A stretch of DNA of 64,000 nucleotides from an uncultured Elusimicrobiales bacterium. GTDB lineage: Bacteria; Elusimicrobiota; Elusimicrobia; Elusimicrobiales; Elusimicrobiaceae. Shown one piece after another: positions 1-64,000 of the stretch (position 1 is the first letter of the stretch; every line of letters begins with the position of its first letter). Where the stretch lies: NCBI GenBank assembly GCA_944327085.1, contig CALVGG010000003.1:62001-126000 (forward strand), written 5' to 3'. Both the position numbers and the translations under genes were made by a program. The notes beneath the pieces were generated by a model. That model did not search any database, had not been told where the DNA came from, and was given only the letters and a program-made list of their open reading frames with translations.

Positions 1-396
1 TAACATATTGAGCGTTAATCGCCCCATACTGGTAGTGGTGTTAAAATGCTGTGTGATAGATACAAAAGACGCGTTATGCTTATCCAATACTTCTACAATT
101 TTGCTAAAGTCCATTAAACTGCGGGTTAATCGGTCTATTTTATATACCATAATGATATCTATAAGGCCAGCCTTGATATCCGATAATAATTGCTGCAAAG
201 CTGGTCTGTTTAATGTCCCGCCAGAATACCCACCGTCATCATACTTTGTGGATAAAAGTTGCCAATTCTCATGCTTTTGGCTTTTTATATAGGCTTCACA
301 CGCCTCCCGCTGGGCCTGCAAACTGTTAAATTCAAGTTCTAGGCCTTCTTCGCTGGATTTACGTGTATAGATGGCACACCGTATTTTACTTTTCAT
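1..396 (-). CDS. Large serine recombinase, N-terminal part (cut by window edge)
   Basis: Translating the minus strand from the ATG at 396 gives the resolvase-type catalytic domain of a serine recombinase. It begins with an AIYTRKSSEEG segment, which carries the nucleophilic serine, followed by YDDGGYSGGTLNRPAL and YKIDRLTRS, the usual DNA-strand-exchange motifs. The reading frame stays open to base 1, so about 132 residues are visible and the zinc-ribbon and DNA-binding C-terminus lies outside. Proteins of this class integrate and excise phages and conjugative elements. The start overlaps the end of the DUF2924 gene by 11 nt, so the two are probably co-translated. This places the adjoining operon in or beside a mobile element. 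Confidence 0.9.
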   Translation of the reverse strand, partial: MKSKIRCAIYTRKSSEEGLELEFNSLQAQREACEAYIKSQKHENWQLLSTKYDDGGYSGGTLNRPALQQLLSDIKAGLIDIIMVYKIDRLTRSLMDFSKIVEVLDKHNASFVSITQHFNTTTSMGRLTLNML

Positions 397-772
397 CTTT
401 CACCCCAAAGAACACTTTGCCGTTCCAACTTTTACCTGTTATTGCCTTGGCAATCCCCGATAGACTTTTGTATTGTTTGCCGTTGTATAAGTAGCCGTTA
501 GAGATAACTTCTACTGTATGGACAACTCCCTTATAAGAACGCGTGATTTTAGAGCCGGATTCCAAGATAACAGTGTGTTTATTGACCGACACAGAAGCCT
601 GTTTAACCTCATTAAAAAAGCCAAGGAAAGAAATTTTCTCCCGCTTGACTTGTTCATACCAAATTAGATATTTAATAATTAAGCTACGACGAATTGGCGG
701 TATCGGCCGGTTGATTACTTCGGTCCATTTGGCACGCAACTGCTGAACAGTACAATGTGTATAGTCGGTCAT
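386..772 (-). CDS. DUF2924 family protein
   Basis: A protein of 128 residues. The C-terminal pattern, a basic ITRSYKG followed by HTVEV, then YNGKQYKSLSGIAKAITG and WNGKVFFG, is the hallmark of DUF2924. These small proteins of unknown function are typically encoded directly upstream of large serine recombinases in phage-like elements. An ATG at 790 is also in frame, but the ATG at 772 is preceded by AGGAGG at good spacing and is the better start. The gene overlaps the recombinase start, so the pair forms a mobility module transcribed leftward, away from the NAD operon. Family assignment is by motif recognition; the biochemical role is unknown. Confidence 0.85.
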   Translation of the reverse strand: MTDYTHCTVQQLRAKWTEVINRPIPPIRRSLIIKYLIWYEQVKREKISFLGFFNEVKQASVSVNKHTVILESGSKITRSYKGVVHTVEVISNGYLYNGKQYKSLSGIAKAITGKSWNGKVFFGVKDEK

Positions 773-788
773 ATCCCCTCCTATACAC

Positions 789-817
789 ATTACGGCTTAC
801 TAGGGCCTAGAAGTCAA
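789..817 (-). promoter_or_regulatory. Putative promoter with dyad for the DUF2924/recombinase pair
   Basis: On the minus strand TTGACT (812-817) is followed after 17 bp by CGTAAT (789-794), a 4/6 match to the -10. An 11-bp dyad, CTAGG-N-CCTAG (800-810), sits in the spacer where a repressor could block polymerase. The SD of the DUF2924 gene follows closely. The assignment is by pattern only. Confidence 0.4.
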
Positions 818-822
818 GTTCC

Positions 823-1041
823 TTAGAAGGAAAGGATTTTTTCTATATTATCTGCATTAAACGTAGATTTCCAACCTTTTTTACTTTTCAGCAAAAAATC
901 ATAATCCCTACGCAAAAAAACAAATTCCGCTAAGGCTTTTACAGCATATTCATTGATTACTTCTTTCTCGTCAATATATGCCAATCCATATACTATCCAA
1001 CGCCCTATAAAATGCAAAAACACGACGCTTATACTATACAA
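823..1041 (-). CDS. Small hypothetical ORF of doubtful status
   Basis: A 72-residue minus-strand frame with a TTG start and no convincing Shine-Dalgarno. The N-terminal third is hydrophobic and the rest is charged, ending in a KKGWKSTF...IEKILSF stretch that looks protein-like. I do not recognise a family. It lies between the leftward recombinase module and the rightward NAD operon. It could be a decayed fragment of a longer gene, since no ATG start is available upstream, or a chance frame in AT-rich DNA. Confidence 0.25.
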   Translation of the reverse strand: MYSISVVFLHFIGRWIVYGLAYIDEKEVINEYAVKALAEFVFLRRDYDFLLKSKKGWKSTFNADNIEKILSF

Positions 1042-1088
1042 CTAGCATAAGTATTGAAGGAAACAATATCACTAGGAGAGTTATACCC

Positions 1089-1117
1089 TTGACAAATATA
1101 TATATTATCATTATAAT
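1089..1117 (+). promoter_or_regulatory. Perfect sigma70-type consensus promoter of the NAD operon
   Basis: TTGACA (1089-1094) and TATAAT (1112-1117) are both perfect consensus hexamers separated by exactly 17 bp. The first gene starts at 1153 with AAGGAGG at 1142-1148, so the leader is short. Such a strong promoter implies high expression unless repressed, and repeats overlie the spacer, the -10 and the start region. Confidence 0.85.
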
Positions 1118-1138
1118 ATTATCAAGATAATATTATCA
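1102..1138. promoter_or_regulatory. Triple 14-nt-spaced operator repeats, probable NrtR-type site
   Basis: The 9-mer ATATTATCA occurs three times at exactly 14-nt intervals: 1102-1110, 1116-1124 and 1130-1138. The second and third copies extend to the 12-mer ATAATATTATCA. The last also forms the perfect palindrome GATAATATTATC (1126-1137). The copies cover the promoter spacer, the -10 and the transcription start. The operon encodes an NrtR-type Nudix regulator, which in other bacteria represses NAD genes, so autorepression is the simplest reading. That link is inference. Confidence 0.6.
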
Positions 1139-1152
1139 TAAAAGGAGGGCGC

Positions 1153-1668
1153 ATGAAAATACTGATTGTAGTAGATATGCAAAAAGATTTTATAGATGGT
1201 GCATTGGGTACAAAAGAAGCTATAAACATCCTTCCGGCCGTACAAGCAAAAATTAAGCAGTACAAAGAAATGGGAAGCCCTGTCATTTTTACGCGCGATA
1301 CTCATTTGGAAAATTATCTGCATACCCAAGAAGGCAAACTTTTGCCTGTCCCTCACTGCATTAAAAACACGCCCGGTTGGCAAATTGATCCGTCTCTAGA
1401 TACGGCAAATGCCACCTTACTTGATAAGCCCTCTTTCGGCTCGCTTGCTCTAGCGGAATGGGTAAAGCAACACTATTCGCAAGTACAAGAAATTGAACTG
1501 ATTGGTTTATGCACGGATATTTGCGTATTGTCAAATGCTGTGATTTTGAAAGCAGCTTTTCCGGAAGTAACCATATCGGTTGATTCTTCGGCTTGTGCAG
1601 GAGTAACCCCTGCCAGCCACCGCAACGCATTAGAAGCAATGAAAATGTGCCAAATTCAAGTGCAATAG
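1153..1668 (+). CDS. pncA: Nicotinamidase / isochorismatase-family hydrolase
   Basis: 171 residues of the cysteine-hydrolase fold that converts nicotinamide to nicotinate and ammonia. Visible hallmarks are VVDMQKDFIDGALG near the N-terminus (catalytic Asp), FTRDTH (metal-binding Asp and His), a lysine in the middle (LLDKPSFGS), and GLCTDICVLSNA, where the second cysteine is the nucleophile. The length is usual for short PncA enzymes. It is the first gene of the operon, with a strong SD and 9 nt to the next gene. No nicotinate phosphoribosyltransferase (PncB) is recognisable in the operon, so the fate of nicotinate is unclear; the PRTase domain at the operon's end or host PncB could use it. 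Confidence 0.85.
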   Translation: MKILIVVDMQKDFIDGALGTKEAINILPAVQAKIKQYKEMGSPVIFTRDTHLENYLHTQEGKLLPVPHCIKNTPGWQIDPSLDTANATLLDKPSFGSLALAEWVKQHYSQVQEIELIGLCTDICVLSNAVILKAAFPEVTISVDSSACAGVTPASHRNALEAMKMCQIQVQ

Positions 1669-1677
1669 GAGTATACT

Positions 1678-2454
1678 ATGATTTATATCAATAATCAAAA
1701 AGTAACACCGGAACATTTTCCAGATGGAACTTTGCGTTTACATCTTACTCCTGTTGGGGAGAAGGCTAATATTGCTTGGCAATATGAAAATAATGAAGAA
1801 TTAATTGTGTTATATTTCACGGTAAAACACTTGCGGGCGTCTGGAACAAGCCATTTAACCTTGCATATGCCGTATATTCCCAATGCCCGTATGGACAGAG
1901 TAAAGAATGATGATGAGGTTTTTACCCTTAAATATTTTGCGGATTTCATTAATTCGTTGCAATTTGATAGTGTAATAGTGCGAGATCCTCACTCTGCGGT
2001 ATCTCTGCAACTAATTGAGCGAATAACTTGTGAAGATATCCGCCCTTTTATTACCAAATTGTGTGATACCCTTTTAACACAACAGGATGTCGTCTTTTTT
2101 CCGGATGCAGGTTCTTGCAAACGTTATCAAGGATATTTGAATCATAATTTTATTTATGGAGTCAAAGAACGGGACTGGAAAAGCGGCAAAATCCTTGGCT
2201 TGCATGTAGAAGGTACAATCCCCCCTGCCCCGTTCAATGTGTTAATTATAGATGACATATCTTCGTACGGAGGAACTTTCTATCACTCGGCTAAAAAGCT
2301 CAAAGAATTGGGCGCAGATAAAATTTGGCTTTACGTGACCCATTGTGAAAATAGTATTCTGGATGGAGAGCTAATTAAAAGCGGGTTGGTAGAAAAAATA
2401 TATACTACCCGCAGTGTATTTACAAAGCAACACCCATTAATTGAAATTATTTAG
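1678..2454 (+). CDS. Ribose-phosphate pyrophosphokinase family protein (Prs- or Adps-like)
   Basis: 258 residues, clearly shorter than the usual ~315 of housekeeping PRPP synthetase. Visible motifs are MPYIPNARMDR with the following acidic loop (compare PYARQDR in Prs), RDPHS (metal and ATP region) and LIIDDISSYGGT, the PRPP-binding loop. The expected reaction is transfer of pyrophosphate from ATP to ribose-5-phosphate. Short Prs homologues paired with a NAMPT-family gene also occur in phages. In the phage NARP1 pathway the homologue (Adps) instead pyrophosphorylates ADP-ribose. The sequence alone does not decide between the two substrates. It sits 9 nt from the next gene with a TAGGAG SD inside the gap. 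Confidence 0.85.
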   Translation: MIYINNQKVTPEHFPDGTLRLHLTPVGEKANIAWQYENNEELIVLYFTVKHLRASGTSHLTLHMPYIPNARMDRVKNDDEVFTLKYFADFINSLQFDSVIVRDPHSAVSLQLIERITCEDIRPFITKLCDTLLTQQDVVFFPDAGSCKRYQGYLNHNFIYGVKERDWKSGKILGLHVEGTIPPAPFNVLIIDDISSYGGTFYHSAKKLKELGADKIWLYVTHCENSILDGELIKSGLVEKIYTTRSVFTKQHPLIEII

Positions 2455-2463
2455 GAGAAGATT

Positions 2464-3942
2464 ATGAGAATACCGCCTTTATTATTATGTGACTTTTATA
2501 AAACCGTTCACAGCGAACAATACCCTGCCGGAATTACTAAACTAACCTCTTATTTCACACCGCGCATGAGCCGTCTGAACGAACAGGATAAGTTGGTAAT
2601 GTTTGGTTTACAAGCATTCATTAAAAAATACCTAATTGAGTATTTTAATGAAAATTTCTTTGACATCCCCAAAGAAACGGCCCTTACCGAATACAATCGT
2701 ATCCTATCGCATACTTTAGGCAAGGGAGCTTATCAAGATGATAAAATCGCACAACTTTATGATTTAGGTTATCTGCCCCTTGAAATTAAAGCTATTGCCG
2801 AAGGGACACGGGTGCCTGTCAAAGTACCCATGATTGAAATCAGTAATACACATCCTCAATTTGCATGGTTAGTCAATGCAATTGAGACGCTTATGAGTTG
2901 TTCGTTGTGGCACCCTATGTTGAGTGCAAATGTCGGCTATAATTACCGGCAGATTGTCAATAAATATTATGCACAAAGCGTGGAGGATAATGTACCGCGA
3001 GCAAGGGCTTTGGGGGATTTTAGTATGCGTGGACAAGAAAGTTTGGAAAGTGCTACTGCCAGCAGTGCAGCGTTCTGTCTATCTTTCTTAAACACGGCTA
3101 CGGTTCCAGCTATTCCTTGGTTAGAACATTATTATAATTGCGATTGCACAAAGGAACCTGTTGCCTTTGGAGCCATTAGCACTGAACATTCTGTTATGTG
3201 TAGCAATTATGCGGTAGATGGAAATGAAACAGATATGATTAAACGTCTGCTTACCCAAATTTACCCACACCATTCCTTTTCTATGGTCAGCGATAGTTAT
3301 GATTATTGGAATTTGGTAGACAAATTAGTAGTAGAATGTAAAGATGAAATTCTATCCCACGATGGGGCTTTATTAATACGCGGAGATAGCGGCGATCCCG
3401 CTGAAATTGTTACTCAAACAGTTTTTCACTTATGGAATACATTTGGCGGTACTGTAAACAGCAAGGGTTATAAGGTGCTTAATCCACACATTAAAGCTAT
3501 TTATGGGGATAGTATTACCCCTCAACGTGCCGAAAAGATATTCCGCACGCTAATTGAACATGGGTTCGCTTGCAATAACGTATCTTTGGGAGTAGGCAGT
3601 TTTTCTATGCAATGTTTAGAAGAAAATCAAGAGTTCAAACCTTATACACGAGATACATTTGGAATTGCTGTGAAAGCCACCTATGGAGAAATAGGAAAAA
3701 AACCATTACTGATTTTTAAAAATCCCAAAACAGATGATGCTCATTTCAAAAAATCTCAACGTGGTTTATGCCGTGTTTTTTATAACGAACAAGGCGAAAT
3801 CACCTATCAAGATGGTTTTGATGTTCATAACTTTCCGACACTGGAAGAAAACTTACTGCAAACCGTTTTTAAAGACGGAAAGTTAATCAAGCAATTTACG
3901 TTGCACGAAATCCGCAACACATTACACGGAGGAAACTTTTAA
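2464..3942 (+). CDS. nadV: Nicotinamide phosphoribosyltransferase family protein (NadV- or Namat-like)
   Basis: 492 residues, the usual length of NAMPT/NadV. Recognisable blocks in order are CDFYKTVHSEQYP with YFTPRMS at the N-terminus, RGQESLESATASSAAF, AISTEHSVM, MVSDSYDYWN, LLIRGDSGDP (the substrate-binding Arg/Asp segment, RPDSGNP in animal NAMPT), YGDSITP and LGVGSFSMQ. The canonical reaction is nicotinamide plus PRPP to NMN. In the phage NARP1 route a homologue (Namat) joins nicotinamide to ADP-ribose pyrophosphate to give NAD directly. Being next to a short Prs-type gene fits either chemistry. The gene symbol reflects the family and not a proven substrate. The next gene follows after 1 nt. 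Confidence 0.85.
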   Translation: MRIPPLLLCDFYKTVHSEQYPAGITKLTSYFTPRMSRLNEQDKLVMFGLQAFIKKYLIEYFNENFFDIPKETALTEYNRILSHTLGKGAYQDDKIAQLYDLGYLPLEIKAIAEGTRVPVKVPMIEISNTHPQFAWLVNAIETLMSCSLWHPMLSANVGYNYRQIVNKYYAQSVEDNVPRARALGDFSMRGQESLESATASSAAFCLSFLNTATVPAIPWLEHYYNCDCTKEPVAFGAISTEHSVMCSNYAVDGNETDMIKRLLTQIYPHHSFSMVSDSYDYWNLVDKLVVECKDEILSHDGALLIRGDSGDPAEIVTQTVFHLWNTFGGTVNSKGYKVLNPHIKAIYGDSITPQRAEKIFRTLIEHGFACNNVSLGVGSFSMQCLEENQEFKPYTRDTFGIAVKATYGEIGKKPLLIFKNPKTDDAHFKKSQRGLCRVFYNEQGEITYQDGFDVHNFPTLEENLLQTVFKDGKLIKQFTLHEIRNTLHGGNF

Positions 3943-3943
3943 T

Positions 3944-4684
3944 ATGAAATTTGATGCTACTCAAGTAAAGGCTGATTTAATTCACTGGTTGCAACATGTT
4001 TTTGCGACCAATGGCCCCACTTGTAAAGCGGTCATTGGTATTTCGGGCGGTAAAGACAGTACCATAGCAGCCGCTTTATGTGTAGAGGCATTGGGAAAAG
4101 ACCGTGTGTTTGGGGTGCTAATGCCCAATGGAAATCAACATGATATTGCATGCTCGTATGAGGTAGTTAAATGTTTGGGCATTGCTCATTGTGAAATTAA
4201 TCTCAAAACCGCGTATGATTATATCGTTGATGAAATAGAAAAAAATACCGAGGTTTCTCTTCAAACCAAAATTAACTTGGCGCCCCGCCTACGTATGAGC
4301 ACATTGTATGCCGTTTCCCAATCCCTTAACGGACGCGTGATTAACACATCTAATTTGTCAGAAATTTGGGTGGGATATTCTACGCGTTACGGAGATAGTG
4401 TGGGGGATTTCTCCCCGTTGGCTCAATTAACAGTTAGCGAACTTAAACAGTTGGGACATACGCTGGGTTTGCCTCCCTACTTAGTGAATAAAACGCCCGA
4501 GGACGGTTTAAGCGGTAAAAGTGATGAAGAAAAAATGGGATTTTCCTATGCGGTGTTAGATGCTTATATTCGCACGGGAAAATGTGATGATTTACAGGCC
4601 AAGGCCCGCATTGATGCATTACATGCTCAAAATGAATTTAAGCGCTTGCCAATGCCTAGTTTCCCTTATCCAGGAACTCTATGA
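3944..4684 (+). CDS. nadE: Ammonia-dependent NAD synthetase
   Basis: 246 residues of the N-type ATP pyrophosphatase family. VIGISGGKDSTIAAAL near residue 30 is the PP-loop that binds ATP. INTSNLSEIWVGYSTRYGDSVGDFSPL and the following LTVSELKQLG match the NAD synthetase core, and TPEDGLSGKSDEEKMG is the flexible loop with the conserved SD/DE pattern. It amidates nicotinate adenine dinucleotide to NAD. There is no glutaminase domain, so free ammonia is the nitrogen source. An SD lies within the end of nadV. The stop overlaps the next start (ATGA), so expression is coupled to the regulator. Confidence 0.9.
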   Translation: MKFDATQVKADLIHWLQHVFATNGPTCKAVIGISGGKDSTIAAALCVEALGKDRVFGVLMPNGNQHDIACSYEVVKCLGIAHCEINLKTAYDYIVDEIEKNTEVSLQTKINLAPRLRMSTLYAVSQSLNGRVINTSNLSEIWVGYSTRYGDSVGDFSPLAQLTVSELKQLGHTLGLPPYLVNKTPEDGLSGKSDEEKMGFSYAVLDAYIRTGKCDDLQAKARIDALHAQNEFKRLPMPSFPYPGTL

Positions 4685-5583
4685 ATGAACAAGAATTTTT
4701 GAAACAGTACGATCAACAACATTACCCACGCCCTTCCCTAGCTGTGGATATGGCCGTTTTTTCTGTGATAAGGCAGGAAACGGGTAATTACCGCAAGTTG
4801 CCAGAACAGAAACTGTCTGTACTTTTGATTGAAAGGGCCGAACACCCGTTTCAAAACCAATGGGCTTTGCCGGGTGGATTTGTCTTGCCAAATGAAACAG
4901 TAGAAACAGCCGCGCGGCGTGAACTGGAAGAAGAAACCGGAATTAAGGAGACTGATCTTAGACAACTGCATATATTTAGCGAACCCGAACGAGATCCGCG
5001 GGGGTGGATTATTTCTTCTTCGTTTATGGCTTTAACGGAAATTACTCAATCCCTTTCGTCTTGCAAAGATGCTAAGCAAGCCAAATGGTTTACTTGCACA
5101 TACACTACGCTAGAGGAACAAACAACGCAAGAGACAGAAAGCAGTTATCAAATCCTCCAACGCAATAAACTGACGTTACAAAGAAATGATATGGAATTAA
5201 CAGCAGTTATTGAGGTAAAACAAACATTATCTTTGTATAACCGAAAAACTACTTATACCGTTGTGGAAAATACGGGGCTGGCCTTTGATCATGCCAAAAT
5301 TATTGCCTGTGCAATTACGGCACTACGCAATGACTTGGAAAGGTCCACAGATGCCTTTCGGTTTTTACCGGAAACCTTTACCCTGACGGATATTCAACAA
5401 GTGTATGAAACCATTTTGGGGAAGAAACTACTAACAGCAAACTTCCGCCGAAAGATTGCACCTTATGTGATACAAACCAACCGCCAAACTACTGCCCGTG
5501 GACATCGTTCGGCTCAACTATACAAACGAAACAAAACCGCTTTTTTAGGGAAACAAATTCTGCAAGTTACACATGAGGCCTAA
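4681..5583 (+). CDS. nrtR: NrtR-type Nudix transcriptional regulator of NAD metabolism
   Basis: 300 residues. The N-terminal half is a Nudix domain with an intact box: WALPGGFV, then the REL-EEE-TGI core, matching GX5EX7REUXEEXGU. The C-terminal ~80 residues (LPETFTLTDIQQVYETILG, NFRRKI and a final RSAQLYKRN) are the winged helix-turn-helix of NrtR regulators. Known NrtR proteins bind ADP-ribose or related nucleotides and repress NAD genes. Many have lost Nudix activity, whereas here the catalytic glutamates are kept, so it might also hydrolyse ADP-ribose. It overlaps nadE by 4 nt, and the repeats in the operon promoter are its likely target. Confidence 0.85.
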   Translation: MNEQEFLKQYDQQHYPRPSLAVDMAVFSVIRQETGNYRKLPEQKLSVLLIERAEHPFQNQWALPGGFVLPNETVETAARRELEEETGIKETDLRQLHIFSEPERDPRGWIISSSFMALTEITQSLSSCKDAKQAKWFTCTYTTLEEQTTQETESSYQILQRNKLTLQRNDMELTAVIEVKQTLSLYNRKTTYTVVENTGLAFDHAKIIACAITALRNDLERSTDAFRFLPETFTLTDIQQVYETILGKKLLTANFRRKIAPYVIQTNRQTTARGHRSAQLYKRNKTAFLGKQILQVTHEA

Positions 5584-5585
5584 AA

Positions 5586-7570
5586 ATGAAAGAAAAACGA
5601 AGAGAAGTTCTCACAACTGAAAACTATTCTCTTATAAGAGCGGGGAAACCGCTTGTCCTTATGTATGTTGTTCACGAGCCAGACAGCATTTTTGCTGCCG
5701 CTCTGATAGCAAAATTCACAGATTATGCCTTCAGAATCGTTTTCACCAACAGACATGATATAAACTATGATATCACGAGCCATGCAGAAATTCTAGAACC
5801 ATACAAAAAGGTATTTATCATCGGTCCGGCTTTGAACGAATACAGCATCAAGTATCTTGAACGCGCTAGAAAAGAGATAGTATACATGGGTAGCACAAAC
5901 AAACTCAAAGATTTCATGCCAGAACTGTATACAGAGAAGGAAGTTCGTAGGGATAGTTCGGTATTTTATCTTGAAAATGACTCAGTAACCAGTCGTGTTG
6001 CCGCCTATTTTTCATACAATGACAGTATTGTTTCTCATATTTACCAATACACGACTAAATACATAAAAGACGAATTATCTGATGTTATAGTATTTGAGTA
6101 TCTCAATTTCGGGTATAGCTCATCTACACTGTTTGAAATGTTTTTGGAGTATATCAAAAAGCCCTTTCAGCTCGGGGTTTCCTTTGCGGATGATATTAAA
6201 AGGGCCGTAATATGCAATAAGACTGTTCTTGCCAAAGCTGTAGTTCGTAAAGTAGGAGGTACAAATACAGCATTCATTCGCGGTGGTTGTCCGTGTACCC
6301 TCATTTTGAATCAGGCATTGCGCGAACTCAGTTGCGAAGCAGCTGTAAATGTATGTATGCACCGACAACATTTTACACTCATCACTTCCTCGAAGAAGAC
6401 ATGTTCCTCTATGTTTGAGGAATATGTCAGTCGCTTTATTTACAATGGCTGCGGATCGTATTCATGTGGGGCTTGCTTTGGTGCTGACTATACGTTTGAG
6501 GAGTTCATTTCTGCTTTCAGCGAGTGTAAAAATATAAACGGATTTAGTAAGGAGCGCCTACTGAACTATGATGTATTTGATCCGGCAGATTATGAGTGGC
6601 TACCATTTGAAAAATATTCACTTTATAAGAACTTCAATTTCACGATATTCCTTGATGACTACTGTAACGCCGATTGCAAATTTTGCATCGAGCAGATAAA
6701 AACAGAAAATAATGGGCGAATAAACAAGGTCGGCAAGATAGAGGACAAGGAAATTTACCTAAGAAGACTTGACTATATCTTAGGCAAGATAAGGCCCTTT
6801 AATCCCAGCATTTCTGTCACGGGTGGAGAACCCCTTCTCTCTCCTTATTTTAGAGAAGCTCTCCGTATTCTGGGGAAATATAGCTTCCGCAAAGTGGTCA
6901 TTACTACAAACGGCATCAATATTGATAAGTATACAGACGACATAATCCAAGCCGGTATATCTCATGTAAACTTTTCACGTCCGTCCTATGATACGAATGT
7001 TTGCCAACAAATAATGCGTTTTCGTGAACAGCATTCTTCTATTGATATCCTTAGGGAAGCCATTATAAAACTTGAAGCAAACGGCGTGCGCACCCGCTTT
7101 AACTGCATCATTAGCTACGAAGGAATAAGTAGGTTGTCAGAGATAAAAAAATACCTTACCTTCATACATTCCATGGGTTGCAAGAACGTGGTTTTCCGCG
7201 AGCTGATGTCTTTCAACGAACAGAACTACAAAAACGAGGAGAAAATGGCTTATGCGGTTAAAAACCGTGTTCGGATGAATGATATTTGGGCGGAAATAGA
7301 GGCGGACTGTGAATTTATTCCGTTTTCTACTACATCGAAATTTACAAGTTTCGCGATATGACAGTTGTTTCAGAAAGGGCAAACCTGAAATTCCTTGAAA
7401 AATACAGATGTGAAAACTTACATTACATCTATGAAATGGTGTTCCATCCGAATGGCAATCTTTGTGCCGGATGGAGCGAAACTGAGGATATTCTTGACAG
7501 CTTTGTTGCCTGGCAGAAAAACACTTGTGCTGAAAAACAAGTATTATCAGTTAATCCGGAGGATTTATGA
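5586..7570 (+). pseudogene. DHH-like / radical SAM fusion protein, interrupted by a -1 frameshift
   Basis: The first frame (5586-7361, 591 aa) ends shortly after EFIPF. A second frame running to 7570 continues with FYYIEIYKF and ends with MVFHPNGNLCAGW, matching the C-terminus of the paralogue at 7567. One lost T in the run at 7323-7326 explains the break; a programmed -1 shift or an assembly error are alternatives. N-terminal ~310 residues: HEPDSIFAAALIAKF, a later serine-rich segment and GCGSYSCGACFG recall DHH/DHHA1 phosphoesterases with altered metal ligands (tentative). C-terminal part: FLDDYCNADCKFC is a CX3CX2C radical-SAM motif, followed by SVTGGEP. The 7570 stop overlaps the next ATG. 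Substrate unknown. Confidence 0.75.
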
Positions 7571-8580
7571 CCCTTGCCAACCATGTATTTCCTTTTGATT
7601 TACATACCATGACCGATAAATATCGGTTTATCCCTTTCTTAAAAGATAAAGAGTTGTACAGCAATTTTAACTTTTCGGTTTTTTTGGATGACTACTGCAA
7701 TGCGGATTGTAAATTTTGTGTAGCAAATATTCGCTGTAAAACTAAAAATAGAAAGAATGTTTTTGGGAAAAATTACAATGCTTATCTTAAATCATTGGAT
7801 AAAATGTTTGCCTTTTTACGCCCGCTTAACCCGACTATCTCTCTAACAGGTGGAGAACCTACTTTATTCCCATTATTTGACGAGGTGGTTTCGTTGGTAA
7901 ATCAATATAATTTTCGCATTCGTGCCGTTACCACGAATGCCTCCCAACTACTAAAAAACAATCAGCGTATCTTAAACTGCTTAATCAAAAACAATTGGAC
8001 GTACTTAAATCTTTCGCTGCCGCACTGGGAACAGAAACGCATTGAAGAAATTATGAGGTACAAAGATACATATCCATCTTCTTTTGCTGATTTACTCAGC
8101 CAAGCACATCAAGCAATTAAAGGAACTTGTGTTAAACCGCGCTTATCTTGCGTCTTACTCAAAGAGGGCGTAGGCGATCTTTCCGCTTGCGAAAAATATG
8201 TTAATTTTTATAATAAACTGGGATATGACAATTTTATTTTTAGACAATTAACCTATTTTAACGGGAAAGATACCAACCAAGATATTGTTCGTTATAACGA
8301 ACAGAATGTGGTTACTTGTGAAAAAATATGGAAAGAAAATGAGGAGCAAGATAAATTTACATTTTTTAAGCGGAATATCGGATACTACTACTATGTGGAA
8401 TTGTATAAATATGCCAATAACACCATTGCCTTCGAATCAGCCGATCTGGCCACACGTAAACAAGAAATGCAAAAATATAACTATAAAAAAGTGTTTGAAG
8501 TAGTTTATCATCCAAACGGAAATTTATGTTCGGGCTGGGATGGAACCCAAGAAATATTATTAAACTATCAGGATTTATAA
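7567..8580 (+). CDS. Radical SAM protein, paralogue of the preceding gene
   Basis: 337 residues. FLDDYCNADCKFC near residue 40 supplies the three cysteines for the 4Fe-4S cluster and is identical to the motif of the upstream fusion gene. SLTGGEPTLFP is the SAM-binding GGE motif, and ITTN-like AVTTNAS follows. The C-terminal VVYHPNGNLCSGW is shared with the paralogue and offers one conserved Cys near its end, which is too few for a full SPASM cluster. It overlaps the previous stop by 4 nt (ATGA) and has GGAGG upstream, so the two were translated together. Tandem duplication followed by divergence is likely. The reaction is unknown; the operon suggests a nucleotide or pyridine-related substrate (inference). 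Confidence 0.85.
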   Translation: MTLANHVFPFDLHTMTDKYRFIPFLKDKELYSNFNFSVFLDDYCNADCKFCVANIRCKTKNRKNVFGKNYNAYLKSLDKMFAFLRPLNPTISLTGGEPTLFPLFDEVVSLVNQYNFRIRAVTTNASQLLKNNQRILNCLIKNNWTYLNLSLPHWEQKRIEEIMRYKDTYPSSFADLLSQAHQAIKGTCVKPRLSCVLLKEGVGDLSACEKYVNFYNKLGYDNFIFRQLTYFNGKDTNQDIVRYNEQNVVTCEKIWKENEEQDKFTFFKRNIGYYYYVELYKYANNTIAFESADLATRKQEMQKYNYKKVFEVVYHPNGNLCSGWDGTQEILLNYQDL

Positions 8581-8581
8581 T

Positions 8582-9256
8582 ATGCCTTCTACGCGCCTAT
8601 ATATTAATATTACGAATCACTGCAATGTGGCCTGTCCGTTTTGCTGTATGTATTCTTCCCCAGCAAAGCGCACCTTTATGCCCCTGCAAAAATTTACGGA
8701 GATACTATCTGCTCATCAAGATTATGAACTGCAATTAGAAGGAGGGGAACCTATGCTGCACCCCCAGATTAAACCTTTTTTGGAACAGGCCTGGGCAGAT
8801 CCTCAATGCAAAAAACTGATTGTGCTTACCAACGGCCTTAATTTACGCAACAATTTACAGGATATAGTTGCTTGGAGAGGGCTTTCTACAACGCCGACTG
8901 TTCTTAAAATCAGCGTGAATTCTTTTTTAATGAAACAACATCCCCGTTTTTTATTTGAAATTGCACTGGCCATACAAAATATCCAGTTTATTCCCAACTT
9001 TTCTATCCAACTAAACGTACGCAAATCGTACGAAGATCCTTTGGATATAGAACAAGAACTAAAAAAGTACAATCTGCTGTCCTTTGCCAATAACATTTTC
9101 TACTTTAACAGGTATGGACGGCTACAAGAAGATAAACGATACGGCGACATTGTTATTAACCAAAATATTGATACGTGGAAGGTATATGCCTCGGACGGAA
9201 CCTGTTTTAATACCAATTTAGTTGCAAGGAGCGAGTACGAAAATGAACTCCATTAA
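8582..9256 (+). CDS. Short radical SAM protein
   Basis: 224 residues, compact for the family. It opens with LYINITNHCNVACPFCCMY, a classical CX3CX2C cluster site followed by one further cysteine. LEGGEPMLHP is the GGE motif and IVLTNGLNL the next strand. The second half (FSIQLNVRKS and the NNIFYFNRYGRL stretch) keeps the partial TIM-barrel pattern. No auxiliary-cluster domain is visible; a single late Cys (DGTCFNTN) remains. It starts 1 nt after the preceding stop and overlaps the next gene by 14 nt. MoaA-like fold; substrate unknown. Confidence 0.8.
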   Translation: MPSTRLYINITNHCNVACPFCCMYSSPAKRTFMPLQKFTEILSAHQDYELQLEGGEPMLHPQIKPFLEQAWADPQCKKLIVLTNGLNLRNNLQDIVAWRGLSTTPTVLKISVNSFLMKQHPRFLFEIALAIQNIQFIPNFSIQLNVRKSYEDPLDIEQELKKYNLLSFANNIFYFNRYGRLQEDKRYGDIVINQNIDTWKVYASDGTCFNTNLVARSEYENELH

Positions 9257-9800
9257 AAAACATCCAGAACATTTTTCCTTAAACCTCGGGAAATTACTTC
9301 TACATAATAACGGACAAAATCCACGCATTACGTATTACCGATTATCCGAATTATTTTCTATTCCAAAAGAAGATTTGAATTCAGAGCGGTTTCAAGAGTT
9401 TGTAATTGATGCCTGCCAAACAACAAATAACACACTGTTAGCTAATTTGTTGGCTGATTTACACAAATACCTGAGTGAGTTTACGGTTCGTACGTTGTTA
9501 ATCAGTTCTGTACAGCAGGCAGAAATTATTAAGCCGTTCATCTCACATATACGATTAGTTGAAAGCATCAATCCGGAAGTTTTAACCGATTTTCCTATAC
9601 ATAAAACACGGTTGGCGTGTTCTTCTTGGGAAGAAATACAAAAGATGCAACAATACCGCTATTACATTTACCGCAACCCGCTGCCCCAGCAGATGAACCT
9701 TCCATTTGAGTTTATTAAATACACTAAAACCCCGGAATACAACATTTCATATTACCGGGACGGGGATTTTATATACAGTGTTTATAAACAAGGAGAATAA
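9243..9800 (+). CDS. Unknown 185-residue protein in the radical SAM cassette
   Basis: I do not recognise a family. The frame is open from 9222, but the ATG at 9243 has AAGGAG about 12 nt upstream and is preferred; it overlaps the end of the short radical SAM gene. The protein looks soluble, with no signal peptide or membrane segment. It begins with basic SIKKHPEH, then alternates helical-looking and strand-like stretches, and ends in a tyrosine-rich, strand-like tail (YRYYIYRNP, YNISYYRDGDFIYS). It has only two cysteines and no obvious metal site. Its fixed place between two radical SAM genes suggests a partner, substrate-binding or carrier role, which is inference. Confidence 0.6.
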   Translation: MNSIKKHPEHFSLNLGKLLLHNNGQNPRITYYRLSELFSIPKEDLNSERFQEFVIDACQTTNNTLLANLLADLHKYLSEFTVRTLLISSVQQAEIIKPFISHIRLVESINPEVLTDFPIHKTRLACSSWEEIQKMQQYRYYIYRNPLPQQMNLPFEFIKYTKTPEYNISYYRDGDFIYSVYKQGE

Positions 9801-9801
9801 T

Positions 9802-10674
9802 ATGCGATGCAAAATGTTAAGTGTAATCGTTGGCAACAGTGCGTGTGTGGCGGCGTGTCCGTATTGTGTTTCCGGAGAGGTACCAAATGCCAAGAACACC
9901 CAAACGCCTACCGTCAATTGGCGCAACTTCCGTATTGCATGCAAGGCTGCAGATCGGTATGGCGTGGATACTGTCATGCTTACAAGCCGCGGCGAACCCA
10001 CTTTGTTCCCGCAGCAAATTACCGACTATTTAGAACACTTGCATCCATTTCCCTTCCCATTTATAGAATTGCAAACAAACGGCATTCCTTTGGCACGTAA
10101 TCCTAAAAAATATACTCCGTTTTTGAAGAAGTGGTATGAGTTGGGATTGACTGTAATTACACTGTCAGTGGTAAGTCATTTGCCTTCTAAAAATCAACCG
10201 ATTTACGCCCCGCACGGCCAATATATTGACTTACCTGCTTTGATTCGTTTTTTACATTCGTTTGGTTTTACCCTGCGTCTAACCTGCGTACTATGCAAAG
10301 GCATTACTTACACACCTGCCCAAGTGTGGGAATTTATCCAGTTTGCCAAACAAAACCAGGTGGAACAAGTAACGCTTCGCCCTGTAAATGACGAATTTAG
10401 AAGACCTTCTGCCAAACAATGGATCATAAAGCACCGTTTATCCCCGCGAGATAAACAAGCTATTACCCGTATGTTAGAAAAAGAAGGACACCGTGTATTG
10501 GAACTGGGCCGAATTGGTACCGTGTACGACGTGGAAGAACAAAATGTTTGTTTCAGTGTTCCGCTTAATAAATACACAATAGAAACAGACCCGAACCAAA
10601 TTCGCCAGTTAATCTTCTTTCAAGATGGACACCTGCGTTATGAATGGGAAATGCCCGGAGGAAACTTGTTATGA
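9802..10674 (+). CDS. Radical SAM protein (MoaA-like)
   Basis: 290 residues from the ATG at 9802, which has AGGAG at 9791-9795; the frame extends upstream to 9706 but that part overlaps the previous gene. SACVAACPYCVSGEV carries the CX3CX2C cluster motif, and MLTSRGEPTLFP is a GEP-type SAM-binding motif. IELQTNGIPL and RLTCVLCKGI follow in order of the barrel strands. The C-terminus (QLIFFQDGHLRYEWEMPGG) resembles the ending of archaeal and phage-type MoaA-like proteins. The stop overlaps the next start (ATGA at 10671). Substrate unknown; close coupling to the second NadE-like gene suggests that the products act in sequence. Confidence 0.82.
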   Translation: MRCKMLSVIVGNSACVAACPYCVSGEVPNAKNTQTPTVNWRNFRIACKAADRYGVDTVMLTSRGEPTLFPQQITDYLEHLHPFPFPFIELQTNGIPLARNPKKYTPFLKKWYELGLTVITLSVVSHLPSKNQPIYAPHGQYIDLPALIRFLHSFGFTLRLTCVLCKGITYTPAQVWEFIQFAKQNQVEQVTLRPVNDEFRRPSAKQWIIKHRLSPRDKQAITRMLEKEGHRVLELGRIGTVYDVEEQNVCFSVPLNKYTIETDPNQIRQLIFFQDGHLRYEWEMPGGNLL

Positions 10675-11696
10675 AAGTATATAATCCGCCCACTGATTTA
10701 CATTTATCAACTACCCTTGCGCAATACTTAGCACAAATTCGCAAAGAGAGGGGATTTTGTGCTTGCGATTATCTGCAAGAGAAGGCAACATTGTTGGCCC
10801 GTTACTTAGACAAATACCGTTTGCAAGCGTGTGTCCTGGGTGTAAGCGGTGGAGTAGATTCGGCGGTGGCGTTAGGGATCTTAAAACATACGGCCCAGCT
10901 GCCAAACTCCCCGCTTAAACACATCTTTGCGTTAATGATGCCTGTTTCTAATTCTTCCGGCACTACCCACCAAAATGAAGCCACTCAACGGGGAAAGGCT
11001 CTTTGCCGAAAATGGGGTTTGAAACCGTATGTTATTGACTTGCACGATACCAATCAAGCCATGCGAACATCCGTAGAAACTGCTCTGCAAGTACAAGCGA
11101 CCGATTGGGCTATTGGGCAGCTGGTTTCTTGCAGTCGGACTCCGATTGTGTATTATGTTGCTAATCTATTGGTTCAAGAAGGTAAGAAAGCCCTTGTTTG
11201 CGGAACGACCAATCTAGATGAAGGTGGTTATTTAGGATTTATGGGAAAAGCATCCGATTGTATGGTGGACTTACAACTTATTTCTGATTTGCATAAATCT
11301 GAGGTATATGCGTTGGCCCGACACTTAGACGTATTACCCGATATTTTGCAAGCAGTGCCTAGTGGGGATATGTACGATGGCCGAAGTGATGAAACTGTAT
11401 TCGGGGCTCCTTATGATTTCGTAGAGCTGTATTTGCATTATTTGAATTTACCCGCACAAGAACAAACCCAGCTATTAAACGACTGGGACGATACAACTCG
11501 CCAACAATTTAACACTTTGGCAGCTAATTTGGAGCGTCTCCACCGCTATAATGCACACAAATATATGGTAAAATCTCCGGCGGTACACTTAGACATATTA
11601 CCTAGCACCGTCAAAGGCGGTTGGGATAATTCCTACACGGATTGGAAAGCGGTTTTGTATGAAAAAAACACTATGGGAACAGATCTGTGTTCCTAA
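10671..11696 (+). CDS. Second NadE-like ATP-pyrophosphatase (NAD synthetase family)
   Basis: 341 residues, about 95 longer than the first NadE in this operon. VLGVSGGVDSAVALGIL near residue 60 is the PP-loop. CGTTNLDEGGYLGFMGKASDCMVDLQLI and DLHKSEVYALARHL correspond to the NadE core, and SGDMYDGRSDETVFG to the flexible loop with its SDE signature. It therefore activates a carboxylate or equivalent with ATP for amidation. A second, diverged NadE next to a canonical one argues for a different substrate, for instance a modified pyridine dinucleotide (inference). The start at 10671 overlaps the previous stop; the longer frame from 10644 is less likely. It overlaps the next gene by 38 nt. Confidence 0.82.
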   Translation: MKVYNPPTDLHLSTTLAQYLAQIRKERGFCACDYLQEKATLLARYLDKYRLQACVLGVSGGVDSAVALGILKHTAQLPNSPLKHIFALMMPVSNSSGTTHQNEATQRGKALCRKWGLKPYVIDLHDTNQAMRTSVETALQVQATDWAIGQLVSCSRTPIVYYVANLLVQEGKKALVCGTTNLDEGGYLGFMGKASDCMVDLQLISDLHKSEVYALARHLDVLPDILQAVPSGDMYDGRSDETVFGAPYDFVELYLHYLNLPAQEQTQLLNDWDDTTRQQFNTLAANLERLHRYNAHKYMVKSPAVHLDILPSTVKGGWDNSYTDWKAVLYEKNTMGTDLCS

Positions 11697-13323
11697 AAAT
11701 GCAACCCGTCAACACATAGACAAGACCTATTTTTCGCTACAGCATAATCCGGCCACGCGTTTGGCATGGAAAGTGTTGCGCGATGATTTTTACCGGGATA
11801 TATATGCCAAATATGAGGATCTTGCTATCGTAGAGAAAGCAGGGTTCTTAGAAGATAATTTCGAATTACAAGACATATCTCTGTTACAGGATATAACGTT
11901 TCGGACAACGCCGTTGCCTTTGATAAAAAACCTTCCCAAAAACGCTCATCCGATTGTATTACTCAGTACCGGAGGATTCTGCCCTCTGCACGAAGGGCAT
12001 CTTCAAATGATGTACTTAGCCAAAGCCGCATTGGAATCTGCAGGGAAACAAGTGGTTGGCGGCTATTTCTCTATTTCACACCCCAGTTATGTGAACACTA
12101 AAACAAATGTACACGGAACACCGGGATCCTGGCTTTATGATTTACAAAAGCATTTGACTTCTCATCCCTGGCTACTTGCTGACCCCTGGGAAAGTTGTTA
12201 TGTGCCTTCTTTCGTTAATTTTACAGAAGTTATCACTCGTTTGCAGCGGTATCTGCGTGCCTATTTTCACCCTAACACGCAGGTTGCTTATGTGTTTGGT
12301 TCTGATAATGCATGGTTTATGTACTGTTTTGAAAAACGAGGGTTAGGAGTATGTGTTGAACGCACGGGAAGCAGGGAATTATTTAAACAATTAAAAGCAA
12401 AACTGGGTTCCGAGCGGTGCTTATTTGTTCCGAATAATACTCCTCATGCGGCGGCCAATTCTACTGCACTGCGTACTTCCGTAACAAATATAGAATCGGA
12501 GGAGGCCTTGCATTATTATGTGCGCAACGAAGGGACTCCTCCGCTAGAACATTTTCCCTTGTCTTCAAAAGAATTGGTTCAAATTCAACAATATTTCGCT
12601 AACGAATTTATACGCATCTTAAAAAGCAGCATAGATGAAAAAGCGACAATATCCACCGTTTTTGCCAAACAGCAAGTTGAACAAGCCAAACAACTGTTAA
12701 AGGGCAAAAAAACAATCAGTTTAGATCATTTATTTATAGCTGACTATAATGTATCATTAAGCCGGGTATTCCGCTTGTGTGCCACAAACGGATTTCCCAG
12801 CGGTTATTTCGGTGGAAAAAGCCCTCTTACAGAGCAATTAAATGCAATTGTTCCAGGGAAATATATCTTGGTAGATGATGACCGAGCTACTGGCGGTACC
12901 TTAAAAATGTTTTATCAAGCGTTACCAACCCATGTGTCAATCAGTAAGGTTCATTTACTTATTAATCCACAAAACACTATTCCCCATGAAATATTAGATT
13001 TACGGGATTTCTTGCTAGGGGCGCAGTATGGTGGCCTATGCGTGCAACTGCCTAATGGAAAATACGCACGTACACCGTATTTATTACCCTATGTATCCCC
13101 GTCCGCACGCAGTACGATTTTGCCCTCACAGGAACTATCTTTTTCAAAACAGGTCTGGCAGTTAAATTATCAAATTTTCAGTCAAACTAGCTGCCCGGTT
13201 TGTATGCGCAATCTTCCTTCTGAAACAAACACCTTCCTAAGTTATCTGGGTTTTTCTATGAATGAAACCGTGTCCAAGATATGCCAGTATCACCTAGACC
13301 GATTGAGTTGGGCAGGCCATTAA
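11659..13323 (+). CDS. J-like / NMN-adenylyltransferase-like / phosphoribosyltransferase fusion
   Basis: 554 residues in four parts. Residues ~1-60 resemble a J domain: a helix with IDKTYFSL, then HNP where J domains have HPD, then AWKVLRDDFYRDIYAKYED. Residues ~95-280 are a nucleotidyltransferase: STGGFCPLHEGHLQMM gives the HxGH motif and NSTALRTSV the (S)TxxR motif of NadD/NMNAT enzymes. Residues ~350-450 contain YILVDDDRATGGTL, the PRPP loop of type I phosphoribosyltransferases. The C-terminus has CPVC and a late CQYH pair, possibly a zinc site. One chain may thus join a base to PRPP and then adenylylate it. It is the last operon gene; no terminator is visible after it. Confidence 0.8.
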   Translation: MKKTLWEQICVPKNATRQHIDKTYFSLQHNPATRLAWKVLRDDFYRDIYAKYEDLAIVEKAGFLEDNFELQDISLLQDITFRTTPLPLIKNLPKNAHPIVLLSTGGFCPLHEGHLQMMYLAKAALESAGKQVVGGYFSISHPSYVNTKTNVHGTPGSWLYDLQKHLTSHPWLLADPWESCYVPSFVNFTEVITRLQRYLRAYFHPNTQVAYVFGSDNAWFMYCFEKRGLGVCVERTGSRELFKQLKAKLGSERCLFVPNNTPHAAANSTALRTSVTNIESEEALHYYVRNEGTPPLEHFPLSSKELVQIQQYFANEFIRILKSSIDEKATISTVFAKQQVEQAKQLLKGKKTISLDHLFIADYNVSLSRVFRLCATNGFPSGYFGGKSPLTEQLNAIVPGKYILVDDDRATGGTLKMFYQALPTHVSISKVHLLINPQNTIPHEILDLRDFLLGAQYGGLCVQLPNGKYARTPYLLPYVSPSARSTILPSQELSFSKQVWQLNYQIFSQTSCPVCMRNLPSETNTFLSYLGFSMNETVSKICQYHLDRLSWAGH

Positions 13324-13955
13324 CTGCGACTCCGCTAAAATCTTCTGGGTTATATACAAGTGCTTTAGAATTAATTTGACTTTCAATTGGGTATGAACAA
13401 ATATCCTCCGGAGCAGCCGGGATGGTAACATCGGAGCCCTGAGCATCATTACTGTCTAGAAGTGGCAACCTGTTACTCGCGTATCCCAGGATCAATGGCA
13501 AAACCTTACAGAAACACCGGCTTAGCCGGTAATCTTCTTTAGATAAAAACCCGCCGTCGGGAACGAGTTTTAAGGGTAAGTTTATTCTTTTGACGGGACC
13601 GGTTGTACATTCCACAGCAATACAAGACTCAAGGTCGTACGCAGCAAGGCTTCCATTACGTCCGCATATTCCAGCGGGTTGTGGATATTGTGCTGTCCCG
13701 CAAATAAATCGTACGAAGGCTCCCTCATAAAAGAAAGTTACAATTCATCTGTCTCCCCGCGCGCGACCGTATCTACGGGGATAATATCTTGTGTATGAGC
13801 ACTTCGGCTAGGGGAACCATTTGTTCGGGCGGTACGGATTTCATATTTTTATATTGATCCGTAAACGTGAGGAAAAAATCCTTCCCTTTGTTATGAATGA
13901 CCTTTACGGTATAAACGCGCAGGTTGATTACTTTGCCCAGAGATTTGGATATTTT
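13324..13955 (-). pseudogene. Decayed minus-strand gene remnants beside the island
   Basis: No intact gene is visible, but minus-strand frames read like broken protein. 13774-13955 encodes a coherent stretch (RVYTVKVIHNKGKDFFL and EQMVPLAEVLIH), then stops, while a shifted frame continues as IIPVDTVARGETDEL to 13738. A separate frame, 13582-13728, begins MREPSYDLFAGQHN. A third, open to 13324 and on into the end of the fusion gene, contains PDGGFLSKED. The stops and shifts indicate decay. I do not recognise the original family. The overlap of the last frame with the fusion gene is probably fortuitous. Confidence 0.45.
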
Positions 13956-14077
13956 TCACCCGTTTTGTCGCGCAGGATACCGTTAAAAAATAGCTAATTT
14001 GGACGGAATCCACCAAACTTTACTGAGCACTTTTAAAACTTTTATATAAATGGACAGAAATCATATTTAAAAAACGT

Positions 14078-14362
14078 TTGGATTTCTGTTTAAAATTTTT
14101 TTCCGAGTTGAACCCACTACAAATCCGTTTTAGTATTAGAAAAATGGCAAAACGTTGGGGAAATTTCCAAAAAAATGGACTTATTTTTCTGAATCCAGAT
14201 TTAATTAAGGCTCCTAAAAAGTGTATAGATTATGTCATTTTTCATGAACTTTGCCACCACCAGCACAAATAACATAATAAAAATTTTTTTAAATTATTAG
14301 AACAAAAATACCCTAATTATTTAACGCTAAAAACTGAATTAGAGTTAAGGATTTTAGGTTAA
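14078..14362 (+). pseudogene. YgjP/DUF45-type metallopeptidase remnant
   Basis: The frame reads RFSIRKMAKRWGNF, NLDLI-like NPDLIKAP, CIDYVIFHELCHHQH, then an in-frame TAA at 14270-14272, and continues with FFKLLEQKYPNYLTLKTEL to a stop at 14362. This is the C-terminal half of the YgjP-like (SprT/WLM-related) zinc peptidase family; HELCH is the zinc-binding motif. Homology also seems to extend upstream of the TTG at 14078 without an ATG, so the N-terminus is lost as well. Truncated 5' end plus an internal stop make this a pseudogene. Confidence 0.75.
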
Positions 14363-14373
14363 AACATTTTCTT

Positions 14374-14495
14374 AATTCCCTGTTTTATTTTTAGGGAATT
14401 TGGGCAAGTTGTATAGGGGAAACAGGGCAAAAAATGGCTCAAAAAACCTAAAAATTAACATTTTCCCTGTATTTTCCCTACGTATCAGGGAATTT
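14374..14495. repeat. Cluster of TTCCCTG / CAGGGAA repeats
   Basis: The short element TTCCCTG and its complement recur: TTCCCTG at 14376 with AGGGAA at 14393, GGGGAAACAGGG near 14416, TTTTCCCTG at 14461, TTTTCCCTA at 14472 and CAGGGAA at 14486. The region is AT-rich and gene-free from 14363 to 14550. It may be a protein-binding or recombination site at the island edge, or leftover operators; nothing here decides. Confidence 0.45.
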
Positions 14496-14551
14496 GCTAC
14501 CAAAAACTAACAGCATATTGCTGAGCAAACTACACACTCCGCCATTTAAAA

Positions 14552-14580
14552 AGCCCCCGTTTAAACCGGGGGCTTTTTTA
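14552..14580 (-). terminator. Bidirectional terminator
   Basis: The stem AGCCCCCG/CGGGGGCT-type hairpin has A-rich and T-rich flanks on both sides. It ends the minus-strand flavodoxin gene (stop at 14593) and marks the first typical chromosomal feature right of the island. Confidence 0.8.
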
Positions 14581-14592
14581 CTATCCTAAATA

Positions 14593-15261
14593 TTATTTGT
14601 GGTGGAATTGCTCCCCCACCAAAACTTCTTTTTCAGGCGCAGTCTGCAAGCCGTTTAACCAGGTAAGTATCTTGTTATCCACGGCGGCGTCATAAGATGC
14701 GTCCAAATTATTAAACGCCGCCCCCGGCAACAAACGGGCATTTTTTGCCTTGGCGCGAACATCTTTAAAATAGGTGCCGTAATTACTGCCCTGGGTGGAA
14801 AAGAAAACCACCGCTTTGCCTTTAAAATCCATTTGCTGCAAAAACGCCAAAAGCGGCGTGGCGGCCGTATACCACCAAACAGGCGCACCCACAAATACCG
14901 TATCATAAGCGCTTACATCCGGCAGCGGTTCTTTTAAAGCCGGATACTGCCCGCTTTTTAATTGCCTCCTAAGAGACAGAGCCAACCACGGAACATTGCT
15001 AAACGGTTTTTGGGTTTCAATGGCATATAATTCCCCGCCGGTGTACTGTGCCACACGCTGCGCCACCGCCTGCGTATGCCCGGTTTTAGAATAATAAATA
15101 ACCAAAGTTTTACCCAAAGAAGCCGTATACGCCGGTTTTTCCCCAAAGTAAGGGGCCATTTCCTGCTGGTTTCTGGCGGCTACTGCGCGTAAATGAAAAA
15201 CCCCTCTTACCGCACAGCCTAAGCCAATAATAACAATAATGCCTATAATTATTTTTAACAT
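14593..15261 (-). CDS. Membrane-anchored flavodoxin family protein
   Basis: 222 residues. An N-terminal hydrophobic helix (IIIGIIVIIGLG) anchors or exports the protein. LVIYYSKTGHTQAVAQ supplies the FMN phosphate-binding loop (TxTGxT type). APVWWYTAATPLLAFL and FFSTQGSNYGTYF are the later flavin loops of the flavodoxin_4 group, which includes flavin-dependent reductases of gut bacteria. Start ATG at 15261 with AAGGAGG. It is the last gene of a minus-strand redox block with a second exported flavodoxin and a DUF4405 membrane protein, suggesting electron transfer at the cytoplasmic membrane or in the periplasm. Partner unknown. Confidence 0.85.
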   Translation of the reverse strand: MLKIIIGIIVIIGLGCAVRGVFHLRAVAARNQQEMAPYFGEKPAYTASLGKTLVIYYSKTGHTQAVAQRVAQYTGGELYAIETQKPFSNVPWLALSLRRQLKSGQYPALKEPLPDVSAYDTVFVGAPVWWYTAATPLLAFLQQMDFKGKAVVFFSTQGSNYGTYFKDVRAKAKNARLLPGAAFNNLDASYDAAVDNKILTWLNGLQTAPEKEVLVGEQFHHK

Positions 15262-15273
15262 CGTATCCTCCTT

Positions 15274-15957
15274 CTATTTTTTTAAGAGTGCCTGTTTGGG
15301 TGTATTGCGGCGCAGCCGGGCCAAAAACCCGCAAACATAATAACCGGCCAAAGCATACAAACACGCAACGGACAAAAACTCCGCCCCAAAAGACCACAAG
15401 GTTACGCCGTCCCAATTATTAAACGAACGCACCATGGATAATTTATCCCCCATATGCCAATCAAACGAAGCTTTCACCCCGTACAATGCCGCCGCCCATA
15501 ACACAATATATAACACGCCGCGGGACATACGGCCCAGGCGTTTTTGCAATGCCCCGCGTATCATTGCCCCGTGCAGCCCCACATGTACGGCCGTTAATAT
15601 AAAACCCCAATAAGCACATAAAGAGTGCAAACGCCGGGCTGTAAACCCGCCGGAAAAGGGCAAAAATGTAAACAAATGGCGGGAAATTAACACCCCGCTG
15701 ATAATCATCCCCACCATAGCCGCCAACAGCAGTAAATTAACCGCCGTCCAAGCGGTGCGGTAAACGGTATAGGGGCCTTTTATTAAGTTTTTATACCAGC
15801 CTATATTCAGCGCCGTGTGCACCAAAAACAATACCCCCAACGCCGTGCCGATTATTTCATGCGGCAAAACCCCGGTCAGCCGCGGGGCCAATGCCGATAA
15901 AAAAAGGGAGCCCATCAGCACGTCCGTAATTATTTTAATGATTAATTTGTGCTGCAT
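15274..15957 (-). CDS. DUF4405-type cytochrome b-like membrane protein
   Basis: 227 residues with about five to six membrane-spanning segments. Histidines inside the helices (LVHTALN, LHSLCAYWGF, AVHVGLHG) are placed like heme ligands of the DUF4405/cytochrome-b561-like group, so it may pass electrons across the membrane. The ATG at 15957 follows GGGAGGG at good spacing; the GTG six bases earlier overlaps the SD and is rejected. It sits 12 nt upstream of one flavodoxin gene and downstream of another, so a membrane heme to flavodoxin electron path is a reasonable inference. Heme binding is inferred from histidine placement only. Confidence 0.7.
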   Translation of the reverse strand: MQHKLIIKIITDVLMGSLFLSALAPRLTGVLPHEIIGTALGVLFLVHTALNIGWYKNLIKGPYTVYRTAWTAVNLLLLAAMVGMIISGVLISRHLFTFLPFSGGFTARRLHSLCAYWGFILTAVHVGLHGAMIRGALQKRLGRMSRGVLYIVLWAAALYGVKASFDWHMGDKLSMVRSFNNWDGVTLWSFGAEFLSVACLYALAGYYVCGFLARLRRNTPKQALLKK

Positions 15958-15992
15958 AAGCACCCTCCCGTTATTACAAAATATTGGCCATA

Positions 15993-16610
15993 TTATAAGG
16001 CCAGTTTATCCAGCCAGGCCTGCAACGCCTTTGCGGGCGCGCCGGAGCTCCGCCCCGTAAACGTAACCCCTTCCAGCACATTGGCGCCGGAAAGCAGTTT
16101 ATTTAAATCCCGTTCACAATTTTGCATACCGCCGCCGCCATTGGTAAAAAAACCGGCCACGGTTTTGCCTTCCCAGTTATACTGAGAAACAAACGAAGAT
16201 ACCGCCGGGGCAATGGTTCCCCACCAATTGGGCGAACCGATAAATACTACATCGTATTGTGCCATATTTTCCACCCGGCCGGAAAGTGCCGGTTTGGTGC
16301 CGGATTGGATTTGCTCTTTGGCGCGGTCCAACAAATCCCCATAAGCGGCAGGATAGGGCTCCACCGTGTTGATTTCAAACAAATCCGCCCCCACAGCCCG
16401 GGCAATTTGCTGTGCAACGGCTTTGGTATTTCCGGAATAAGAATAATACGCCACCAATATTTTTTTGTCTTTAGCCGTGTTTTCAGCCTGCGGTGCCGCC
16501 ACGGGGGCGGTCTCTTTGGCTTGTTCTTCCGCACCGGGCGCTTTGGCACATGCGGCCGAACCTAACAACATCATGGCACCGCCAATTACTGCATAAATAT
16601 TTTTTTTCAT
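15993..16610 (-). CDS. Exported flavodoxin (probable lipoprotein)
   Basis: 205 residues. The N-terminus (MKKN, then a hydrophobic run ending in LGSAACAKAPG) is a signal peptide, and the cysteine suggests lipoprotein processing although the lipobox is not ideal. An alanine/glutamate-rich linker follows. ILVAYYSYSGNTKAVAQQIA is the flavodoxin FMN loop, and FIGSPNWWGTIAPAV and FFTNGGGGMQNCERDL are the later loops. AAGGAG precedes the ATG at 16610. It is probably a periplasmic FMN electron carrier or reductase co-expressed with the neighbouring membrane protein and flavodoxin. Confidence 0.85.
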   Translation of the reverse strand: MKKNIYAVIGGAMMLLGSAACAKAPGAEEQAKETAPVAAPQAENTAKDKKILVAYYSYSGNTKAVAQQIARAVGADLFEINTVEPYPAAYGDLLDRAKEQIQSGTKPALSGRVENMAQYDVVFIGSPNWWGTIAPAVSSFVSQYNWEGKTVAGFFTNGGGGMQNCERDLNKLLSGANVLEGVTFTGRSSGAPAKALQAWLDKLAL

Positions 16611-16799
16611 ACGAATGACTCCTTAAACATCATTGCAAAGCCTTTTTAGGGTTTAAAATAACGCTAAACCCTGGCAAGACTTTGCCTTTATTTAGCCGTA
16701 TTATTTTTTAAAAAGCGGATATATCATCATAAAAATATTCCGCCGGAATGGCTTTATGTACGCGTTAAGGCAACACGTACATAAAGCCGGAGGTTCCCT

Positions 16800-18590
16800 T
16801 TATTTGCAAGCGGCCAATTCCCTGGGCTGTTTAAGGGTTTTTAAACAGGCCAGTGCGTCTTGGCAAATTAACTCTTTGGTTAAATGGAAACGCTTGTATA
16901 AAGTCTCCAGGGGGACACGGTCCGTAAATTCCTTTTGGGCGCCGAAATTAAGCACCCGCATGGAACTGCCCCCGTAAAACGAGGCTACTTTTTCCCCAAA
17001 ACCGCCGCTAAGGCAGCCGTCTTCCAGCGTAAGCACCAAACGGTGGTTTTGTTTTAAGCTTTCTAGTAGTTCCTCGTCCAGGCCGGACATATAGCGCGGG
17101 TTAATCAGCGTGGGTTTAATGCCTGCCGTTTCCTGCAGCTGGCGGCAAACCTGCTGCCCTAAATGCAGGAAATTGCCCAACCCCAAAACGGCCACTTCGC
17201 TGCCTTGGGAAACCACCTGGAATTTATTCAACGCGGCATAATCCGCCTGGGCTTGGGCGCCGTAATCCGCCACCGGGCCCGAAGGAACCCGAATAGCTAC
17301 AGGATATGTATTTTGTTTTAAAGCCCAATCCAACATGGCAAAATATTCTTCTTTACCGGTAGGGGCCAAATAAACAATATTGGGGATATTGCTAATAAGC
17401 GGAATATCAAAACAACCCAAATGCGTGGCATCCCCGCCGGAAATACCGCCCCAATGCACCAACAGTACGGCCGGGTTGTTATTTAAAGCCCAGTCTTGAG
17501 ACAGCTGGTCATACGTGCGCTGCACAAAGGAGCTAAGCACCTGAAGCACCGGCTTAGCCCCGCCTTTGGCCAAGGCAGAGGCATAGGCTACGGCGTGTTC
17601 TTCGGCAATGCCCACATCCGTAAACCCGGCCCCAAATTGCGCACGCAGCTGAGGGGTAAGCCCATAGGCACCGGGCGTGGCCGGGGTGATGGTAATCACG
17701 CGCGGGTCTTGGCGGCGTTTTTCAAGCAGGTAATCCACCGTTAAAGAAGCATAGCTTGGGGCTTCGGGCGCCGGGGCAGGGTTTGTTAACTGGCCGGGAG
17801 CAATAAAATGGAAAGCTTCGGGGTCGTTCTGCGCGGCCGGGCAGCCTTTGCCTTTTACCGTATGGATATGCACCACCGTGGGGCGGGGCGTATCTTTTAC
17901 CTGTTTAAAAGCCTGTACCAGGGCAAGCATGTCGTTCCCGTCGTCTACGTACACATAATCCAACCCCAAGGCCTTAAAAAAATTACACTCGGCCATGCCT
18001 TTGCTTTGGCGCAGCTGCGCCAAATTGCGGTACAAGCCGCCGTGGTTGGGGGCAATGCACATATCATTATCGTTTACCACAATAATGATGTTGCTGTTTA
18101 ATTCGGCAGCGTTATCCAAGCCTTCAAACGCTTCCCCTCCGCTGAGGGAACCGTCCCCAATAACAGCTATTACATTGTGTTTTTGGCCCTGCAAATCCCG
18201 CGCTTTGGCCAGGCCCACGGCCAAGCTGGGCGCGGTGGAAGTATGCCCCACAAAGAAGTAATCATGCGCGCTTTCCTGCGGGTTGGTATAGCCGGAAATG
18301 GCCTGATATTTAGCCGGGTTTAAAAAGTTTTCTTTACGGCCGGTTAAAATTTTGTGGGTATAGCTTTGGTGGGATACGTCATACACTATTTTATCTTGCG
18401 GAGAATTAAACACATAATGCATGGCAACCGTCGCTTCCACAAAGCCCAAGTTGGGGGCCAAGTGCCCGCCCGTGGCGTTTACTTTATGAATAAGCACCTC
18501 GCGTATTTCCTGCGACAGGGCGGCAAGATCTGCCAAAGATAAATTTTTTAAGTCCTGCGGTTGATTTACTTTTTCCAAAATAGACGACAT
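16800..18590 (-). CDS. dxs: 1-deoxy-D-xylulose-5-phosphate synthase family enzyme
   Basis: 596 residues of the thiamine-diphosphate transketolase-like fold. LKNLSLADLAALSQEIRE and NATGGHLAPNLGFVEATVAMH open the protein as in DXS. VIGDGSLSGGEAFEGLDNAA with VNDNDM forms the ThDP/Mg motif, and DVGIAEEHAVAYASALA carries the catalytic Glu of the pyrimidine domain. The C-terminal transketolase domain ends near GFGEKV. DXS makes the first MEP-pathway intermediate from pyruvate and glyceraldehyde-3-phosphate. It is slightly shorter than the ~620 of E. coli. Sitting inside a redox-type block is unusual for a housekeeping gene and leaves room for a related acyloin-type activity. Confidence 0.85.
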   Translation of the reverse strand: MSSILEKVNQPQDLKNLSLADLAALSQEIREVLIHKVNATGGHLAPNLGFVEATVAMHYVFNSPQDKIVYDVSHQSYTHKILTGRKENFLNPAKYQAISGYTNPQESAHDYFFVGHTSTAPSLAVGLAKARDLQGQKHNVIAVIGDGSLSGGEAFEGLDNAAELNSNIIIVVNDNDMCIAPNHGGLYRNLAQLRQSKGMAECNFFKALGLDYVYVDDGNDMLALVQAFKQVKDTPRPTVVHIHTVKGKGCPAAQNDPEAFHFIAPGQLTNPAPAPEAPSYASLTVDYLLEKRRQDPRVITITPATPGAYGLTPQLRAQFGAGFTDVGIAEEHAVAYASALAKGGAKPVLQVLSSFVQRTYDQLSQDWALNNNPAVLLVHWGGISGGDATHLGCFDIPLISNIPNIVYLAPTGKEEYFAMLDWALKQNTYPVAIRVPSGPVADYGAQAQADYAALNKFQVVSQGSEVAVLGLGNFLHLGQQVCRQLQETAGIKPTLINPRYMSGLDEELLESLKQNHRLVLTLEDGCLSGGFGEKVASFYGGSSMRVLNFGAQKEFTDRVPLETLYKRFHLTKELICQDALACLKTLKQPRELAACK

Positions 18591-18607
18591 GATACAAACA
18601 CTCCGTA

Positions 18608-19111
18608 TTATTTATATTCTTTATCGGTTACCGGGTCCAACCAGGTGGTGGAACCGTTTTTATGGGCATTGGTTTCCAAAGAAATATGAACAAACCAGCT
18701 GTCCGGCGCGGCGCCGTGCCAATGTTCCACATCTGGGGCAATCAGCACGATATCGCCTTTTTTAAGGTGTCTGATTTCCTTGTCTTTTTCCTGGTAGCGG
18801 CCTTCCCCGTTAAGCACCAGCAAAATTTGTCCTCCGGCGTGCTTATGCCAATGCGTGCGGGCACCCGGTTCAAAGGTTACGTTGCCGATAGGCGCCTGAA
18901 AAACATCATCCTTCGGGTTTAACATATTTAAATAGGTTGTGCCCGTAAAAAATTTGCTGTAAGGGTTCACGTCCCCCTGTGCAAAAATGGTGTCAATAGG
19001 TGATTTTTTGCTCATCTTTTTTTCCTCCTTATTTTTAGCCTGTAACAGCCCGGCCGTTAAAACCAGTAATCCGACCGCCAACCAAATTATTTTTTTAGTG
19101 GGTAAATGCAT
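18608..19111 (-). CDS. Exported cupin domain protein
   Basis: 167 residues. An N-terminal hydrophobic signal-like helix (IIWLAVGLLVLTAGLL) is followed by a basic linker and a single cupin barrel. HWHKHAGGQILLVLNGEGRYQE and GDIVLIAPDVEHWHGA are the two cupin motifs with the metal-binding histidines and glutamine. AAAGGAGG precedes the ATG. Cupins of this type accompany carboxymuconolactone-decarboxylase-like proteins in many gut bacteria, and here the CMD-like gene is directly upstream (42 nt). They are probably co-transcribed from the MerR-type promoter at 19,900. Substrate unknown. Confidence 0.8.
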   Translation of the reverse strand: MHLPTKKIIWLAVGLLVLTAGLLQAKNKEEKKMSKKSPIDTIFAQGDVNPYSKFFTGTTYLNMLNPKDDVFQAPIGNVTFEPGARTHWHKHAGGQILLVLNGEGRYQEKDKEIRHLKKGDIVLIAPDVEHWHGAAPDSWFVHISLETNAHKNGSTTWLDPVTDKEYK

Positions 19112-19153
19112 AATGCCTCCTTTTGCCTAAACATGATAAGGCAAACCAGCTAT

Positions 19154-19873
19154 TTATTTTCTGGCCGCCAAAACGGTTTTTAATACTTCTGCGGCATTGG
19201 CGGCGGGTTTAGCGCCCAGCTGCTTACGCAACACGGCAATAATGCCCTGCATTTCTTGCGGCGTAACGCCGGTGTTCATGGCCATGCCCATATGCGCCTT
19301 TAGCTGCGGGTTGACCGTTTGCAAAGCTGCCAAGGCGGATACGGTGGCCATTTCCCGGTCTTTAAAGGGCAGCACCCCGCGAGCAAAAATATCCGCAAAC
19401 AAATGCTCTTTTAAAAACGTATCCGTATCCTGTATGAAAGTTTGCGGATGGGACGGCAAAGAAGAAGCCACCAGCACTTCCAGGTTTTTCTTGCCCAGCT
19501 CGTACTTATCAGCCCCTTCAGGCAATGCCTGCGGGGTGGGGCCTTCGGCATCTTTTATGCCTTTTTGCAAGCGTTCTTTAAGCACATTTTCAAGCACGCC
19601 CGCCGCATTTAAACAACGCGGAAAGCCCGTATATGCATACAGCTGCAGGGTAATTTCTTTCAGTTCATTAACCGTAAGCCCGGCGTCTAACCCTTGGGCA
19701 TATGCGGCGGATAATTTTTCCAAATCACCCACGGCCGCCAAAGCCGCCACCGCCGAAATGGCCTGCTGTTTAGGGGTTAAGAAGTTTGTCATTGTTTCCT
19801 CTTTTGCGTGGTTGCATGCAGCCAACAAGGCCGCACACACCGACGCCAGTAAAATTTTGGTTTTTTTCTTCAC
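19154..19873 (-). CDS. Carboxymuconolactone-decarboxylase-like lipoprotein
   Basis: About 239 residues from a GTG at 19873: KKKTKILLASVCAALLAACNH is a short lipoprotein signal with lipobox LAAC. Two CMD/AhpD-like repeats follow (ITLQLYAYTGFPRCLNAAG and the C-terminal VSALAALQTVNPQLKAHMGMAMNTG). The AhpD CxxC pair is absent, so peroxidase activity of the AhpD type is unlikely. A longer frame from 19945 runs through the promoter and is rejected. An internal ATG at 19792 (MTNFLTPKQQ) has a better SD (AGGAAAC) and would give a cytoplasmic form. Probably driven by the MerR-type promoter just upstream. Confidence 0.7.
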   Translation of the reverse strand: MKKKTKILLASVCAALLAACNHAKEETMTNFLTPKQQAISAVAALAAVGDLEKLSAAYAQGLDAGLTVNELKEITLQLYAYTGFPRCLNAAGVLENVLKERLQKGIKDAEGPTPQALPEGADKYELGKKNLEVLVASSLPSHPQTFIQDTDTFLKEHLFADIFARGVLPFKDREMATVSALAALQTVNPQLKAHMGMAMNTGVTPQEMQGIIAVLRKQLGAKPAANAAEVLKTVLAARK

Positions 19874-19896
19874 CGGCCAAATGGCCGGAAAAAACA

Positions 19897-19927
19897 AGTA
19901 TAAACCTTGAAGCTTGCTCCAAGTCAA
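19897..19927 (-). promoter_or_regulatory. MerR-type promoter of the CMD/cupin genes
   Basis: On the minus strand TTGACT (19922-19927) and TATACT (19897-19902) are 19 bp apart, the over-long spacer typical of MerR-activated promoters. The spacer holds the dyad CTTGGAGC-AA-GCTTCAAG. The merR gene lies about 0.7 kb upstream and its own promoter has the same design. Confidence 0.8.
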
Positions 19928-20005
19928 GCATTTTTTGAAAATCATAGAAGGATTTAAAAACCACTCCGCACAAACGCGGTATGTTTAAAAATTGTTAAGC
20001 TAACC

Positions 20006-20545
20006 TTAACAATTCTTGCCTGCCTGATACGCTTCCTGCCAGGCCGGGGTGTTTTTCACTTCTCCCGCCTGCCAGGCGCCTACGCCGTAAATGACGGCTT
20101 TTTCGCGGGCATTGTCCAGGCAGTCCTGCGTAAAACCGCGCAAGGCCTCTACCGCGCGGTGCAGGTTCTTTTTGTTCGTATCGGCCGCGGTGAGAATAAA
20201 ATAAAAATCCTTGTTGGAAATTTCCGTATAACGCGGAACGGTGCGGTCTATAAAAGTTTTAAGCTGCCCATCCATAGAATAAAAATAAACCGGCGTAGCC
20301 AGCACAATCACATCGGCCGCCACCAATTTATCCAGCAGGTCTTTCATATCATCTTTTTGTACGCATACATGCGTGTTGTTGCACACCCCGCAGCCCATAC
20401 AATAGTGAATGTTTTTTTCACGAAGGAAGATTTTTTCCGTTTCGTGTCCGGCTTCCTGCGCACCTAAAATAAAACGGTCGCACAATAAATCGGAATTGCC
20501 GCCCTTTCTGGGGCTGGCGGAAATAACCAATACTTTTTTCTTCAT
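20006..20545 (-). CDS. NADPH-dependent FMN reductase / flavodoxin-fold oxidoreductase
   Basis: 179 residues. VLVISASPRKGGNSDLLC is the FMN phosphate loop of the iron-sulfur-flavoprotein/FMN-reductase family. CMGCGVCNNTHVCVQKDDM carries clustered cysteines (CxxCxxC plus one), as in Isf-like proteins, which may bind an iron-sulfur cluster. ATPVYFYSMDGQLKTFIDR is the second flavin loop. The ATG at 20545 lies six bases after AGAGG; an in-frame TTG at 20551 is less likely. It follows merR by 9 nt and is thus under the autoregulated MerR promoter, fitting a redox-stress response. Confidence 0.85.
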   Translation of the reverse strand: MKKKVLVISASPRKGGNSDLLCDRFILGAQEAGHETEKIFLREKNIHYCMGCGVCNNTHVCVQKDDMKDLLDKLVAADVIVLATPVYFYSMDGQLKTFIDRTVPRYTEISNKDFYFILTAADTNKKNLHRAVEALRGFTQDCLDNAREKAVIYGVGAWQAGEVKNTPAWQEAYQAGKNC

Positions 20546-20554
20546 ATTCAACCT

Positions 20555-20932
20555 CTAACCCAATAATTTTTTCTCACACGCAACAATTTCTTTTTCATAC
20601 ATATCAATTTTATAGTTCAGGCGTTTTAATACCTGCTGCATTTGTTTCATACGCTCCTGCAGGTGTTCCCGCTCATCTATAAGCAACTGCTTGCGCTGTT
20701 TTAATGTGCGGTTTCCTTTGCGGTATAAGGCAACATAGCGCGTAAGCGTTTCAATAGAAAGCCCCGCCCCGCGCATACATTTAATAAATTCTACCCAGCC
20801 GCAGTCCTCCGGCGTGTAATCCCGCACGCCGCTTTCTTTGCGGGTAACAGGCGGGATAAGGCCAACCTTTTCATAATAGCGTAAGGTATCGGCCGGCAGG
20901 CCGTACTTTTCGCTCACTTCGGATATGGTCAT
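20555..20932 (-). CDS. MerR family transcriptional regulator
   Basis: 125 residues. The N-terminal winged helix (MTISEVSEKYGLPADTLRYYEKVGLI, with RDYTPEDCGWVEFIKCMR) is classic MerR. The C-terminal half is a long coiled coil (KQRKQLLIDEREHLQERM onward) for dimerisation, ending without a metal-binding cysteine loop. It belongs with the AdhR-like aldehyde or electrophile-responsive group rather than metal sensors (inference from length and operator). AAGGAGG precedes the start. It is expected to act at both 19-bp-spacer promoters. Confidence 0.9.
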   Translation of the reverse strand: MTISEVSEKYGLPADTLRYYEKVGLIPPVTRKESGVRDYTPEDCGWVEFIKCMRGAGLSIETLTRYVALYRKGNRTLKQRKQLLIDEREHLQERMKQMQQVLKRLNYKIDMYEKEIVACEKKLLG

Positions 20933-20953
20933 AAAATGCCTCCTTGTATTTTT

Positions 20954-20984
20954 ATTATATTACCTGGAGTTAACTCTAAGTCAA
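20954..20984 (-). promoter_or_regulatory. Autoregulated MerR-type promoter
   Basis: TTGACT (20979-20984) and TATAAT (20954-20959) on the minus strand with a 19-bp spacer. The spacer contains AGAGTTAACTCC, a near-perfect dyad like that of AdhR-type regulators. It drives merR and the FMN reductase gene. Confidence 0.85.
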
Positions 20985-20995
20985 GCCCATAAAAA

Positions 20996-21022
20996 AGCCC
21001 GTAAACATTTACGGGCTTTTTA
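20996..21022 (-). terminator. Terminator of the Bcr/CflA gene
   Basis: AGCCCGTAAA and TTTACGGGCT form a 10-bp stem with a 2-nt loop and T-rich flanks on both strands. It separates the efflux gene from the merR promoter. Confidence 0.8.
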
Positions 21023-21037
21023 AAACGGCAAATTAAA

Positions 21038-22279
21038 TTACAGTGTGGCAGGAGCCGTTTGTCGCGTATTTTCCGGCAGGGGTTTACGTTTGCCGGCCAG
21101 CAGTGCGCACGCGCAGGAGCACACCGCACACACCACAAAAGTAATGCCGGTAGAAACCAAAATATTGCCCAACCCCACCACCGGGGAGACCAAACTGCCA
21201 AACAAAAAACAGCACGCCCCCAACAAAGCGGATCCGGTTCCGGCCAGCCCGCGCACGGCTGCCATAGCCAATGCGGTGGAAGAAGTAAAACTGAGCCCCA
21301 TCATAAACAGCATAATAAACAGCAGGGTTTCAAACACCCACACATTGGCCCCGGCCAATAACACGCCCAGCAAGGCCACGCTGCACACCAACATACCCGC
21401 GCAGCTGGTCAACACGCAATGTTCCTGGCGTTTAAACTTAACGGACATGGTAGCCCCGCTGGCCATGGCCACGGCATTAACGGCAAAAAACAGGCTGAAC
21501 GCAAACGGAGAAAAACCGTAATGCTCCTGTATAATAAACGGAGACGCCGCAATATACCCAAACAAAATGCCCTGAGCAAAAGCCAGCTGCAACATATAAA
21601 GCATAAATTTGCGGTTATGCACCACTTTTTTAAATAAAGAGAGCGTTTTAACCACACTTTCTTTAGAGCGTTTGGAGTGGGATAAAGACTCGTTAAAATG
21701 CACGCAGCAGGCAAACAGTGCCAAAGCCAATATAAACAGCGCCACAAATATCCCGCGCCACGTGGTTATTTTTAACAATGCGCCACCCACCACCGGGGCA
21801 GAAACCGGTGCCACCCCGTTAATGGCACCCACCACGGCCAGGGCTTTAGCCAGGTTGGCGCCTTTAAATTTATCGGTAGCAATAGAGCGGGAAATCACAA
21901 TTCCCCCCGCGCCGGCGGCACCCTGCACAAAACGCAATAAAACAAACAGTTCTATAGTGGGTGAGAAAATACAGCCTAATGTAGACACTAAAAATAATGC
22001 CATAGAGGCTAACAGCGGTATACGGCGGCCGTATTTATCACTAAGCGGGCCAAATACCAGTTGCCCCGCAGCCAGGCCTAACATAGAAAACGTCAGCCCC
22101 AGCTGCACCATAGACACGCTGGTATTGAAATAACTCGTCATAGCCGGAAGGCTAGGCAGGTACATATCGGTTACAAACGGGCCAAATGCACTTAACAAGC
22201 CCAAAAATACAAATAAAAAAAAGGCAGAATTATGCCTTTTTGAGGTGTTTCCCTTCCAATTTTTTCTTTGTTGCTTCAT
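21038..22279 (-). CDS. Bcr/CflA family multidrug efflux MFS transporter
   Basis: 413 residues with about twelve membrane helices. FVTDMYLPSLPAM in helix 1 and GPLSDKYGRRIPLL in the loop after helix 2 are diagnostic of the Bcr/CflA drug:proton antiporter group. FVQGAAGAGGIVISRSI matches motif C-like helix 4, and VSAPVVGGALL follows. It exports drugs or metabolites across the inner membrane. The start ATG at 22279 has only a weak AGAG upstream, with AT-rich DNA directly before it. It is not obviously under the neighbouring MerR operator, which reads away from it after a terminator. Confidence 0.88.
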   Translation of the reverse strand: MKQQRKNWKGNTSKRHNSAFFLFVFLGLLSAFGPFVTDMYLPSLPAMTSYFNTSVSMVQLGLTFSMLGLAAGQLVFGPLSDKYGRRIPLLASMALFLVSTLGCIFSPTIELFVLLRFVQGAAGAGGIVISRSIATDKFKGANLAKALAVVGAINGVAPVSAPVVGGALLKITTWRGIFVALFILALALFACCVHFNESLSHSKRSKESVVKTLSLFKKVVHNRKFMLYMLQLAFAQGILFGYIAASPFIIQEHYGFSPFAFSLFFAVNAVAMASGATMSVKFKRQEHCVLTSCAGMLVCSVALLGVLLAGANVWVFETLLFIMLFMMGLSFTSSTALAMAAVRGLAGTGSALLGACCFLFGSLVSPVVGLGNILVSTGITFVVCAVCSCACALLAGKRKPLPENTRQTAPATL

Positions 22280-22414
22280 ATATATAGTTTAGCTCTTTTG
22301 ATAGGCAAAATTCAAAGCTGGCAGACCTAAAAAAACAAAATAAGACGAACCCAAGGCGGATTTTACGCGGCAATTATAAAATAGTAAAATTTATTAAATA
22401 GTAATTAATACCAC

Positions 22415-24082
22415 TTGCTTATAAAAACACTTCTGCTTAAGCTTGCTTCAGTAATTAAACAGCGCCCCCAGTTATTATCCACAAAAATTATTGCGTTTCT
22501 TTCGCTTTATTTTTTGGTGTTTTTAAATTTTAGCTTCTGGCGCTATATGTTTACGCACGTAGAAATAAACTCTTTCTACAGTGTCTTGTTTTGCCTTTCC
22601 CTGCCGGTGGTGATATTCACCCTAATGTATTTGGCATTTAGCATTTTGCTGGTGCCGTATGTGGGCAGAACAATAGTGGCCCTGTTAATTGTTGTGTCTG
22701 CGGCGGTAAATTATTTGTCTTACCAGTTTGGCGTGTTTATAGACGCCGATATGATACGCAATGTGTTTGAAACTCATCCCGGCGAAGTGAAAGATTTAAT
22801 TACCCCCCTTTCCGTTACCTGGCTGGTAATCTTGGGGATTATACCGGCCGCCCTGTTTTTGCGTTTAAAAATCAAATACCGCCCTTTTTTAAAAGAGGTA
22901 TTGGCCCGTTTGGCCCGCTGCGGTATTTGTTTGGGATGTTTGCTGGTGTTTTTACCTTTTGTATATAAGGAGTACGCCTCTTTCGGGCGCAACCATAATG
23001 GAATACGCCGCCTGGTGATTCCGCACAACTATATTTATGCCACCGCGCGTTACTATCAAATAGAGGCTCAACACCGCCGTCCCTTTACCCGGTTGGACGA
23101 AGAAGCCGCCCACGTGCCTTACCCGGATGAAGAAGTAACCGTATTTGTGCTGGTGCTGGGGGAAACCGCCCGGGCGATGAATTTTTCTTTAAACGGATAT
23201 GAAAGAGAAACCAACCCCCTGCTTTCCAAACAGGATATTGTAAACTTCCGCCATGTGGAATCGGCCGGTACGGCTACGGCGGTTTCGGTTCCGGCCATTT
23301 TCTCGGTCAAAGGCAGAAAAACTTTTAACCCCACAGACGCCAAATATACCGAAAACCTGCTGGACCTGCTGCAACAAACCGGCTATCAAATATATTGGCT
23401 GGAAAACGACAACGGCTGCAAGGGCGTATGCAACCGCGTACCCAATAAAGAAATGGACCTTAAAAATAAAAAATATTGCGACGGGACCTACTGTTACGAC
23501 GACATCCTGCTGCAGGAACTGGCCGACTATTTAAAAACAGTGGACAAAAACACGTTTATTGTGTTGCACACCATCGGCAGCCACGGGCCCACCTATTACC
23601 GCCGCTATCCGCCGGAGTTTTAAAAATTTACCCCCACCTGCGATACGGAGGAAATACAAACCTGCACCCGGCAGCAAATCGTCAACACGTACGACAATAC
23701 CATTTTGTATACGGACCATATCGTTAACGGCGTGATAGAATTATTAAAGCAATACCCGCAATGGGAAAGCGGCATGATGTACGTGTCCGACCATGGGGAA
23801 TCCCTCGGGGAAAATAACATCTATTTACACGGCCTGCCCTATGCCATTGCCCCTAAGGAACAAACCACCGTGCCTATGCTTATTTGGATGAACCCCGTGA
23901 TGAAAAAGTCGGACCATTTAGACTACGCCTGCCTGAAAGAAAAAGCCCAAACGGGGCATTTCTCGCACGACTGGCTGTTCCATTCCTTGCTGACGCTTAT
24001 GGAGCTGGACAGTAAAGTCTATAATCAGGATTTAGACTTTTTTGAATCCTGCCGCACGCTGCCCGTTCCCAAAAAATCCTAG
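22415..24082 (+). pseudogene. eptA: EptA-type phosphoethanolamine transferase interrupted by one nonsense codon
   Basis: The first part (TTG start at 22415, 402 aa) has about five N-terminal membrane helices, then the sulfatase-fold domain: VLGETARAMNFSLNGY with the catalytic Thr, AGTATAVSVPAIF and HTIGSHGPTYYRRYPPEF. A TAA at 23621-23623 follows. The same frame then continues without any shift: KFTPTC, TYDNTILYTDHIV, YVSDHGESLGE (metal-binding DHGES) and HDWLFHSLL, to 24082. In intact homologues a glutamate is expected at the stop, so a single GAA to TAA change explains it. The enzyme would add phosphoethanolamine to lipid A. Metal-site residues lie after the stop, so the short product should be inactive. 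Confidence 0.85.
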
Positions 24083-24088
24083 CCATAA

Positions 24089-24117
24089 AACCCGGCCCCA
24101 AAAGCCGGGTTTTTTTA
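24089..24117 (+). terminator. Terminator after eptA
   Basis: AACCCGGC and GCCGGGTT form an 8-bp stem followed by seven T residues. Confidence 0.85.
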
Positions 24118-24193
24118 TTCAGTTTATAAGCCGGGTTACGCAAGCTTTTCAAAAATATATAATAAGGATAACCAAATTACCAAGGGGGTTTTT

Positions 24194-25279
24194 ATGGACA
24201 GAATTATTTTTTCACCCATGAAATACGTGCAAGGTGCCAGCGCGCTGGAACGCCTGCCGCAATATGCCGCCGGCCTAAGCAGCGGCGGCGCTTACGCCGT
24301 AATGGGGCCGCATATGGCAAAACATTACGGGGCCGGACTGGAAAGCGCATTTAAAAAAGAAGGCGTTGCCCTGGCCATACATACTTTTGGAGGGGAATGC
24401 TCCCAAACGGAAATTAAACGCATTTTGGCCGATTTGAAAGACAAAAAAGCGGGGGTAATTATCGGCATCGGCGGCGGCAAAACGCTGGATACCGCCAAAG
24501 CCGTGGCATATTACGCCGGGTTGCCGGTTATCATTGCCCCGTCTATCGCTTCTACCGACGCGCCCTGCAGCGCCCTGTCCGTTATTTATACGGACGAAGG
24601 CGTTTTTGAAAGTTACCTGATTTTAAAAAATAACCCCAACGTGGTGCTGGTGGATACGGACATTATTGCCCACTCCCCCGTGCGCATGCTGGTGGCCGGC
24701 ATGGGGGACGCCCTGGCCACGTATTACGAAGCCCGCGCCTGTTTTGCTTCCGGCAAAGTAACCACCGCGGGAGGGAAAGCCTCCGTTACGGCTTTGGCCA
24801 TAGCCAAAGCCTGCCGCGACAGCCTTTTTAAAGACGGCCTGCGCGCCAAACTGGCGGCCGAAGCAAAAACCGTTTCCACCGCGCTGGAAAACATAGTGGA
24901 AACCAATACCTATATGAGCGGCGTGGGTTTTGAAAGCGGCGGCCTGGCCGCGGCGCATGCCATACACAACGGGCTGACGGTGCTTCCCGGCGGGCACGGC
25001 GCCATGCACGGGGAAAAAGTGGCCTTTGGCCTGCTGGCCCAACTGGTGCTGGAAAACGCCCCGGAAGAAGAAATCAACCAAGTGCTTCATTTCTGCCGCC
25101 AAATAGGCCTGCCCACCACGCTGGAAATGCTGGGGCTTAAAGACGTGGCCGACGAAGACCTTAAAAAAGCCGCTCAAGCCAGCTGCGCCGAAGGGGAAAC
25201 CATACATAATATGCCCTTTGCCGTTACGCCGCAGGCGGTATTTAGCGCCTTAAAAGTGGCCGATGCACTGGGCCGTTAA
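24194..25279 (+). CDS. gldA: Glycerol dehydrogenase
   Basis: 361 residues of the iron/zinc-dependent polyol dehydrogenase family. IIGIGGGKTLDTAKAVAYY is the NAD-binding glycine-rich loop, and PSIASTDAPCSALSVIY is highly conserved in GldA. The zinc ligands are in GMGDALATYYEA (Asp), AHAIHNGL (His) and GGHGAMHGEKVAFG (His). It oxidises glycerol to dihydroxyacetone with NAD, or runs in reverse. AAGGGGG precedes the ATG. It appears monocistronic between two terminators. Length and motifs are complete. Confidence 0.93.
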   Translation: MDRIIFSPMKYVQGASALERLPQYAAGLSSGGAYAVMGPHMAKHYGAGLESAFKKEGVALAIHTFGGECSQTEIKRILADLKDKKAGVIIGIGGGKTLDTAKAVAYYAGLPVIIAPSIASTDAPCSALSVIYTDEGVFESYLILKNNPNVVLVDTDIIAHSPVRMLVAGMGDALATYYEARACFASGKVTTAGGKASVTALAIAKACRDSLFKDGLRAKLAAEAKTVSTALENIVETNTYMSGVGFESGGLAAAHAIHNGLTVLPGGHGAMHGEKVAFGLLAQLVLENAPEEEINQVLHFCRQIGLPTTLEMLGLKDVADEDLKKAAQASCAEGETIHNMPFAVTPQAVFSALKVADALGR

Positions 25280-25299
25280 TTCCCAAAATTTGTTTTACG

Positions 25300-25328
25300 G
25301 GCACCCTGCAGGCAGGGTGCCTTTTTTT
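25300..25328 (+). terminator. Terminator after gldA
   Basis: GGCACCCTGC pairs with GCAGGGTGCC around a two-base loop, followed by seven T residues. Confidence 0.85.
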
Positions 25329-25425
25329 ATCCCGCAGGAAACGGCCGCCTGATAAATTGGTAAAATATAATTAAGCGCGTAAAGTCACATTACGCGAAGA
25401 AATTAATTAAGTAAGAGGACTTATC

Positions 25426-28137
25426 ATGTTACCCAAAGCGTATGAACCGCAGGAAGTAGAAAAAAAATTAGTGGATAAATGGCAGCAGGCCAAATTATTT
25501 GCCGCCCATATTGATAAAAATAAAAAACCTTTTGTTATTGTAATCCCCCCGCCAAATATTACCGGCGCTTTACATATGGGGCATGCCTCCACTAACACCT
25601 TGCAGGACGTGCTGATCCGCGCGCACCGCATGTTTGGCGAAGACGCCTATTGGGTACCGGGGACGGACCACGGCGGCATTGCCACCCAAAACGTAATAGA
25701 AAAGAAATTGGCCAAAGAAGAACACAAATCCCGCCACGACCTGGGACGCGAAGCCTTTGTGCAAACCGTTTGGGATTGGTATAACGACTGCGGCAACGCC
25801 ATTTTTAATCAATTTCGCAAAATGGGCTGGAGCTTGGACCTGTCCGACATCCTCTTTACCATGGACGAAAAACGCGCCCAAGCCGTTTATGAATGCTTCC
25901 GCCGGTTATGGGAGAAAAAATACATTTACCGCGGAAAACGCTTAATCAACTGGTGCGTGCGCTGCTCTACGGCCTTGTCCGACATTGAAGTAGAACACGA
26001 ACAGCACGCCGGCAAATTATGGTACCTGCGTTATAAAGGGGAAGACGGCTCCGACGGGATTGTAATTGCCACCACCCGCCCCGAAACCATTTACGCAGAC
26101 GCGGCCATTGCCGTAAACCCCAAAGATGAACGCTACAAAAATATGGTGGGCAAAAAAGTAATTATTCCGCTGGCCAACCGGGCTATCCCCATTATTGCGG
26201 ACGAAGCAGTGGAACTGGGTTTCGGTACGGGCGCCTTAAAAATTACCCCGGCGCACGACGCGACCGACTACGAAGTAGGCCAACGCCACAACCTGCCCAT
26301 TATGACTGTCATCAACGACAAAGGCAAAATGATTAACTGCCCGGAAAAATACCTGGGTATGGACCGCGACCTTTGCCGCCAGCAAACCGTAAAGGATTTA
26401 GAAGCCGCCGGCCTGCTGGTAAAAGAAGAAAAATACAACAACGCCGTTTCCACCTGTTACCGCTGCCATAACACCATTGAACCGTTTATGAGCGAGCAAT
26501 GGTTCGTAAAAATGGACGAGCTGGCCAAGCCGGCCATCAAAGCGGCAGAATCGGGCGAGCTGCGCTTCCACCCCGAATCTTGGAAAACTCCCTTTGTAAA
26601 CTGGCTTAAAAACCTGCAGGATTGGTGTATTTCCCGCCAAATTTGGTGGGGGCACCGCATACCGGTTTGGTATTGCCGCCACTGCAGCCAAAACGGCCTT
26701 ACCTTCGCCACGGACCAACAAGGCCACGAGCAATTAACCAAAGTTTCTTTTGAAGACGGCGCAAAACCGATTGTGTCCTATCATAAACCGGAAAAATGCC
26801 CCGTTTGCGGCGGGCATGACCTGGTGCAGGACCCGGACGTGCTGGACACGTGGTTCTCTTCCGCCCTGTGGCCGATGTCCGTCTTCGGCTGGCCGGAAAA
26901 AACGCCCGAAATGGAACACTTTTACCCCACCAGCGTCATGGTAACCGGGTATGAAATTTTATACCTATGGGTAGCACGCATGGTAATGATGGGGCTGGAA
27001 TTTACCGGCAAACTGCCGTTTACGGATGTATATTTAAACGGCATCGTGCGGGACCGCCACGGGCAGAAAATGTCTAAATCCAAAGGCAATGTAATTGACC
27101 CCCTGGATATGACCGCCAAATACGGCACGGACGCTGTGCGCTTCTCCCTTCTTATGCAGGCGGTGCCCAGCAAGGATATTCCGTATTCCGAAGACAGCAT
27201 CACCGGGGCGCGCAACTTCTGCAATAAAATTTACAACGCCTCCCGCTTTATTTTAATGAATATGGAAGGCATACAAGGCCCGCTGGCCATGCCCAAAGAC
27301 ATTACCGAACTGGCCGACCGCTGGATTTTGGACCGCTACACCCACGCCATTAAAACCGCCCGCGAAGGGATAGAAAAATACAACCTGGCTTTAACGGCAA
27401 ACACGCTCTACCACTTCCTGTGGGGTGATTTTTGCGACTGGTATGTGGAACTGGCCAAGCAGCGCTTCCAAACGGCCGATAAAGAAAAAGTAATGGCGCT
27501 GTGCGTAAACATTTTATACGGCACCTTAAAGGCATTGCACCCGCTTATTCCGTTTATTACGGAAGAAATTGCCGCCTCTCTGCGGCCTTACGTGGGGGAA
27601 AAGGAAGAGTTCCTGCTCAACCAGGCCTACCCGCAGTTTGACCCCAAATTAACGGATAAAGAAGCCGTTTCCAAAATGGCACTTTTGCAGGGCGTTATCG
27701 GGCAGATACGCACCATACGCTCCCAGTTTAACGTGCCGCCGGCTTTAAAAATTACGGCTGTGCTTTCCGCCAAAACCCAAGAAGAACTGGACGTATTAAA
27801 AGCGTATGAAAACTACATTACGCTTATGGCCAAAGTGGGCGATTTGCGTATTGGCGTAAATATGGAAAAACCCAAACAAACCGCCACCGCCGTGTATGAG
27901 AACATCACCATATATGTGCCGTTAACCGGGCTGATTGACTTTGACAAAGAAAGAAAACGCCTGGAAAAGAATTTAAGCCTGGCCAAAGCCAACATCGCCT
28001 CACGCGAAGCGCGCCTGGCGCAGGAAAACTTCCTCAAACACGCGCCCCAAGAGCAAGTGGAAAAAACGCGCGAAGAACTGGCCGCCGCCAAACTGGCGCT
28101 GGCGCAGGTAACCGCATCACTGGAGGATTTAGCCTAA
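25426..28137 (+). CDS. valS: Valyl-tRNA synthetase
   Basis: 903 residues, the normal size. PPPNITGALHMGHA is the class I HIGH signature (HMGH) and GQKMSKSKGNVIDP the KMSKS loop. The editing (CP1) domain is present (ATTRPETIYADAA, with AHDATDYEVG). The C-terminal coiled-coil arm (RKRLEKNLSLAKANI onward) typical of ValRS is complete. It charges tRNA-Val. AGAGGA precedes the ATG. The stop overlaps the next start (TAATG), so it is coupled with a secreted peptidase gene, an unusual partner. Confidence 0.96.
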   Translation: MLPKAYEPQEVEKKLVDKWQQAKLFAAHIDKNKKPFVIVIPPPNITGALHMGHASTNTLQDVLIRAHRMFGEDAYWVPGTDHGGIATQNVIEKKLAKEEHKSRHDLGREAFVQTVWDWYNDCGNAIFNQFRKMGWSLDLSDILFTMDEKRAQAVYECFRRLWEKKYIYRGKRLINWCVRCSTALSDIEVEHEQHAGKLWYLRYKGEDGSDGIVIATTRPETIYADAAIAVNPKDERYKNMVGKKVIIPLANRAIPIIADEAVELGFGTGALKITPAHDATDYEVGQRHNLPIMTVINDKGKMINCPEKYLGMDRDLCRQQTVKDLEAAGLLVKEEKYNNAVSTCYRCHNTIEPFMSEQWFVKMDELAKPAIKAAESGELRFHPESWKTPFVNWLKNLQDWCISRQIWWGHRIPVWYCRHCSQNGLTFATDQQGHEQLTKVSFEDGAKPIVSYHKPEKCPVCGGHDLVQDPDVLDTWFSSALWPMSVFGWPEKTPEMEHFYPTSVMVTGYEILYLWVARMVMMGLEFTGKLPFTDVYLNGIVRDRHGQKMSKSKGNVIDPLDMTAKYGTDAVRFSLLMQAVPSKDIPYSEDSITGARNFCNKIYNASRFILMNMEGIQGPLAMPKDITELADRWILDRYTHAIKTAREGIEKYNLALTANTLYHFLWGDFCDWYVELAKQRFQTADKEKVMALCVNILYGTLKALHPLIPFITEEIAASLRPYVGEKEEFLLNQAYPQFDPKLTDKEAVSKMALLQGVIGQIRTIRSQFNVPPALKITAVLSAKTQEELDVLKAYENYITLMAKVGDLRIGVNMEKPKQTATAVYENITIYVPLTGLIDFDKERKRLEKNLSLAKANIASREARLAQENFLKHAPQEQVEKTREELAAAKLALAQVTASLEDLA

Positions 28138-29507
28138 TGAACAAAAAAATACTGCCGGCTCTGCTAAGTGCAGGGCTTATGCTGGGGCCTGTTTGCGCCC
28201 GCGGGCAAGACTGGAAAGTGCTTACCCGTTACGAAAAGGCCCCCATTAAAGAGCAACTTACCGAGCGTTTCTTAAAATACGTAAAGGTGGACACCCAAAG
28301 CAACGCCGATACGGACCAAGTCCCCAGCACCAAAGGCCAAAAACAACTGGCCAAACAGCTGGCAAAAGAACTTAAAAAATACGGCGCGCAAGACGTAAAA
28401 GTAAACGAGTATTCCATCGTTACTGGGCTGTTGCCCTCCAACATCAAAAAAGCGGTGCCTTCCATTGCTTTTCTTGCACATATGGACACCGCACCGGAAA
28501 TTTCCGGCAAAGATGTACAGCCGCGCGTAATCAGCAAATATGACGGCAAAGACATTGTAATCAATGCCGAGCGCAACCTGGTGCTTAATTCCTATACGGC
28601 CCCGCTTTTAACCAAAGCCCACGGGCACGATTTGATTGTAGCCTCCAGCGGCACCTTGCTGGGCGCAGACGATAAAACCGGCATTGCCATTATTATGACC
28701 ATGGTGCAATACCTCTATGACCACCCGGAAATTTCCCACGGCCCCATTACCATTATTTTCACGCCGGATGAAGAAACCGGCGCCGGTATTGAAAAGCTGG
28801 ATATTGCCTCTTTGGGGGTGGACTATGCCTACACCGTAGACGGCGAAGACCAGGGAGAACTGATGACGGAAAACTTTAACGCCAAGGCCTTCACCGCCGT
28901 GTTTACGGGCAACCGTGCGGTGCACCCGGGCGCGGCGCAAAACTCCGCATTTGCAGATAACCTGCTTATGGCGTCTGACTTTCACACCCTGCTGCCCCGC
29001 CAGCAGCGCCCCGAAACCACGGCAGACAAACGCGGATTTATTTATGTGGACGAAATCAGCACGCAGGGAGATGTAACCACCGTAAAAGGCATTATCCGCG
29101 CGTTTACGGACGAGGAATTTAATTCCTTAACATCCACCGTGCAAAATGCGTTTAACACCGTAAAAGCCATGAACCCGCGCGCCAAAGCGGCCACGCTGGA
29201 GTTTAAAGACGAATACAAAAATATGAAATCTTCTCTCCCGCCGGCTATGCTGACCTTAACCAAAACCGCCATGCAGGCGGAGGAAATTACCCCCAAGGAA
29301 ATTTCCGCCCGCGGCGGGACAGACGGCGCCACCCTGGCTGCGGCCGGCATTCCCACGCCGGACATCTTTGCCGGTATGTACAACATACACAGCGAGCTGG
29401 AATACGCCGATGTGGACGTGATGGAAGCCTCCTTCCGCACGCTGATGCGTTTAACCAGTCTGTGGGCACAGCAAAACACCGCAACCCCGGCACAGGAAGA
29501 ACACTAA
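28137..29507 (+). CDS. pepT: Secreted peptidase T (tripeptide aminopeptidase, M20)
   Basis: 456 residues. An N-terminal signal peptide (KKILPALLSAGLMLGPVCARG) precedes a full PepT chain. FLAHMDTAPEISG carries the first zinc His/Asp, SSGTLLGADDKTGIA the bridging Asp, and FTPDEETGAGIEKL the catalytic Glu pair. SARGGTDGATL and NIHSELEYADVD complete the site. Export of PepT is unusual, since the characterised enzymes are cytoplasmic; here it would trim tripeptides in the periplasm. A second secreted paralogue is at 43,670. The start overlaps the valS stop. Confidence 0.9.
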   Translation: MNKKILPALLSAGLMLGPVCARGQDWKVLTRYEKAPIKEQLTERFLKYVKVDTQSNADTDQVPSTKGQKQLAKQLAKELKKYGAQDVKVNEYSIVTGLLPSNIKKAVPSIAFLAHMDTAPEISGKDVQPRVISKYDGKDIVINAERNLVLNSYTAPLLTKAHGHDLIVASSGTLLGADDKTGIAIIMTMVQYLYDHPEISHGPITIIFTPDEETGAGIEKLDIASLGVDYAYTVDGEDQGELMTENFNAKAFTAVFTGNRAVHPGAAQNSAFADNLLMASDFHTLLPRQQRPETTADKRGFIYVDEISTQGDVTTVKGIIRAFTDEEFNSLTSTVQNAFNTVKAMNPRAKAATLEFKDEYKNMKSSLPPAMLTLTKTAMQAEEITPKEISARGGTDGATLAAAGIPTPDIFAGMYNIHSELEYADVDVMEASFRTLMRLTSLWAQQNTATPAQEEH

Positions 29508-29522
29508 TTACGCAATTATCCA

Positions 29523-29556
29523 AAACCCCGCCTGCCAACACAGGCGGGGTTTTTTA
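29523..29556 (+). terminator. Terminator after pepT
   Basis: AACCCCGCCTG and CAGGCGGGGTT pair around a six-base loop, followed by a run of T. Confidence 0.85.
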
Positions 29557-29637
29557 TTGGGGTTTTGGTTAATATTCCAACCACATGGCAGCGCTTTTGC
29601 TTGGGTTTCATGTAATTATAAAAACGGTTCTACATCA

Positions 29638-29668
29638 AAAAGCCCCGGGGTTACCGGGGCTTTTTTTA
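29638..29668 (-). terminator. Terminator of the DUF2339 gene
   Basis: A GC-rich stem of AAGCCCCGG and CCGGGGCTT type lies right at the 3' end of the minus-strand gene, with T-runs on both strands, so it is effectively bidirectional. Confidence 0.8.
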
Positions 29669-32617
29669 TTGTTTTTTACGCAGCATCTGAAATGCAAAAG
29701 ACACTCCTATCAATACCAGCGAAATACCAAACAGCCCCACTATACGGTATCCGCCGCCAAGCGCCCAAATATCACAGAAGAACAGCTTTAATAGGGCACA
29801 TGTAATTAATGCCAACCCCACGCGGGTGGCCCCGCTTCCCTTTTTGCCAAAACCCACCAAAAGGCACACCGCGCCAAATACCGTCCAGCCCACCGTATAG
29901 GCAATAGCCGCCTGAAAGGAACCAAACATATCCAGCTGCAAAGGCCCGGGCTGCGGGGTAAACCAAACGGCAATTTCAATATGCATCAGTACAAAAAAGA
30001 GCACGGCTCCCATTACTTTAAGCACACCGGAAAAACGGGTTTCTTCACTCGGCAGCCAAGCCTTTGCGGCATACATCATGGATGCACCGGCTATGCCAAA
30101 CACAGCCCAATAATGGTTTAAAAGCCGCGCAAAGCCATCGCCCGCGGGCAGGTTGTTAAATGTCTGGCCAAACAAAACCCGTAAAAACACCAGGATAAGA
30201 AGCACAAACCCGCTTCTGCTTAAACCTTTATGGTTTAAGAGGCGGTTTAACCATACCAAGGCGGCGCCTTCCAAAGCCCAGGCCATGTCCACCCAATGCC
30301 CGCTAAATTGCAAAGGGAAAAACGCCGTTATGAAAAAGAGCCCCACTCCCCCCAACCAGGACAGGCGCACACGCTGCGCGCCTTCCTGCAAAGGCTGCCA
30401 GCGGGCCGTAACATAAACAGCCACCGCATACACAACGGCAAACATAGCCGCCAAATAGCCGTTATGCACTTGATAATACCGCCCCAGTGTTACATGCAGG
30501 ATACCAAAACATACCAAGCCCGACAAAGCCGCCGCAGCCCAGGCAGAACGGTCTTCCAAAAACCGCCGTTTAAATACAAACGGAGCCAAAGCAAAAACCC
30601 CATTTAATAAAAGAATAAAACCTATAAATACAGGCGGGGTGGAAACTACCGCTGAAGGCTGAGTATATACAAGTTGCAAAAGGGCGCTTCCCGCCAAGGC
30701 GGCAGGAAGGATTTTCCCGTTTTTATAAATATAAGCCAACAACAAACATAATATATTCAACCCAACCACAAAGCTCAGTAACAAAACAAATTGTTCTGCC
30801 ATACGCCCCGCCATTGAAAAAGCCAAAATATAAGGCATAAGCGCGGAAACAAAAACCGTTACATCCGCCTGTTCAAAGCGGCTGGGCACAACCCACCGCA
30901 TAACACCCAATACCAACAGCACCGGCAATAGTCCTAACCACAAAACCCATAGAGGAGCCATTTCAAAAGCGGTTTGCTGTTTAAATAATGCCAGCAGAAA
31001 AAGCCCCGCCGCAACCACCACTACCGTTACCCGGCCCGACAGAGCCGCCAATACCGCCCCGAAACCTAACAGAACGCACAGCAGCGCCGTGCCCAGCGCA
31101 AACACGCCCGCGCCATCCGCAGGGAGATGCAATAGTAGCGGTACCATCAAAGCCATGGGGAACAGCACTCCCCATAAACTAATCCGGCGTTCCCGGCGTT
31201 TATACAAAAACAAATCTGCCCCGCCGTTAATGGCAGCAAACGCCACAAAAGTAAGTAACATAAGCCCCGCACTAAGCGCACTTTGCGCCCGCGCCGCCCA
31301 TATTAATAAGGCAAAAAACACAAAACATTTACCCAGCCGCCAGCCTAAAGTGTGCATTTTTGGGTTACGGCAGGTTAAATATACTAACCAAAAATTAAGC
31401 CATAACCCTAGCGCCAGGAAATACAAACAACGCACGGCATAGGCTCCGTTTACACCCACCCCGGCCCAAACAAACAATAAATTTGCAGCAGTAAAATAAC
31501 CCAATATATTACAGGTGTAATTCTGCAAACTTAAGCCGTATTTCCATAAAGCAAAAACGGCCCCGCCGCTATAGAGCATGCTAAACACACAAAACGTAAC
31601 ACACCCTTCCTGCAAGCCGCCGGTAACCGCTATAACCGCCTGGCATAAAAACGTAAACACCAGAGAGCCTATTAATAGCCCGTCCCACTTGCGCATAAGG
31701 GCACTGGCCGCCGCCGCAATATTAATAAAAGCTACATAACTAAAGAAGAACAAGGCGGAATCTTCCCCCACGGAAAGAAGAAAGGGAGTAACAAAACTGA
31801 TGACCTGTGCCAAAAAACCTATATATTTGGCTTTCTTCCAAACTGCCACCACAAAAGACAATACCGCCACCACTGCCATCAACGCAAAAGCGGAAGGAGC
31901 CTCCAACAGATGATAAAACCCATACGCCCCATATACAGAGGCATACAATACCGTCAGCCCCACGCCGCTTAATGTATCGGCCGTGGTTTTTAGATTGGCT
32001 TTTTTAATCATAACGCCTACGCCCAGCAATATAAGGCCCAGCCCGGCACTTAACATTACCCGAAGGCCGGGGCTGATTAAATCATTTTCAATGGAGTATT
32101 TAATCCAAAACGCCACCCCCAAGAAGAGGGTGAAACCACCCACCCAAGAAAGCAGTTTTACAACGGTAAAATTTTCCCAATCAAATAAACGGCGCGCCAC
32201 CGAAGAGGGGACTGCCGCTTCCTGCGCCGGCAGGGAGGAGGAAAGCGCCTGTTGCGGCCGGGAGGGAGAAGTGATACGGGCTGCCAACGCCGGCTGTGGA
32301 GAAGATGGCTCTTCCTTGGCCGGGGGCTCTTTTTGTAAACCGCTGGTTGTAGGCTGTGCCTGGTTCCCCACTAAAGAGGCAGCTGCTTCCTCTTGGGCAG
32401 CGTTTTCCTTAGAAGCGATAGTTTCTCCCTTTTCTTGTACGCCGGAAGCGGGAGCGGCAAGCCCCTCTTTTTTGCAAAGGCTTAACAATTCATCCAGTTC
32501 TTTTTGTTTCTTTTCTAATTTAAAAAAGCGGGAAGCGGCACTATCTAAATGGACAAATACCAAAATGGATAAGAACGCCACCCATATTGCCAAAATAACA
32601 CAAAAAAACGCTAACAT
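29666..32617 (-). CDS. Large DUF2339 polytopic membrane protein
   Basis: 983 residues from the ATG at 32617, which follows GGGAGG by seven bases; an upstream in-frame ATG is inside the SD region. A single N-terminal membrane helix is followed by a coiled-coil stretch (FFKLEKKQKELDELL) and a low-complexity Ala/Glu/Pro linker of about 110 residues. Then WENFTVVKLLSWVGGFTLFLGVAFW begins the DUF2339 region of more than twenty hydrophobic helices. Function is unknown across the family; such proteins are common in Gram-negative bacteria and are guessed to act in envelope transport or biogenesis. Standalone gene. Confidence 0.85.
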   Translation of the reverse strand: MLAFFCVILAIWVAFLSILVFVHLDSAASRFFKLEKKQKELDELLSLCKKEGLAAPASGVQEKGETIASKENAAQEEAAASLVGNQAQPTTSGLQKEPPAKEEPSSPQPALAARITSPSRPQQALSSSLPAQEAAVPSSVARRLFDWENFTVVKLLSWVGGFTLFLGVAFWIKYSIENDLISPGLRVMLSAGLGLILLGVGVMIKKANLKTTADTLSGVGLTVLYASVYGAYGFYHLLEAPSAFALMAVVAVLSFVVAVWKKAKYIGFLAQVISFVTPFLLSVGEDSALFFFSYVAFINIAAAASALMRKWDGLLIGSLVFTFLCQAVIAVTGGLQEGCVTFCVFSMLYSGGAVFALWKYGLSLQNYTCNILGYFTAANLLFVWAGVGVNGAYAVRCLYFLALGLWLNFWLVYLTCRNPKMHTLGWRLGKCFVFFALLIWAARAQSALSAGLMLLTFVAFAAINGGADLFLYKRRERRISLWGVLFPMALMVPLLLHLPADGAGVFALGTALLCVLLGFGAVLAALSGRVTVVVVAAGLFLLALFKQQTAFEMAPLWVLWLGLLPVLLVLGVMRWVVPSRFEQADVTVFVSALMPYILAFSMAGRMAEQFVLLLSFVVGLNILCLLLAYIYKNGKILPAALAGSALLQLVYTQPSAVVSTPPVFIGFILLLNGVFALAPFVFKRRFLEDRSAWAAAALSGLVCFGILHVTLGRYYQVHNGYLAAMFAVVYAVAVYVTARWQPLQEGAQRVRLSWLGGVGLFFITAFFPLQFSGHWVDMAWALEGAALVWLNRLLNHKGLSRSGFVLLILVFLRVLFGQTFNNLPAGDGFARLLNHYWAVFGIAGASMMYAAKAWLPSEETRFSGVLKVMGAVLFFVLMHIEIAVWFTPQPGPLQLDMFGSFQAAIAYTVGWTVFGAVCLLVGFGKKGSGATRVGLALITCALLKLFFCDIWALGGGYRIVGLFGISLVLIGVSFAFQMLRKKQ

Positions 32618-32751
32618 ACAATATCCTCCCATTTGGATAAAACAAAGGCAACTGTTTTGTATTTAAATAAAAGATATTCTATTGTAGCATTTCTGCTTTA
32701 CGCCCTATATTAATTACCCTAGAACATATTACAAGATTACTCTTTTTTTAC

Positions 32752-32757
32752 TATCAT
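32752..32757 (+). promoter_or_regulatory. -10 element directly before the acetyltransferase start
   Basis: TATCAT (32752-32757) lies exactly seven bases before the ATG at 32765 and no Shine-Dalgarno is present, so transcription would begin at or next to the start codon. TTACAA at 32729-32734 is a weak -35 at 17 bp. Confidence 0.5.
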
Positions 32758-32764
32758 TATAAAT

Positions 32765-33490
32765 ATGAAAAAATTTTTCTTAAAATTATGTTCCAACTTT
32801 ATCTTTAACCGCGCCAAACGCCGTGCCTGGCGCGCCTTTCATTGCAGTAATGCCGCACAGCGGGGGAACCGGGTATGGATTATAAAAGACGGTAAAAAAG
32901 AACCCCTTAAACACGTTATTCCCGGTTTGGAGCTGTTAATGAATGCCAGTAATGCGCAAGTGGAAATTGCCTACCCCTGGAATATGGAAAATGCCTATTT
33001 AAAAATAGGAACCGATAATGCCAAAGTATACATCGGCCCCAACACCAAGCTTAAAAACGTGCAAATTAATTTGGATTGCGGGCACGACCAAACCTTATTT
33101 ATTGATGATGGTGCTACCTTTGAAGGCGCCAAAATTTGGATTTTTGAAAACTCCGGCCTGCATATTGGAAAAGGCTGTATGTTTTCCGACGAAATCCACA
33201 TTATGACCGGGGACGGGCACGCCGTGCAGGATATTACCACCGGGCGCTACGCCAATTTGGACTTTCACGAACTGACTATTGGTGATTATGTATGGTGCGG
33301 CCGTGGCGCTTTTATTACCAAAAACGCCCAAATACCCTCCCACAGCATTATAGGGGCACGGGCCGTAGTAACCAAAGCGTTTTCGGAACCCCACACCGCC
33401 ATAGCGGGCAACCCGGCCAAAATTATTAAACACGGCCTAAACTGGTACCGCCAAACCGCCGAAATGCTTCAATCCAAGACCTCTTGTTAA
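32765..33490 (+). CDS. Hexapeptide-repeat acyltransferase (LbH fold)
   Basis: 241 residues. The middle consists of left-handed beta-helix repeats (ENAYLKIGTDNAKVYIGPNTK, IDDGATFEGAKI, IGKGCMFSDEIHI), followed by the acceptor segment with ITIGDYVWCGRGAFITK-like LTIGDYVWCGRG, IIGARAVVTKAF and AIAGNPAKII. The last motif is typical of acetyl-CoA-dependent sugar O-acetyltransferases (WbbJ/maltose-acetyltransferase group). The N-terminus is basic without a signal peptide. The probable role is modification of a surface glycan, and a pyruvyltransferase-like gene follows. No SD; probably leaderless. Confidence 0.85.
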   Translation: MKKFFLKLCSNFIFNRAKRRAWRAFHCSNAAQRGNRVWIIKDGKKEPLKHVIPGLELLMNASNAQVEIAYPWNMENAYLKIGTDNAKVYIGPNTKLKNVQINLDCGHDQTLFIDDGATFEGAKIWIFENSGLHIGKGCMFSDEIHIMTGDGHAVQDITTGRYANLDFHELTIGDYVWCGRGAFITKNAQIPSHSIIGARAVVTKAFSEPHTAIAGNPAKIIKHGLNWYRQTAEMLQSKTSC

Positions 33491-33599
33491 ATAGTGGCAC
33501 AAGCAATAAAGGCTTATAAGGATTTTTAAATATCTAGTATGATTTATATAAATTATATATAATTAGTATAGATTATTTTTATATATAAGCCTATTTTAC

Positions 33600-33822
33600 A
33601 AACGGCTTTTATAGATTTAAATCTGTTTTTGGAACCGTAACTAATACGGAGAGCTGCTGGGATACCAGCGGCACAATGGAAATCCAAAAGCAGTCGTTTT
33701 AAGCACAGAACAAACGGCCTAATTACCCGGTTGTTTTGTGCTGAGTGCTTTCTGCCATCAATACAAGCCACGGCTGTTATGTTTGGGTTATTTCCATTGG
33801 CTCAAATGTAACAGCCGTTTTT
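33600..33822 (+). ncRNA. Structured intergenic RNA candidate ending in a terminator-like hairpin
   Basis: No protein is supported in 33,491-33,874. Instead there are three strong hairpins in a row: GCTGCTGG-GATA-CCAGCGGC (33653-33672), a long arm AGCACAGAACAA / TTGTTTTGTGCT (about 33702-33742), and a long closing stem ACGGCTGTTA / TAACAGCCGT (33770-33818) extended by TTTGGG/CTCAAA and followed by five T residues. The order and the terminal T-run suggest a small RNA or a long structured leader for the gene at 33,875. I cannot match it to 6S, tmRNA, RNase P or a known riboswitch by eye. The strand is inferred from the T-run. Confidence 0.45.
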
Positions 33823-33874
33823 GCTTCTTACCCAGCTTCTGATTAATTTGAGCCCGATTAACAGGGGTTGGTTT

Positions 33875-35108
33875 ATGCAGTTTAATCCTTTTTTCATCAA
33901 TACTAATTTATGTTACACACAGCAAGAATGTACAGATTTACCAACATTTTTTAAATAATGTTTCCGGCAATACCGGAAATTCATACATTGCCTACAGTGT
34001 AATCAAGTTGTTATACGGTAAATTGATACCAGTAGCGGAAATAAAAAACTTATGGACATACTCCTTTCAAAATCAGGAAGCCTTAATTAACCAAATAAAC
34101 CAAAAGCATTCTCATGTAATTCTATTATTGCAAGACCAAATTCGTCTGACACAATCTTACGGCATTAACCCAAATTGGCAAAAAATTAATACCTTTTTAA
34201 AACAGTTAAAAAAACCTTTTATTGTGTTCAGCTTGGGAGCCAATGATTTTGGCACCGAAAGTACGGATTGGTGGAAATATTTATCCAAAGATTTTATTCA
34301 ATTTTTACATATATTATCCGAACATAGCACCTCTTTAAGTGTAGGGGGGACGCAAACATTAGAGATACTAAAACATCTGGGAATTCAAAATGCCCAAGCC
34401 GTAGGGTGCCCCACCTTTTTTGAAGCGGGGCCAAACCGAAAAATCATAAAAAAACCATTAGACAACGAACTGCAAATTTTAGGCAAAAATGCTTTTGATA
34501 CAAGAACAAAAGATGTTTTTTCGGGCGTGATACAAGATGAAGTAGCCCTAATGAAAATCCTTTTTTTTAATGATAACTGCTGCGATATAAAAGATAAATA
34601 TTCATTGCCTTTTTTAATTTCTCTGGCTCAACGTAATGTTGCTTGTTTTGCTGGCATGGAATTATGGAAGCGTTTTGTGTCCAAATATAAATGTTGTATC
34701 AGTTATAGAATGCATGGCGGCATTTTAGCTTTAAATGCCGGCATACCGGCCATTGTACTCAATAAAGACCTTCGGGCCACGGAAATGTGTGACCTTTTTA
34801 AAATTCCCCATTTTCCGCAGTTTGATCATATCCATTGGAAAGAACTTTATGAACAAGCCGACTTTACCCCTTTAAATAAAGCCTACCCCTTGTTATATCG
34901 CTCGTTTATGGGCTGGCTGGATAAAAACGGTATCACTAAACAAACTATTACCCAGGCTCATGCTTTTGCGGAAACATTACCAGACATTCAAGAGCCTTTA
35001 TTGCCTCTTAATCCACATTTTTCCGATTGGATAAACCATATTTTAAAACACAGGCAATATTATGTTTCATCTAAAGATTTAATACGTCAACTGTTACAAA
35101 AAATATAA
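33875..35108 (+). pseudogene. Polysaccharide pyruvyltransferase family gene with a +1 frameshift near the start
   Basis: The long frame is open from a TTG at 34008, but homology-like sequence extends upstream in the same frame (NNVSGNTGNSYIAYSVIKLL). Before it another frame starts at ATG 33875, with AGGGG upstream, and reads MQFNPFFINTNLC to a stop at 33956. The two join if one base is removed from the T6/A3 run at 33947-33955. The main part ends as in pyruvyltransferases: SYRMHGGILALNAGIPAIVLN, a glycosyltransferase-B-like nucleotide pocket, then TEMCDLFKIP. The role would be decoration of a surface polysaccharide. If the TTG is the real start, the first ~45 residues are missing and activity is doubtful. 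Confidence 0.6.
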
Positions 35109-35128
35109 AATAAACTGGTGCACAAACA

Positions 35129-35164
35129 AAAAGCCAAAAGCATTTTAATATTGCTTTTGGCTTT
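35129..35164 (-). terminator. Terminator shared by the pyruvyltransferase gene and tRNA-Leu
   Basis: AAAGCCAAAAGCA pairs with TGCTTTTGGCTTT. The T-run is better on the minus strand, which ends the tRNA-Leu transcript; it can also serve the convergent gene. Confidence 0.7.
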
Positions 35165-35178
35165 ATCGTTAAAAGGTA

Positions 35179-35262
35179 TACCGGGGAAGGGACTTGAACC
35201 CTTAAGCCCGAAAGGGCAATGGTTTTTGAGACCATCCTGTATACCAATTCCAGCACCCCGGC
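35179..35262 (-). tRNA. tRNA-Leu (anticodon CAA)
   Basis: 84 nt on the minus strand. The acceptor stem GCCGGGG pairs with CCCCGGT (one G-U at the end) with discriminator A. The anticodon arm ATGGT/ACCAT encloses loop CTCAAAA, giving CAA, which reads UUG. The long variable arm (GCCC TTTC GGGC) is diagnostic of a type II tRNA. The T arm is AAGGG TTCAAGT CCCTT. CCA is not encoded. Confidence 0.95.
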
Positions 35263-35348
35263 ATGAAATCTACTTATTTATTTTAGCAAATAAATTTTAA
35301 AAAGAAAACTTTTTTATGGTCCCCTTTGTTTTTTGGGCCTAAAGGCCC

Positions 35349-35377
35349 TTGGTTTTATGCCATTTGGTATTTATAAT
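35349..35377 (+). promoter_or_regulatory. Promoter giving a leaderless transcript
   Basis: A perfect TATAAT (35372-35377) lies six bases before the ATG at 35384; TTGGTT (35349-35354) is a partial -35 at 17 bp. No Shine-Dalgarno is present. Confidence 0.6.
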
Positions 35378-35383
35378 ATTAGT

Positions 35384-36397
35384 ATGAAAAGGTTTCTTAT
35401 AACCGCTTTACTGATAATATCCTTGCCTGGGGCCTTGCTGGCAACCACGTTGAATGTACTTATTTTAAAACGGGCCCCGCGGGCGGATATTTCTTTTGCC
35501 CACAATTACGCCGTAGTGGTAGAGGAAGAAGAATTTTTTGGCCCCGTTTCCCACACCAACAAACTGTTAATAGAACCTTCCGGCACGGCTTTACGCCTTT
35601 ATGTACACAACCCCAAAACCAACAGTAAAAAATTGCTGGGTACATTTAAGGGGAAGATAGACATTGTGCGCTCTTTAAAAGGGGTGGATTTCAGCCATAC
35701 GCAAGCCGTCAGCGCTTTAAAAGCAAAACCTCTTTCGTCCGGCAGCCTGAATTTACCGCAAGGGGCTTTTTTGCACGGGCCGTTTGCCACCTTGCGCCAA
35801 GCGGCTTACGGCGGAGACATTACTTACAGCGGCCCGTTAACTATTTATCCCAAAAGAGGCCTAAATATTGTGGAAACCGTACCGCTGGAAAGCTATGTAA
35901 CCCAAGTGGTAAACTGCGAGCTGGGGGGCGAAAAATCCCTCGAAGCACTCAAAGCCCAAAGCGTAATGGTGCGCACATTTGCCTTGTTTATGGTGCAAAC
36001 CCGCTTAAACGCTTTAAAAAAGGGCAATACCAATTGGCTACATTTCCAGCTCTTTGCCACCCCGGTTGACCAGGCCTATAACTGCCGCAAACGCGCCAAC
36101 AACCGGGAACTGCCCAGCGCACTGGTGCAAAAAGCCGTTAAAGAAACGGCTGACCAAGTGGTGCTTAAAAACGGGAAATTGGCCCGGGTGCAATATAATA
36201 CCTGCGCCAAAAAGGCCGCGCCCAAAGGGGTTATCTGCCAGGAAAAAATGATTAGTTTAGCCAGAAAAAGCAAATCCTATAAAGAAGTGTTGGCCCATTT
36301 TCTGCCGGGCACTACAGTAAGCTCTTATGATGCCCGCCACTTATCCACCGAAACGGCACGCCGGCTGAAAGACGCCCTGCGCACTTCCAAAAAATAA
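35384..36397 (+). CDS. SpoIID/LytB domain protein
   Basis: 337 residues. The first 20 form a signal peptide (RFLITALLIISLPGALLA). A variable region follows, then the SpoIID core: GPLTIYPKRGLNIVETVPLESYVTQVVNCELGG and EALKAQSVMVRTFALF, the last carrying the alanine-rich AQAVAARTYA-like motif. SpoIID enzymes are glycan-cleaving lytic transglycosylases; related SpoIID/LytB proteins in Gram-negatives act on denuded peptidoglycan. It converges on an amidase gene, whose product would create denuded strands, so the pair could work together (inference). The ATG at 35384 is chosen because the promoter abuts it. Confidence 0.85.
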   Translation: MKRFLITALLIISLPGALLATTLNVLILKRAPRADISFAHNYAVVVEEEEFFGPVSHTNKLLIEPSGTALRLYVHNPKTNSKKLLGTFKGKIDIVRSLKGVDFSHTQAVSALKAKPLSSGSLNLPQGAFLHGPFATLRQAAYGGDITYSGPLTIYPKRGLNIVETVPLESYVTQVVNCELGGEKSLEALKAQSVMVRTFALFMVQTRLNALKKGNTNWLHFQLFATPVDQAYNCRKRANNRELPSALVQKAVKETADQVVLKNGKLARVQYNTCAKKAAPKGVICQEKMISLARKSKSYKEVLAHFLPGTTVSSYDARHLSTETARRLKDALRTSKK

Positions 36398-36440
36398 ACT
36401 CATTTGCCACTTCTTACACACAGCAAAAATTTTGCATACA

Positions 36441-36468
36441 AAAACCCCGGGTATACCGGGGTTTTTTA
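36441..36468. terminator. Bidirectional terminator between convergent genes
   Basis: AACCCCGG and CCGGGGTT pair around GTATA with A/T tracts on both sides; it serves the SpoIID gene and the amidase gene. Confidence 0.85.
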
Positions 36469-38358
36469 TTAAAAGCGCGGCTTGGAGCGGCGGCGCGAAA
36501 CGCGCTTTCCTTTTGGTTTGGCGGCGTTTTGTAATTTAGGATAATAGAAATTTAAAATGCCCTGATAAATAGCCTTGGCAAATTTGGCCCTGCCGGCAGG
36601 GCTTTGTGCCATTTCCTCCTGCTCGGGCAGAATAATATAGGCATTTTCCACCAATATACTGGGGAATTGCGGTATACGGGGGATAAACAAAATATCATTG
36701 GCAATTAAACCGTTATCCGGCAGAGGCACATAGCGGTTAAACGCTTCATACACGGCTTTAGCCAAAGGCAAACTGTGCGGATAATTATAATAGACCGAAT
36801 ACCCCCTTGGGCGCGAAAGCGGGTTCAACGTTTCCGGCAGTGCATTATAATGAATGCTTACAAAAATATGGGCATTTTCTTTAATGGCTTTGTTATAGCG
36901 GCCCTGCAGGCTGATGTGGTTGTTTCCGCGGCGGGTCATAATCACCTCGGCCCCGGCGGACTTAAGCAGTTTTTCCACATCCTGGGCCAGGGCCAGGTTT
37001 GCTTCGTACTCCAAATATCCCGTGGGGCCCACGGCCCCGTCATACGGCACGGTGCGCTTGGGGCTGTGGCCGGCGTCTATCAAAATGCGGGCCCCTTTTA
37101 AAGGCTGGTTTTTTTGCGGGGTTAAACGCGGCTTATGCATTAAATCCAAAAGCAGGGTGCCGTTTTCAAAATCATATCCGTGCCCCCAAAGGGAAGCGTC
37201 TTTCTTAAAATGAATAATAAACTTAACCGTATCTTTGGCGGGATACGTCCACTCCACCATATCCACCACCGGGCTGGTGGTATCCAGGCTATAGTTTTCC
37301 CCAAAACCGCGGGTATAGTAAAAAGTAAGTTCAAAGCGGTCATTAAATTCCTGCACCTGGATAGGCACCTCCCTTAACCCCTGGAAAGACAAGCGGGTTT
37401 TAGCCTCGGTTACGGAGGAGGTCATTTCATTAATATAGTTTTCTTCATAGCTGCCAAAGGAACGTATTTTTAAGCGGTTGGCTTCCAACCAGGCGGATTC
37501 ATTTTCATTTAAAGCAATACGATACAGACCGTTGGAAAGCCCGTTCAGCTGCACCCGGCCGTAAGCGCGGTAAAAGGGGTAAAGATTCTCTTTTTTGACC
37601 GGTATTTTGCGCAATTTAATGCCGGGTAAAGTAATTTCGGCCGTGGTGAAAGGATTTTTTGCGTCCAATATTTTTATGCGCCCGGGGGCGGTTATTTTGG
37701 CTTTGGTATTGCCCGGGGCATTTTTCATGCGGTAGGTTACTTTTACCGTTTTGGGTTTTTGGTCCTGCGCTATTAAATATTTGGCCCGGTAAACACCGGG
37801 GCTGGAGGAATCCTCCTTCATCACTATATTCTTGGCCCCTTTCAGGCCGGAAATCGTATAACTTACCTCCGTGCGCGGGGTGCCCCTTACGGAAAGTTCT
37901 ATCAAATCCCCCGGTATTAGCTCCACCGGCGATTGAGGATATACTTCTTCCGGGTCAAATTCGGCTTTTTCAAACAGCTTTTTAATTGGCATACCCGGCA
38001 CGGTTACCGTGCGTTTGGCCTGATAGGTTTTCCCCTCGCTTTGGGCGGTAAGCAAGAACTCAAAATCGCCGCTTTCCACCGGCAAAAACGCAATAAAAGT
38101 GCCGTTTTTCCGCACGGGGACGCTCTCCCCGTTAATATCCAAAACCGGGTCTTTTAAGTTTAATTTTCCAAATATAAAAATTTTTTTTGCGCCGCGGCTT
38201 ACGGTCATTTTTTCATGCGGATACTGCACGGTAATAGGGGCAGATGACGAAGTTTGGGCGCTTTGGGCAGGCAAATAAGGGGCTGTGGCAATATCCTGCC
38301 CAAATGCGTTAAAAGTAAAAAAAAGGGAGAAAAAAAATAAAAAAAGTGTTCTTTTCAT
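36469..38358 (-). CDS. N-acetylmuramoyl-L-alanine amidase (Amidase_3)
   Basis: About 629 residues from the ATG at 38358. A signal peptide (RTLFLFFFSLFFTFNAFG) leads into about 380 residues of beta-rich, adhesin- or AMIN-like sequence. The C-terminal amidase_3 domain carries all zinc ligands: ILIDAGHSPKR (His), YLEYEANLALAQ (Glu), FVSIHYNAL (His), and VENAYI near the catalytic Glu. It cleaves the stem peptide from peptidoglycan in the periplasm, a role in cell division or wall turnover. The longer frame from 38376 would overlap its own -10 region. The start is only 24 nt from the divergent Nif3-like gene. Confidence 0.9.
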   Translation of the reverse strand: MKRTLFLFFFSLFFTFNAFGQDIATAPYLPAQSAQTSSSAPITVQYPHEKMTVSRGAKKIFIFGKLNLKDPVLDINGESVPVRKNGTFIAFLPVESGDFEFLLTAQSEGKTYQAKRTVTVPGMPIKKLFEKAEFDPEEVYPQSPVELIPGDLIELSVRGTPRTEVSYTISGLKGAKNIVMKEDSSSPGVYRAKYLIAQDQKPKTVKVTYRMKNAPGNTKAKITAPGRIKILDAKNPFTTAEITLPGIKLRKIPVKKENLYPFYRAYGRVQLNGLSNGLYRIALNENESAWLEANRLKIRSFGSYEENYINEMTSSVTEAKTRLSFQGLREVPIQVQEFNDRFELTFYYTRGFGENYSLDTTSPVVDMVEWTYPAKDTVKFIIHFKKDASLWGHGYDFENGTLLLDLMHKPRLTPQKNQPLKGARILIDAGHSPKRTVPYDGAVGPTGYLEYEANLALAQDVEKLLKSAGAEVIMTRRGNNHISLQGRYNKAIKENAHIFVSIHYNALPETLNPLSRPRGYSVYYNYPHSLPLAKAVYEAFNRYVPLPDNGLIANDILFIPRIPQFPSILVENAYIILPEQEEMAQSPAGRAKFAKAIYQGILNFYYPKLQNAAKPKGKRVSRRRSKPRF

Positions 38359-38382
38359 CTTATAAAATGATAACATAAAACT
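38359..38382. promoter_or_regulatory. 24-nt divergent spacer with two overlapping -10 elements
   Basis: Only 24 bases separate the start codons of the amidase (minus) and Nif3-like (plus) genes. TATCAT on the minus strand (38367-38372) lies eight bases from its ATG, and TAACAT (38371-38376) six bases from the plus-strand ATG. There is no room for leaders, so both mRNAs should start at or near the AUG, and the -35 regions must lie in the opposite genes. Confidence 0.5.
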
Positions 38383-39132
38383 ATGACGGCTTGCGATGAA
38401 ATAATCGGCTTTTTAAATGCCTATTTAAACGTGTCCCAAATACCGGACATCAGCCAAAACGGCCTGCAGGTGGACGGCCCCAAAGAAATTAATAAAATTG
38501 CGTTTGGGGTATCTGCCAGCAAGGAACTTTTTGTGCGTGCCAAAACCACCGGCGCCCAGCTGATTGTGGTACACCACGGTATTTTATGGGGCAAAGAACA
38601 ACGCCTGACGGGCAGCTTTGGGGAGCGGGTGCGTTTCCTGATGCAAAACGGGCTGGCCTTGGCAGGGTACCACTTGCCGCTGGATTTACACCCGGTAGTG
38701 GGGCACAATGCCTGTTTAATAAAACATTTGGGCGGGCAGGACGTGCAGCCTTTTGGGCAATACCACGGGGCGGAAATTGGCTATAAAGCCCGGGTGGATT
38801 TGCCGCTGGCGGAAGCCTGCTCTTTATTGGAAAGCTACTGCCAGGCCCAGGGGAAATTATTTGCCTTCGGCCCGCAGCATATTCACACGGTGGGTGTTGT
38901 AAGCGGCGGCGGCTGGAGCATGCTGCCCCAAGCGGCCGAACAAAAACTGGATTTGTATGTAACGGGTTCTTTGGAAGAACAAGTGCAGGAATGGTGCCGG
39001 GAAGCCGGCATAAACTGCCTGGCCCTGGGCCATTATAATTCCGAAAAACCGGGCGTGCTGGCGCTGATGGATTTAACCCGCCGCCAATTTAATATAGACA
39101 CAGAATTTATTGATGTTCCCAATCCTATTTAA
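38383..39132 (+). CDS. Nif3-like dinuclear metal center protein
   Basis: 249 residues, the short form without the inserted PII-like domain. DISQNGLQVDGP, then FGVSASKELFVRA and LIVVHHGILWG, give the first metal-binding histidines; YHLPLDLHPVVGHN, the central GVVSGGGWSMLP and the C-terminal LALGHYNSEKPGV supply the remainder. The family (DUF34/NIF3, often mis-annotated as GTP cyclohydrolase I type 2) is nearly universal with a debated role in metal or metabolite handling. No SD; probably leaderless. Followed by an M20 peptidase gene after 21 nt. Confidence 0.9.
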   Translation: MTACDEIIGFLNAYLNVSQIPDISQNGLQVDGPKEINKIAFGVSASKELFVRAKTTGAQLIVVHHGILWGKEQRLTGSFGERVRFLMQNGLALAGYHLPLDLHPVVGHNACLIKHLGGQDVQPFGQYHGAEIGYKARVDLPLAEACSLLESYCQAQGKLFAFGPQHIHTVGVVSGGGWSMLPQAAEQKLDLYVTGSLEEQVQEWCREAGINCLALGHYNSEKPGVLALMDLTRRQFNIDTEFIDVPNPI

Positions 39133-39153
39133 CCGGGAAAAGCGAGGTATACA

Positions 39154-40392
39154 ATGCAAGACGAAAAACAAATATTTTCTAAAATAGACGGCTACAAAGA
39201 TTTAGTGGTAGAAATGCAAACCCGCATGATTGCCTGCCCGGCCGTGTCCCCCCATAACGGCGGAGACGGAGAAGACGCCAAAGCACAGTATTTGCTGGGC
39301 CTGCTTAAAACCATGAAATTTGACGAACTGTATGTAATTAATATCAAAGACCCCAAAGCCAAAAACGGCGTGCGCCCCAATATTGTGGCCAAATACTACG
39401 GGCAGGATAAAACCAAAACCCTGTGGGTAATGGCGCATATGGATATTGTGCCCCCCGGTGATTTGGCTTTATGGAAAACGGACCCTTTTAAAGCCGTGGT
39501 AAAAGGCGATAAAATTTACGGCCGCGGCGCCGAAGACAACCACCAGGGTTTGGTTTCCGGCGTGTTAACCGTAAAAGCCATGATGGACCTGGGCATCCGC
39601 CCCCCCTGCAACTATGCCTTATTAATCAATGCCGACGAAGAACTGGGCAGCGAATACGGCGTGGTGGCCTTGCTTAAAAAACACAAAAAAACATTTGCCA
39701 AGAACGATGTGTTCCTGGTGCCGGACGGCGGGAACCCCAACGGAACCATGGTGGAAATTGCCGAGAAGAATATGCTGTGGCTCAAGTTCACCGTATACGG
39801 CAAGCAGACGCACGCCTCCATGCCCAAATGCGGTATAAACGCCAGCCGCGTTTCCAGCCACTTAATACTCAAGCTGGATGAAGCCCTGCACAAAAAATTT
39901 AACAAGAAGGACAGTCTCTTCGCGCCCGAAGTAACCAGCACCTTTGAACCCACCAAGCGCGAAGCCAACGTGCCCAATGTAAACACCATCCCTGGGACGG
40001 ACGTGTTTTATTTGGATTGCCGCGTCCTGCCCTGCTATAAAAATGCGGACGTTTTAAAAGAAGTGGCCCGCATTGTAAAAGCGGTGGAAAAACAATTTAA
40101 AGTAAAAATTAAAGTGGAAACACCCATTAACGATACGTCCCTCCCCACGGACAAGAAAGACCCCTTTGTAAACTTGGTGGTCAAATCTGCCAAAGCCGTT
40201 TACAAAAACCAGCCCAAACCCATGGGCGTGGGCGGCGGCTCCGTGGCGGCGTATTTCCGCAATGCGGGTTATCCGGCGGTGGTGTTTTCCAAATTATTTG
40301 ATATGGCCCACCAGCCCAACGAATACAGCAGCATCAAAAATACCCTGGGAGACGCAAAAGTGTTTGCCCTGGTGGCGCTGAATATGAAATAA
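39154..40392 (+). CDS. M20 family dipeptidase-like metallopeptidase
   Basis: 412 residues. VMAHMDIVPPGDLALWKTDPF gives the first zinc ligands, KIYGRGAEDNHQGLVS the bridging Asp, INADEELGSEYG the catalytic Glu and metal Glu, and PDGGNPNG another ligand region. MAHQPNEYSS near the end holds the last histidine. The pattern fits the ArgE/DapE/PepV-like branch, and the catalytic chain is complete. There is no signal peptide, unlike the two PepT-like enzymes in this window. GAGG precedes the ATG. It probably cleaves dipeptides or acylated amino acids in the cytoplasm; exact substrate unknown. Confidence 0.87.
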   Translation: MQDEKQIFSKIDGYKDLVVEMQTRMIACPAVSPHNGGDGEDAKAQYLLGLLKTMKFDELYVINIKDPKAKNGVRPNIVAKYYGQDKTKTLWVMAHMDIVPPGDLALWKTDPFKAVVKGDKIYGRGAEDNHQGLVSGVLTVKAMMDLGIRPPCNYALLINADEELGSEYGVVALLKKHKKTFAKNDVFLVPDGGNPNGTMVEIAEKNMLWLKFTVYGKQTHASMPKCGINASRVSSHLILKLDEALHKKFNKKDSLFAPEVTSTFEPTKREANVPNVNTIPGTDVFYLDCRVLPCYKNADVLKEVARIVKAVEKQFKVKIKVETPINDTSLPTDKKDPFVNLVVKSAKAVYKNQPKPMGVGGGSVAAYFRNAGYPAVVFSKLFDMAHQPNEYSSIKNTLGDAKVFALVALNMK

Positions 40393-40400
40393 GAGGCCTT

Positions 40401-40817
40401 ATGAAAAAAGGTTTTACAGTAGTGGAAATTGTTGTAACGGTACTTATATTTGCCATATTGATGGGTTTCACCGTGCCGCGGTTTATCAACCTGGTAAATA
40501 AAGCCAAAGAAGGCAGCACCAAGCATAAACTGGTAAAAATGCGCAGCGCCATTGCCGCGTATTACGGGGAGCACCAAGGCACGTACCCGACGGACGACCT
40601 CTCCTGCCTGGTACCCAAATATATTGAGGCTATCCCCCAGGCCACCGTGCCGGGGTACCGCCCCACCACGCAGGTAAGCACGGGCACGTTTGAGGAGGCC
40701 TTCTCCAAAACCGGAGGCTGGGCCTACGTAAACGACCCGGAGGACCCCCGCTACGGTGATGTGTTTGTAAATACGGATAAAGAAGACAGTTACGGCAAAC
40801 CGTGGAACACCCACTAA
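40401..40817 (+). CDS. Type IV pilin-like protein (class III signal, PulG/pseudopilin type)
   Basis: 138 residues. MKKGFTVVEIVVTVLIFAILMGF is a textbook prepilin leader: a short basic leader, cleavage after Gly, methylatable Phe, the conserved Glu at +5, and a hydrophobic helix. The soluble part (KHKLVKMRSAIAAYYGEH and a C-terminal acidic loop with DPRYGDVFVNTD) resembles major pseudopilins with a calcium-type loop. It would be processed by the prepilin peptidase encoded next. It follows the peptidase gene by 8 nt, with GAGG before the ATG. It could be part of a pilus or of type II secretion. Confidence 0.88.
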   Translation: MKKGFTVVEIVVTVLIFAILMGFTVPRFINLVNKAKEGSTKHKLVKMRSAIAAYYGEHQGTYPTDDLSCLVPKYIEAIPQATVPGYRPTTQVSTGTFEEAFSKTGGWAYVNDPEDPRYGDVFVNTDKEDSYGKPWNTH

Positions 40818-40825
40818 ATACTTTC

Positions 40826-40854
40826 CCCCCCGCCCGTACGGACGGGGGCTTTTA
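40826..40854 (+). terminator. Terminator after the pilin-like gene
   Basis: A CCCCCG/CGGGGG stem with inner CCGT/ACGG pairs, followed by CTTTTAT; the T-run is short. Confidence 0.6.
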
Positions 40855-40879
40855 TGTAGTTACATAACAAGAGGAGTTT

Positions 40880-41662
40880 ATGGACACGCTTATTTTGGTT
40901 TTCTCGGCCATTTTTGGCTTAATTATAGGCAGTTTTTTAAATGTATGCATTTACCGCATCCCGCGGGAAAAATCCATCGTGTGGCCGCCGTCTTTCTGCC
41001 CCAAATGCGGCGCACATATTAAACCTTATGACAACATCCCGCTGTTTAGCTATATTTTTTTATGGGGCAAATGCCGCAAATGCAAGGCGCCCATTTCCAT
41101 TCAATACCCGATAGTGGAAGCCGTAACCGGCGCGCTGACCTTGCTGTTTGTGTGGCATTACGGCCTGACGCCGTGGACGTTTGTGGTACTGGCGGCGGTA
41201 TATGCTTTAATTATTTTGTCCGTTATTGATTTGGAATTAATGATTATACCGGACCGCTTCTCCCTGGGGCTTATTGTACTGGGGCTGGCATTTTCCTGGT
41301 GTAACCCGAATTTTGACGGCGTATGGTGGCAGAAACTGCTGCAAAGTTTACTGGGCGGCAGTGTGGGATTTTTTGGCGTGCTGGCCATTGCGCTTATCGG
41401 CACGTTTTTGTTTAAAAAAGAAGCCATGGGCGGTGGAGACGTGAAACTCATGGGCGGAGTGGGCACGTTAATTGGCTGGCAAGGGGTAATCACCACGGTT
41501 ATTTTTGCTTCTTTTCTGGGGCTGATTTATTCCCTGTTTTTAATGATTTTTAAAGGCAAAAAAGGCAGTGACGCCATCCCCTTCGGCCCGTTCTTAAGCG
41601 CAGGGGCGCTTATCAATTTGTTTGTGCTTATAAAATTTACGGATTTAACCATCCAGCTTTAA
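40880..41662 (+). CDS. pilD: Prepilin peptidase / N-methyltransferase
   Basis: 260 residues with about seven membrane helices. FGLIIGSFLNVCIYRIPR opens the protein. Two CxxC pairs (FCPKCGAH and KCRKCKAP) form the zinc-binding loop of bifunctional PilD enzymes, which implies retained N-methylation. The aspartyl protease residues are in VIDLELMIIPDRF and the GGGDVKLMGGVG (GxGD type) motif. It cleaves prepilin leaders at the inner membrane. AGAGGAG precedes the ATG. Its gene neighbour is a pilin-like substrate. Confidence 0.94.
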   Translation: MDTLILVFSAIFGLIIGSFLNVCIYRIPREKSIVWPPSFCPKCGAHIKPYDNIPLFSYIFLWGKCRKCKAPISIQYPIVEAVTGALTLLFVWHYGLTPWTFVVLAAVYALIILSVIDLELMIIPDRFSLGLIVLGLAFSWCNPNFDGVWWQKLLQSLLGGSVGFFGVLAIALIGTFLFKKEAMGGGDVKLMGGVGTLIGWQGVITTVIFASFLGLIYSLFLMIFKGKKGSDAIPFGPFLSAGALINLFVLIKFTDLTIQL

Positions 41663-41667
41663 ATTAC

Positions 41668-41693
41668 ACCGGGGCTTGCACCCCGGTTTTTTA
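41668..41693 (+). terminator. Terminator after pilD
   Basis: CCGGGG and CCCCGG pair around CTTGCA, followed by six T residues. Confidence 0.85.
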
Positions 41694-41761
41694 TGGGCGG
41701 TTGAAACCCGCCCCGCAAAAAGATATACTGCCAAAGGCGGCCTTAGCCGCAGGAGGAAACC

Positions 41762-42886
41762 ATGAGATACAGCGGAGTTGTAGCCCGCGGCATACGTATG
41801 CCGTTAATTAAAGAAGGGACGGACATTGTGCCCGTTATTGCCGATACGCTGGCCAAAGCCGCCCAAGAGGAAAAATTCTCTTTTAAAGAAAGGGGCATTA
41901 CCGGGGTAACGGAATCACTGGTGGCGCGCAGCCAGGGCAATTTTGTAACTTTAAAAGACATTTCCGTCTCTGTGGCCGGCTTGTTCCCGGAAGGGGACGT
42001 AACTTTATTTTCCCCCATTTTTAGCCGTAACCGCTTTTTGCCGATGTTAAAAGGCATTGTGGCGGGTATTAAAGGCAAAGTAAACATTGTTTTTTCTTTG
42101 CCGTCAGACGAAGTGGGCAACCCCTCCTGCGCGGACCCCTACGCCTACCAAGAAGGCCTGTTTGGGGAAGACAGCCCGTATTTCTCCTTTGTGCACCCCA
42201 TTACGGGTATGAACTACCCCCGCCTGTATAAAGAAATTGACCCGCAGAAAATTTCCATTTTCTTTGTATGGGGGATTGATAACTTTTTAAAATACTTTAA
42301 CAGCCCGCACAAACAAGTATTGGTGTGCACCGTACACAACCGCCAGGTTTACGCCAAAAAGCTGGCACAGCACGGTTTTAAAGTGCATACCCTGGCCGAT
42401 ATATGCGCCGCCCCGGTGCGACCCCAAGCGGGCTTTAATGCCGATTTTGGCCTGTTAGGCTCCAACTATTCCAACGAAGACCGCGTGAAACTATTCCCGC
42501 GTGATTGCCAAAACTTTGTAAACCGCCTGCAAAAAGCCGTGGAAGAAAAAACCGGCGTCCGCCCCGAAGTGCTTATTTATGGGGACGGCGCCTATAAAGA
42601 CCCTTCCACCGGCATTTGGGAACTGGCGGACCCGCTTGTAAGCCCCGCCGCCACCAGTGGCCTGTGCGGCATGCCGCATGAAACCAAGTTAAAATCACTT
42701 ATAGACTCCGGCGCCGACGTGCGCCAAGCCATGCAAACCAATGCCGGCGGCCAGGCCCTGGGCACCACCCCGCGCCGCTTAACGGACCTGTTGGGCTCTT
42801 TGTGTGATTTAACCAGCGGATCGGGCGATAAAGGCACCCCCGTTATTTACATCACCGGGTATTTTGATAATTATTATACGGATTAA
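41762..42886 (+). CDS. CofE-like (coenzyme F420-0:L-glutamate ligase family) protein
   Basis: 374 residues. RGIRMPLIKEGTDIVPVI and the following segment with ITGVTESLVARSQGN are the characteristic N-terminal blocks of the F420-0:gamma-glutamyl ligase family. YGDGAYKDPSTGIWELADP and ALGTTPRRLTDLLGSLCDLTSGSGDKGTP form the GTP/metal-binding C-terminal part. Bona fide CofE adds glutamates to F420; homologues in bacteria without F420 have unknown acceptors. No other F420 gene is in the window. AGGAGGAAA precedes the ATG. Standalone gene between terminators. Confidence 0.78.
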   Translation: MRYSGVVARGIRMPLIKEGTDIVPVIADTLAKAAQEEKFSFKERGITGVTESLVARSQGNFVTLKDISVSVAGLFPEGDVTLFSPIFSRNRFLPMLKGIVAGIKGKVNIVFSLPSDEVGNPSCADPYAYQEGLFGEDSPYFSFVHPITGMNYPRLYKEIDPQKISIFFVWGIDNFLKYFNSPHKQVLVCTVHNRQVYAKKLAQHGFKVHTLADICAAPVRPQAGFNADFGLLGSNYSNEDRVKLFPRDCQNFVNRLQKAVEEKTGVRPEVLIYGDGAYKDPSTGIWELADPLVSPAATSGLCGMPHETKLKSLIDSGADVRQAMQTNAGGQALGTTPRRLTDLLGSLCDLTSGSGDKGTPVIYITGYFDNYYTD

Positions 42887-42903
42887 TGCCCCGCTTGTTT
42901 TAC

Positions 42904-42940
42904 ACCGCCGGGTGCCTATAAAAAGCCCCGGCGGTTTTTT
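42904..42940 (+). terminator. Terminator after the CofE-like gene
   Basis: ACCGCCGGG and CCCGGCGGT pair around a longer loop and are followed by six T residues. Confidence 0.8.
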
Positions 42941-43011
42941 ATTTCTATACAAAACCCGCCACTTCAGAACCTTGCCCCGTTATCCCCCTTTGTTAGATTT
43001 TTAACCATAAA

Positions 43012-43040
43012 AAAACCCCGGCCACAACACCGGGGTTTTT
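43012..43040 (-). terminator. Terminator of the rdgB transcript
   Basis: AACCCCGG and CCGGGGTT pair with T/A tracts on both strands, just downstream of the minus-strand rdgB stop at 43056. Confidence 0.8.
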
Positions 43041-43055
43041 ATAAAAATACATAAC

Positions 43056-43661
43056 TTATTTTAGCATCTTCAGCTTTTCGGCCAGCAGGTTAAAGGCTTT
43101 GGCACGGTGGCTGATGCGGTTTTTTTCTTCATCAGTCAGTTCCGCCAGGGTTTGGGTGGTATCTTTTATAATAAACAGCGGGTCATACCCAAAACCGTTT
43201 TCGCCGCGGTAACCAAAGCCGATGTATCCGTCCAGCTTGCCTTCAAAGCTAATGGTTTGGCCGCTGGGTAAAGCCAGGCAGGCCACCGTGTGAAAACTGG
43301 CCCCGCGCTGATGCAAAAGAAGCCCGTCCAATTCAGCCAACAGCTTACGGTTATTTTCGTCCATATCGGCATATTCACCCGCGTAACGCGCGGTGTGTAC
43401 GCCCGGGCGGCCGTTTAAATAACCTACTTCCAGGCCGGTATCATCCGCCACGGCGGGGATACCGGCGGCTTTGGCCGCGTAAACAGCCTTTATGGCGGCA
43501 TTTTCCGCCAGGGTGGAACCGGTTTCCGGCGGGAGCGTAAGGCCTTTAAAATCGTTTAAGCTTACGTATTCCAGCTTTTTCCCGCCGGCCTGCTTTTTGG
43601 GCAATATAGCAAGGAGCTCTTTAAATTTATGCGGGTTGCCCGTAGCAATCAAAATTTTCAT
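43056..43661 (-). CDS. rdgB: Non-canonical purine NTP pyrophosphatase (RdgB/HAM1)
   Basis: 201 residues. MKILIATGNPHKFKEL is the signature N-terminus. PPETGSTLAENAAIKA, VADDTGLEVGYLNGRPGVHTARYAG and GENGFGYDPLFI follow in family order; the last includes the substrate-gripping FGYDP loop, and ISHRAKAF the C-terminal arginine site. It hydrolyses XTP, dITP and ITP to monophosphates to clean the nucleotide pool. The gene starts 8 nt after the upstream peptidase stop, so the two are co-transcribed. Confidence 0.94.
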   Translation of the reverse strand: MKILIATGNPHKFKELLAILPKKQAGGKKLEYVSLNDFKGLTLPPETGSTLAENAAIKAVYAAKAAGIPAVADDTGLEVGYLNGRPGVHTARYAGEYADMDENNRKLLAELDGLLLHQRGASFHTVACLALPSGQTISFEGKLDGYIGFGYRGENGFGYDPLFIIKDTTQTLAELTDEEKNRISHRAKAFNLLAEKLKMLK

Positions 43662-43669
43662 ATAAAGAC

Positions 43670-45214
43670 TTATTTTCCTTTAATAATGCCTTGCACTTTT
43701 TGGTCTTTCTTAAGCGCATTTAACAATTTGGCTTTGGCCGCTTCAGCACGCTGCTGCGTTTTTTGGGCACGCTGCGGAACCGAGGGGACATCCTGTACAA
43801 ATTTAACCAAATTTAAAGCGGCTTTGTAAGCAACAAACAAGTCTTTTTCGCTCAGCCATTCTTTAAAGCTGTGGGGATTGTTCTGCCCCGTGGGTAAGCA
43901 GGGGGCGCCCAGGCAAATATCCCGTTTGGCAAACATAGCGGGGCCGGTGCCTGCGCGTTCTTTTAAGAATTTGGGCTGCACGCCGGCCGCCTGCAAAGCT
44001 TTGCCCACCAACTGTTGGGCGGCGGGGTGCATACCGTCGGCCACGTTGGTATATTGTTTGGTTACCTGCTTTTCAATTTTAACGTCATATTTTTGGGCGG
44101 CATCGGCCACGGCTTTATCTAAGCGTTTAAACCAGTCTTCGCCTTGTTTGGGGTCAAAAAAGCGCAGGCGGAAGTCCACCGTTACCACATTGTTTTGCGC
44201 GTCATAAGTGGTGTGGTGCGGCTCAATATAACCGTCTTCACCGGTGCTGTAGTTAGGTAAATCTTCCAGCGGGGTCATGTCCTGAATGATGGCCGCGGCG
44301 GCGATGGTGGCGTTTCTGTAGCCGTTGGTGGCCGCGTAAGACTGGTGCCCGTGCACCCCGTGGATTTTAACCAAAGCGCCATAAGCGGAAAAATTGGCCA
44401 CAATCACTTCCCCGTTTACACCGGCGTCAAAATCAAACGGAATTTCGGGGTAATACAAATCCATATCCAGCCCTTCACCGGCCATGCCGATGTCTTCATT
44501 CGGGGTAATGACTACCTGAATGGGGCCGTGTTTAATGTTGGGGTTTTCGGCCAGGGTTTGCAGGGTGGTTACCACCGCGGCAACGCCGGCTTTATCATCG
44601 GCAGAGAGCATGGTGTTCCCGTCGGAAACCACAATGGTCTGCCCAATCATTTTGCCCAGGTAAGGCTCGTTTTGGGGGTTGATGACAATATTCTTTTCTT
44701 GATTAATTACCACGTCACCGCCGTCGTAATTTTTAATTACGCGGGCTTTAATGCCGCTGCCGGGGATATCGGGCGTGGTATCATAGTGGGCGCTGAAACC
44801 CAGCACCGGCACTTTCTTTTTAATATTGGAAGGGATATGAATGTAAATATATTGGTTTTCACTCATATAGGTCTTCCAGCCGGCGGGTTTGGCAAAAAGC
44901 TGAATTTCCTGATACAACAGGGCAGCCGTGCGGCGCAGGTTGTCGTTCATAGGGAAGGCCATATTTTCGTCCAGCTGGCTTTGGCTGTCCACCTTGGTGT
45001 AAGCCAGGAAGCGCTCCAACAAAGCGCTGCGGTAGGAATCTTCCACCGTGGCGAATTTGCCGGTTAAGCGGTTTTTTTGTTGTAAATCGTGGCGGAGCTC
45101 CAACTCAATTACATCTTCTGACGTGAGGTACTTATTATCGGCCGGCTGCGCAAACACCAAAGGGCAGGCAAACATAACGGCAGCCAATAAAAGCAGGGTT
45201 TTGTTGTGGGTCAT
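43670..45214 (-). CDS. Secreted PepT-like M20 aminopeptidase
   Basis: 514 residues. MTHNKTLLLLAAVMFACPLVFAQ is a signal peptide. The mature chain parallels the other PepT-like gene: FSAHYDTTPDIPGSG (first zinc ligands), GNTMLSADDKAGVAA, ITPNEDIGMAGEGLD, where the usual EE pair is replaced by NED, and later GTGPAMFAK. A C-terminal extension (lysine/glutamine-rich, QRAQKTQQRAEAAK) is specific. The altered EE position may affect catalysis, so activity is less sure than for the paralogue at 28,137. AAGGAG precedes the ATG; rdgB follows in the same transcript. Confidence 0.82.
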   Translation of the reverse strand: MTHNKTLLLLAAVMFACPLVFAQPADNKYLTSEDVIELELRHDLQQKNRLTGKFATVEDSYRSALLERFLAYTKVDSQSQLDENMAFPMNDNLRRTAALLYQEIQLFAKPAGWKTYMSENQYIYIHIPSNIKKKVPVLGFSAHYDTTPDIPGSGIKARVIKNYDGGDVVINQEKNIVINPQNEPYLGKMIGQTIVVSDGNTMLSADDKAGVAAVVTTLQTLAENPNIKHGPIQVVITPNEDIGMAGEGLDMDLYYPEIPFDFDAGVNGEVIVANFSAYGALVKIHGVHGHQSYAATNGYRNATIAAAAIIQDMTPLEDLPNYSTGEDGYIEPHHTTYDAQNNVVTVDFRLRFFDPKQGEDWFKRLDKAVADAAQKYDVKIEKQVTKQYTNVADGMHPAAQQLVGKALQAAGVQPKFLKERAGTGPAMFAKRDICLGAPCLPTGQNNPHSFKEWLSEKDLFVAYKAALNLVKFVQDVPSVPQRAQKTQQRAEAAKAKLLNALKKDQKVQGIIKGK

Positions 45215-45340
45215 GTGTTCTCCTTATATAACCAACTTAGTTTATTTTATTCTAATTAATAACCCCATAAAAGCGCAAGGGCCAAAAGGCCCAGCGGCCG
45301 TTAGGCCTTTAGGGACAAAATGGCCCCTCATACGCATAAA

Positions 45341-45365
45341 AAACCCCCGCTGATGCGGGGGTTTA
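45341..45365 (-). terminator. Terminator after the DUF2807 gene
   Basis: AACCCCCGC and GCGGGGGTT pair around TGAT, directly downstream of the minus-strand stop at 45381. Confidence 0.8.
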
Positions 45366-45380
45366 ATGGGATGTAAAAGC

Positions 45381-46172
45381 TTAGTCTTCCCGCACAATGC
45401 GGTTGGTTTTGCCGGACTTGTGTAATTCTTCCGGGAAGCCTTCATATTCCACTTTGCCCCAGCTGTAAGCGGCGGCATTTAATTCCTGCGAAGCGCGGCA
45501 GCTGATGTCCCCCCAGCCGTGGGCAGAGGCAGTTACCACTTCGGCACGCAGGTCGCCCGCGTCAATATCTTCGCGGCTGCGGTTTTCCAATTCCACCGTA
45601 CCGGCCGTACCGCTAAATTCCAGTTCGGCATGTCCGCTGGAGCGGGCAATTAAGCTATCCGCCTTCAAAATGCGGCTTAAAGAAACATCGGCCCGGTCAG
45701 AAGCCGTTACCACAATGTTTTCCGCTTCCACGCGGCTTAAGCTTACTTCAGCCCGGTCAGAGGCGTCTATTTCCAAATCTTTGGTTATTAACCCGCGGCG
45801 TACGTCCACTTCGCCCCGGTCTGACACCACAATTTTGGCCAGTTCCGGCCCGGTTACACGTACCTGTAAATCTCTCCGGCCGCGGATAACCACCGGGCGG
45901 TCAAACCCAATATGCAGGGTGGAGCCTTCCACACGCACGTTTACCAACTCTACCAAATTTTCGGAGCCATACACCCGGGCAGATACTTTGTCATCCTGTT
46001 CAAAGGTTACGTCTATATCCCCATCTACCAATAAAGAATCAAAAGGCTCTTCTATCTCCACCTCCGTAGAAATATAATCCTGGCTGGCGCGCACTTTTAA
46101 TACATCCCCGGAAAATACCGGCGCCGCCAACAACAATACACCCAATAGGCATAGCCATAATTTTTTTTGCAT
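45381..46172 (-). CDS. Exported DUF2807 (putative auto-transporter adhesin head GIN) protein
   Basis: 263 residues from the ATG at 46172, chosen for AAGGAG seven bases upstream; the longer frame from 46247 lacks one. Signal peptide KLWLCLLGVLLLAAPVFSG. The mature part is an all-beta repeat protein of the DUF2807 type: EPFDSLLVDGDIDVTFEQ, LVELVNVRVEGSTLHIGF and multiple S-D-R-A-E-V repeats (SDRGEVDV, SDRAEVSL, SDRADVSL) that suggest a right-handed beta-solenoid. A basic tail ends the chain. Exported, surface or periplasmic; role unknown, with adhesion suggested only by the family name. Confidence 0.82.
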   Translation of the reverse strand: MQKKLWLCLLGVLLLAAPVFSGDVLKVRASQDYISTEVEIEEPFDSLLVDGDIDVTFEQDDKVSARVYGSENLVELVNVRVEGSTLHIGFDRPVVIRGRRDLQVRVTGPELAKIVVSDRGEVDVRRGLITKDLEIDASDRAEVSLSRVEAENIVVTASDRADVSLSRILKADSLIARSSGHAELEFSGTAGTVELENRSREDIDAGDLRAEVVTASAHGWGDISCRASQELNAAAYSWGKVEYEGFPEELHKSGKTNRIVRED

Positions 46173-46341
46173 GTTTTTCTCCTTATCTGAAATACGCCGC
46201 TTAAACGGCGCGGACATATATTGTAACAAAACGCTTCGTAGCTGCAAAGTTTTTTAACTGCATACCCCGTTGCGCGTACAGTATATAAAAAGTAACTCTA
46301 TAACAAGAGCTCTTCCGTAAAATGAAACAAAATGCGGCCGT

Positions 46342-47250
46342 TTAAAACTGCAGCATTTTAATGTATTCTTTTAAGCGCTTGTTAATTTCCCGCTTGGTAA
46401 GCGAGGCAAGCCGCGTAACACTAAAAGATTCTATGGTAAAAGACGCCATCACATTTCCAATCATCATGGCGCGTTTTATTTCCAGGGGGTTATCCCAATT
46501 TTTCACGCTGGCCAAATAGCCCGTAAAACCGCCGCCAAACGTATCGCCGGCGCCGGTAGTGTCGTGCACGTGTTCCAAAATAAAAGGAGGCAGCTGCACA
46601 ATACTCTTTTTACTTACCAGCATAGACCCGTTGGACCCCAGCTTAATAATCACGTATTTTACGCCTTGTTTAAGCAGCCATTTACCGGCTTTTATCAGGT
46701 TATATTCCCCGGTTAACTGGCGGGCTTCCGTTTCGTTTAAAAACAAAATATCCACTTTTTTAACTACTTTTAACAATTCCTTTTTTTTGGAAGAAATCCA
46801 GTAGTTCATCGTGTCGCACGCTACCAGGCGGGGCTTTTTGACTTGCTTTAAAACGGAAAGCTGCTGCACCGGGTCAATATTGGCCAAAAACACGGCAGAA
46901 ACGTTTTTTTGTTTTTCCGTTAAGCGCGGTTCAAAATTTTGAAATACGTTTAACTCCGTAAATTTGGTAACGGCGGTATTAAAATCTTTGTCATACTGGC
47001 CGCCCCAATGAAAGGTTTTGCCTTCTTTAACCTGCAGACCGGACAAGTCCACCTTGCGGCGTTCAAAGGGTTTGCGGTACTGGGAGGTAAAGTCTGTCCC
47101 CACCACGGCTACAATAGACGGCTTGGCAAAATAGCTGGCACAGATAGAAGAATAACTGGCCGCACCGCCCAATACCTGCTGGGCGTGCCCGTTGGCGTTT
47201 TCAATCGTGTCAAAAGCCACGGATCCTACTACTAATACTTCATTATTCAC
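46342..47250 (-). CDS. PfkB family carbohydrate/nucleoside kinase
   Basis: 302 residues. EVLVVGSVAFDTIEN opens the ribokinase fold, VLGGAASYSSICASYF is the GG-type substrate motif, and HDTTGAGDTFGGGFTGYLAS carries the catalytic Asp and anion hole. A GTG at 47250 has AGGA six bases upstream and is preferred over the TTG at 47256, which overlaps the SD. Phosphorylates a sugar or nucleoside; the specific substrate is not clear (closest in pattern to ribokinase and adenosine-kinase-like PfkB proteins). It follows a PpiD-like gene by 8 nt. Confidence 0.85.
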   Translation of the reverse strand: MNNEVLVVGSVAFDTIENANGHAQQVLGGAASYSSICASYFAKPSIVAVVGTDFTSQYRKPFERRKVDLSGLQVKEGKTFHWGGQYDKDFNTAVTKFTELNVFQNFEPRLTEKQKNVSAVFLANIDPVQQLSVLKQVKKPRLVACDTMNYWISSKKKELLKVVKKVDILFLNETEARQLTGEYNLIKAGKWLLKQGVKYVIIKLGSNGSMLVSKKSIVQLPPFILEHVHDTTGAGDTFGGGFTGYLASVKNWDNPLEIKRAMMIGNVMASFTIESFSVTRLASLTKREINKRLKEYIKMLQF

Positions 47251-47258
47251 GGTCAATC

Positions 47259-47939
47259 CTATTTTAAATAAGTTTTAATTTCCACTTCGTTATTGAACTG
47301 GTCAAAAAAGGCCTGTTGGGCAGTTTCCATTTTGGTATCCAACAAAGTGGAGGCAAAATCTTTTTTATTCTTTTCAAAATCTTTCATATTGCCGTTTTGA
47401 ATTTTATAGGAAAATTTAATTTCTTCCGGCGTTAATTTATAGTGGGAGTACAACACCCCGCGGAAACGGTCCGCCATTTTATTTTTACGCAGTTGGCTTT
47501 CAAATTCGGCCGGGGTCATTCCTAAAGAATGTTTCAAAGCGTATTCATAAGCAATGCGGTTAAACTGGCCGCCGGCATTAAACTGCGGGGCCATTTGAAT
47601 ATCGTAAGCAATTTCATAATCCGATACGTGCAAGCCGATGTTTTGCGCGGCCTGGTTTAAAACTTCTTCGCTGATTAAAGCGGAAAGGGATTGCTGGGTA
47701 ATGAATTTCATCAAATTCTCATCCACATCCACCCCTTGGTTGCGTATCAGGCTGGCGCGGTCTTCGGCCATTTTATACAGGGTGCGGTAAGAAATATCCG
47801 TTCCGCCCACGCTGGCAGCCGTGGTGCTAAACGCGCCGCGGTGGTAAGAATCCAGCCCTAAATAAATAATACTGCCGATAAAAAACGCCAGGGTAATAAT
47901 TAAAATGCTTTTTTTATACTTGATAAGAAAAGATATCAT
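47259..47939 (-). CDS. SurA/PpiD N-terminal-like membrane-anchored chaperone without PPIase domain
   Basis: 226 residues. A single N-terminal anchor helix (SILIITLAFFIGSIIYLGL) is followed by SVGGTDISYRTLYKMAEDRA and LISEEVLNQAAQNIGLHVSDYEIAYDI, the SurA_N/PpiD-type helical chaperone module. The chain ends about 60 residues later, so the parvulin PPIase domain of PpiD is missing. It likely faces the periplasm and holds unfolded exported proteins. The gene belongs to a minus-strand run with M23, bactofilin and kinase genes. A split or shortened PpiD is the main interpretation. Confidence 0.78.
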   Translation of the reverse strand: MISFLIKYKKSILIITLAFFIGSIIYLGLDSYHRGAFSTTAASVGGTDISYRTLYKMAEDRASLIRNQGVDVDENLMKFITQQSLSALISEEVLNQAAQNIGLHVSDYEIAYDIQMAPQFNAGGQFNRIAYEYALKHSLGMTPAEFESQLRKNKMADRFRGVLYSHYKLTPEEIKFSYKIQNGNMKDFEKNKKDFASTLLDTKMETAQQAFFDQFNNEVEIKTYLK

Positions 47940-47959
47940 GTTTGTGCACGCTCCGGTAT

Positions 47960-48349
47960 TTATTTTTTAGGCAAGGCATCGGTTTCGATGGGTTCTTCAT
48001 CCCCGCCGATGGCGCAATGCCCTTCTATACGTCCGCCTTCTTCCACAATCATTTTTTTGGCGCGGATATCGCCCTTAATACGGGCTTTGGCCAATACTTC
48101 CAGCATATCTGCGCAAATATTTCCTTCAATTTCGCCGCCGCATACCACCACTTGGGCGGTAACATCCCCGGCAATGCGGCCGCCGTCCCCCACGATAACG
48201 TGGCGGGCGTTATCCACCGCGCCTTCCAGGCGGCCGTCCACGCGCAGGGAACCCTGCACGCTAAGCGTACCCTGAAAGTAACATTCGGCACTGACGATGG
48301 AAAAATGTTCGCCGGATTCAAAATCGGAATCTTTCTTTAAAAAGCCCAT
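47960..48349 (-). CDS. Bactofilin (polymer-forming cytoskeletal protein)
   Basis: 129 residues. FQGTLSVQGSLRVDGRLEGAVDN and VIVGDGGRIAGDVTAQVVVCGGEIEGNI are the repeating beta-solenoid turns of the DUF583/bactofilin domain. The tails are short and charged. Bactofilins form membrane-associated filaments that organise cell-wall synthesis; M23 peptidase genes next to bactofilin genes, as here 15 nt away, form a well-known shape module (for example in Helicobacter and Leptospira). A role in cell curvature or width is a reasonable inference. Confidence 0.92.
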   Translation of the reverse strand: MGFLKKDSDFESGEHFSIVSAECYFQGTLSVQGSLRVDGRLEGAVDNARHVIVGDGGRIAGDVTAQVVVCGGEIEGNICADMLEVLAKARIKGDIRAKKMIVEEGGRIEGHCAIGGDEEPIETDALPKK

Positions 48350-48364
48350 ATACTCCTCCTAAAA

Positions 48365-49285
48365 TTATTTAAAATAGTTGCGCGGGTTTACGGGCTGGCC
48401 GTCTTTCCAAATTTCATAATGTAAATGGGTGCCGGTGGAACGCCCGCTGGAACCCATGGTGGCAATAGTCTGCCCGCGTTTTACCACATCCCCCGCTTTT
48501 ACGCGAATACCCGTGGTATGCGCATACAAAGTGGAATAACCAAACCCGTGGTCCACTAGTACCGCCTGCCCGTAACCGTTTACCCAACCCGTATGGCGCA
48601 CTACCCCGTCGGCAGTTACCATAATGGGGCTGTCGGGCTTGCCGGCAAAATCCAACCCGTTGTGGCGCTTGGTGCTACGACGGCCAAACGGATCCAACCT
48701 ATACCCAAAGCCGGAACTGATCCGCGCCGTGGACGGACGAATAGACGGGGTGGAATGCAGCCCTTCCCGTGCGTTGGCATAATACCAGGCAATTTCCTGA
48801 AAACCGGCCAAACGCGTTTTGGCTGTATCTTCAATTTCGTCTATATATTGCTCAAATTCTTCCGTATCAAAATCTTTCAAATCTTTACCAAATAAAGCTT
48901 TGGCCCGGGCTTCGGCCTTTTCCTGCTTTTCATCCCACCCTTTAGGCATATTAACAAATTTTCCGCCCGGCATGCCCAACATTTGCCGCATTTGCGATTC
49001 GGTGGTGCGGGTTAACTCCAAATATTTGCGGCCGCGTTCCAATTCGTCTGAAATCAATTGCATTTTTACGCGCATCAGGCGGTTATCGGCCTTGGTGATG
49101 TTATAGTCATACGCGCGTATAAAAAAGAAAATGCCAATCCCGGTTACCGTTATCCACAAAACAAAAGCAAATACCACGGTAATCACGCGTACTTTAAATT
49201 TTTTGGACGAGCCAAACCGCGGCATGATTAATACGTCCACCCGCTCGCCCAGCCAACGCCCCAATGAATTGATTATTTTATCCAT
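48365..49285 (-). CDS. M23 family peptidoglycan endopeptidase (bactofilin-linked)
   Basis: 306 residues. An N-terminal membrane anchor (VITVVFAFVLWITVTGIGIFFF) is followed by a coiled coil, and the C-terminal peptidase M23 domain carries HNGLDFAGKP (first His/Asp), HTGWVNGYGQAVLVDHG, and GTHLHYEIW (HxH). All zinc ligands are present, so it is predicted to cut stem-peptide cross-links from the membrane side. Upstream of bactofilin in the same transcript. TAGAAT lies exactly seven bases before the ATG and there is no SD, another leaderless-type start. Confidence 0.92.
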   Translation of the reverse strand: MDKIINSLGRWLGERVDVLIMPRFGSSKKFKVRVITVVFAFVLWITVTGIGIFFFIRAYDYNITKADNRLMRVKMQLISDELERGRKYLELTRTTESQMRQMLGMPGGKFVNMPKGWDEKQEKAEARAKALFGKDLKDFDTEEFEQYIDEIEDTAKTRLAGFQEIAWYYANAREGLHSTPSIRPSTARISSGFGYRLDPFGRRSTKRHNGLDFAGKPDSPIMVTADGVVRHTGWVNGYGQAVLVDHGFGYSTLYAHTTGIRVKAGDVVKRGQTIATMGSSGRSTGTHLHYEIWKDGQPVNPRNYFK

Positions 49286-49292
49286 CTTTTGT

Positions 49293-49298
49293 ATTCTA
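49293..49298 (-). promoter_or_regulatory. -10 element of the M23/bactofilin transcript
   Basis: TAGAAT on the minus strand (49293-49298), with TG one base upstream as in extended -10 promoters, ends seven bases before the ATG at 49285. Confidence 0.5.
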
Positions 49299-49353
49299 TC
49301 ATATACAGAGCGGGACGTGTATTGCCCGTTTTAAAACTTACTGAAAGGATATC

Positions 49354-49836
49354 ATGATGAAAAAACTGTTTTTTACCCTCTTCTTGGCTCTTTTTGCGGC
49401 CGCCTGCCTGCAGGAATTGCCCCAGGCGCCCAAGCTGGAAGCCGAACTGCCCGTAGCCGGCAGTGAAGAAATTTGGAAAACGGCCGACCAAAAAGGCCAG
49501 CCCGTGCTGATTGCTTTTATGGGCACCTGGTGCCCGTGGTGCAAACGCTCCCTGCCGGCGCTGGATGCGGCCTCCGATGCGTTTGCCGGCAAAGCCGTGG
49601 TGGTGGGCGCGTTTGTGGATGATGACGAAGACGCCGTTTTGGAAGTAATTAAACAGCACGATATGAAAACCAAAGCCCTTTACAACTCGCGGGAAGTATC
49701 CCAGCAAATGGGCGTGGCCGGGTTTCCCCATATTATGCTGTTTGATAAAAAACACCGTTTGGTGAAAGTGTGGAACGGCTACGGGCCGGACTTGGAAGTG
49801 CAATTTAAGGAAGAACTTTCCAAATTAACCGATTAA
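49354..49836 (+). CDS. Thioredoxin-like lipoprotein (CPWC motif)
   Basis: 160 residues. KKLFFTLFLALFAAACLQE is a lipoprotein signal with lipobox AAAC. The thioredoxin fold contains FMGTWCPWCKRSLPAL, a CxxC site with TWCPWC as in TlpA/ResA-like reductants, and AGFPHIMLFDKKHRLV with the cis-proline (FP). It probably works in the periplasm on disulfides or cytochrome maturation. The ATG at 49354 follows AAAGGA. Standalone, divergent from the M23 gene. Confidence 0.87.
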   Translation: MMKKLFFTLFLALFAAACLQELPQAPKLEAELPVAGSEEIWKTADQKGQPVLIAFMGTWCPWCKRSLPALDAASDAFAGKAVVVGAFVDDDEDAVLEVIKQHDMKTKALYNSREVSQQMGVAGFPHIMLFDKKHRLVKVWNGYGPDLEVQFKEELSKLTD

Positions 49837-49850
49837 TAAATACAAAAAGC

Positions 49851-49882
49851 AAAAACCCCGGGTGTTTAAGCCCGGGGTTTTT
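49851..49882. terminator. Bidirectional terminator
   Basis: AACCCCGGG and CCCGGGGTT pair around GTGTTTAAG with A and T tracts; it serves the thioredoxin gene and the convergent SPL-like gene. Confidence 0.85.
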
Positions 49883-49891
49883 TATGGTTTG

Positions 49892-51199
49892 TTAAAGGTT
49901 TTGATAAACGGCTTTTACCACTTGCGGGTCTTCCATACACAAATAGACCACCGTTTTAGGGAACAACTCCTTTAACAACGGCACCAAATAGCGGTATACT
50001 TCCAGCCGTTGGCTGTCCCCGTAGCGCATTTTGCCGTCAAAATCCAGCAAAAACTCCCCGTCCAGCAGTTTCCCTTCTGGGAAGCGGTTTTCCATCATCT
50101 TTTTAAGTTCCCGGCTAAAGCGCAGGGTTCCCACGCTAATCCAGGCCACTTTATCGGCCGGCACGGCCTGGGCCAAAGCCCGGGCCGTTTGGGCATAATC
50201 TTCTTGCCAGCCGTCATAAATAATCACCGGGTCAAAATGAAAAGCCGTGCGGTACCCGGCCTGCACCACCCGCGCAGACGCGGCCAGGCGCTCCTGCAAA
50301 GACGGGGTAAAATGCTCGGCCCGTTCAATAACGGGGGCCGCATTGACGGACCACGCCACCACAATATTTTCCGCCCCGCCTTCTTTCAGCAACCCTTCAA
50401 TATTGGTGCTTTTGGTTTTAAATTCAAACTGCAAATGGGGGCGCGCCTTAAAAAACGGCACAATTTGGCTGCTGTATTGGGTGATGTGGTCAAAAACCAA
50501 AGAGTCGGTAAACTCCCCGCTGCCAATGCGGGGGCGGTCAAACGGGCCTTGGTTAAAGGAGGCCGTGTCTATCTTTTGCAAAAATTCTTCCACATTGGCA
50601 GGCAGCAAAACCGCGTGCAGGTTTTGGTATTGTTGCAAAAAGCAGTATTCGCACTCAAAGCGGCAGCCAAAGCCCAAGTTTATTAAATTGTACCCGCACC
50701 CGGCGGCCGAACAGCTGCAGGGGCAGGGTTTTAAAAAGTCATACTTTTCGCGGTGGATAAGCAAAGTTTCCGTACGGCGGGAGAAATTGGCACTGCCCAC
50801 CTGGGTTTTGCCGTCGGTCAGTTTAAACTCGGCCCGGGGGAACATTTCCCGCACGCGCGCGGCAAGCGGGGTGTTTTGCACGCTTTCTTCTATATACACC
50901 GTTTTGGGGTAAAAGGGGCGCGGGGTTAAATCCGCCCGAAGGGCAGGGTCCAGCTCCAGCTTGGGCAAATAAAAACGGTTGCGGGCCGCGGTTTTAAAAT
51001 TAACGGGATAGCGCTTTTTTAACAAATGGGTTTTGGCTTTTTCAAAATTCCATTTTTCTTCCTGCGGTAAAATTTGCGTAAGGGGCAGAGCGTCCCGCTT
51101 GGCAATTTCATACAAAAGCCGGCTTAACTCCCGCATTTTATTAATACCTAAACCGGGCAGTAAACCAAGTAAATAGTTTTCTATTTCAACGGGCTGCAT
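49892..51199 (-). CDS. Spore photoproduct lyase-like radical SAM protein
   Basis: About 435 residues from the ATG at 51199, eight bases after GGAGG and overlapping the previous stop; the longer frame is within the upstream gene. GFGCRFECEYCFLQQYQN is the CX3CX2C cluster site in the SplB context, and IGSGEFTDSL and FEFKTKSTNIEGLL are SPL blocks. True spore photoproduct lyase repairs spore DNA in Firmicutes, so in a non-sporeformer a homologue may act on other DNA or nucleotide lesions or a different substrate. The upstream CPCSCSAAGCGYN segment with extra cysteines may bind another cluster. Confidence 0.82.
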   Translation of the reverse strand: MQPVEIENYLLGLLPGLGINKMRELSRLLYEIAKRDALPLTQILPQEEKWNFEKAKTHLLKKRYPVNFKTAARNRFYLPKLELDPALRADLTPRPFYPKTVYIEESVQNTPLAARVREMFPRAEFKLTDGKTQVGSANFSRRTETLLIHREKYDFLKPCPCSCSAAGCGYNLINLGFGCRFECEYCFLQQYQNLHAVLLPANVEEFLQKIDTASFNQGPFDRPRIGSGEFTDSLVFDHITQYSSQIVPFFKARPHLQFEFKTKSTNIEGLLKEGGAENIVVAWSVNAAPVIERAEHFTPSLQERLAASARVVQAGYRTAFHFDPVIIYDGWQEDYAQTARALAQAVPADKVAWISVGTLRFSRELKKMMENRFPEGKLLDGEFLLDFDGKMRYGDSQRLEVYRYLVPLLKELFPKTVVYLCMEDPQVVKAVYQNL

Positions 51200-52128
51200 G
51201 TGTTTGCCTCCAAAAATTCCAAATCTCCGGGTTGGGGGTGCCACAAAACGGCTTGCGCGTTTTGGTATACCTGCGCTTCGCTACGCGCACCAGCCAACAC
51301 CCCGGTTACGCCCGGCATATGCAGTACCCACCCAAGCGCCACCTGCGCGGGCGGCACGCCGTCCCGCTCGGCCAAGCGGCGCACACGCGCCACTACCTGC
51401 GCACTGTTAAGAAAATGCTCCCCTTTATAAAAACGGTAAAAATAACTGCGCGCATCTGCCCGGCGGATATTGGCCTCTTTTTTATACTTGCCGCTTAATA
51501 TCCCCCCGCCCAATGAACCGTACACCGCAAAAGCCCGGTTTTGGTTTTGAATAAAAGGCAGTATTTGGCGGGCTTTTTCTTTATCCAATAAAGAATAAGG
51601 CCCCTGCACGCAGGAAATATCGGCCATATCACAGGCTTGTTTTAATAAATCCGGCGGGAAATTGCACACGCCGATAAAGCGTATCTTACCAGACTGTTTT
51701 AAACGGGTTAATTCTTCCAGCGTGTCTGAAAGCGGGGTGGCCGGGTCCGGCCAGTGGATTTGGTATAAATCAATATAATCGGTTTGCAGGCGGCGCAGGG
51801 AATCTTCCAGCTCACGCCGAACAGAATCCGGCTTTAGCCAATGGTTAATTCCCTTGGTAAAACGCACCAAGCCGCATTTGGTAGCCAAAAAAACATGTTG
51901 GCGCCGCCCCTGCAGGGCACGGCCCAGCACTTCCTCGCTATGGCCTAAGCCGTAAATGGGGGCGGTGTCTATCCAGTTAATGCCTTGGTCCAGCGCGGCG
52001 TGTACGGCACGGACGGACTGCCCATCATCCACAGCGCCCCAATCGCTCCCGCCGCCCATAGCCCAAGTGCCCAAAGCAATGCGGGAAAGAGAAACGTTTT
52101 TTTCTTTTCCAAACGCCGCGTATTGCAT
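51181..52128 (-). CDS. Aldo/keto reductase
   Basis: About 315 residues from the ATG at 52128, which overlaps the previous stop (TAATG); a GTG six bases upstream is also possible. IALGTWAMGGGSDWG, NWIDTAPIYGLGHSEEVLG (catalytic Asp and Tyr), LATKCGL (Lys) and YQIHWPD (His) are the four catalytic blocks; GVCNFP and VTGVLAGARSEAQV bind NADPH. It reduces an aldehyde or ketone; the substrate is not predictable. It lies between the CoA-binding and SPL-like genes in a minus-strand run. Confidence 0.88.
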   Translation of the reverse strand: MQYAAFGKEKNVSLSRIALGTWAMGGGSDWGAVDDGQSVRAVHAALDQGINWIDTAPIYGLGHSEEVLGRALQGRRQHVFLATKCGLVRFTKGINHWLKPDSVRRELEDSLRRLQTDYIDLYQIHWPDPATPLSDTLEELTRLKQSGKIRFIGVCNFPPDLLKQACDMADISCVQGPYSLLDKEKARQILPFIQNQNRAFAVYGSLGGGILSGKYKKEANIRRADARSYFYRFYKGEHFLNSAQVVARVRRLAERDGVPPAQVALGWVLHMPGVTGVLAGARSEAQVYQNAQAVLWHPQPGDLEFLEANTCSPLK

Positions 52129-52493
52129 TACCACAAACCGTTTTCCGCCATAAAACAGCCGTCCTGTGCGTCAATACCCGCGCGGACGGCTAAATCAAAC
52201 GATTCCTGCGATTGTGCCCCCGGCTGAAACCAAATTTCCTTTACTCCGCACGCAATACATTGTTCCACCGCCGCCGGCAAAGCCTGCGGCGGGATTACCA
52301 TAATTACCGTATGCGCGCGCTGGGGCAAATCCGCCAGTTTGGTGTATACCGGGGCACCCAACACCTGCCCGCCTTTGGGGTTAATGGCAAAAACCGTGAA
52401 CCCCTTGGCCAGCAAGGTTTTAAAAATTTTATGGCCGTATTTGGACGGATCCTGCGATACGCCAAACACCGCCACGGTATCGTGCGGATTCAT
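52128..52493 (-). CDS. CoA-binding domain protein (YccU-like)
   Basis: 121 residues. VAVFGVSQDPSKYGHKIFKTLLAKGFTVFAINPKGGQVLG is the Rossmann CoA-binding N-terminus, and IMVIPPQALPAAVEQCIACGVKEIWFQPGAQS completes the fold. The single-domain form is the YccU group, of unknown physiological role. The start is inside the YbaB operon, 4 nt after its stop; the stop overlaps the AKR start. Confidence 0.88.
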   Translation of the reverse strand: MNPHDTVAVFGVSQDPSKYGHKIFKTLLAKGFTVFAINPKGGQVLGAPVYTKLADLPQRAHTVIMVIPPQALPAAVEQCIACGVKEIWFQPGAQSQESFDLAVRAGIDAQDGCFMAENGLW

Positions 52494-52497
52494 AAGC

Positions 52498-52800
52498 TTA
52501 TGCCTGAGGCATGGTTAAACCGGCCATACCGCCCATAGCCTGCGCCGCCATGGACTGGGAATCACGCACCGCTTTGTTAACGGCGGCCTTAATTTCTTCG
52601 CCCAGTTCGGCCGGGGTAACGTCTTTATAATTTTCGGCCAGTTTTACTTCTTTAATTTCCTGAGAGCCGGAAATGGTTACTTCCACCAAATGTTTGGGGC
52701 CTTCGGCCTTTACTACCATAGCGTCCAAACGTTTTTTTAATTCTTCCATTTGGCTTTTTAATTTCCACAAATCTTTTAACTGTCCTAATTTTTCAAACAT
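52498..52800 (-). CDS. YbaB/EbfC nucleoid-associated protein
   Basis: 100 residues, normal length. The long N-terminal helix (LGQLKDLWKLKSQMEELKKRL) and the core VEVTISGSQEIKEVKL, with C-terminal AVNKAVRDSQSMAAQAMGGMAGL, match YbaB. These dimeric proteins bind DNA; they are often next to dnaX and recR, but not here. GGAGG precedes the ATG. Confidence 0.9.
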   Translation of the reverse strand: MFEKLGQLKDLWKLKSQMEELKKRLDAMVVKAEGPKHLVEVTISGSQEIKEVKLAENYKDVTPAELGEEIKAAVNKAVRDSQSMAAQAMGGMAGLTMPQA

Positions 52801-52837
52801 ACTGCAACCTCCAAAAGTGTTTTATTTATTTTAACTT

Positions 52838-55800
52838 TTATAAATCTACCCCCGCAAATTGCCGCACAAAAAACACCGTGCAGCGCACCGGCTGCCCGGG
52901 GAATAATTTTTCCACCGCTTGGCGGTAGAGCGCCAGCTGCGGGGCATATTTTTGGGCGGCGGTTTGCAGGTCTTCATCTTCCAGCGTATCGGTCTTATAA
53001 TCGGCCAGCCACAACCCCTGCGGGGTGCGCACCAGGGCGTCCATCTCGCCCGAGACGGTTTGCCCGTCCTGGTCAATAAACGTAAACGGTATTTCATACC
53101 CCACGGGCTCGGCCTGCAGGAAAGGGGCAAAAGCTTGGCAGGAAACAAAATTTTCCACCAGCAGGCAGGCTTCCTGCTGCAGGGCTTCGTCGGCCTGCAG
53201 CAAAGCGGCCGCACGCGCTAAAGCACGGGCCAGGTTGCGCTCTTTATCAGAAAGATACAGCTCCAGCGTTTTATGGGTTAAACTGCCAAGCGCCAGCGCC
53301 TCACCTGCCTGCGGGCCGGGTTCCGGCTGCGTTTGGCTGGGGGCCAATACCCCTTTGCGCGCACACGCCAGCGCATAGCGCGTTTCCCGCGCGGCGCGGG
53401 CCGCACGCCAGCGGGCCAGCTGGGTTTGGCTTTCCTGCGGGGCAGAGGCCGCCTGAGATTGATAAATAAATTCTTCCGGTGCACGGTACGCAATATAATG
53501 CACGGGAACATGCAGCATCTCCCGCTGTAATTGGGCGGGGCGGGCGTCCTTTGGCGGGTATAAACCCGCCGCCGCAAAAGAAGCCGCCGGGGTTTTGGCA
53601 CTGCCGGTTAAATTGCCCACAATAAGCAGTTTTTCTTTTGCACGTGTAAGCGCTACATACAAAACGCGTATCTCTTCACACCGGGCATGCTTTTTTTGTT
53701 CTTCTTCCAAAAAGGCTAAATTCACATCACAAATATTTCCCGCACGCAAACCGTGCATATTATACTGCCAGGAATAAATATGCTGCGCGCGCTGCACCGG
53801 GCCGGAGGCTTCCTGGCGGGAAATGTCGGTAAAAATAACCACCGGGAATTCCAACCCCTTGGATTTATGCACCGTAATAACGGATACCGCGTCCAGCGCC
53901 TCATCGCTCACCACGCCTTTTAAACGCTCCGGCTCTTCTTCCATTAAGCGTTGTGCCTCGGCCAAGAACTGGCCCAAAGTAACAGGCGCCTCCTGCGCGT
54001 AACCGCCGGCCAGGGCGCAAAGTTTTTCTAAATTAGACAGCGTGCGCTCCCCCTCGTAAGCCAATGCGCATAATGGGGAAAGGAAAGTTTCCCTTTGTAT
54101 GATATCCAACAGCTGCCCCAGCGGCACACGGCCGGCACGCGCAATAAAAGAGCGGATTAAGCGGTAAAAATTATTTAAATCTTCGTTTTGTGTTTTGGCA
54201 AAGACGTTCAGCTCCCCGCGTTGGGAAAACCGGTAAATTTCCTCGTCCGTAAATGCACCCAGCGGGCCGCGCAAAAGGCCCGTAAGGGCAATTTTGTCTT
54301 CCGGGTCGTCCACCACGCGAAGCAAATTCAAAAAATCATTTACTTCCTGGTTTTGGTAAAAGTTTTTATCGGCCTCTACATTAAATTTAATGCCGCTGCG
54401 GCGCAAAGCATCCAAATAAAATTCCTGCGCGGTGGAGGCACGGGCCAGCAGGGCAATATCCCCATAAGCCAGTTTTTTGCCGTTAGACAGCGTAAGCTTG
54501 CCCACATGGGCTGCAATCCAATTTGCAATAAACTGGGCCTGGTTTCGGCGTAAATCGTCGGCCCCGGGGGTTTGGTCTTGTGCGTCCACCACGGCTATTT
54601 CCACCGCGCCGGTGCGGGTGGTTTTATCGGTAAAAATAGGCACATAAGCCGGCTGAAAAGCCGCGCTTTGCACCATTACGCGCCCGCATACCGCATTGGC
54701 CATATCTATAATTTCGGCCTCACTGCGAAAGTTCTTTTGCAGGAAGCACTTTTCCCCGCCTTGTTTTAAAATCAAATCCGTAAACAATTCATAGGCCGTA
54801 ATGTCCGCCCCGCGGAAGCGGTAAATGGATTGTTTGGGGTCCCCCACCACAAACAATTTGCCGGGGGCCAGGCGTACGTCCTGCCAGCGCGGGGCGTGGG
54901 TGGTTTTTTCTTCCGCCAGAAATAAAAGCATTTCCCCCTGGGCAGGGTCCGTATCTTGGAACTCGTCTATAAACAAAGCGTCGTAATCTTCTTTTAACTG
55001 GCGGCGCACTTTTAAATTATTTTGCAGCAGATTGCGGGTTTTAATAATTAAATCATCAAAACTTAAAATACCTTCTTGCTGTAAATTTTGGCGCACCTGC
55101 CGCACCAGCGGGTCTGCCAGCGAAAGGGACAACTGAAACAACCTTTGTTTTTCCGGCGCGGTTTTTTGCGCAAACGCCGCCAAAGAAGCGGCCTCTTCAA
55201 AACTTTCTTCATCCCAGCCTTTGGGTGCCTTGCCGGAAAAATCTATTTCTTCAGGCAGGGCGGGGCCCGGGTCTTTACCCTGCAAATAAAGGGCGGCGCG
55301 CTGCAGCTGGCGGGCGCTTAGGGCCAGCATTTTTTCCGCCTTGCGTGGCGTTTTTACGCCTTGGGAAAAATAATCGGCCATTTCCTGCGCGCGGGCCGCT
55401 TTTTGCAAACAAATTTTTGCCAGCATATCCGCATGGGAAGCATATTGGTAATTTTCTATGCGGCCGCTGCACAGCTGGCGAGCAAAGTTTTTTAAATCAT
55501 TTAAAGAAATGTGAGAAAGCACCTCTTTCCAATCCTGCGCGCGGGGCGCGTTTAGGCCAAGCTGTTCATCCAAAAAGCTGTTCCAGGCGGCTTCAAACAC
55601 GCGTAAAGCGCGCGCCCCGGTATCAATTTGTGCATTGGGGGAAAGCCCAGCCTCCAGCGGATAAGCGCGCAAAATATCCGCGCAAAAACTGTGTATGGTG
55701 CCTATGGCGCTTCTATCCAGTAAAGACAGCGCCTGCTGGCTGCGCTCCAGCACGTCCTCATCCTTAATGCCAAAATGTTCCCGCAGTAAAGAAAGGGTAC

Positions 55801-56050
55801 GGTCCTCCTGCGCGTTTTGCACGCAGTAAACCAGCCGCTGGAGTTTAAAAATCAAACGGGTTTTAATTTCGGCCGCGGCTTTTTCCGTAAATGTTAAAGC
55901 CACCAGCCTTTGGGCAGGGATATGCTGCGCCACCAAAGCCAGGCAAAGGCGGTCAATAAGCAAAGTGGTTTTACCGGTACCGGCGCCGGCTTCCACCACC
56001 ATATTTACCCCCAAAAGGGTTTGCACTTTGGTGCGGTCTTCTGTAATCAT
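52838..56050 (-). CDS. addA: AddA-like UvrD-family helicase/exonuclease
   Basis: 1070 residues. VVEAGAGTGKTTLLIDRL is Walker A and LFIDEFQDTDPAQGEML Walker B in the UvrD style. VVGDPKQSIYRFRGAD and ITVHKSKGLEFPVVIF are helicase motifs III and V, and VLYVALTRAKEKLLIVGN motif VI. The C-terminus has a PD-(D/E)XK-type nuclease (GEMDALVRTPQGLWLADYKTD). This is the AddA subunit layout of double-strand-break resection enzymes. It overlaps the upstream AddB-like gene by 4 nt (ATGA), so the two subunits are made together. Confidence 0.9.
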   Translation of the reverse strand: MITEDRTKVQTLLGVNMVVEAGAGTGKTTLLIDRLCLALVAQHIPAQRLVALTFTEKAAAEIKTRLIFKLQRLVYCVQNAQEDRTLSLLREHFGIKDEDVLERSQQALSLLDRSAIGTIHSFCADILRAYPLEAGLSPNAQIDTGARALRVFEAAWNSFLDEQLGLNAPRAQDWKEVLSHISLNDLKNFARQLCSGRIENYQYASHADMLAKICLQKAARAQEMADYFSQGVKTPRKAEKMLALSARQLQRAALYLQGKDPGPALPEEIDFSGKAPKGWDEESFEEAASLAAFAQKTAPEKQRLFQLSLSLADPLVRQVRQNLQQEGILSFDDLIIKTRNLLQNNLKVRRQLKEDYDALFIDEFQDTDPAQGEMLLFLAEEKTTHAPRWQDVRLAPGKLFVVGDPKQSIYRFRGADITAYELFTDLILKQGGEKCFLQKNFRSEAEIIDMANAVCGRVMVQSAAFQPAYVPIFTDKTTRTGAVEIAVVDAQDQTPGADDLRRNQAQFIANWIAAHVGKLTLSNGKKLAYGDIALLARASTAQEFYLDALRRSGIKFNVEADKNFYQNQEVNDFLNLLRVVDDPEDKIALTGLLRGPLGAFTDEEIYRFSQRGELNVFAKTQNEDLNNFYRLIRSFIARAGRVPLGQLLDIIQRETFLSPLCALAYEGERTLSNLEKLCALAGGYAQEAPVTLGQFLAEAQRLMEEEPERLKGVVSDEALDAVSVITVHKSKGLEFPVVIFTDISRQEASGPVQRAQHIYSWQYNMHGLRAGNICDVNLAFLEEEQKKHARCEEIRVLYVALTRAKEKLLIVGNLTGSAKTPAASFAAAGLYPPKDARPAQLQREMLHVPVHYIAYRAPEEFIYQSQAASAPQESQTQLARWRAARAARETRYALACARKGVLAPSQTQPEPGPQAGEALALGSLTHKTLELYLSDKERNLARALARAAALLQADEALQQEACLLVENFVSCQAFAPFLQAEPVGYEIPFTFIDQDGQTVSGEMDALVRTPQGLWLADYKTDTLEDEDLQTAAQKYAPQLALYRQAVEKLFPGQPVRCTVFFVRQFAGVDL

Positions 56051-59000
56051 GCGGGTATGGTTTCCTCCAGCTCGTGCGCGCAGGTGCTGCGCAGGGCGCG
56101 CTGGCGCATTTTAAAAGCATTCTTGCGGCAGGCGGCACCGTAAGGGCAGTATTGGCAATCCGGCGTGGGGCTTAAATAAAAGTCCCCTTCTTGCACCAGG
56201 CGCGCCAAACGGGCGAAAAAAGCGTCCGCCGCCGGTTTTAAGGCATCAAATTCCGGCGGGGTAAAATCTTTGCGGGTGTAGCCTTTGTTGATAGACATTA
56301 AGCAGGAGCCTGCACTTTGATACCCCTGCAAGGCGTTCCACTGGCGGGCCAACAGCAAATATAAAAAGGGTTGGAAAATACGTTTTTTAAGTATATCCTG
56401 CGCCAGGGATTTGCCCGCCTTGCGGCTGGATTTGTAATCGTCCACGCGGTAAAGTTTTTGGCGGGGGTCCAGGTCAATACGGTCCAAAATACCTTTTAAA
56501 TGCAAACTGACCGAAGGCGCAGGCTTATAAGTGCCTTCCAGTTCCCGCTCAAAATACGAGGGGATAAAATCCCCCAGTTCGGCCGTGTCCGCCAGCACAA
56601 ATTCTTCCAGCGTGGCTTGCACGTCCTGCAAAATCAAATCCCAAATAACGGGATAAATACCAAAACGTTTATAAGCCTCGCGCGGGTAAAGCGAATTTAA
56701 CGTTTGCTGCAGGCGCGCGCGCAGTCCATCCGCAAACAAATTACGCAAAGAGCCGTCTTTTAATAAGCCCTCGTAAAATGCGGCAAGCACTTCGTGATAG
56801 GCACTGCCGCGCAGGTTGGGGGCCAGTTCCTGGCGGGAAAGGGCTTCATCCGGCTCGCCCAGGCCCAGCGCCCTGGAAAAAAAGTATTTCATCGGGCAGG
56901 CGGCCAGCGTGGTTAAGGCCGAGGCGGAAAAACCTTTTGCATTTAAGCGGGCAAATATTTCCGCCCCGCTTTGCACTTTACCGTCATAAGGGGTTAATTG
57001 GCCAGGTGCGGCCGTGTGTGCGCAGGCCAAAACCGCACGGCTTAAAGCGGGGGTAAGCAGGCCGGCTTCTTCAAAAGGAACTTCTTTATCTTTAGCGGAG
57101 CTGAGGGCAATGTACACAGCCATTTCCTGCGGGGTTAAGTAAACATCCCCCGTATGTTCCAAACGCTCCAAAATCCGTCCGCTTACCGCCTCTACCCGGC
57201 CGGATTGCAAATCTATTTCGCACGCGCGGGCCAGCTCCGCCGCATAAACGGACAAAACAGCCGCCTTGCCTTGCGAGTCCGTGCGCTGCCAGGTAACATA
57301 AACCCGCTGCCGCGCGGACGTAAGAGTTGTGTAAAAAAGAAGTTTTTCTTCTTCCAGCCTCTCCCGCGTTTGGTTAATCCAGTAGCCAAGCCCGTCGCGC
57401 AAAATAAAGCGGTAATAATCCTTTAAAATAGGATCTTCCGGCACAATCAGCGGGAAAGTTTTTTCATTCACGCCCAACAAAAACACCGCCTTAAACGAAA
57501 GCCCGCGCAAAGACATTACATCCGTAAACGTTACCCCGCCCGGGTGGCTCACCCCGCTGTTTACCTGCGTTTGGGACAAAACCGCCACCATATCCGGCAC
57601 AAATTCGCCTTCTTTGGCCTGGGGGCGCACGCCGCTGCGGCGTTTGAACCCCTCCACCGTTTGCAGCACCTGGTTAAATAAAGAGGCTTCTGCTTGCGTT
57701 AAGGAAAGTTCATCCGTATTCTCGCGCAAATAAGCCTCCGTTAAGGCGCATAAATCCGCCCACGGCAAAGGGTTGTTTAAAGTTTCCAAACGGGTTTTGC
57801 AATTTTCCAGCCAGGTTAAAAAATCAGCGTCGTAATATTTGGTTTGCGGGGTGATTAAATCGGTCCATTGGGCATAATCGCGGCTGGCCAAACTGGCGTT
57901 TATCAGTTTGCGCCAGCGTCCTTCTTTGTGTTTAAAATAAGGGGAAGTTACCACCGCCAAAATGGTCTCCCGCGCAAACCCTCCTTGCGCCAAAGACAAC
58001 AAATTTAAACAAAACACACCCAAAGCCGTAGTGCCCAGGGGCATTTCAAACGCGGCGTTTAAGGGGATGGTGTTTTCGGCAAAGACAGAAATGGCCGCCT
58101 GGCGGTAAGGCGCGGCGGAACGGGCCACCACGGCTATATCGGCAAAATCAAAACCGTCTTCTTCCACCAGTTTTAAAATTTGTTTGGCCGTATAAAACAG
58201 CTCCCCCCTGGCGCCCGGCACCTGCGCCATATGCAAAGCCGGGCAGGGCGCGCTTTGGCCGGCTTCAAATAAAGCGTGTTGCGCCTCGCCCAGCGCCCCC
58301 GATACCGGCGGGCACTCCTCCACCTGGGAGGCAGGGGCATAATTGCTTTCAAAAAATTTACGCGCAAAATTAAACGCGGGCACCCGTTCATACGGGGCAA
58401 AAACCGTTACCGGGTAATGCGCCGCTATGCGGGAAAATAACTCCAGCTGGCGGCCGGTCATATCATAAAAACCGTAAAAAATAATGTGGGTAAAAGACGC
58501 CAAATAGGCGGAGTTTTCCGCCTGGTCCAAGGCGGAGGCAAAAAACTGGGCGTAAGAGCGGTACCCCGGTACCCCGGCCGTGGCCTGCAAATAGGCGCGG
58601 TACACGTCCACCAGCCAGTTCAGGTGGGGCAAATCCTCCTCCAAGCGCGGGTCAGCCGATGAAGCCAGCTGTTCCTTAAGCACGTCCGGCTCGGCCAGCG
58701 AGTCCGCTAAATCCCGCAAAGAATTTTTTAACGCGCTTACAAACCCCCTCCCGGGCGCATAACGGTTTAAACCGGGGCGGGAGATAATTTCCCTGATGAT
58801 AAAATCGTGTAAATCATCATTAGGAAGCAGCTTTTTTTGCGGGGCGGGGTTTTGGGAATCCAACTCTTTTAACAGCCCGTTAAAAGACATAAAACGAATA
58901 TTTCCCACCGCCTGATATTTCTCCGCCAGCTGCCTGCGCAAACGCGCGCCCAAACGCTGGGACGCGCACACCACCAGCACCCGTTGCTGCGGCGGGCGGC

Positions 59001-59067
59001 GGGAAGGAGACATAAACTCCACAAAAGCGTTTTCCAAGGCGGGATAGTTTGCGTATTTAAGCTGCAT
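56047..59067 (-). CDS. addB: AddB-like PD-(D/E)XK nuclease subunit with Fe-S cysteines
   Basis: 1006 residues. The N-terminal half resembles an inactivated helicase fold (ASQRLGARLRRQLAEKYQ), and LRGLSFKAVFLLGVNEKTFP recalls motif V. The C-terminal nuclease has LKGILDRIDLDPRQKLYRVDDYKSS. Four cysteines for a 4Fe-4S cluster are visible: one in TTLAACPMKYFF and three in CQYCPYGAAC near the end, as in AddB. It pairs with the overlapping AddA-like gene for RecBCD-type recombination repair. The start codon has AT-rich -10-like DNA directly before it and no SD. Confidence 0.85.
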   Translation of the reverse strand: MQLKYANYPALENAFVEFMSPSRRPPQQRVLVVCASQRLGARLRRQLAEKYQAVGNIRFMSFNGLLKELDSQNPAPQKKLLPNDDLHDFIIREIISRPGLNRYAPGRGFVSALKNSLRDLADSLAEPDVLKEQLASSADPRLEEDLPHLNWLVDVYRAYLQATAGVPGYRSYAQFFASALDQAENSAYLASFTHIIFYGFYDMTGRQLELFSRIAAHYPVTVFAPYERVPAFNFARKFFESNYAPASQVEECPPVSGALGEAQHALFEAGQSAPCPALHMAQVPGARGELFYTAKQILKLVEEDGFDFADIAVVARSAAPYRQAAISVFAENTIPLNAAFEMPLGTTALGVFCLNLLSLAQGGFARETILAVVTSPYFKHKEGRWRKLINASLASRDYAQWTDLITPQTKYYDADFLTWLENCKTRLETLNNPLPWADLCALTEAYLRENTDELSLTQAEASLFNQVLQTVEGFKRRSGVRPQAKEGEFVPDMVAVLSQTQVNSGVSHPGGVTFTDVMSLRGLSFKAVFLLGVNEKTFPLIVPEDPILKDYYRFILRDGLGYWINQTRERLEEEKLLFYTTLTSARQRVYVTWQRTDSQGKAAVLSVYAAELARACEIDLQSGRVEAVSGRILERLEHTGDVYLTPQEMAVYIALSSAKDKEVPFEEAGLLTPALSRAVLACAHTAAPGQLTPYDGKVQSGAEIFARLNAKGFSASALTTLAACPMKYFFSRALGLGEPDEALSRQELAPNLRGSAYHEVLAAFYEGLLKDGSLRNLFADGLRARLQQTLNSLYPREAYKRFGIYPVIWDLILQDVQATLEEFVLADTAELGDFIPSYFERELEGTYKPAPSVSLHLKGILDRIDLDPRQKLYRVDDYKSSRKAGKSLAQDILKKRIFQPFLYLLLARQWNALQGYQSAGSCLMSINKGYTRKDFTPPEFDALKPAADAFFARLARLVQEGDFYLSPTPDCQYCPYGAACRKNAFKMRQRALRSTCAHELEETIPA

Positions 59068-59135
59068 AAAATGATATATTAATAAAGATAAAATATATTA
59101 ATTTATTATTGCATTTTTTAAGGATACTTTCACCC

Positions 59136-59591
59136 ATGAAAACGCTTATTTTGGTACGCCACGCCCACGCGCTTGGCAGTTTGGAAGCCGGCGTACAAAA
59201 AGATTCCCTGCGCCCGCTTTCCCCCAAAGGGTTGGAAACAGCCGCCCACACCGCCCGGCTGCTTAAAAACAGCGGCTATCATGCACAGGCTATTTTGCAC
59301 AGCCCGCTGCTGCGCGCCTGCCAAACGGCGGATATTTTATCCGGCGTGTTAAAGGCCCCCATGCAACCCTGCGCAGAGCTGGACGGCATGCACCCGGATC
59401 AGGACGTGTGCGACTTTTTAACCCAATCCATGCAGGATAAAGACTGCCTGATTGCCGTTGGACACAACCCAAATATATCCTGCGTGCTTTACCTGCTTAC
59501 CGGGCAAAACCGGCATTTTGCGCCGGGCTCTTTTGCCGTGATTAACATGCAGGACGAACACAAACCCCAACTAATTTGCTTTGAGGATTAA
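59136..59591 (+). CDS. sixA: SixA-like phosphohistidine phosphatase
   Basis: 151 residues. KTLILVRHAHALG contains the RHA/RHG histidine phosphatase motif. LRPLSPKGLETAAHTARLL, HSPLLRACQTADIL and IAVGHNPNISCVLYLL follow, giving the second catalytic histidine (GHNP). SixA removes phosphate from HPt domains or the nitrogen PTS. The ATG at 59136 with AAGGA is preferred over a TTG nine codons upstream. uppP follows after 2 nt with an SD in the end of this gene. Confidence 0.9.
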   Translation: MKTLILVRHAHALGSLEAGVQKDSLRPLSPKGLETAAHTARLLKNSGYHAQAILHSPLLRACQTADILSGVLKAPMQPCAELDGMHPDQDVCDFLTQSMQDKDCLIAVGHNPNISCVLYLLTGQNRHFAPGSFAVINMQDEHKPQLICFED

Positions 59592-59593
59592 CT

Positions 59594-60373
59594 ATGACGA
59601 TTTTTGACGCTGTTTTACTGGGACTTTTGCAAGCGCTGGGCGAATTTTTGCCCATTTCCAGCTCGGCCCATTTGGTGCTTTTGCCGTATTTGCGCGGCCA
59701 GCAATACCAGGGCCTTGCGTTTGACGTAATGCTACATGTGGCCACCCTGCTGGCCGTACTGCTTTATTTTGGTAAAGACTGGTACCACCTTATAAAGGAC
59801 GGCCTCACCCGCCCCCGCACCCCGCAGGGCAAAACCATTTGGTACCTGGCCTTGGGCACGGTGCCTGCCGGGCTGGCCGGCGTTTTGTTTGGGGACTGGG
59901 CCGAAACCACTTTTAGAAACCCGTTAATGATTGCCGTTTGCCTAATGGTATTTGCCGTTATTTTATGGGCGGCGGACCGCAAAGCCGGCAACCAAACCTC
60001 CACCGAACTAAGCTTAAAAACCGTTTTATTAATTGGCTGTGCGCAGGCGCTGGCCATTATGCCGGGCGTATCCAGAAGCGGTATTACCATTACGGCCGCT
60101 TTGCTGCTGGGCCTTTCCCGCGCGGCCAGTGCAAGGGTTTCTTTCTTACTTTCTGCCCCAGTTATAGGCGGGGCCGCCGTGCTGGAACTGCATAACCTGT
60201 CTTTAGCAGATATTAACGCCCCGTTTGTGTGGGGGTTTATCAGCGCGTTTTTAGGGGCGTTATTGGTAATAGGCTGGCTAATGAAGTTTATTAAAACCCA
60301 CAGCTTTAACGTATTTGTAGTGTACCGCTTGCTGCTTGGGTTATTTATTATAGGCTTTTATTTTTGGAAGTAA
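59594..60373 (+). CDS. uppP: Undecaprenyl-diphosphatase UppP (BacA)
   Basis: 259 residues, about seven to eight membrane helices. LGEFLPISSSAHLVLLPYL and the later IMPGVSRSGITITAALLLGLSRAASARVSFLLSAPVI are the two signature regions with the catalytic Glu/Ser/His and arginine residues. It recycles undecaprenyl pyrophosphate for cell-wall and surface-polymer synthesis and can give bacitracin resistance. Confidence 0.95.
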   Translation: MTIFDAVLLGLLQALGEFLPISSSAHLVLLPYLRGQQYQGLAFDVMLHVATLLAVLLYFGKDWYHLIKDGLTRPRTPQGKTIWYLALGTVPAGLAGVLFGDWAETTFRNPLMIAVCLMVFAVILWAADRKAGNQTSTELSLKTVLLIGCAQALAIMPGVSRSGITITAALLLGLSRAASARVSFLLSAPVIGGAAVLELHNLSLADINAPFVWGFISAFLGALLVIGWLMKFIKTHSFNVFVVYRLLLGLFIIGFYFWK

Positions 60374-60394
60374 ACACACAAGTTAAACCCAATA

Positions 60395-60426
60395 AAAACG
60401 CCCCTTATTAAAAGGGGCGTTTTTTA
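60395..60426. terminator. Bidirectional terminator between uppP and proC
   Basis: AACGCCCCTT and AAGGGGCGTT pair around ATTAA with A and T tracts on both sides. Confidence 0.85.
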
Positions 60427-60436
60427 TGGGGCCGTA

Positions 60437-61234
60437 TTATTTGGCAAACTCTTGCGCTTTGGCTACGGTAGCCTGGACTACTTTTTCAAAAATTTGGTCC
60501 GCGCGGGTTTCTTCCAGCACGGCCACACCGGCTGCCGTGCAGCCGCCGGGGGTGGTTACGCTTTTTTGCAAAGCCGCCGGGCTTTGGCCGGAAAGAAGCG
60601 CCATGGAAGCGGCGCCGGCCGTCATTTGTGCGGCCAACAAATTGGCCGTTTTTTCGGGCAGGCCCAAATCCATACCGCCTTTGGCCAAAGCGGCAATGAC
60701 ATAATAAATAAACGCCGGGCCGGAACCGGAAACCGCAGTGGCCGCGTCAAATAAATTTTCGGGCAGTTCTTCCACGCGCCCCGCACAGCCAAACAGATCC
60801 CGCGCGGTTTGCATTTGCTCGTCCGTTACGTAGCGGCCGCGGGCCAGCAGGCTCATGCCTTTGCCCAAGGCAATGGGGGTATTGGGCATCACCCGCACCA
60901 CCGGAAAGCCGGGCAGGGCCGCTTCCAACATTTGGGTGGTGGAGCCCAACGCCACAGAAAGCACCAGCTTGGGGGAGGTAAGCTCCTGCGCAATTTGCTG
61001 CAAAACCTCCGGCACCACGGCCGGCTTAACGGCTATAACCAGCACGTCCGCCTTGGAAACGACGTGTGCGTTATCGGTAGAGGCGTCTATACCGTAGCGG
61101 GAATATAAATTCTGGGCGGATTTTTCCGTATGTACGCCGGCCAATATGTCCCCGGCGCGGTAACCGCCAAAATCAATTAAACCTTTAATAATGGCGCCGC
61201 CCATTTCTCCGGCGCCCAAAAATCCTATTTTCAT
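60437..61234 (-). CDS. proC: Pyrroline-5-carboxylate reductase
   Basis: 265 residues. KIGFLGAGEMGGAIIKGL is the NADP Rossmann loop; VIAVKPAVVPEVLQQIA and RVMPNTPIALGKGMSLLA are hallmark blocks; DAATAVSGSGPAFIYYVIAAL and TTPGGCTAAGVAVLEE complete the substrate site. Final step of proline synthesis. Its start overlaps the proA stop by 4 nt (ATGA), so it is the last gene of the proBAC operon. Confidence 0.95.
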   Translation of the reverse strand: MKIGFLGAGEMGGAIIKGLIDFGGYRAGDILAGVHTEKSAQNLYSRYGIDASTDNAHVVSKADVLVIAVKPAVVPEVLQQIAQELTSPKLVLSVALGSTTQMLEAALPGFPVVRVMPNTPIALGKGMSLLARGRYVTDEQMQTARDLFGCAGRVEELPENLFDAATAVSGSGPAFIYYVIAALAKGGMDLGLPEKTANLLAAQMTAGAASMALLSGQSPAALQKSVTTPGGCTAAGVAVLEETRADQIFEKVVQATVAKAQEFAK

Positions 61235-62550
61235 TTTTTATCCTCTTGTAATAAATTTTTATGCGTAAAAGCCTGCGCGTTAGGGCCTACAAAATCACCC
61301 ACAATCTGCCCCTTTCCGCGCAAGCGGTATTTATAAATGGTTAAGCCTTCCAGCCCCACCGGGCCGCGGGCGTGGGTTTTGGCGGTGCTGATGCCCACCT
61401 CCGCCCCGAAGCCGTAGCGGTATCCGTCGGCAAAGCGGGTGGAGGCATTGTGGTAAACACCGGCCGAATCCACCGCGGACAAGAAATAATCGGCCTCTTT
61501 TTCATCTTGCGTTAAAATAGCGTCCGTATGGTGGGAACCGTAACGGTTGATGTGGGCGGCCGCTTCCTGCACGCCGCTCACCGTAAGTAAAGAAAGTTCC
61601 GGCGCGCCGTATTCCGTATGCCAGTTGATTTCTTTGGCGTACTCACAACCGGTAAAACGCTGTTTTTGCGCTTCCAGCGCGTGGCACTTTACGCCCGCTT
61701 TTGCCAAAGCCTGCAATAAAGCGTTTACGTTTTCCTGCGGCCAGGCCGCGTCCACCAGTAAGGTTTCCACCGCGTTGCAGGCGGCGGGGTACTGGGTTTT
61801 GGCGTCCACACATACTTTTACGGCCAAGTCCGCCGGGGCGGAAGGGGCAATATAAATATGGCATACGCCGTCCGCATGGCCCAAAACGGGGATGGAAGTA
61901 TTTTCTTTTACATACTGCACAAGCGCGTTGGAGCCGCGCGGAATGACCAAATCAATATACGCGTCTTGCTTAAGCAGTTCGGCCGCGTCCTGCCGGGAAT
62001 GCACCAAACTAAGCGCCCCCTGCGGCCAACCGCCGGGCAGAGAATTTAACGCACCCGTTAATACTTTTAAAAAAGCTTCGTTGGTGTGCAGGGCTTCTTT
62101 GCCGCCTTTTAAAATAACCGCATTGCCGGATTTAACCGCCAAAGCCGCTATTTGAGGAAGCACATCCGGCCGGGCTTCAAAAATAACAAGTAACACCCCC
62201 AGCGGGCAGCTTACTTTTTGCAAAGTAAGGCCGGGAGCCATTTCCGTATAGGCCAGGGTGCGGCCAACCGGGTCCGGCAGGTGTATTAAGTCTTCCATCC
62301 CGGCGGCTACGGCGTTTAATTTGTTTTCGTCCAGCTTTAAGCGGGCAAAAAGGGCGGGCTTCATTTTGCCTTCTTTTACGGCCTGTTCGGCCGCTTGCAA
62401 ATCCAACTTATTGGCGGAAAACAAGTCCTTTGCGGCGGCGCGCACGGCTTGCGCCATGGCGCTAAGCGCCGCGTTTTTTTGCTGCGTGGTGGCTAAAGCC
62501 AACACACGGGAAGCCTGTTTGGCCTGCAATGCCAGTTCTTGCGCGTTCAT
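61231..62550 (-). CDS. proA: Glutamate-5-semialdehyde dehydrogenase (gamma-glutamyl phosphate reductase)
   Basis: 439 residues from the ATG at 62550, which follows GAGG; a TTG seven codons upstream is less likely. PLGVLLVIFEARPDVLPQIAALAVKSGNAVILKGGKEA is the central ProA signature, and VDAKTQYPAACNAVETLLVD carries the catalytic Cys. FADGYRYGFGAEVGISTAKTHARGPVGLEGL is diagnostic. It reduces glutamyl phosphate to glutamate semialdehyde. 7 nt downstream of proB. Confidence 0.96.
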   Translation of the reverse strand: MNAQELALQAKQASRVLALATTQQKNAALSAMAQAVRAAAKDLFSANKLDLQAAEQAVKEGKMKPALFARLKLDENKLNAVAAGMEDLIHLPDPVGRTLAYTEMAPGLTLQKVSCPLGVLLVIFEARPDVLPQIAALAVKSGNAVILKGGKEALHTNEAFLKVLTGALNSLPGGWPQGALSLVHSRQDAAELLKQDAYIDLVIPRGSNALVQYVKENTSIPVLGHADGVCHIYIAPSAPADLAVKVCVDAKTQYPAACNAVETLLVDAAWPQENVNALLQALAKAGVKCHALEAQKQRFTGCEYAKEINWHTEYGAPELSLLTVSGVQEAAAHINRYGSHHTDAILTQDEKEADYFLSAVDSAGVYHNASTRFADGYRYGFGAEVGISTAKTHARGPVGLEGLTIYKYRLRGKGQIVGDFVGPNAQAFTHKNLLQEDKK

Positions 62551-62557
62551 AAAAACC

Positions 62558-63700
62558 TCACAAAATAACAATATTATCGCGGTGGATTACTTCGTCGTAA
62601 TTTTTGCCGCCTAGTTTTTTGGCGATGTCCTCGCTCTGGCAGCCTAAAATTTTGGCGCAGTCCGCGCTGGAATAATTGACCATGCCTTTGGCAAACTCGG
62701 CGCCGTTTTCGTCAAATACGCTGATTACGTCTCCCACGTCAAACTCGCCCGCTACGCCCGTTATGCCGGCCGCCAGCAAGCTGGCGCCTTTTTGGCAAAG
62801 CGCCTTAAACGCACCCGCGTTAACCACTACGCCGCCCGTCATATTGGTGGAGTAGGCAATCCACACTTTTTTGCCGGGCAAGTCCGCCACCGGCCTAAAT
62901 AAAGTGCCCACAAACTCGTCCGAAAACACTCGCCCCAGCGCCCCCGGCGCTTTGCCGTTGGCAATCACCATGGCGCAGCCGGAGTGGGTAACCACTTTGG
63001 CGGCTTCCAGCTTGGTTTTCATACCGCCGCGCCCCCGTTTGGAAGCGCCGCCGGCGGCGTTTTCAATTTCCGGCGTGATGGCTTTTACTTCCGTAATCAG
63101 TTTGGCGTCTTTATTTTTGCGCGGGTCGCTGTCATACAAGCCGTTAATGTCTGAAAGGATGACCAGTAAATCCGCATCCAGCCCGCCGGCTACAAGGGCG
63201 GAGAGTTTGTCGTTATCGCCAAAGCAAACTTTTACACCTTTGTCTTTATAGGCGCGAAGCTCGTTGGTGGATACGGTATCGTTTTGATTGATTATCGGCA
63301 CAACGCCTAATTCCAACAGGCGCGAAAGCGTATCGCGCAGGCTTAAGTAGCGGGGACGGATGGAGAAATCGTCCTCCGTCAAAAGCACTTGGGCCGTGGT
63401 AAGGCCCAGGGCGGCAAAGCCGTCTTCATAAAATTTCATAAGCCCGCACTGCCCCACCGCCGCGCAGGCCTGTTTAATGGAAACCAGGTCGGGCATTTCG
63501 GTTAAATGCAGGCGCTGTGCGCCTAACCCCACCGCGCCGGAAGTAACCACAATAATTTCTTTGCCTTTGGCTTTTAGGCGGGCCATGTCTTCCATAAACG
63601 AATAAATGCGCGAAAGGGCCAGCCCCCCCTCGGGCGATGTTAACACATTGGTACCAAATTTAAAAACTATACGCTTTGCGTTTTTTATCAGTTCGTGCAT
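62558..63700 (-). CDS. proB: Glutamate 5-kinase with PUA domain
   Basis: 380 residues, the full bacterial form. RIVFKFGTNVLTSPEGG opens the amino-acid kinase domain; EIIVVTSGAVGLGAQRL and VVPIINQNDTVSTNELR are the substrate and ATP blocks, and FGDNDKLSALVAGGLDADLLVILSDINGLYD the catalytic segment. The C-terminal ~110 residues (GGVVVNAGAFKALCQKGASLLAAGI onward) are the PUA domain. First and feedback-controlled step of proline synthesis. AGAGGA precedes the ATG. Confidence 0.96.
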   Translation of the reverse strand: MHELIKNAKRIVFKFGTNVLTSPEGGLALSRIYSFMEDMARLKAKGKEIIVVTSGAVGLGAQRLHLTEMPDLVSIKQACAAVGQCGLMKFYEDGFAALGLTTAQVLLTEDDFSIRPRYLSLRDTLSRLLELGVVPIINQNDTVSTNELRAYKDKGVKVCFGDNDKLSALVAGGLDADLLVILSDINGLYDSDPRKNKDAKLITEVKAITPEIENAAGGASKRGRGGMKTKLEAAKVVTHSGCAMVIANGKAPGALGRVFSDEFVGTLFRPVADLPGKKVWIAYSTNMTGGVVVNAGAFKALCQKGASLLAAGITGVAGEFDVGDVISVFDENGAEFAKGMVNYSSADCAKILGCQSEDIAKKLGGKNYDEVIHRDNIVIL

Positions 63701-63726
63701 AAATAAAATATCCTCTTTAAATAAAA

Positions 63727-63755
63727 AGCCCGCTTTTTAAAAGCAGGCTTTGGAA
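63727..63755 (-). terminator. Terminator after the right-edge nuclease gene
   Basis: AGCCcGCTTTT and AAAGCaGGCT pair with one C-A mismatch each side; the T-run lies on the minus strand, ending the gene at 63764 before proB. Confidence 0.7.
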
Positions 63756-63763
63756 AAAATAAA

Positions 63764-64000
63764 TTATTCTTGGGTTTGTTTTGCCAAAGCCGAATGTTCG
63801 CAGCGGGTGTTAAACGGGCACTGCGGGCAATGTGCGGGGTTTGGCTCAAAATCGTTCACTTCTATCTTTTTGCCGATATCTATAAACGTATTTAATATTT
63901 TCTCTTCGTCAAACGCGTCAAAAGGAACGCTTTCTTTTTTGTCATACGCTACAAAATATAAGGTGGCGCGGCCGTTTTTAAGCCCCCAGGCGCGGCGGGC
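63764..64000 (-). CDS. PD-(D/E)XK-type nuclease C-terminus with Fe-S cysteines (cut by window edge)
   Basis: 78 residues are visible, ending at a TAA at 63764-63766; the frame is open to base 64000. The segment reads ARRAWGLKNGRATLYFVAYD, then a helix-like acidic stretch, then HCPQCPFNTRCEH, the C-terminal CxxCxxxxxC cysteine group of RecB-family/Cas4-like nucleases that bind a 4Fe-4S cluster with an N-terminal cysteine outside the window. Likely a PD-(D/E)XK exonuclease-type protein. No CRISPR repeats are in the window, so calling it Cas4 is not warranted. Confidence 0.7.
   Translation of the reverse strand, partial: ARRAWGLKNGRATLYFVAYDKKESVPFDAFDEEKILNTFIDIGKKIEVNDFEPNPAHCPQCPFNTRCEHSALAKQTQE

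Follow-up and report, generated by a model that had tools for sequence, protein, structure and literature searches.

A mobile operon of an Elusimicrobiales bacterium that joins a NARP1-like NAD module to radical SAM genes and a candidate second pyridine-nucleotide line

The window analyzed here is a 64,000-nucleotide stretch of DNA from an uncultured Elusimicrobiales bacterium (assembly GCA_944327085.1, contig CALVGG010000003.1, positions 62,001 to 126,000). Its positions 1153–13323 harbor an operon of twelve genes, g1 to g12, which lie on one strand and, apart from g6–g7, are separated by gaps of at most 9 nt or overlap. The features of the locus are the following (window coordinates).

1–396, reverse strand: C-terminal portion of a resolvase-type serine recombinase of 534 aa; whole ORF −1208 to 396 (contig C3:60792–62396), read from L008
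386–790, reverse strand: DUF2924 protein, recombinase partner gene (PF11149, E 3.7e-25)
about 1090–1118, forward strand: consensus promoter in the sequence, TTGACA, 17-nt spacer, TATAAT
1090–1140, forward strand: promoter plus overlapping imperfect, AT-rich palindrome, AATATTATC-AA-GATAATATT
1153–1668, forward strand: g1, PncA-like nicotinamidase of the isochorismatase family (PF00857, E 8.9e-30)
1678–2454, forward strand: g2, Prs-like, Adps-like; closest characterized relative phage SPbetaL1 Adps (41%)
2464–3942, forward strand: g3, NAMPT family, Namat clade; its selectivity-clamp helix contains an insertion of 9 residues
3944–4684, forward strand: g4, NadE of the ammonia-dependent NAD synthase type (PF02540, E 7.5e-50)
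4681–5583, forward strand: g5, NrtR-type NUDIX plus winged-helix regulator (PF21906, E 8e-19; PF00293)
5586–7361, forward strand: g6, DHH-fold domain (residues 1–330, no DHH motif) plus radical SAM domain, frameshifted
7358–7570, forward strand: frameshifted C-terminus of g6, matching g7-family proteins and the intact L069 homolog at their C-termini
7567–8580, forward strand: g7, radical SAM protein, single CxxxCxxC cluster, invariant C195 (PF04055)
8582–9256, forward strand: g8, small radical SAM protein, almost always paired with g7 (PF04055)
9246–9800, forward strand: g9, 184 aa
9802–10674, forward strand: g10, radical SAM protein of another family than g7/g8 (9802 is the better start)
10671–11696, forward strand: g11, NadE2, a distinct NadE subfamily (PF02540, E 2e-30; 10671 is the better start)
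11659–13323, forward strand: g12, N-terminal region of ~80 aa, NMNAT domain (NMNAT3 matches) and type-I PRTase-like domain

The operon comprises three modules: A (g1–g5), B (g8/g7), and C (g9–g12). A sequence-only reading of this DNA had described twelve same-strand genes behind one promoter with gaps of no more than 9 nt. The strand, the promoter, and the spacing stand, as do the gene families it named (PncA, Prs-like, NAMPT family, NadE, NrtR, radical SAM, a second NadE, and NMNAT-like); the exception is g6, which is broken. Its frame ends at 7361, and the last ~70 residues run on in another frame (ORF 7358–7570), leaving 205 nt between the g6 and g7 ORFs; the shift is located close to a TTTT run at about 7323–7326.

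The operon is carried on a mobile DNA element of a small-genome bacterium, beside a serine recombinase whose N-terminus was recognized by reading of the sequence. The G+C content of the operon is 40%, compared with 45–52% from 16 kb of the window on. The entire unit is known from two genomes only, that of the window and the same-genus G202, whose copy lacks g6 but otherwise preserves gene order and tight spacing, with proteins 77–98% identical. DUF2924 remnants flank this copy too (L007:3432–3761). The palindrome over the promoter is probably an NrtR operator; similar AT-rich repeats are also found 5′ of pncA in G202 and G131. The window's host synthesizes NAD de novo; nadA, nadC, nadE, and NMNAT-family genes are already present in its genome.

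Module A resembles phage NAD+ reconstitution pathway 1 (NARP1), which consists of Adps and Namat (PMC12774641). The adjacent g2 and g3 (9-nt gap) are 41% and 45% identical to SPbetaL1 WIT26982 and WIT26983, respectively. g3 scores 438 bits against SPbetaL1 Namat (9w5x) versus 175 bits against rat NAMPT and groups in the Namat rather than the Nampt clade (tree fork support 100/99). Its clamp helix, GSFSMQC(L)EENQEFKPYTRD, retains F at position 3, has C at position 7, carries the 9-residue insertion, and deviates from the Namat consensus. By sequence comparison, module A is a variant of NARP1 close to a human-gut phage, so that the earlier view of the NAD block as a phage-type refill unit can be narrowed to the Adps/Namat type.

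The two radical SAM genes of module B make up a cassette that is conserved across Firmicutes, Bacteroidota, Betaproteobacteria, archaea, and phages. Only C44, C48, C51, and C195 are invariant among 48 homologs of g7, and only C14, C18, and C21 among 44 homologs of g8; the cysteines of SPASM/twitch auxiliary clusters are absent from both sets, which argues against peptide maturation. Bacterial g8/g7 pairs lie in NAD(P) operons at a frequency above chance: within 10 kb, at least two NAD gene classes accompany 8 of 26 loci, versus 0 of 49 control windows taken from these genomes (p = 9e-5, about 1e-4, by a statistic that ignores kinship). The gene orders include NadD–g8 (L072, L075, L088, L089), pncA–g8 (L080), NAMPT–g8 (L071), NadK-like–g8 in a Woesearchaeote (L082), and g7–pncA–NAPRT–NadE–NadD–NadK–NrtR (L064).

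The link of the g8/g7 pair to NAD genes is supported in bacteria and not in phages, in which NAD genes lie near 1 of 8 g7/g8 loci versus 9 of 57 controls, a nonsignificant difference. The control was an unrelated tRNA-His guanylyltransferase-like gene (69 loci, 57 of them non-redundant); a second, ribonucleotide reductase, provided two loci only and was left out of the comparison. Because NAD genes are this frequent around the control, phage co-occurrence was dropped as proof of a radical SAM–NAD link. The radical SAM block also exists beyond this genome, in some cases together with NAD genes. The last seven genes, whose co-occurrence the sequence-only reading had singled out for a check, are never together as a set outside the genus; g6–g8 and g11–g12 have separate backgrounds.

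Betaproteobacterial and archaeal g8/g7 cassettes have no NAD genes and contain an adenylate-forming enzyme instead. Such cassettes, the background-level association in phages, and the decay of g6 in the window and its absence from G202 would all fit radical SAM genes that are unrelated cargo for peptide, RNA, or cofactor modification and that a chance insertion downstream of a strong promoter has placed next to NAD genes. This origin is nevertheless improbable in view of the bacterial excess, which involves several independent gene orders, the missing SPASM cysteines, and the gene order and close packing that G202 preserves.

An intact homolog of g6 is found in Ruminococcus (L069; 662 residues). 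Its AF2 model (pLDDT 87) predicts a DHH/DHHA1 fold for the N-terminus, with Foldseek matches to PAP phosphatase (8a8k, E 5e-10), RecJ, and viral NrnB. The DHH metal-binding triad is absent from this N-terminal family in the eight homologs inspected.

Within module C, g9 matches no recognized family. Distant relatives of g10 adjoin NAD-related genes in same-genus genomes, lying 18–40 nt 3′ of cinA/pncC or overlapping nadR; around phage g10-like loci, NAD genes occur in 10 of 30 cases versus 9 of 57 controls (p = 0.056, not significant). g11 is 36–47% identical to plasmid homologs and 24% identical to g4, and a nearest-structure comparison of g4 and g11 does not separate NaAD from NaMN specificity. 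g12 had been read as an NMNAT/PRTase fusion. The NMNAT-like domain, with its HEGH and NSTALRT motifs, is upheld; the PRTase-like domain, for which the window protein has no Pfam match, is suggested by weak similarity and a VDDDxATGGT-type motif (VDDDRATGGT, PRPP loop). The predicted structure of g12, from a two-sequence alignment, has a pLDDT of 33. The plasmid relatives of g12 are 26–29% identical over 84–94%, and searches of phages, IMG/VR, and 398 other genomes yielded no convincing relatives.

These plasmid proteins belong to a recurrent three-gene cassette, NadE2–2OG-Fe(II) oxygenase–NMNAT/PRT, carried on plasmids of four bacterial groups: Variovorax, Streptomyces, Leptospira, and Paenibacillus (L305–L308). 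To our knowledge, this cassette has no published name. The oxygenase has an HxD...H motif, the Leptospira cassette is accompanied by NrtR and lies near TIR and abortive-infection genes, and the Paenibacillus relative of g12 lacks the NMNAT motifs. Such recurrence in four other groups strengthens the earlier proposal of a second line of phosphoribosyl transfer, adenylylation, and amidation. Where the plasmid cassettes have the oxygenase, the operon has g10 adjoining g11–g12, and no 2OG-Fe(II) oxygenase homolog was found in the window or L007. g9–g10 are joined to g11–g12 only in the window's genus, and the exchange of oxygenase for radical SAM gene is thus seen once.

The presence of defense genes near the Leptospira cassette and the mobile location also bear on a viperin-like role, in which the radical SAM enzymes would make an antiviral or antimetabolite nucleotide while the NAD genes keep the cell alive or lend nucleotide handling. 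g6, g7, and g8 do score against prokaryotic viperin models, and a P-loop kinase often lies directly 3′ of g7 in Firmicute cassettes. The scores of g7 (40 bits) and g6 (52 bits) are, however, comparable to those for MoaA and far below the NCBIfam cut-off of 180 bits, and viperin membership is rejected. For g12, NadE2, and the plasmid oxygenases, comparison with defense models gives no dedicated match, the one hit being to a generic 2OG-fold model. A role of this kind is unlikely.

The reading that we favor, with a probability of roughly 0.45, is a mobile operon under NrtR-type control that performs two jobs, NARP1-like rebuilding of NAD and a second pyridine-nucleotide line that yields an NAD-type dinucleotide. 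The chemistry is one that we infer from gene content, homology, and conserved neighborhoods. In module A, g2 would activate ADP-ribose, g3 would couple it to nicotinamide, or to nicotinate after PncA action, and NadE would amidate the acid form. In the second line, the PRTase domain of g12 may place ribose-phosphate on a heterocyclic base, the NMNAT domain would then add AMP, and NadE2 would amidate a carboxylate. Radical SAM enzymes here, and the 2OG-Fe(II) oxygenase in aerobic relatives, would carry out a redox step on the base or the nucleotide, with the g8/g7 pair acting on the same nucleotide pool. The output would be a modified form of NAD, or NAD recovered from a non-standard base, and could benefit the mobile element when NADases of the host or of rivals deplete NAD. 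This two-job operon is supported by the kinship of g2/g3 to SPbetaL1 Adps/Namat, the conservation of the operon in G202, the bacterial excess of 8/26 versus 0/49 and its various gene orders, the plasmid cassette, the g12 motifs, the missing SPASM cysteines of g7/g8, and the position of g10-like genes next to cinA/pncC or nadR. It is weakened by the control-level association of g7/g8 and g10 in phages, the single instance of the oxygenase/radical SAM swap, the deviating g3 clamp, the NAD genes already present in the host, the NAD-free g8/g7 cassettes, and the Paenibacillus relative without NMNAT motifs. A more specific form, in which the dinucleotide has a non-nicotinamide or altered base, the radical SAM (anaerobic) and Fe/2OG-oxygenase (aerobic) steps are interchangeable, and the product serves mobile elements and plasmids as a substitute cofactor or signal that NAD-depleting immunity can neither break down nor read, is distinctly doubtful.

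A chromosomal NAD operon includes g8/g7 or a related radical SAM gene in eight genomes, all of which lack both nadA and nadC and are therefore salvage-dependent. Since the two genes are missing together, there is no orphan nadC in need of quinolinate, and the idea that the radical SAM enzymes synthesize quinolinate is rejected. Salvage dependence, along with PnuC, NadR, PncC, NUDIX, and NadK in the neighborhoods of g8/g7 or related radical SAM genes, would suit an operon that merely adds to the NAD supply: NadE2 and g12 would be divergent NAD enzymes whose product is ordinary NAD, and the radical SAM enzyme or oxygenase would free or repair nicotinate or nicotinamide from an unusual or damaged precursor of gut or lysing-cell origin. 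This is somewhat unlikely, given that the window's host has de novo NAD synthesis and already possesses the enzymes required, and that a second, distinct NadE/NMNAT/PRT line has stayed together in four other bacterial groups, which suggests a distinct substrate.

If module C of the favored two-job operon yields a distinct dinucleotide, it would constitute a mobile pathway for an NAD analog and suggest a new way of surviving NAD-depleting immunity. A more modest reading still adds a radical step to the NAD metabolism of gut bacteria that rely on salvage, as well as a form of NARP1 that includes pncA and nadE. Ordinary enzymology can address the question through the plasmid cassettes, whose hosts are aerobic.

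A literature search, covering papers outside subscription, found no description of a gene cluster that unites radical SAM with NrtR or NAD synthetase/NMNAT. LarBCE synthesis of the nickel-pincer nucleotide and altemicidin-type products are precedents for special compounds made from NAD precursors, although the operon has another enzyme set, with no Lar or related genes recognized. Its radical SAM proteins resemble prokaryotic viperins (pVips) in a core without SPASM cysteines and in kinases sometimes nearby, and differ in scores well under the cut-offs, a paired small radical SAM partner, and the NAD setting. The N-terminus of g6 is predicted to share the fold of DHH phosphoesterases but lacks the DHH motif. 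The operon shares its enzyme set and regulator with NrtR-controlled bacterial and phage NAD salvage operons (PncA, NAPRT/NAMPT, NadD, NadE) and differs from them in having two NadE proteins, an NMNAT/PRT fusion, and four radical SAM genes. It shares homologous NadE2 and NMNAT/PRT proteins with the plasmid cassette and has a radical SAM gene plus g9 in place of the oxygenase. With NARP1 it has in common adjacent Adps-like and Namat-clade genes, whose nearest characterized relatives are those of SPbetaL1, and a mobile setting; it differs in the added pncA, nadE, and NrtR genes, in the junction to modules B and C, and in a g3 clamp helix with an insertion and non-aromatic residues. Module A alone is thus a variant of NARP1, and the novelty lies in modules B and C, where an observed association meets a proposed chemistry.

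The operon lies in a 1.67 Mb assembly (window G000:C3:62001-126000) and occupies a single run of genes:

1153-13323, all genes on the same strand: tight gene run forming the operon

Family searches bear out the gene families named in the sequence-only reading: (i) module A, consisting of pncA, a Prs/Adps-like gene, a NAMPT-family gene, nadE, and nrtR (g1-g5); (ii) module B, the radical SAM genes g8 and g7; and (iii) module C, consisting of g9 (without a recognised family), radical SAM g10, the NadE-like g11, and the NMNAT/PRTase fusion g12. The tight same-strand arrangement also stands, as does the promoter (TTGACA-N17-TATAAT, accompanied by an AT-rich palindrome upstream of the operon), but the gene set is not intact. 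The radical SAM gene g6, whose N-terminal domain shows a DHH-type fold but lacks the DHH motif itself, is cut short, with its final ~70 residues encoded in another frame at 7358-7570. This break may reflect a genuine mutation, a fault in the assembly, or frameshifting; the Ruminococcus homologue is intact, with 662 residues and no frame break. Next to the operon lie genes for a DUF2924 protein and a serine recombinase of 534 aa, and the operon's G+C content is 40% versus 45-52% for the window from 16 kb on.

A NAMPT-family gene is present in 3 of 66 same-genus genomes. The genome G202 carries the complete operon except g6, encoding proteins 77-98% identical to those of the window, and likewise has a DUF2924 remnant nearby. 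Because identity differs sharply between genes (nadE 98%, g10 96%, g12 77%), the comparison with this locus (L007) hints at recombination or uneven constraint. In another genome, G131, pnuC and nadR come after pncA-prs-NAMPT-nadE-nrtR, and the end of a g10-like radical SAM gene abuts nadR. Further same-genus genomes place the g10-like gene 18-40 nt downstream of cinA, an NMN-deamidase-type gene. Elsewhere in the genus (L018:8875-14939, L019, L023), cinA, a g10-like gene, and a cas9-family gene stand in a row, accompanied by cas1- and cas2-like genes.

A g7 alignment run against 84,980 species yields 40 loci; nearly all have g8 upstream of g7, and many contain a third gene of the radical SAM type between the two. 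In Bacilli and relatives, the cassette sits inside NAD(P) operons (PncA, NAPRT, ADP-ribose NUDIX, NadE, NadD, PncC, NAD kinase, NrtR), and in a Woesearchaeote NadB-like and NadK-like genes lie directly upstream. The proposed co-occurrence of radical SAM and NAD genes holds for g7 in bacteria: scored with a single query set, with related genomes counted as independent, at least two NAD gene classes occur in 8/26 g7 loci versus 0/49 same-genome windows (p = 9e-5), and at least one in 9/26 versus 4/49 (p = 0.006). For g7/g8 there is no enrichment in viruses (1/8 versus 9/57 loci around an unrelated gene), where g10-like loci are borderline (10/30 versus the same 9/57, p = 0.056). One phage (IMGVR_UViG_3300009081_000009, L048:8025-16290) encodes consecutively NAPRT, g8, g7, a third radical SAM protein, glutamine-type NadE, PncA, NadD, and NrtR. 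The eight genomes in which an NAD operon contains the cassette (or, for L103, the related radical SAM gene of its middle position) have neither nadA nor nadC; the window's host has both. Conservation in g7 and g8 is limited to the one radical SAM cluster motif and C195 of g7.

Betaproteobacterial and Asgard loci pair g8/g7 with an adenylate-forming enzyme instead of NAD genes. The trio of PaaK-like adenylate-forming enzyme, g8-like, and g7-like proteins is conserved at L094:7751-10999 and L090-L101, spanning Betaproteobacteria, Nitrospinota, and an Asgard (Helarchaeota) genome, with NAD genes absent nearby. In six Firmicute loci (L075:10948-11490, L088:10960-11553, L070, L072, L073, L076), a P-loop kinase gene directly follows g7.

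Module C has plasmid counterparts. Searches of phages, IMG/VR, and 295 genomes from the phylum give no close g12 relative other than the one in G202. Plasmids of Variovorax, Streptomyces, Leptospira, and Paenibacillus carry relatives (26-29% identity over 84-94%), in all four groups in the order NadE-like, 2OG-Fe(II)/PhyH oxygenase, g12-like; an NrtR gene precedes the Leptospira cassette and a short extra ORF is present in that of Paenibacillus. The plasmid NadE proteins share 36-47% identity with g11, which in turn has just 24% identity to g4; on this measure g11 and the plasmid proteins form a separate subfamily. The plasmid oxygenases keep the HxD...H motif. Because the window has no oxygenase homologue and has g10 with g9 directly upstream of g11, our reading is that, in this one lineage, an oxygen-requiring step has given way to one that needs no oxygen. 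The window g12 has both NMNAT motifs and a PRPP-loop motif. Its N-terminus (11659-11890) resembles a degenerate J-domain, helical with HNP in place of HPD, and is absent from the plasmid homologues. Distant kin of its NMNAT domain, encoded by NMNAT-like genes, are paired with a phosphotransferase gene on actinobacterial plasmids (L310:5746-7490, L311:5755-7538).

Module C combines the three kinds of enzyme used in NAD assembly, which would act in the same order: base and PRPP give a nucleotide, the nucleotide reacts with ATP, and the acid becomes the amide. Nicotinate phosphoribosyltransferases are type II. The separate NadE subfamily and the type-I PRTase-like domain suggest that the base is not nicotinate, or that nicotinate is reached by an unusual route, and that base or nucleotide would be formed or modified by the partner enzyme, whether radical SAM or oxygenase. 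The end product could be either a modified dinucleotide or regular NAD built from an atypical precursor, a general reading given a probability of about 0.45, roughly half of it for a true analogue; that the system serves NAD supply only appears less likely. Given module A and the Leptospira cassette's location near TIR and abortive-infection genes, the system may plausibly help under NAD-depleting immunity.

Among openly accessible papers, none ties radical SAM genes to NrtR/NAD operons or describes the NadE-oxygenase-g12-like plasmid cassette, and we know of no described system that fits modules B and C. Module A, however, is a variant of NARP1, the phage NAD+ reconstitution pathway of Adps and Namat. 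The NAMPT-family g3 reaches 438 bits with Namat of phage SPbetaL1 (PDB 9w5x) versus 175 bits with rat NAMPT and falls among Namat proteins in a tree (support 100/99), and g2 is 41% identical to the SPbetaL1 gene directly upstream of Namat. Human fecal phage MT835544.1 (L051, 17697-22947) carries another NARP1 variant, with Adps-like, Namat-like (65% to the window), NadE, and PncA genes. The pairing of pncA and nadE without a nearby NMNAT in this phage and in Phass-1 suggests nicotinate and NaAD as intermediates. Compared with the clamp motif described for NARP1 (PMC12774641), the clamp helix of g3 differs (GSFSMQCLEENQEFKPYTRD), and its insertion is common to the window, G202, G131, and MT835544.
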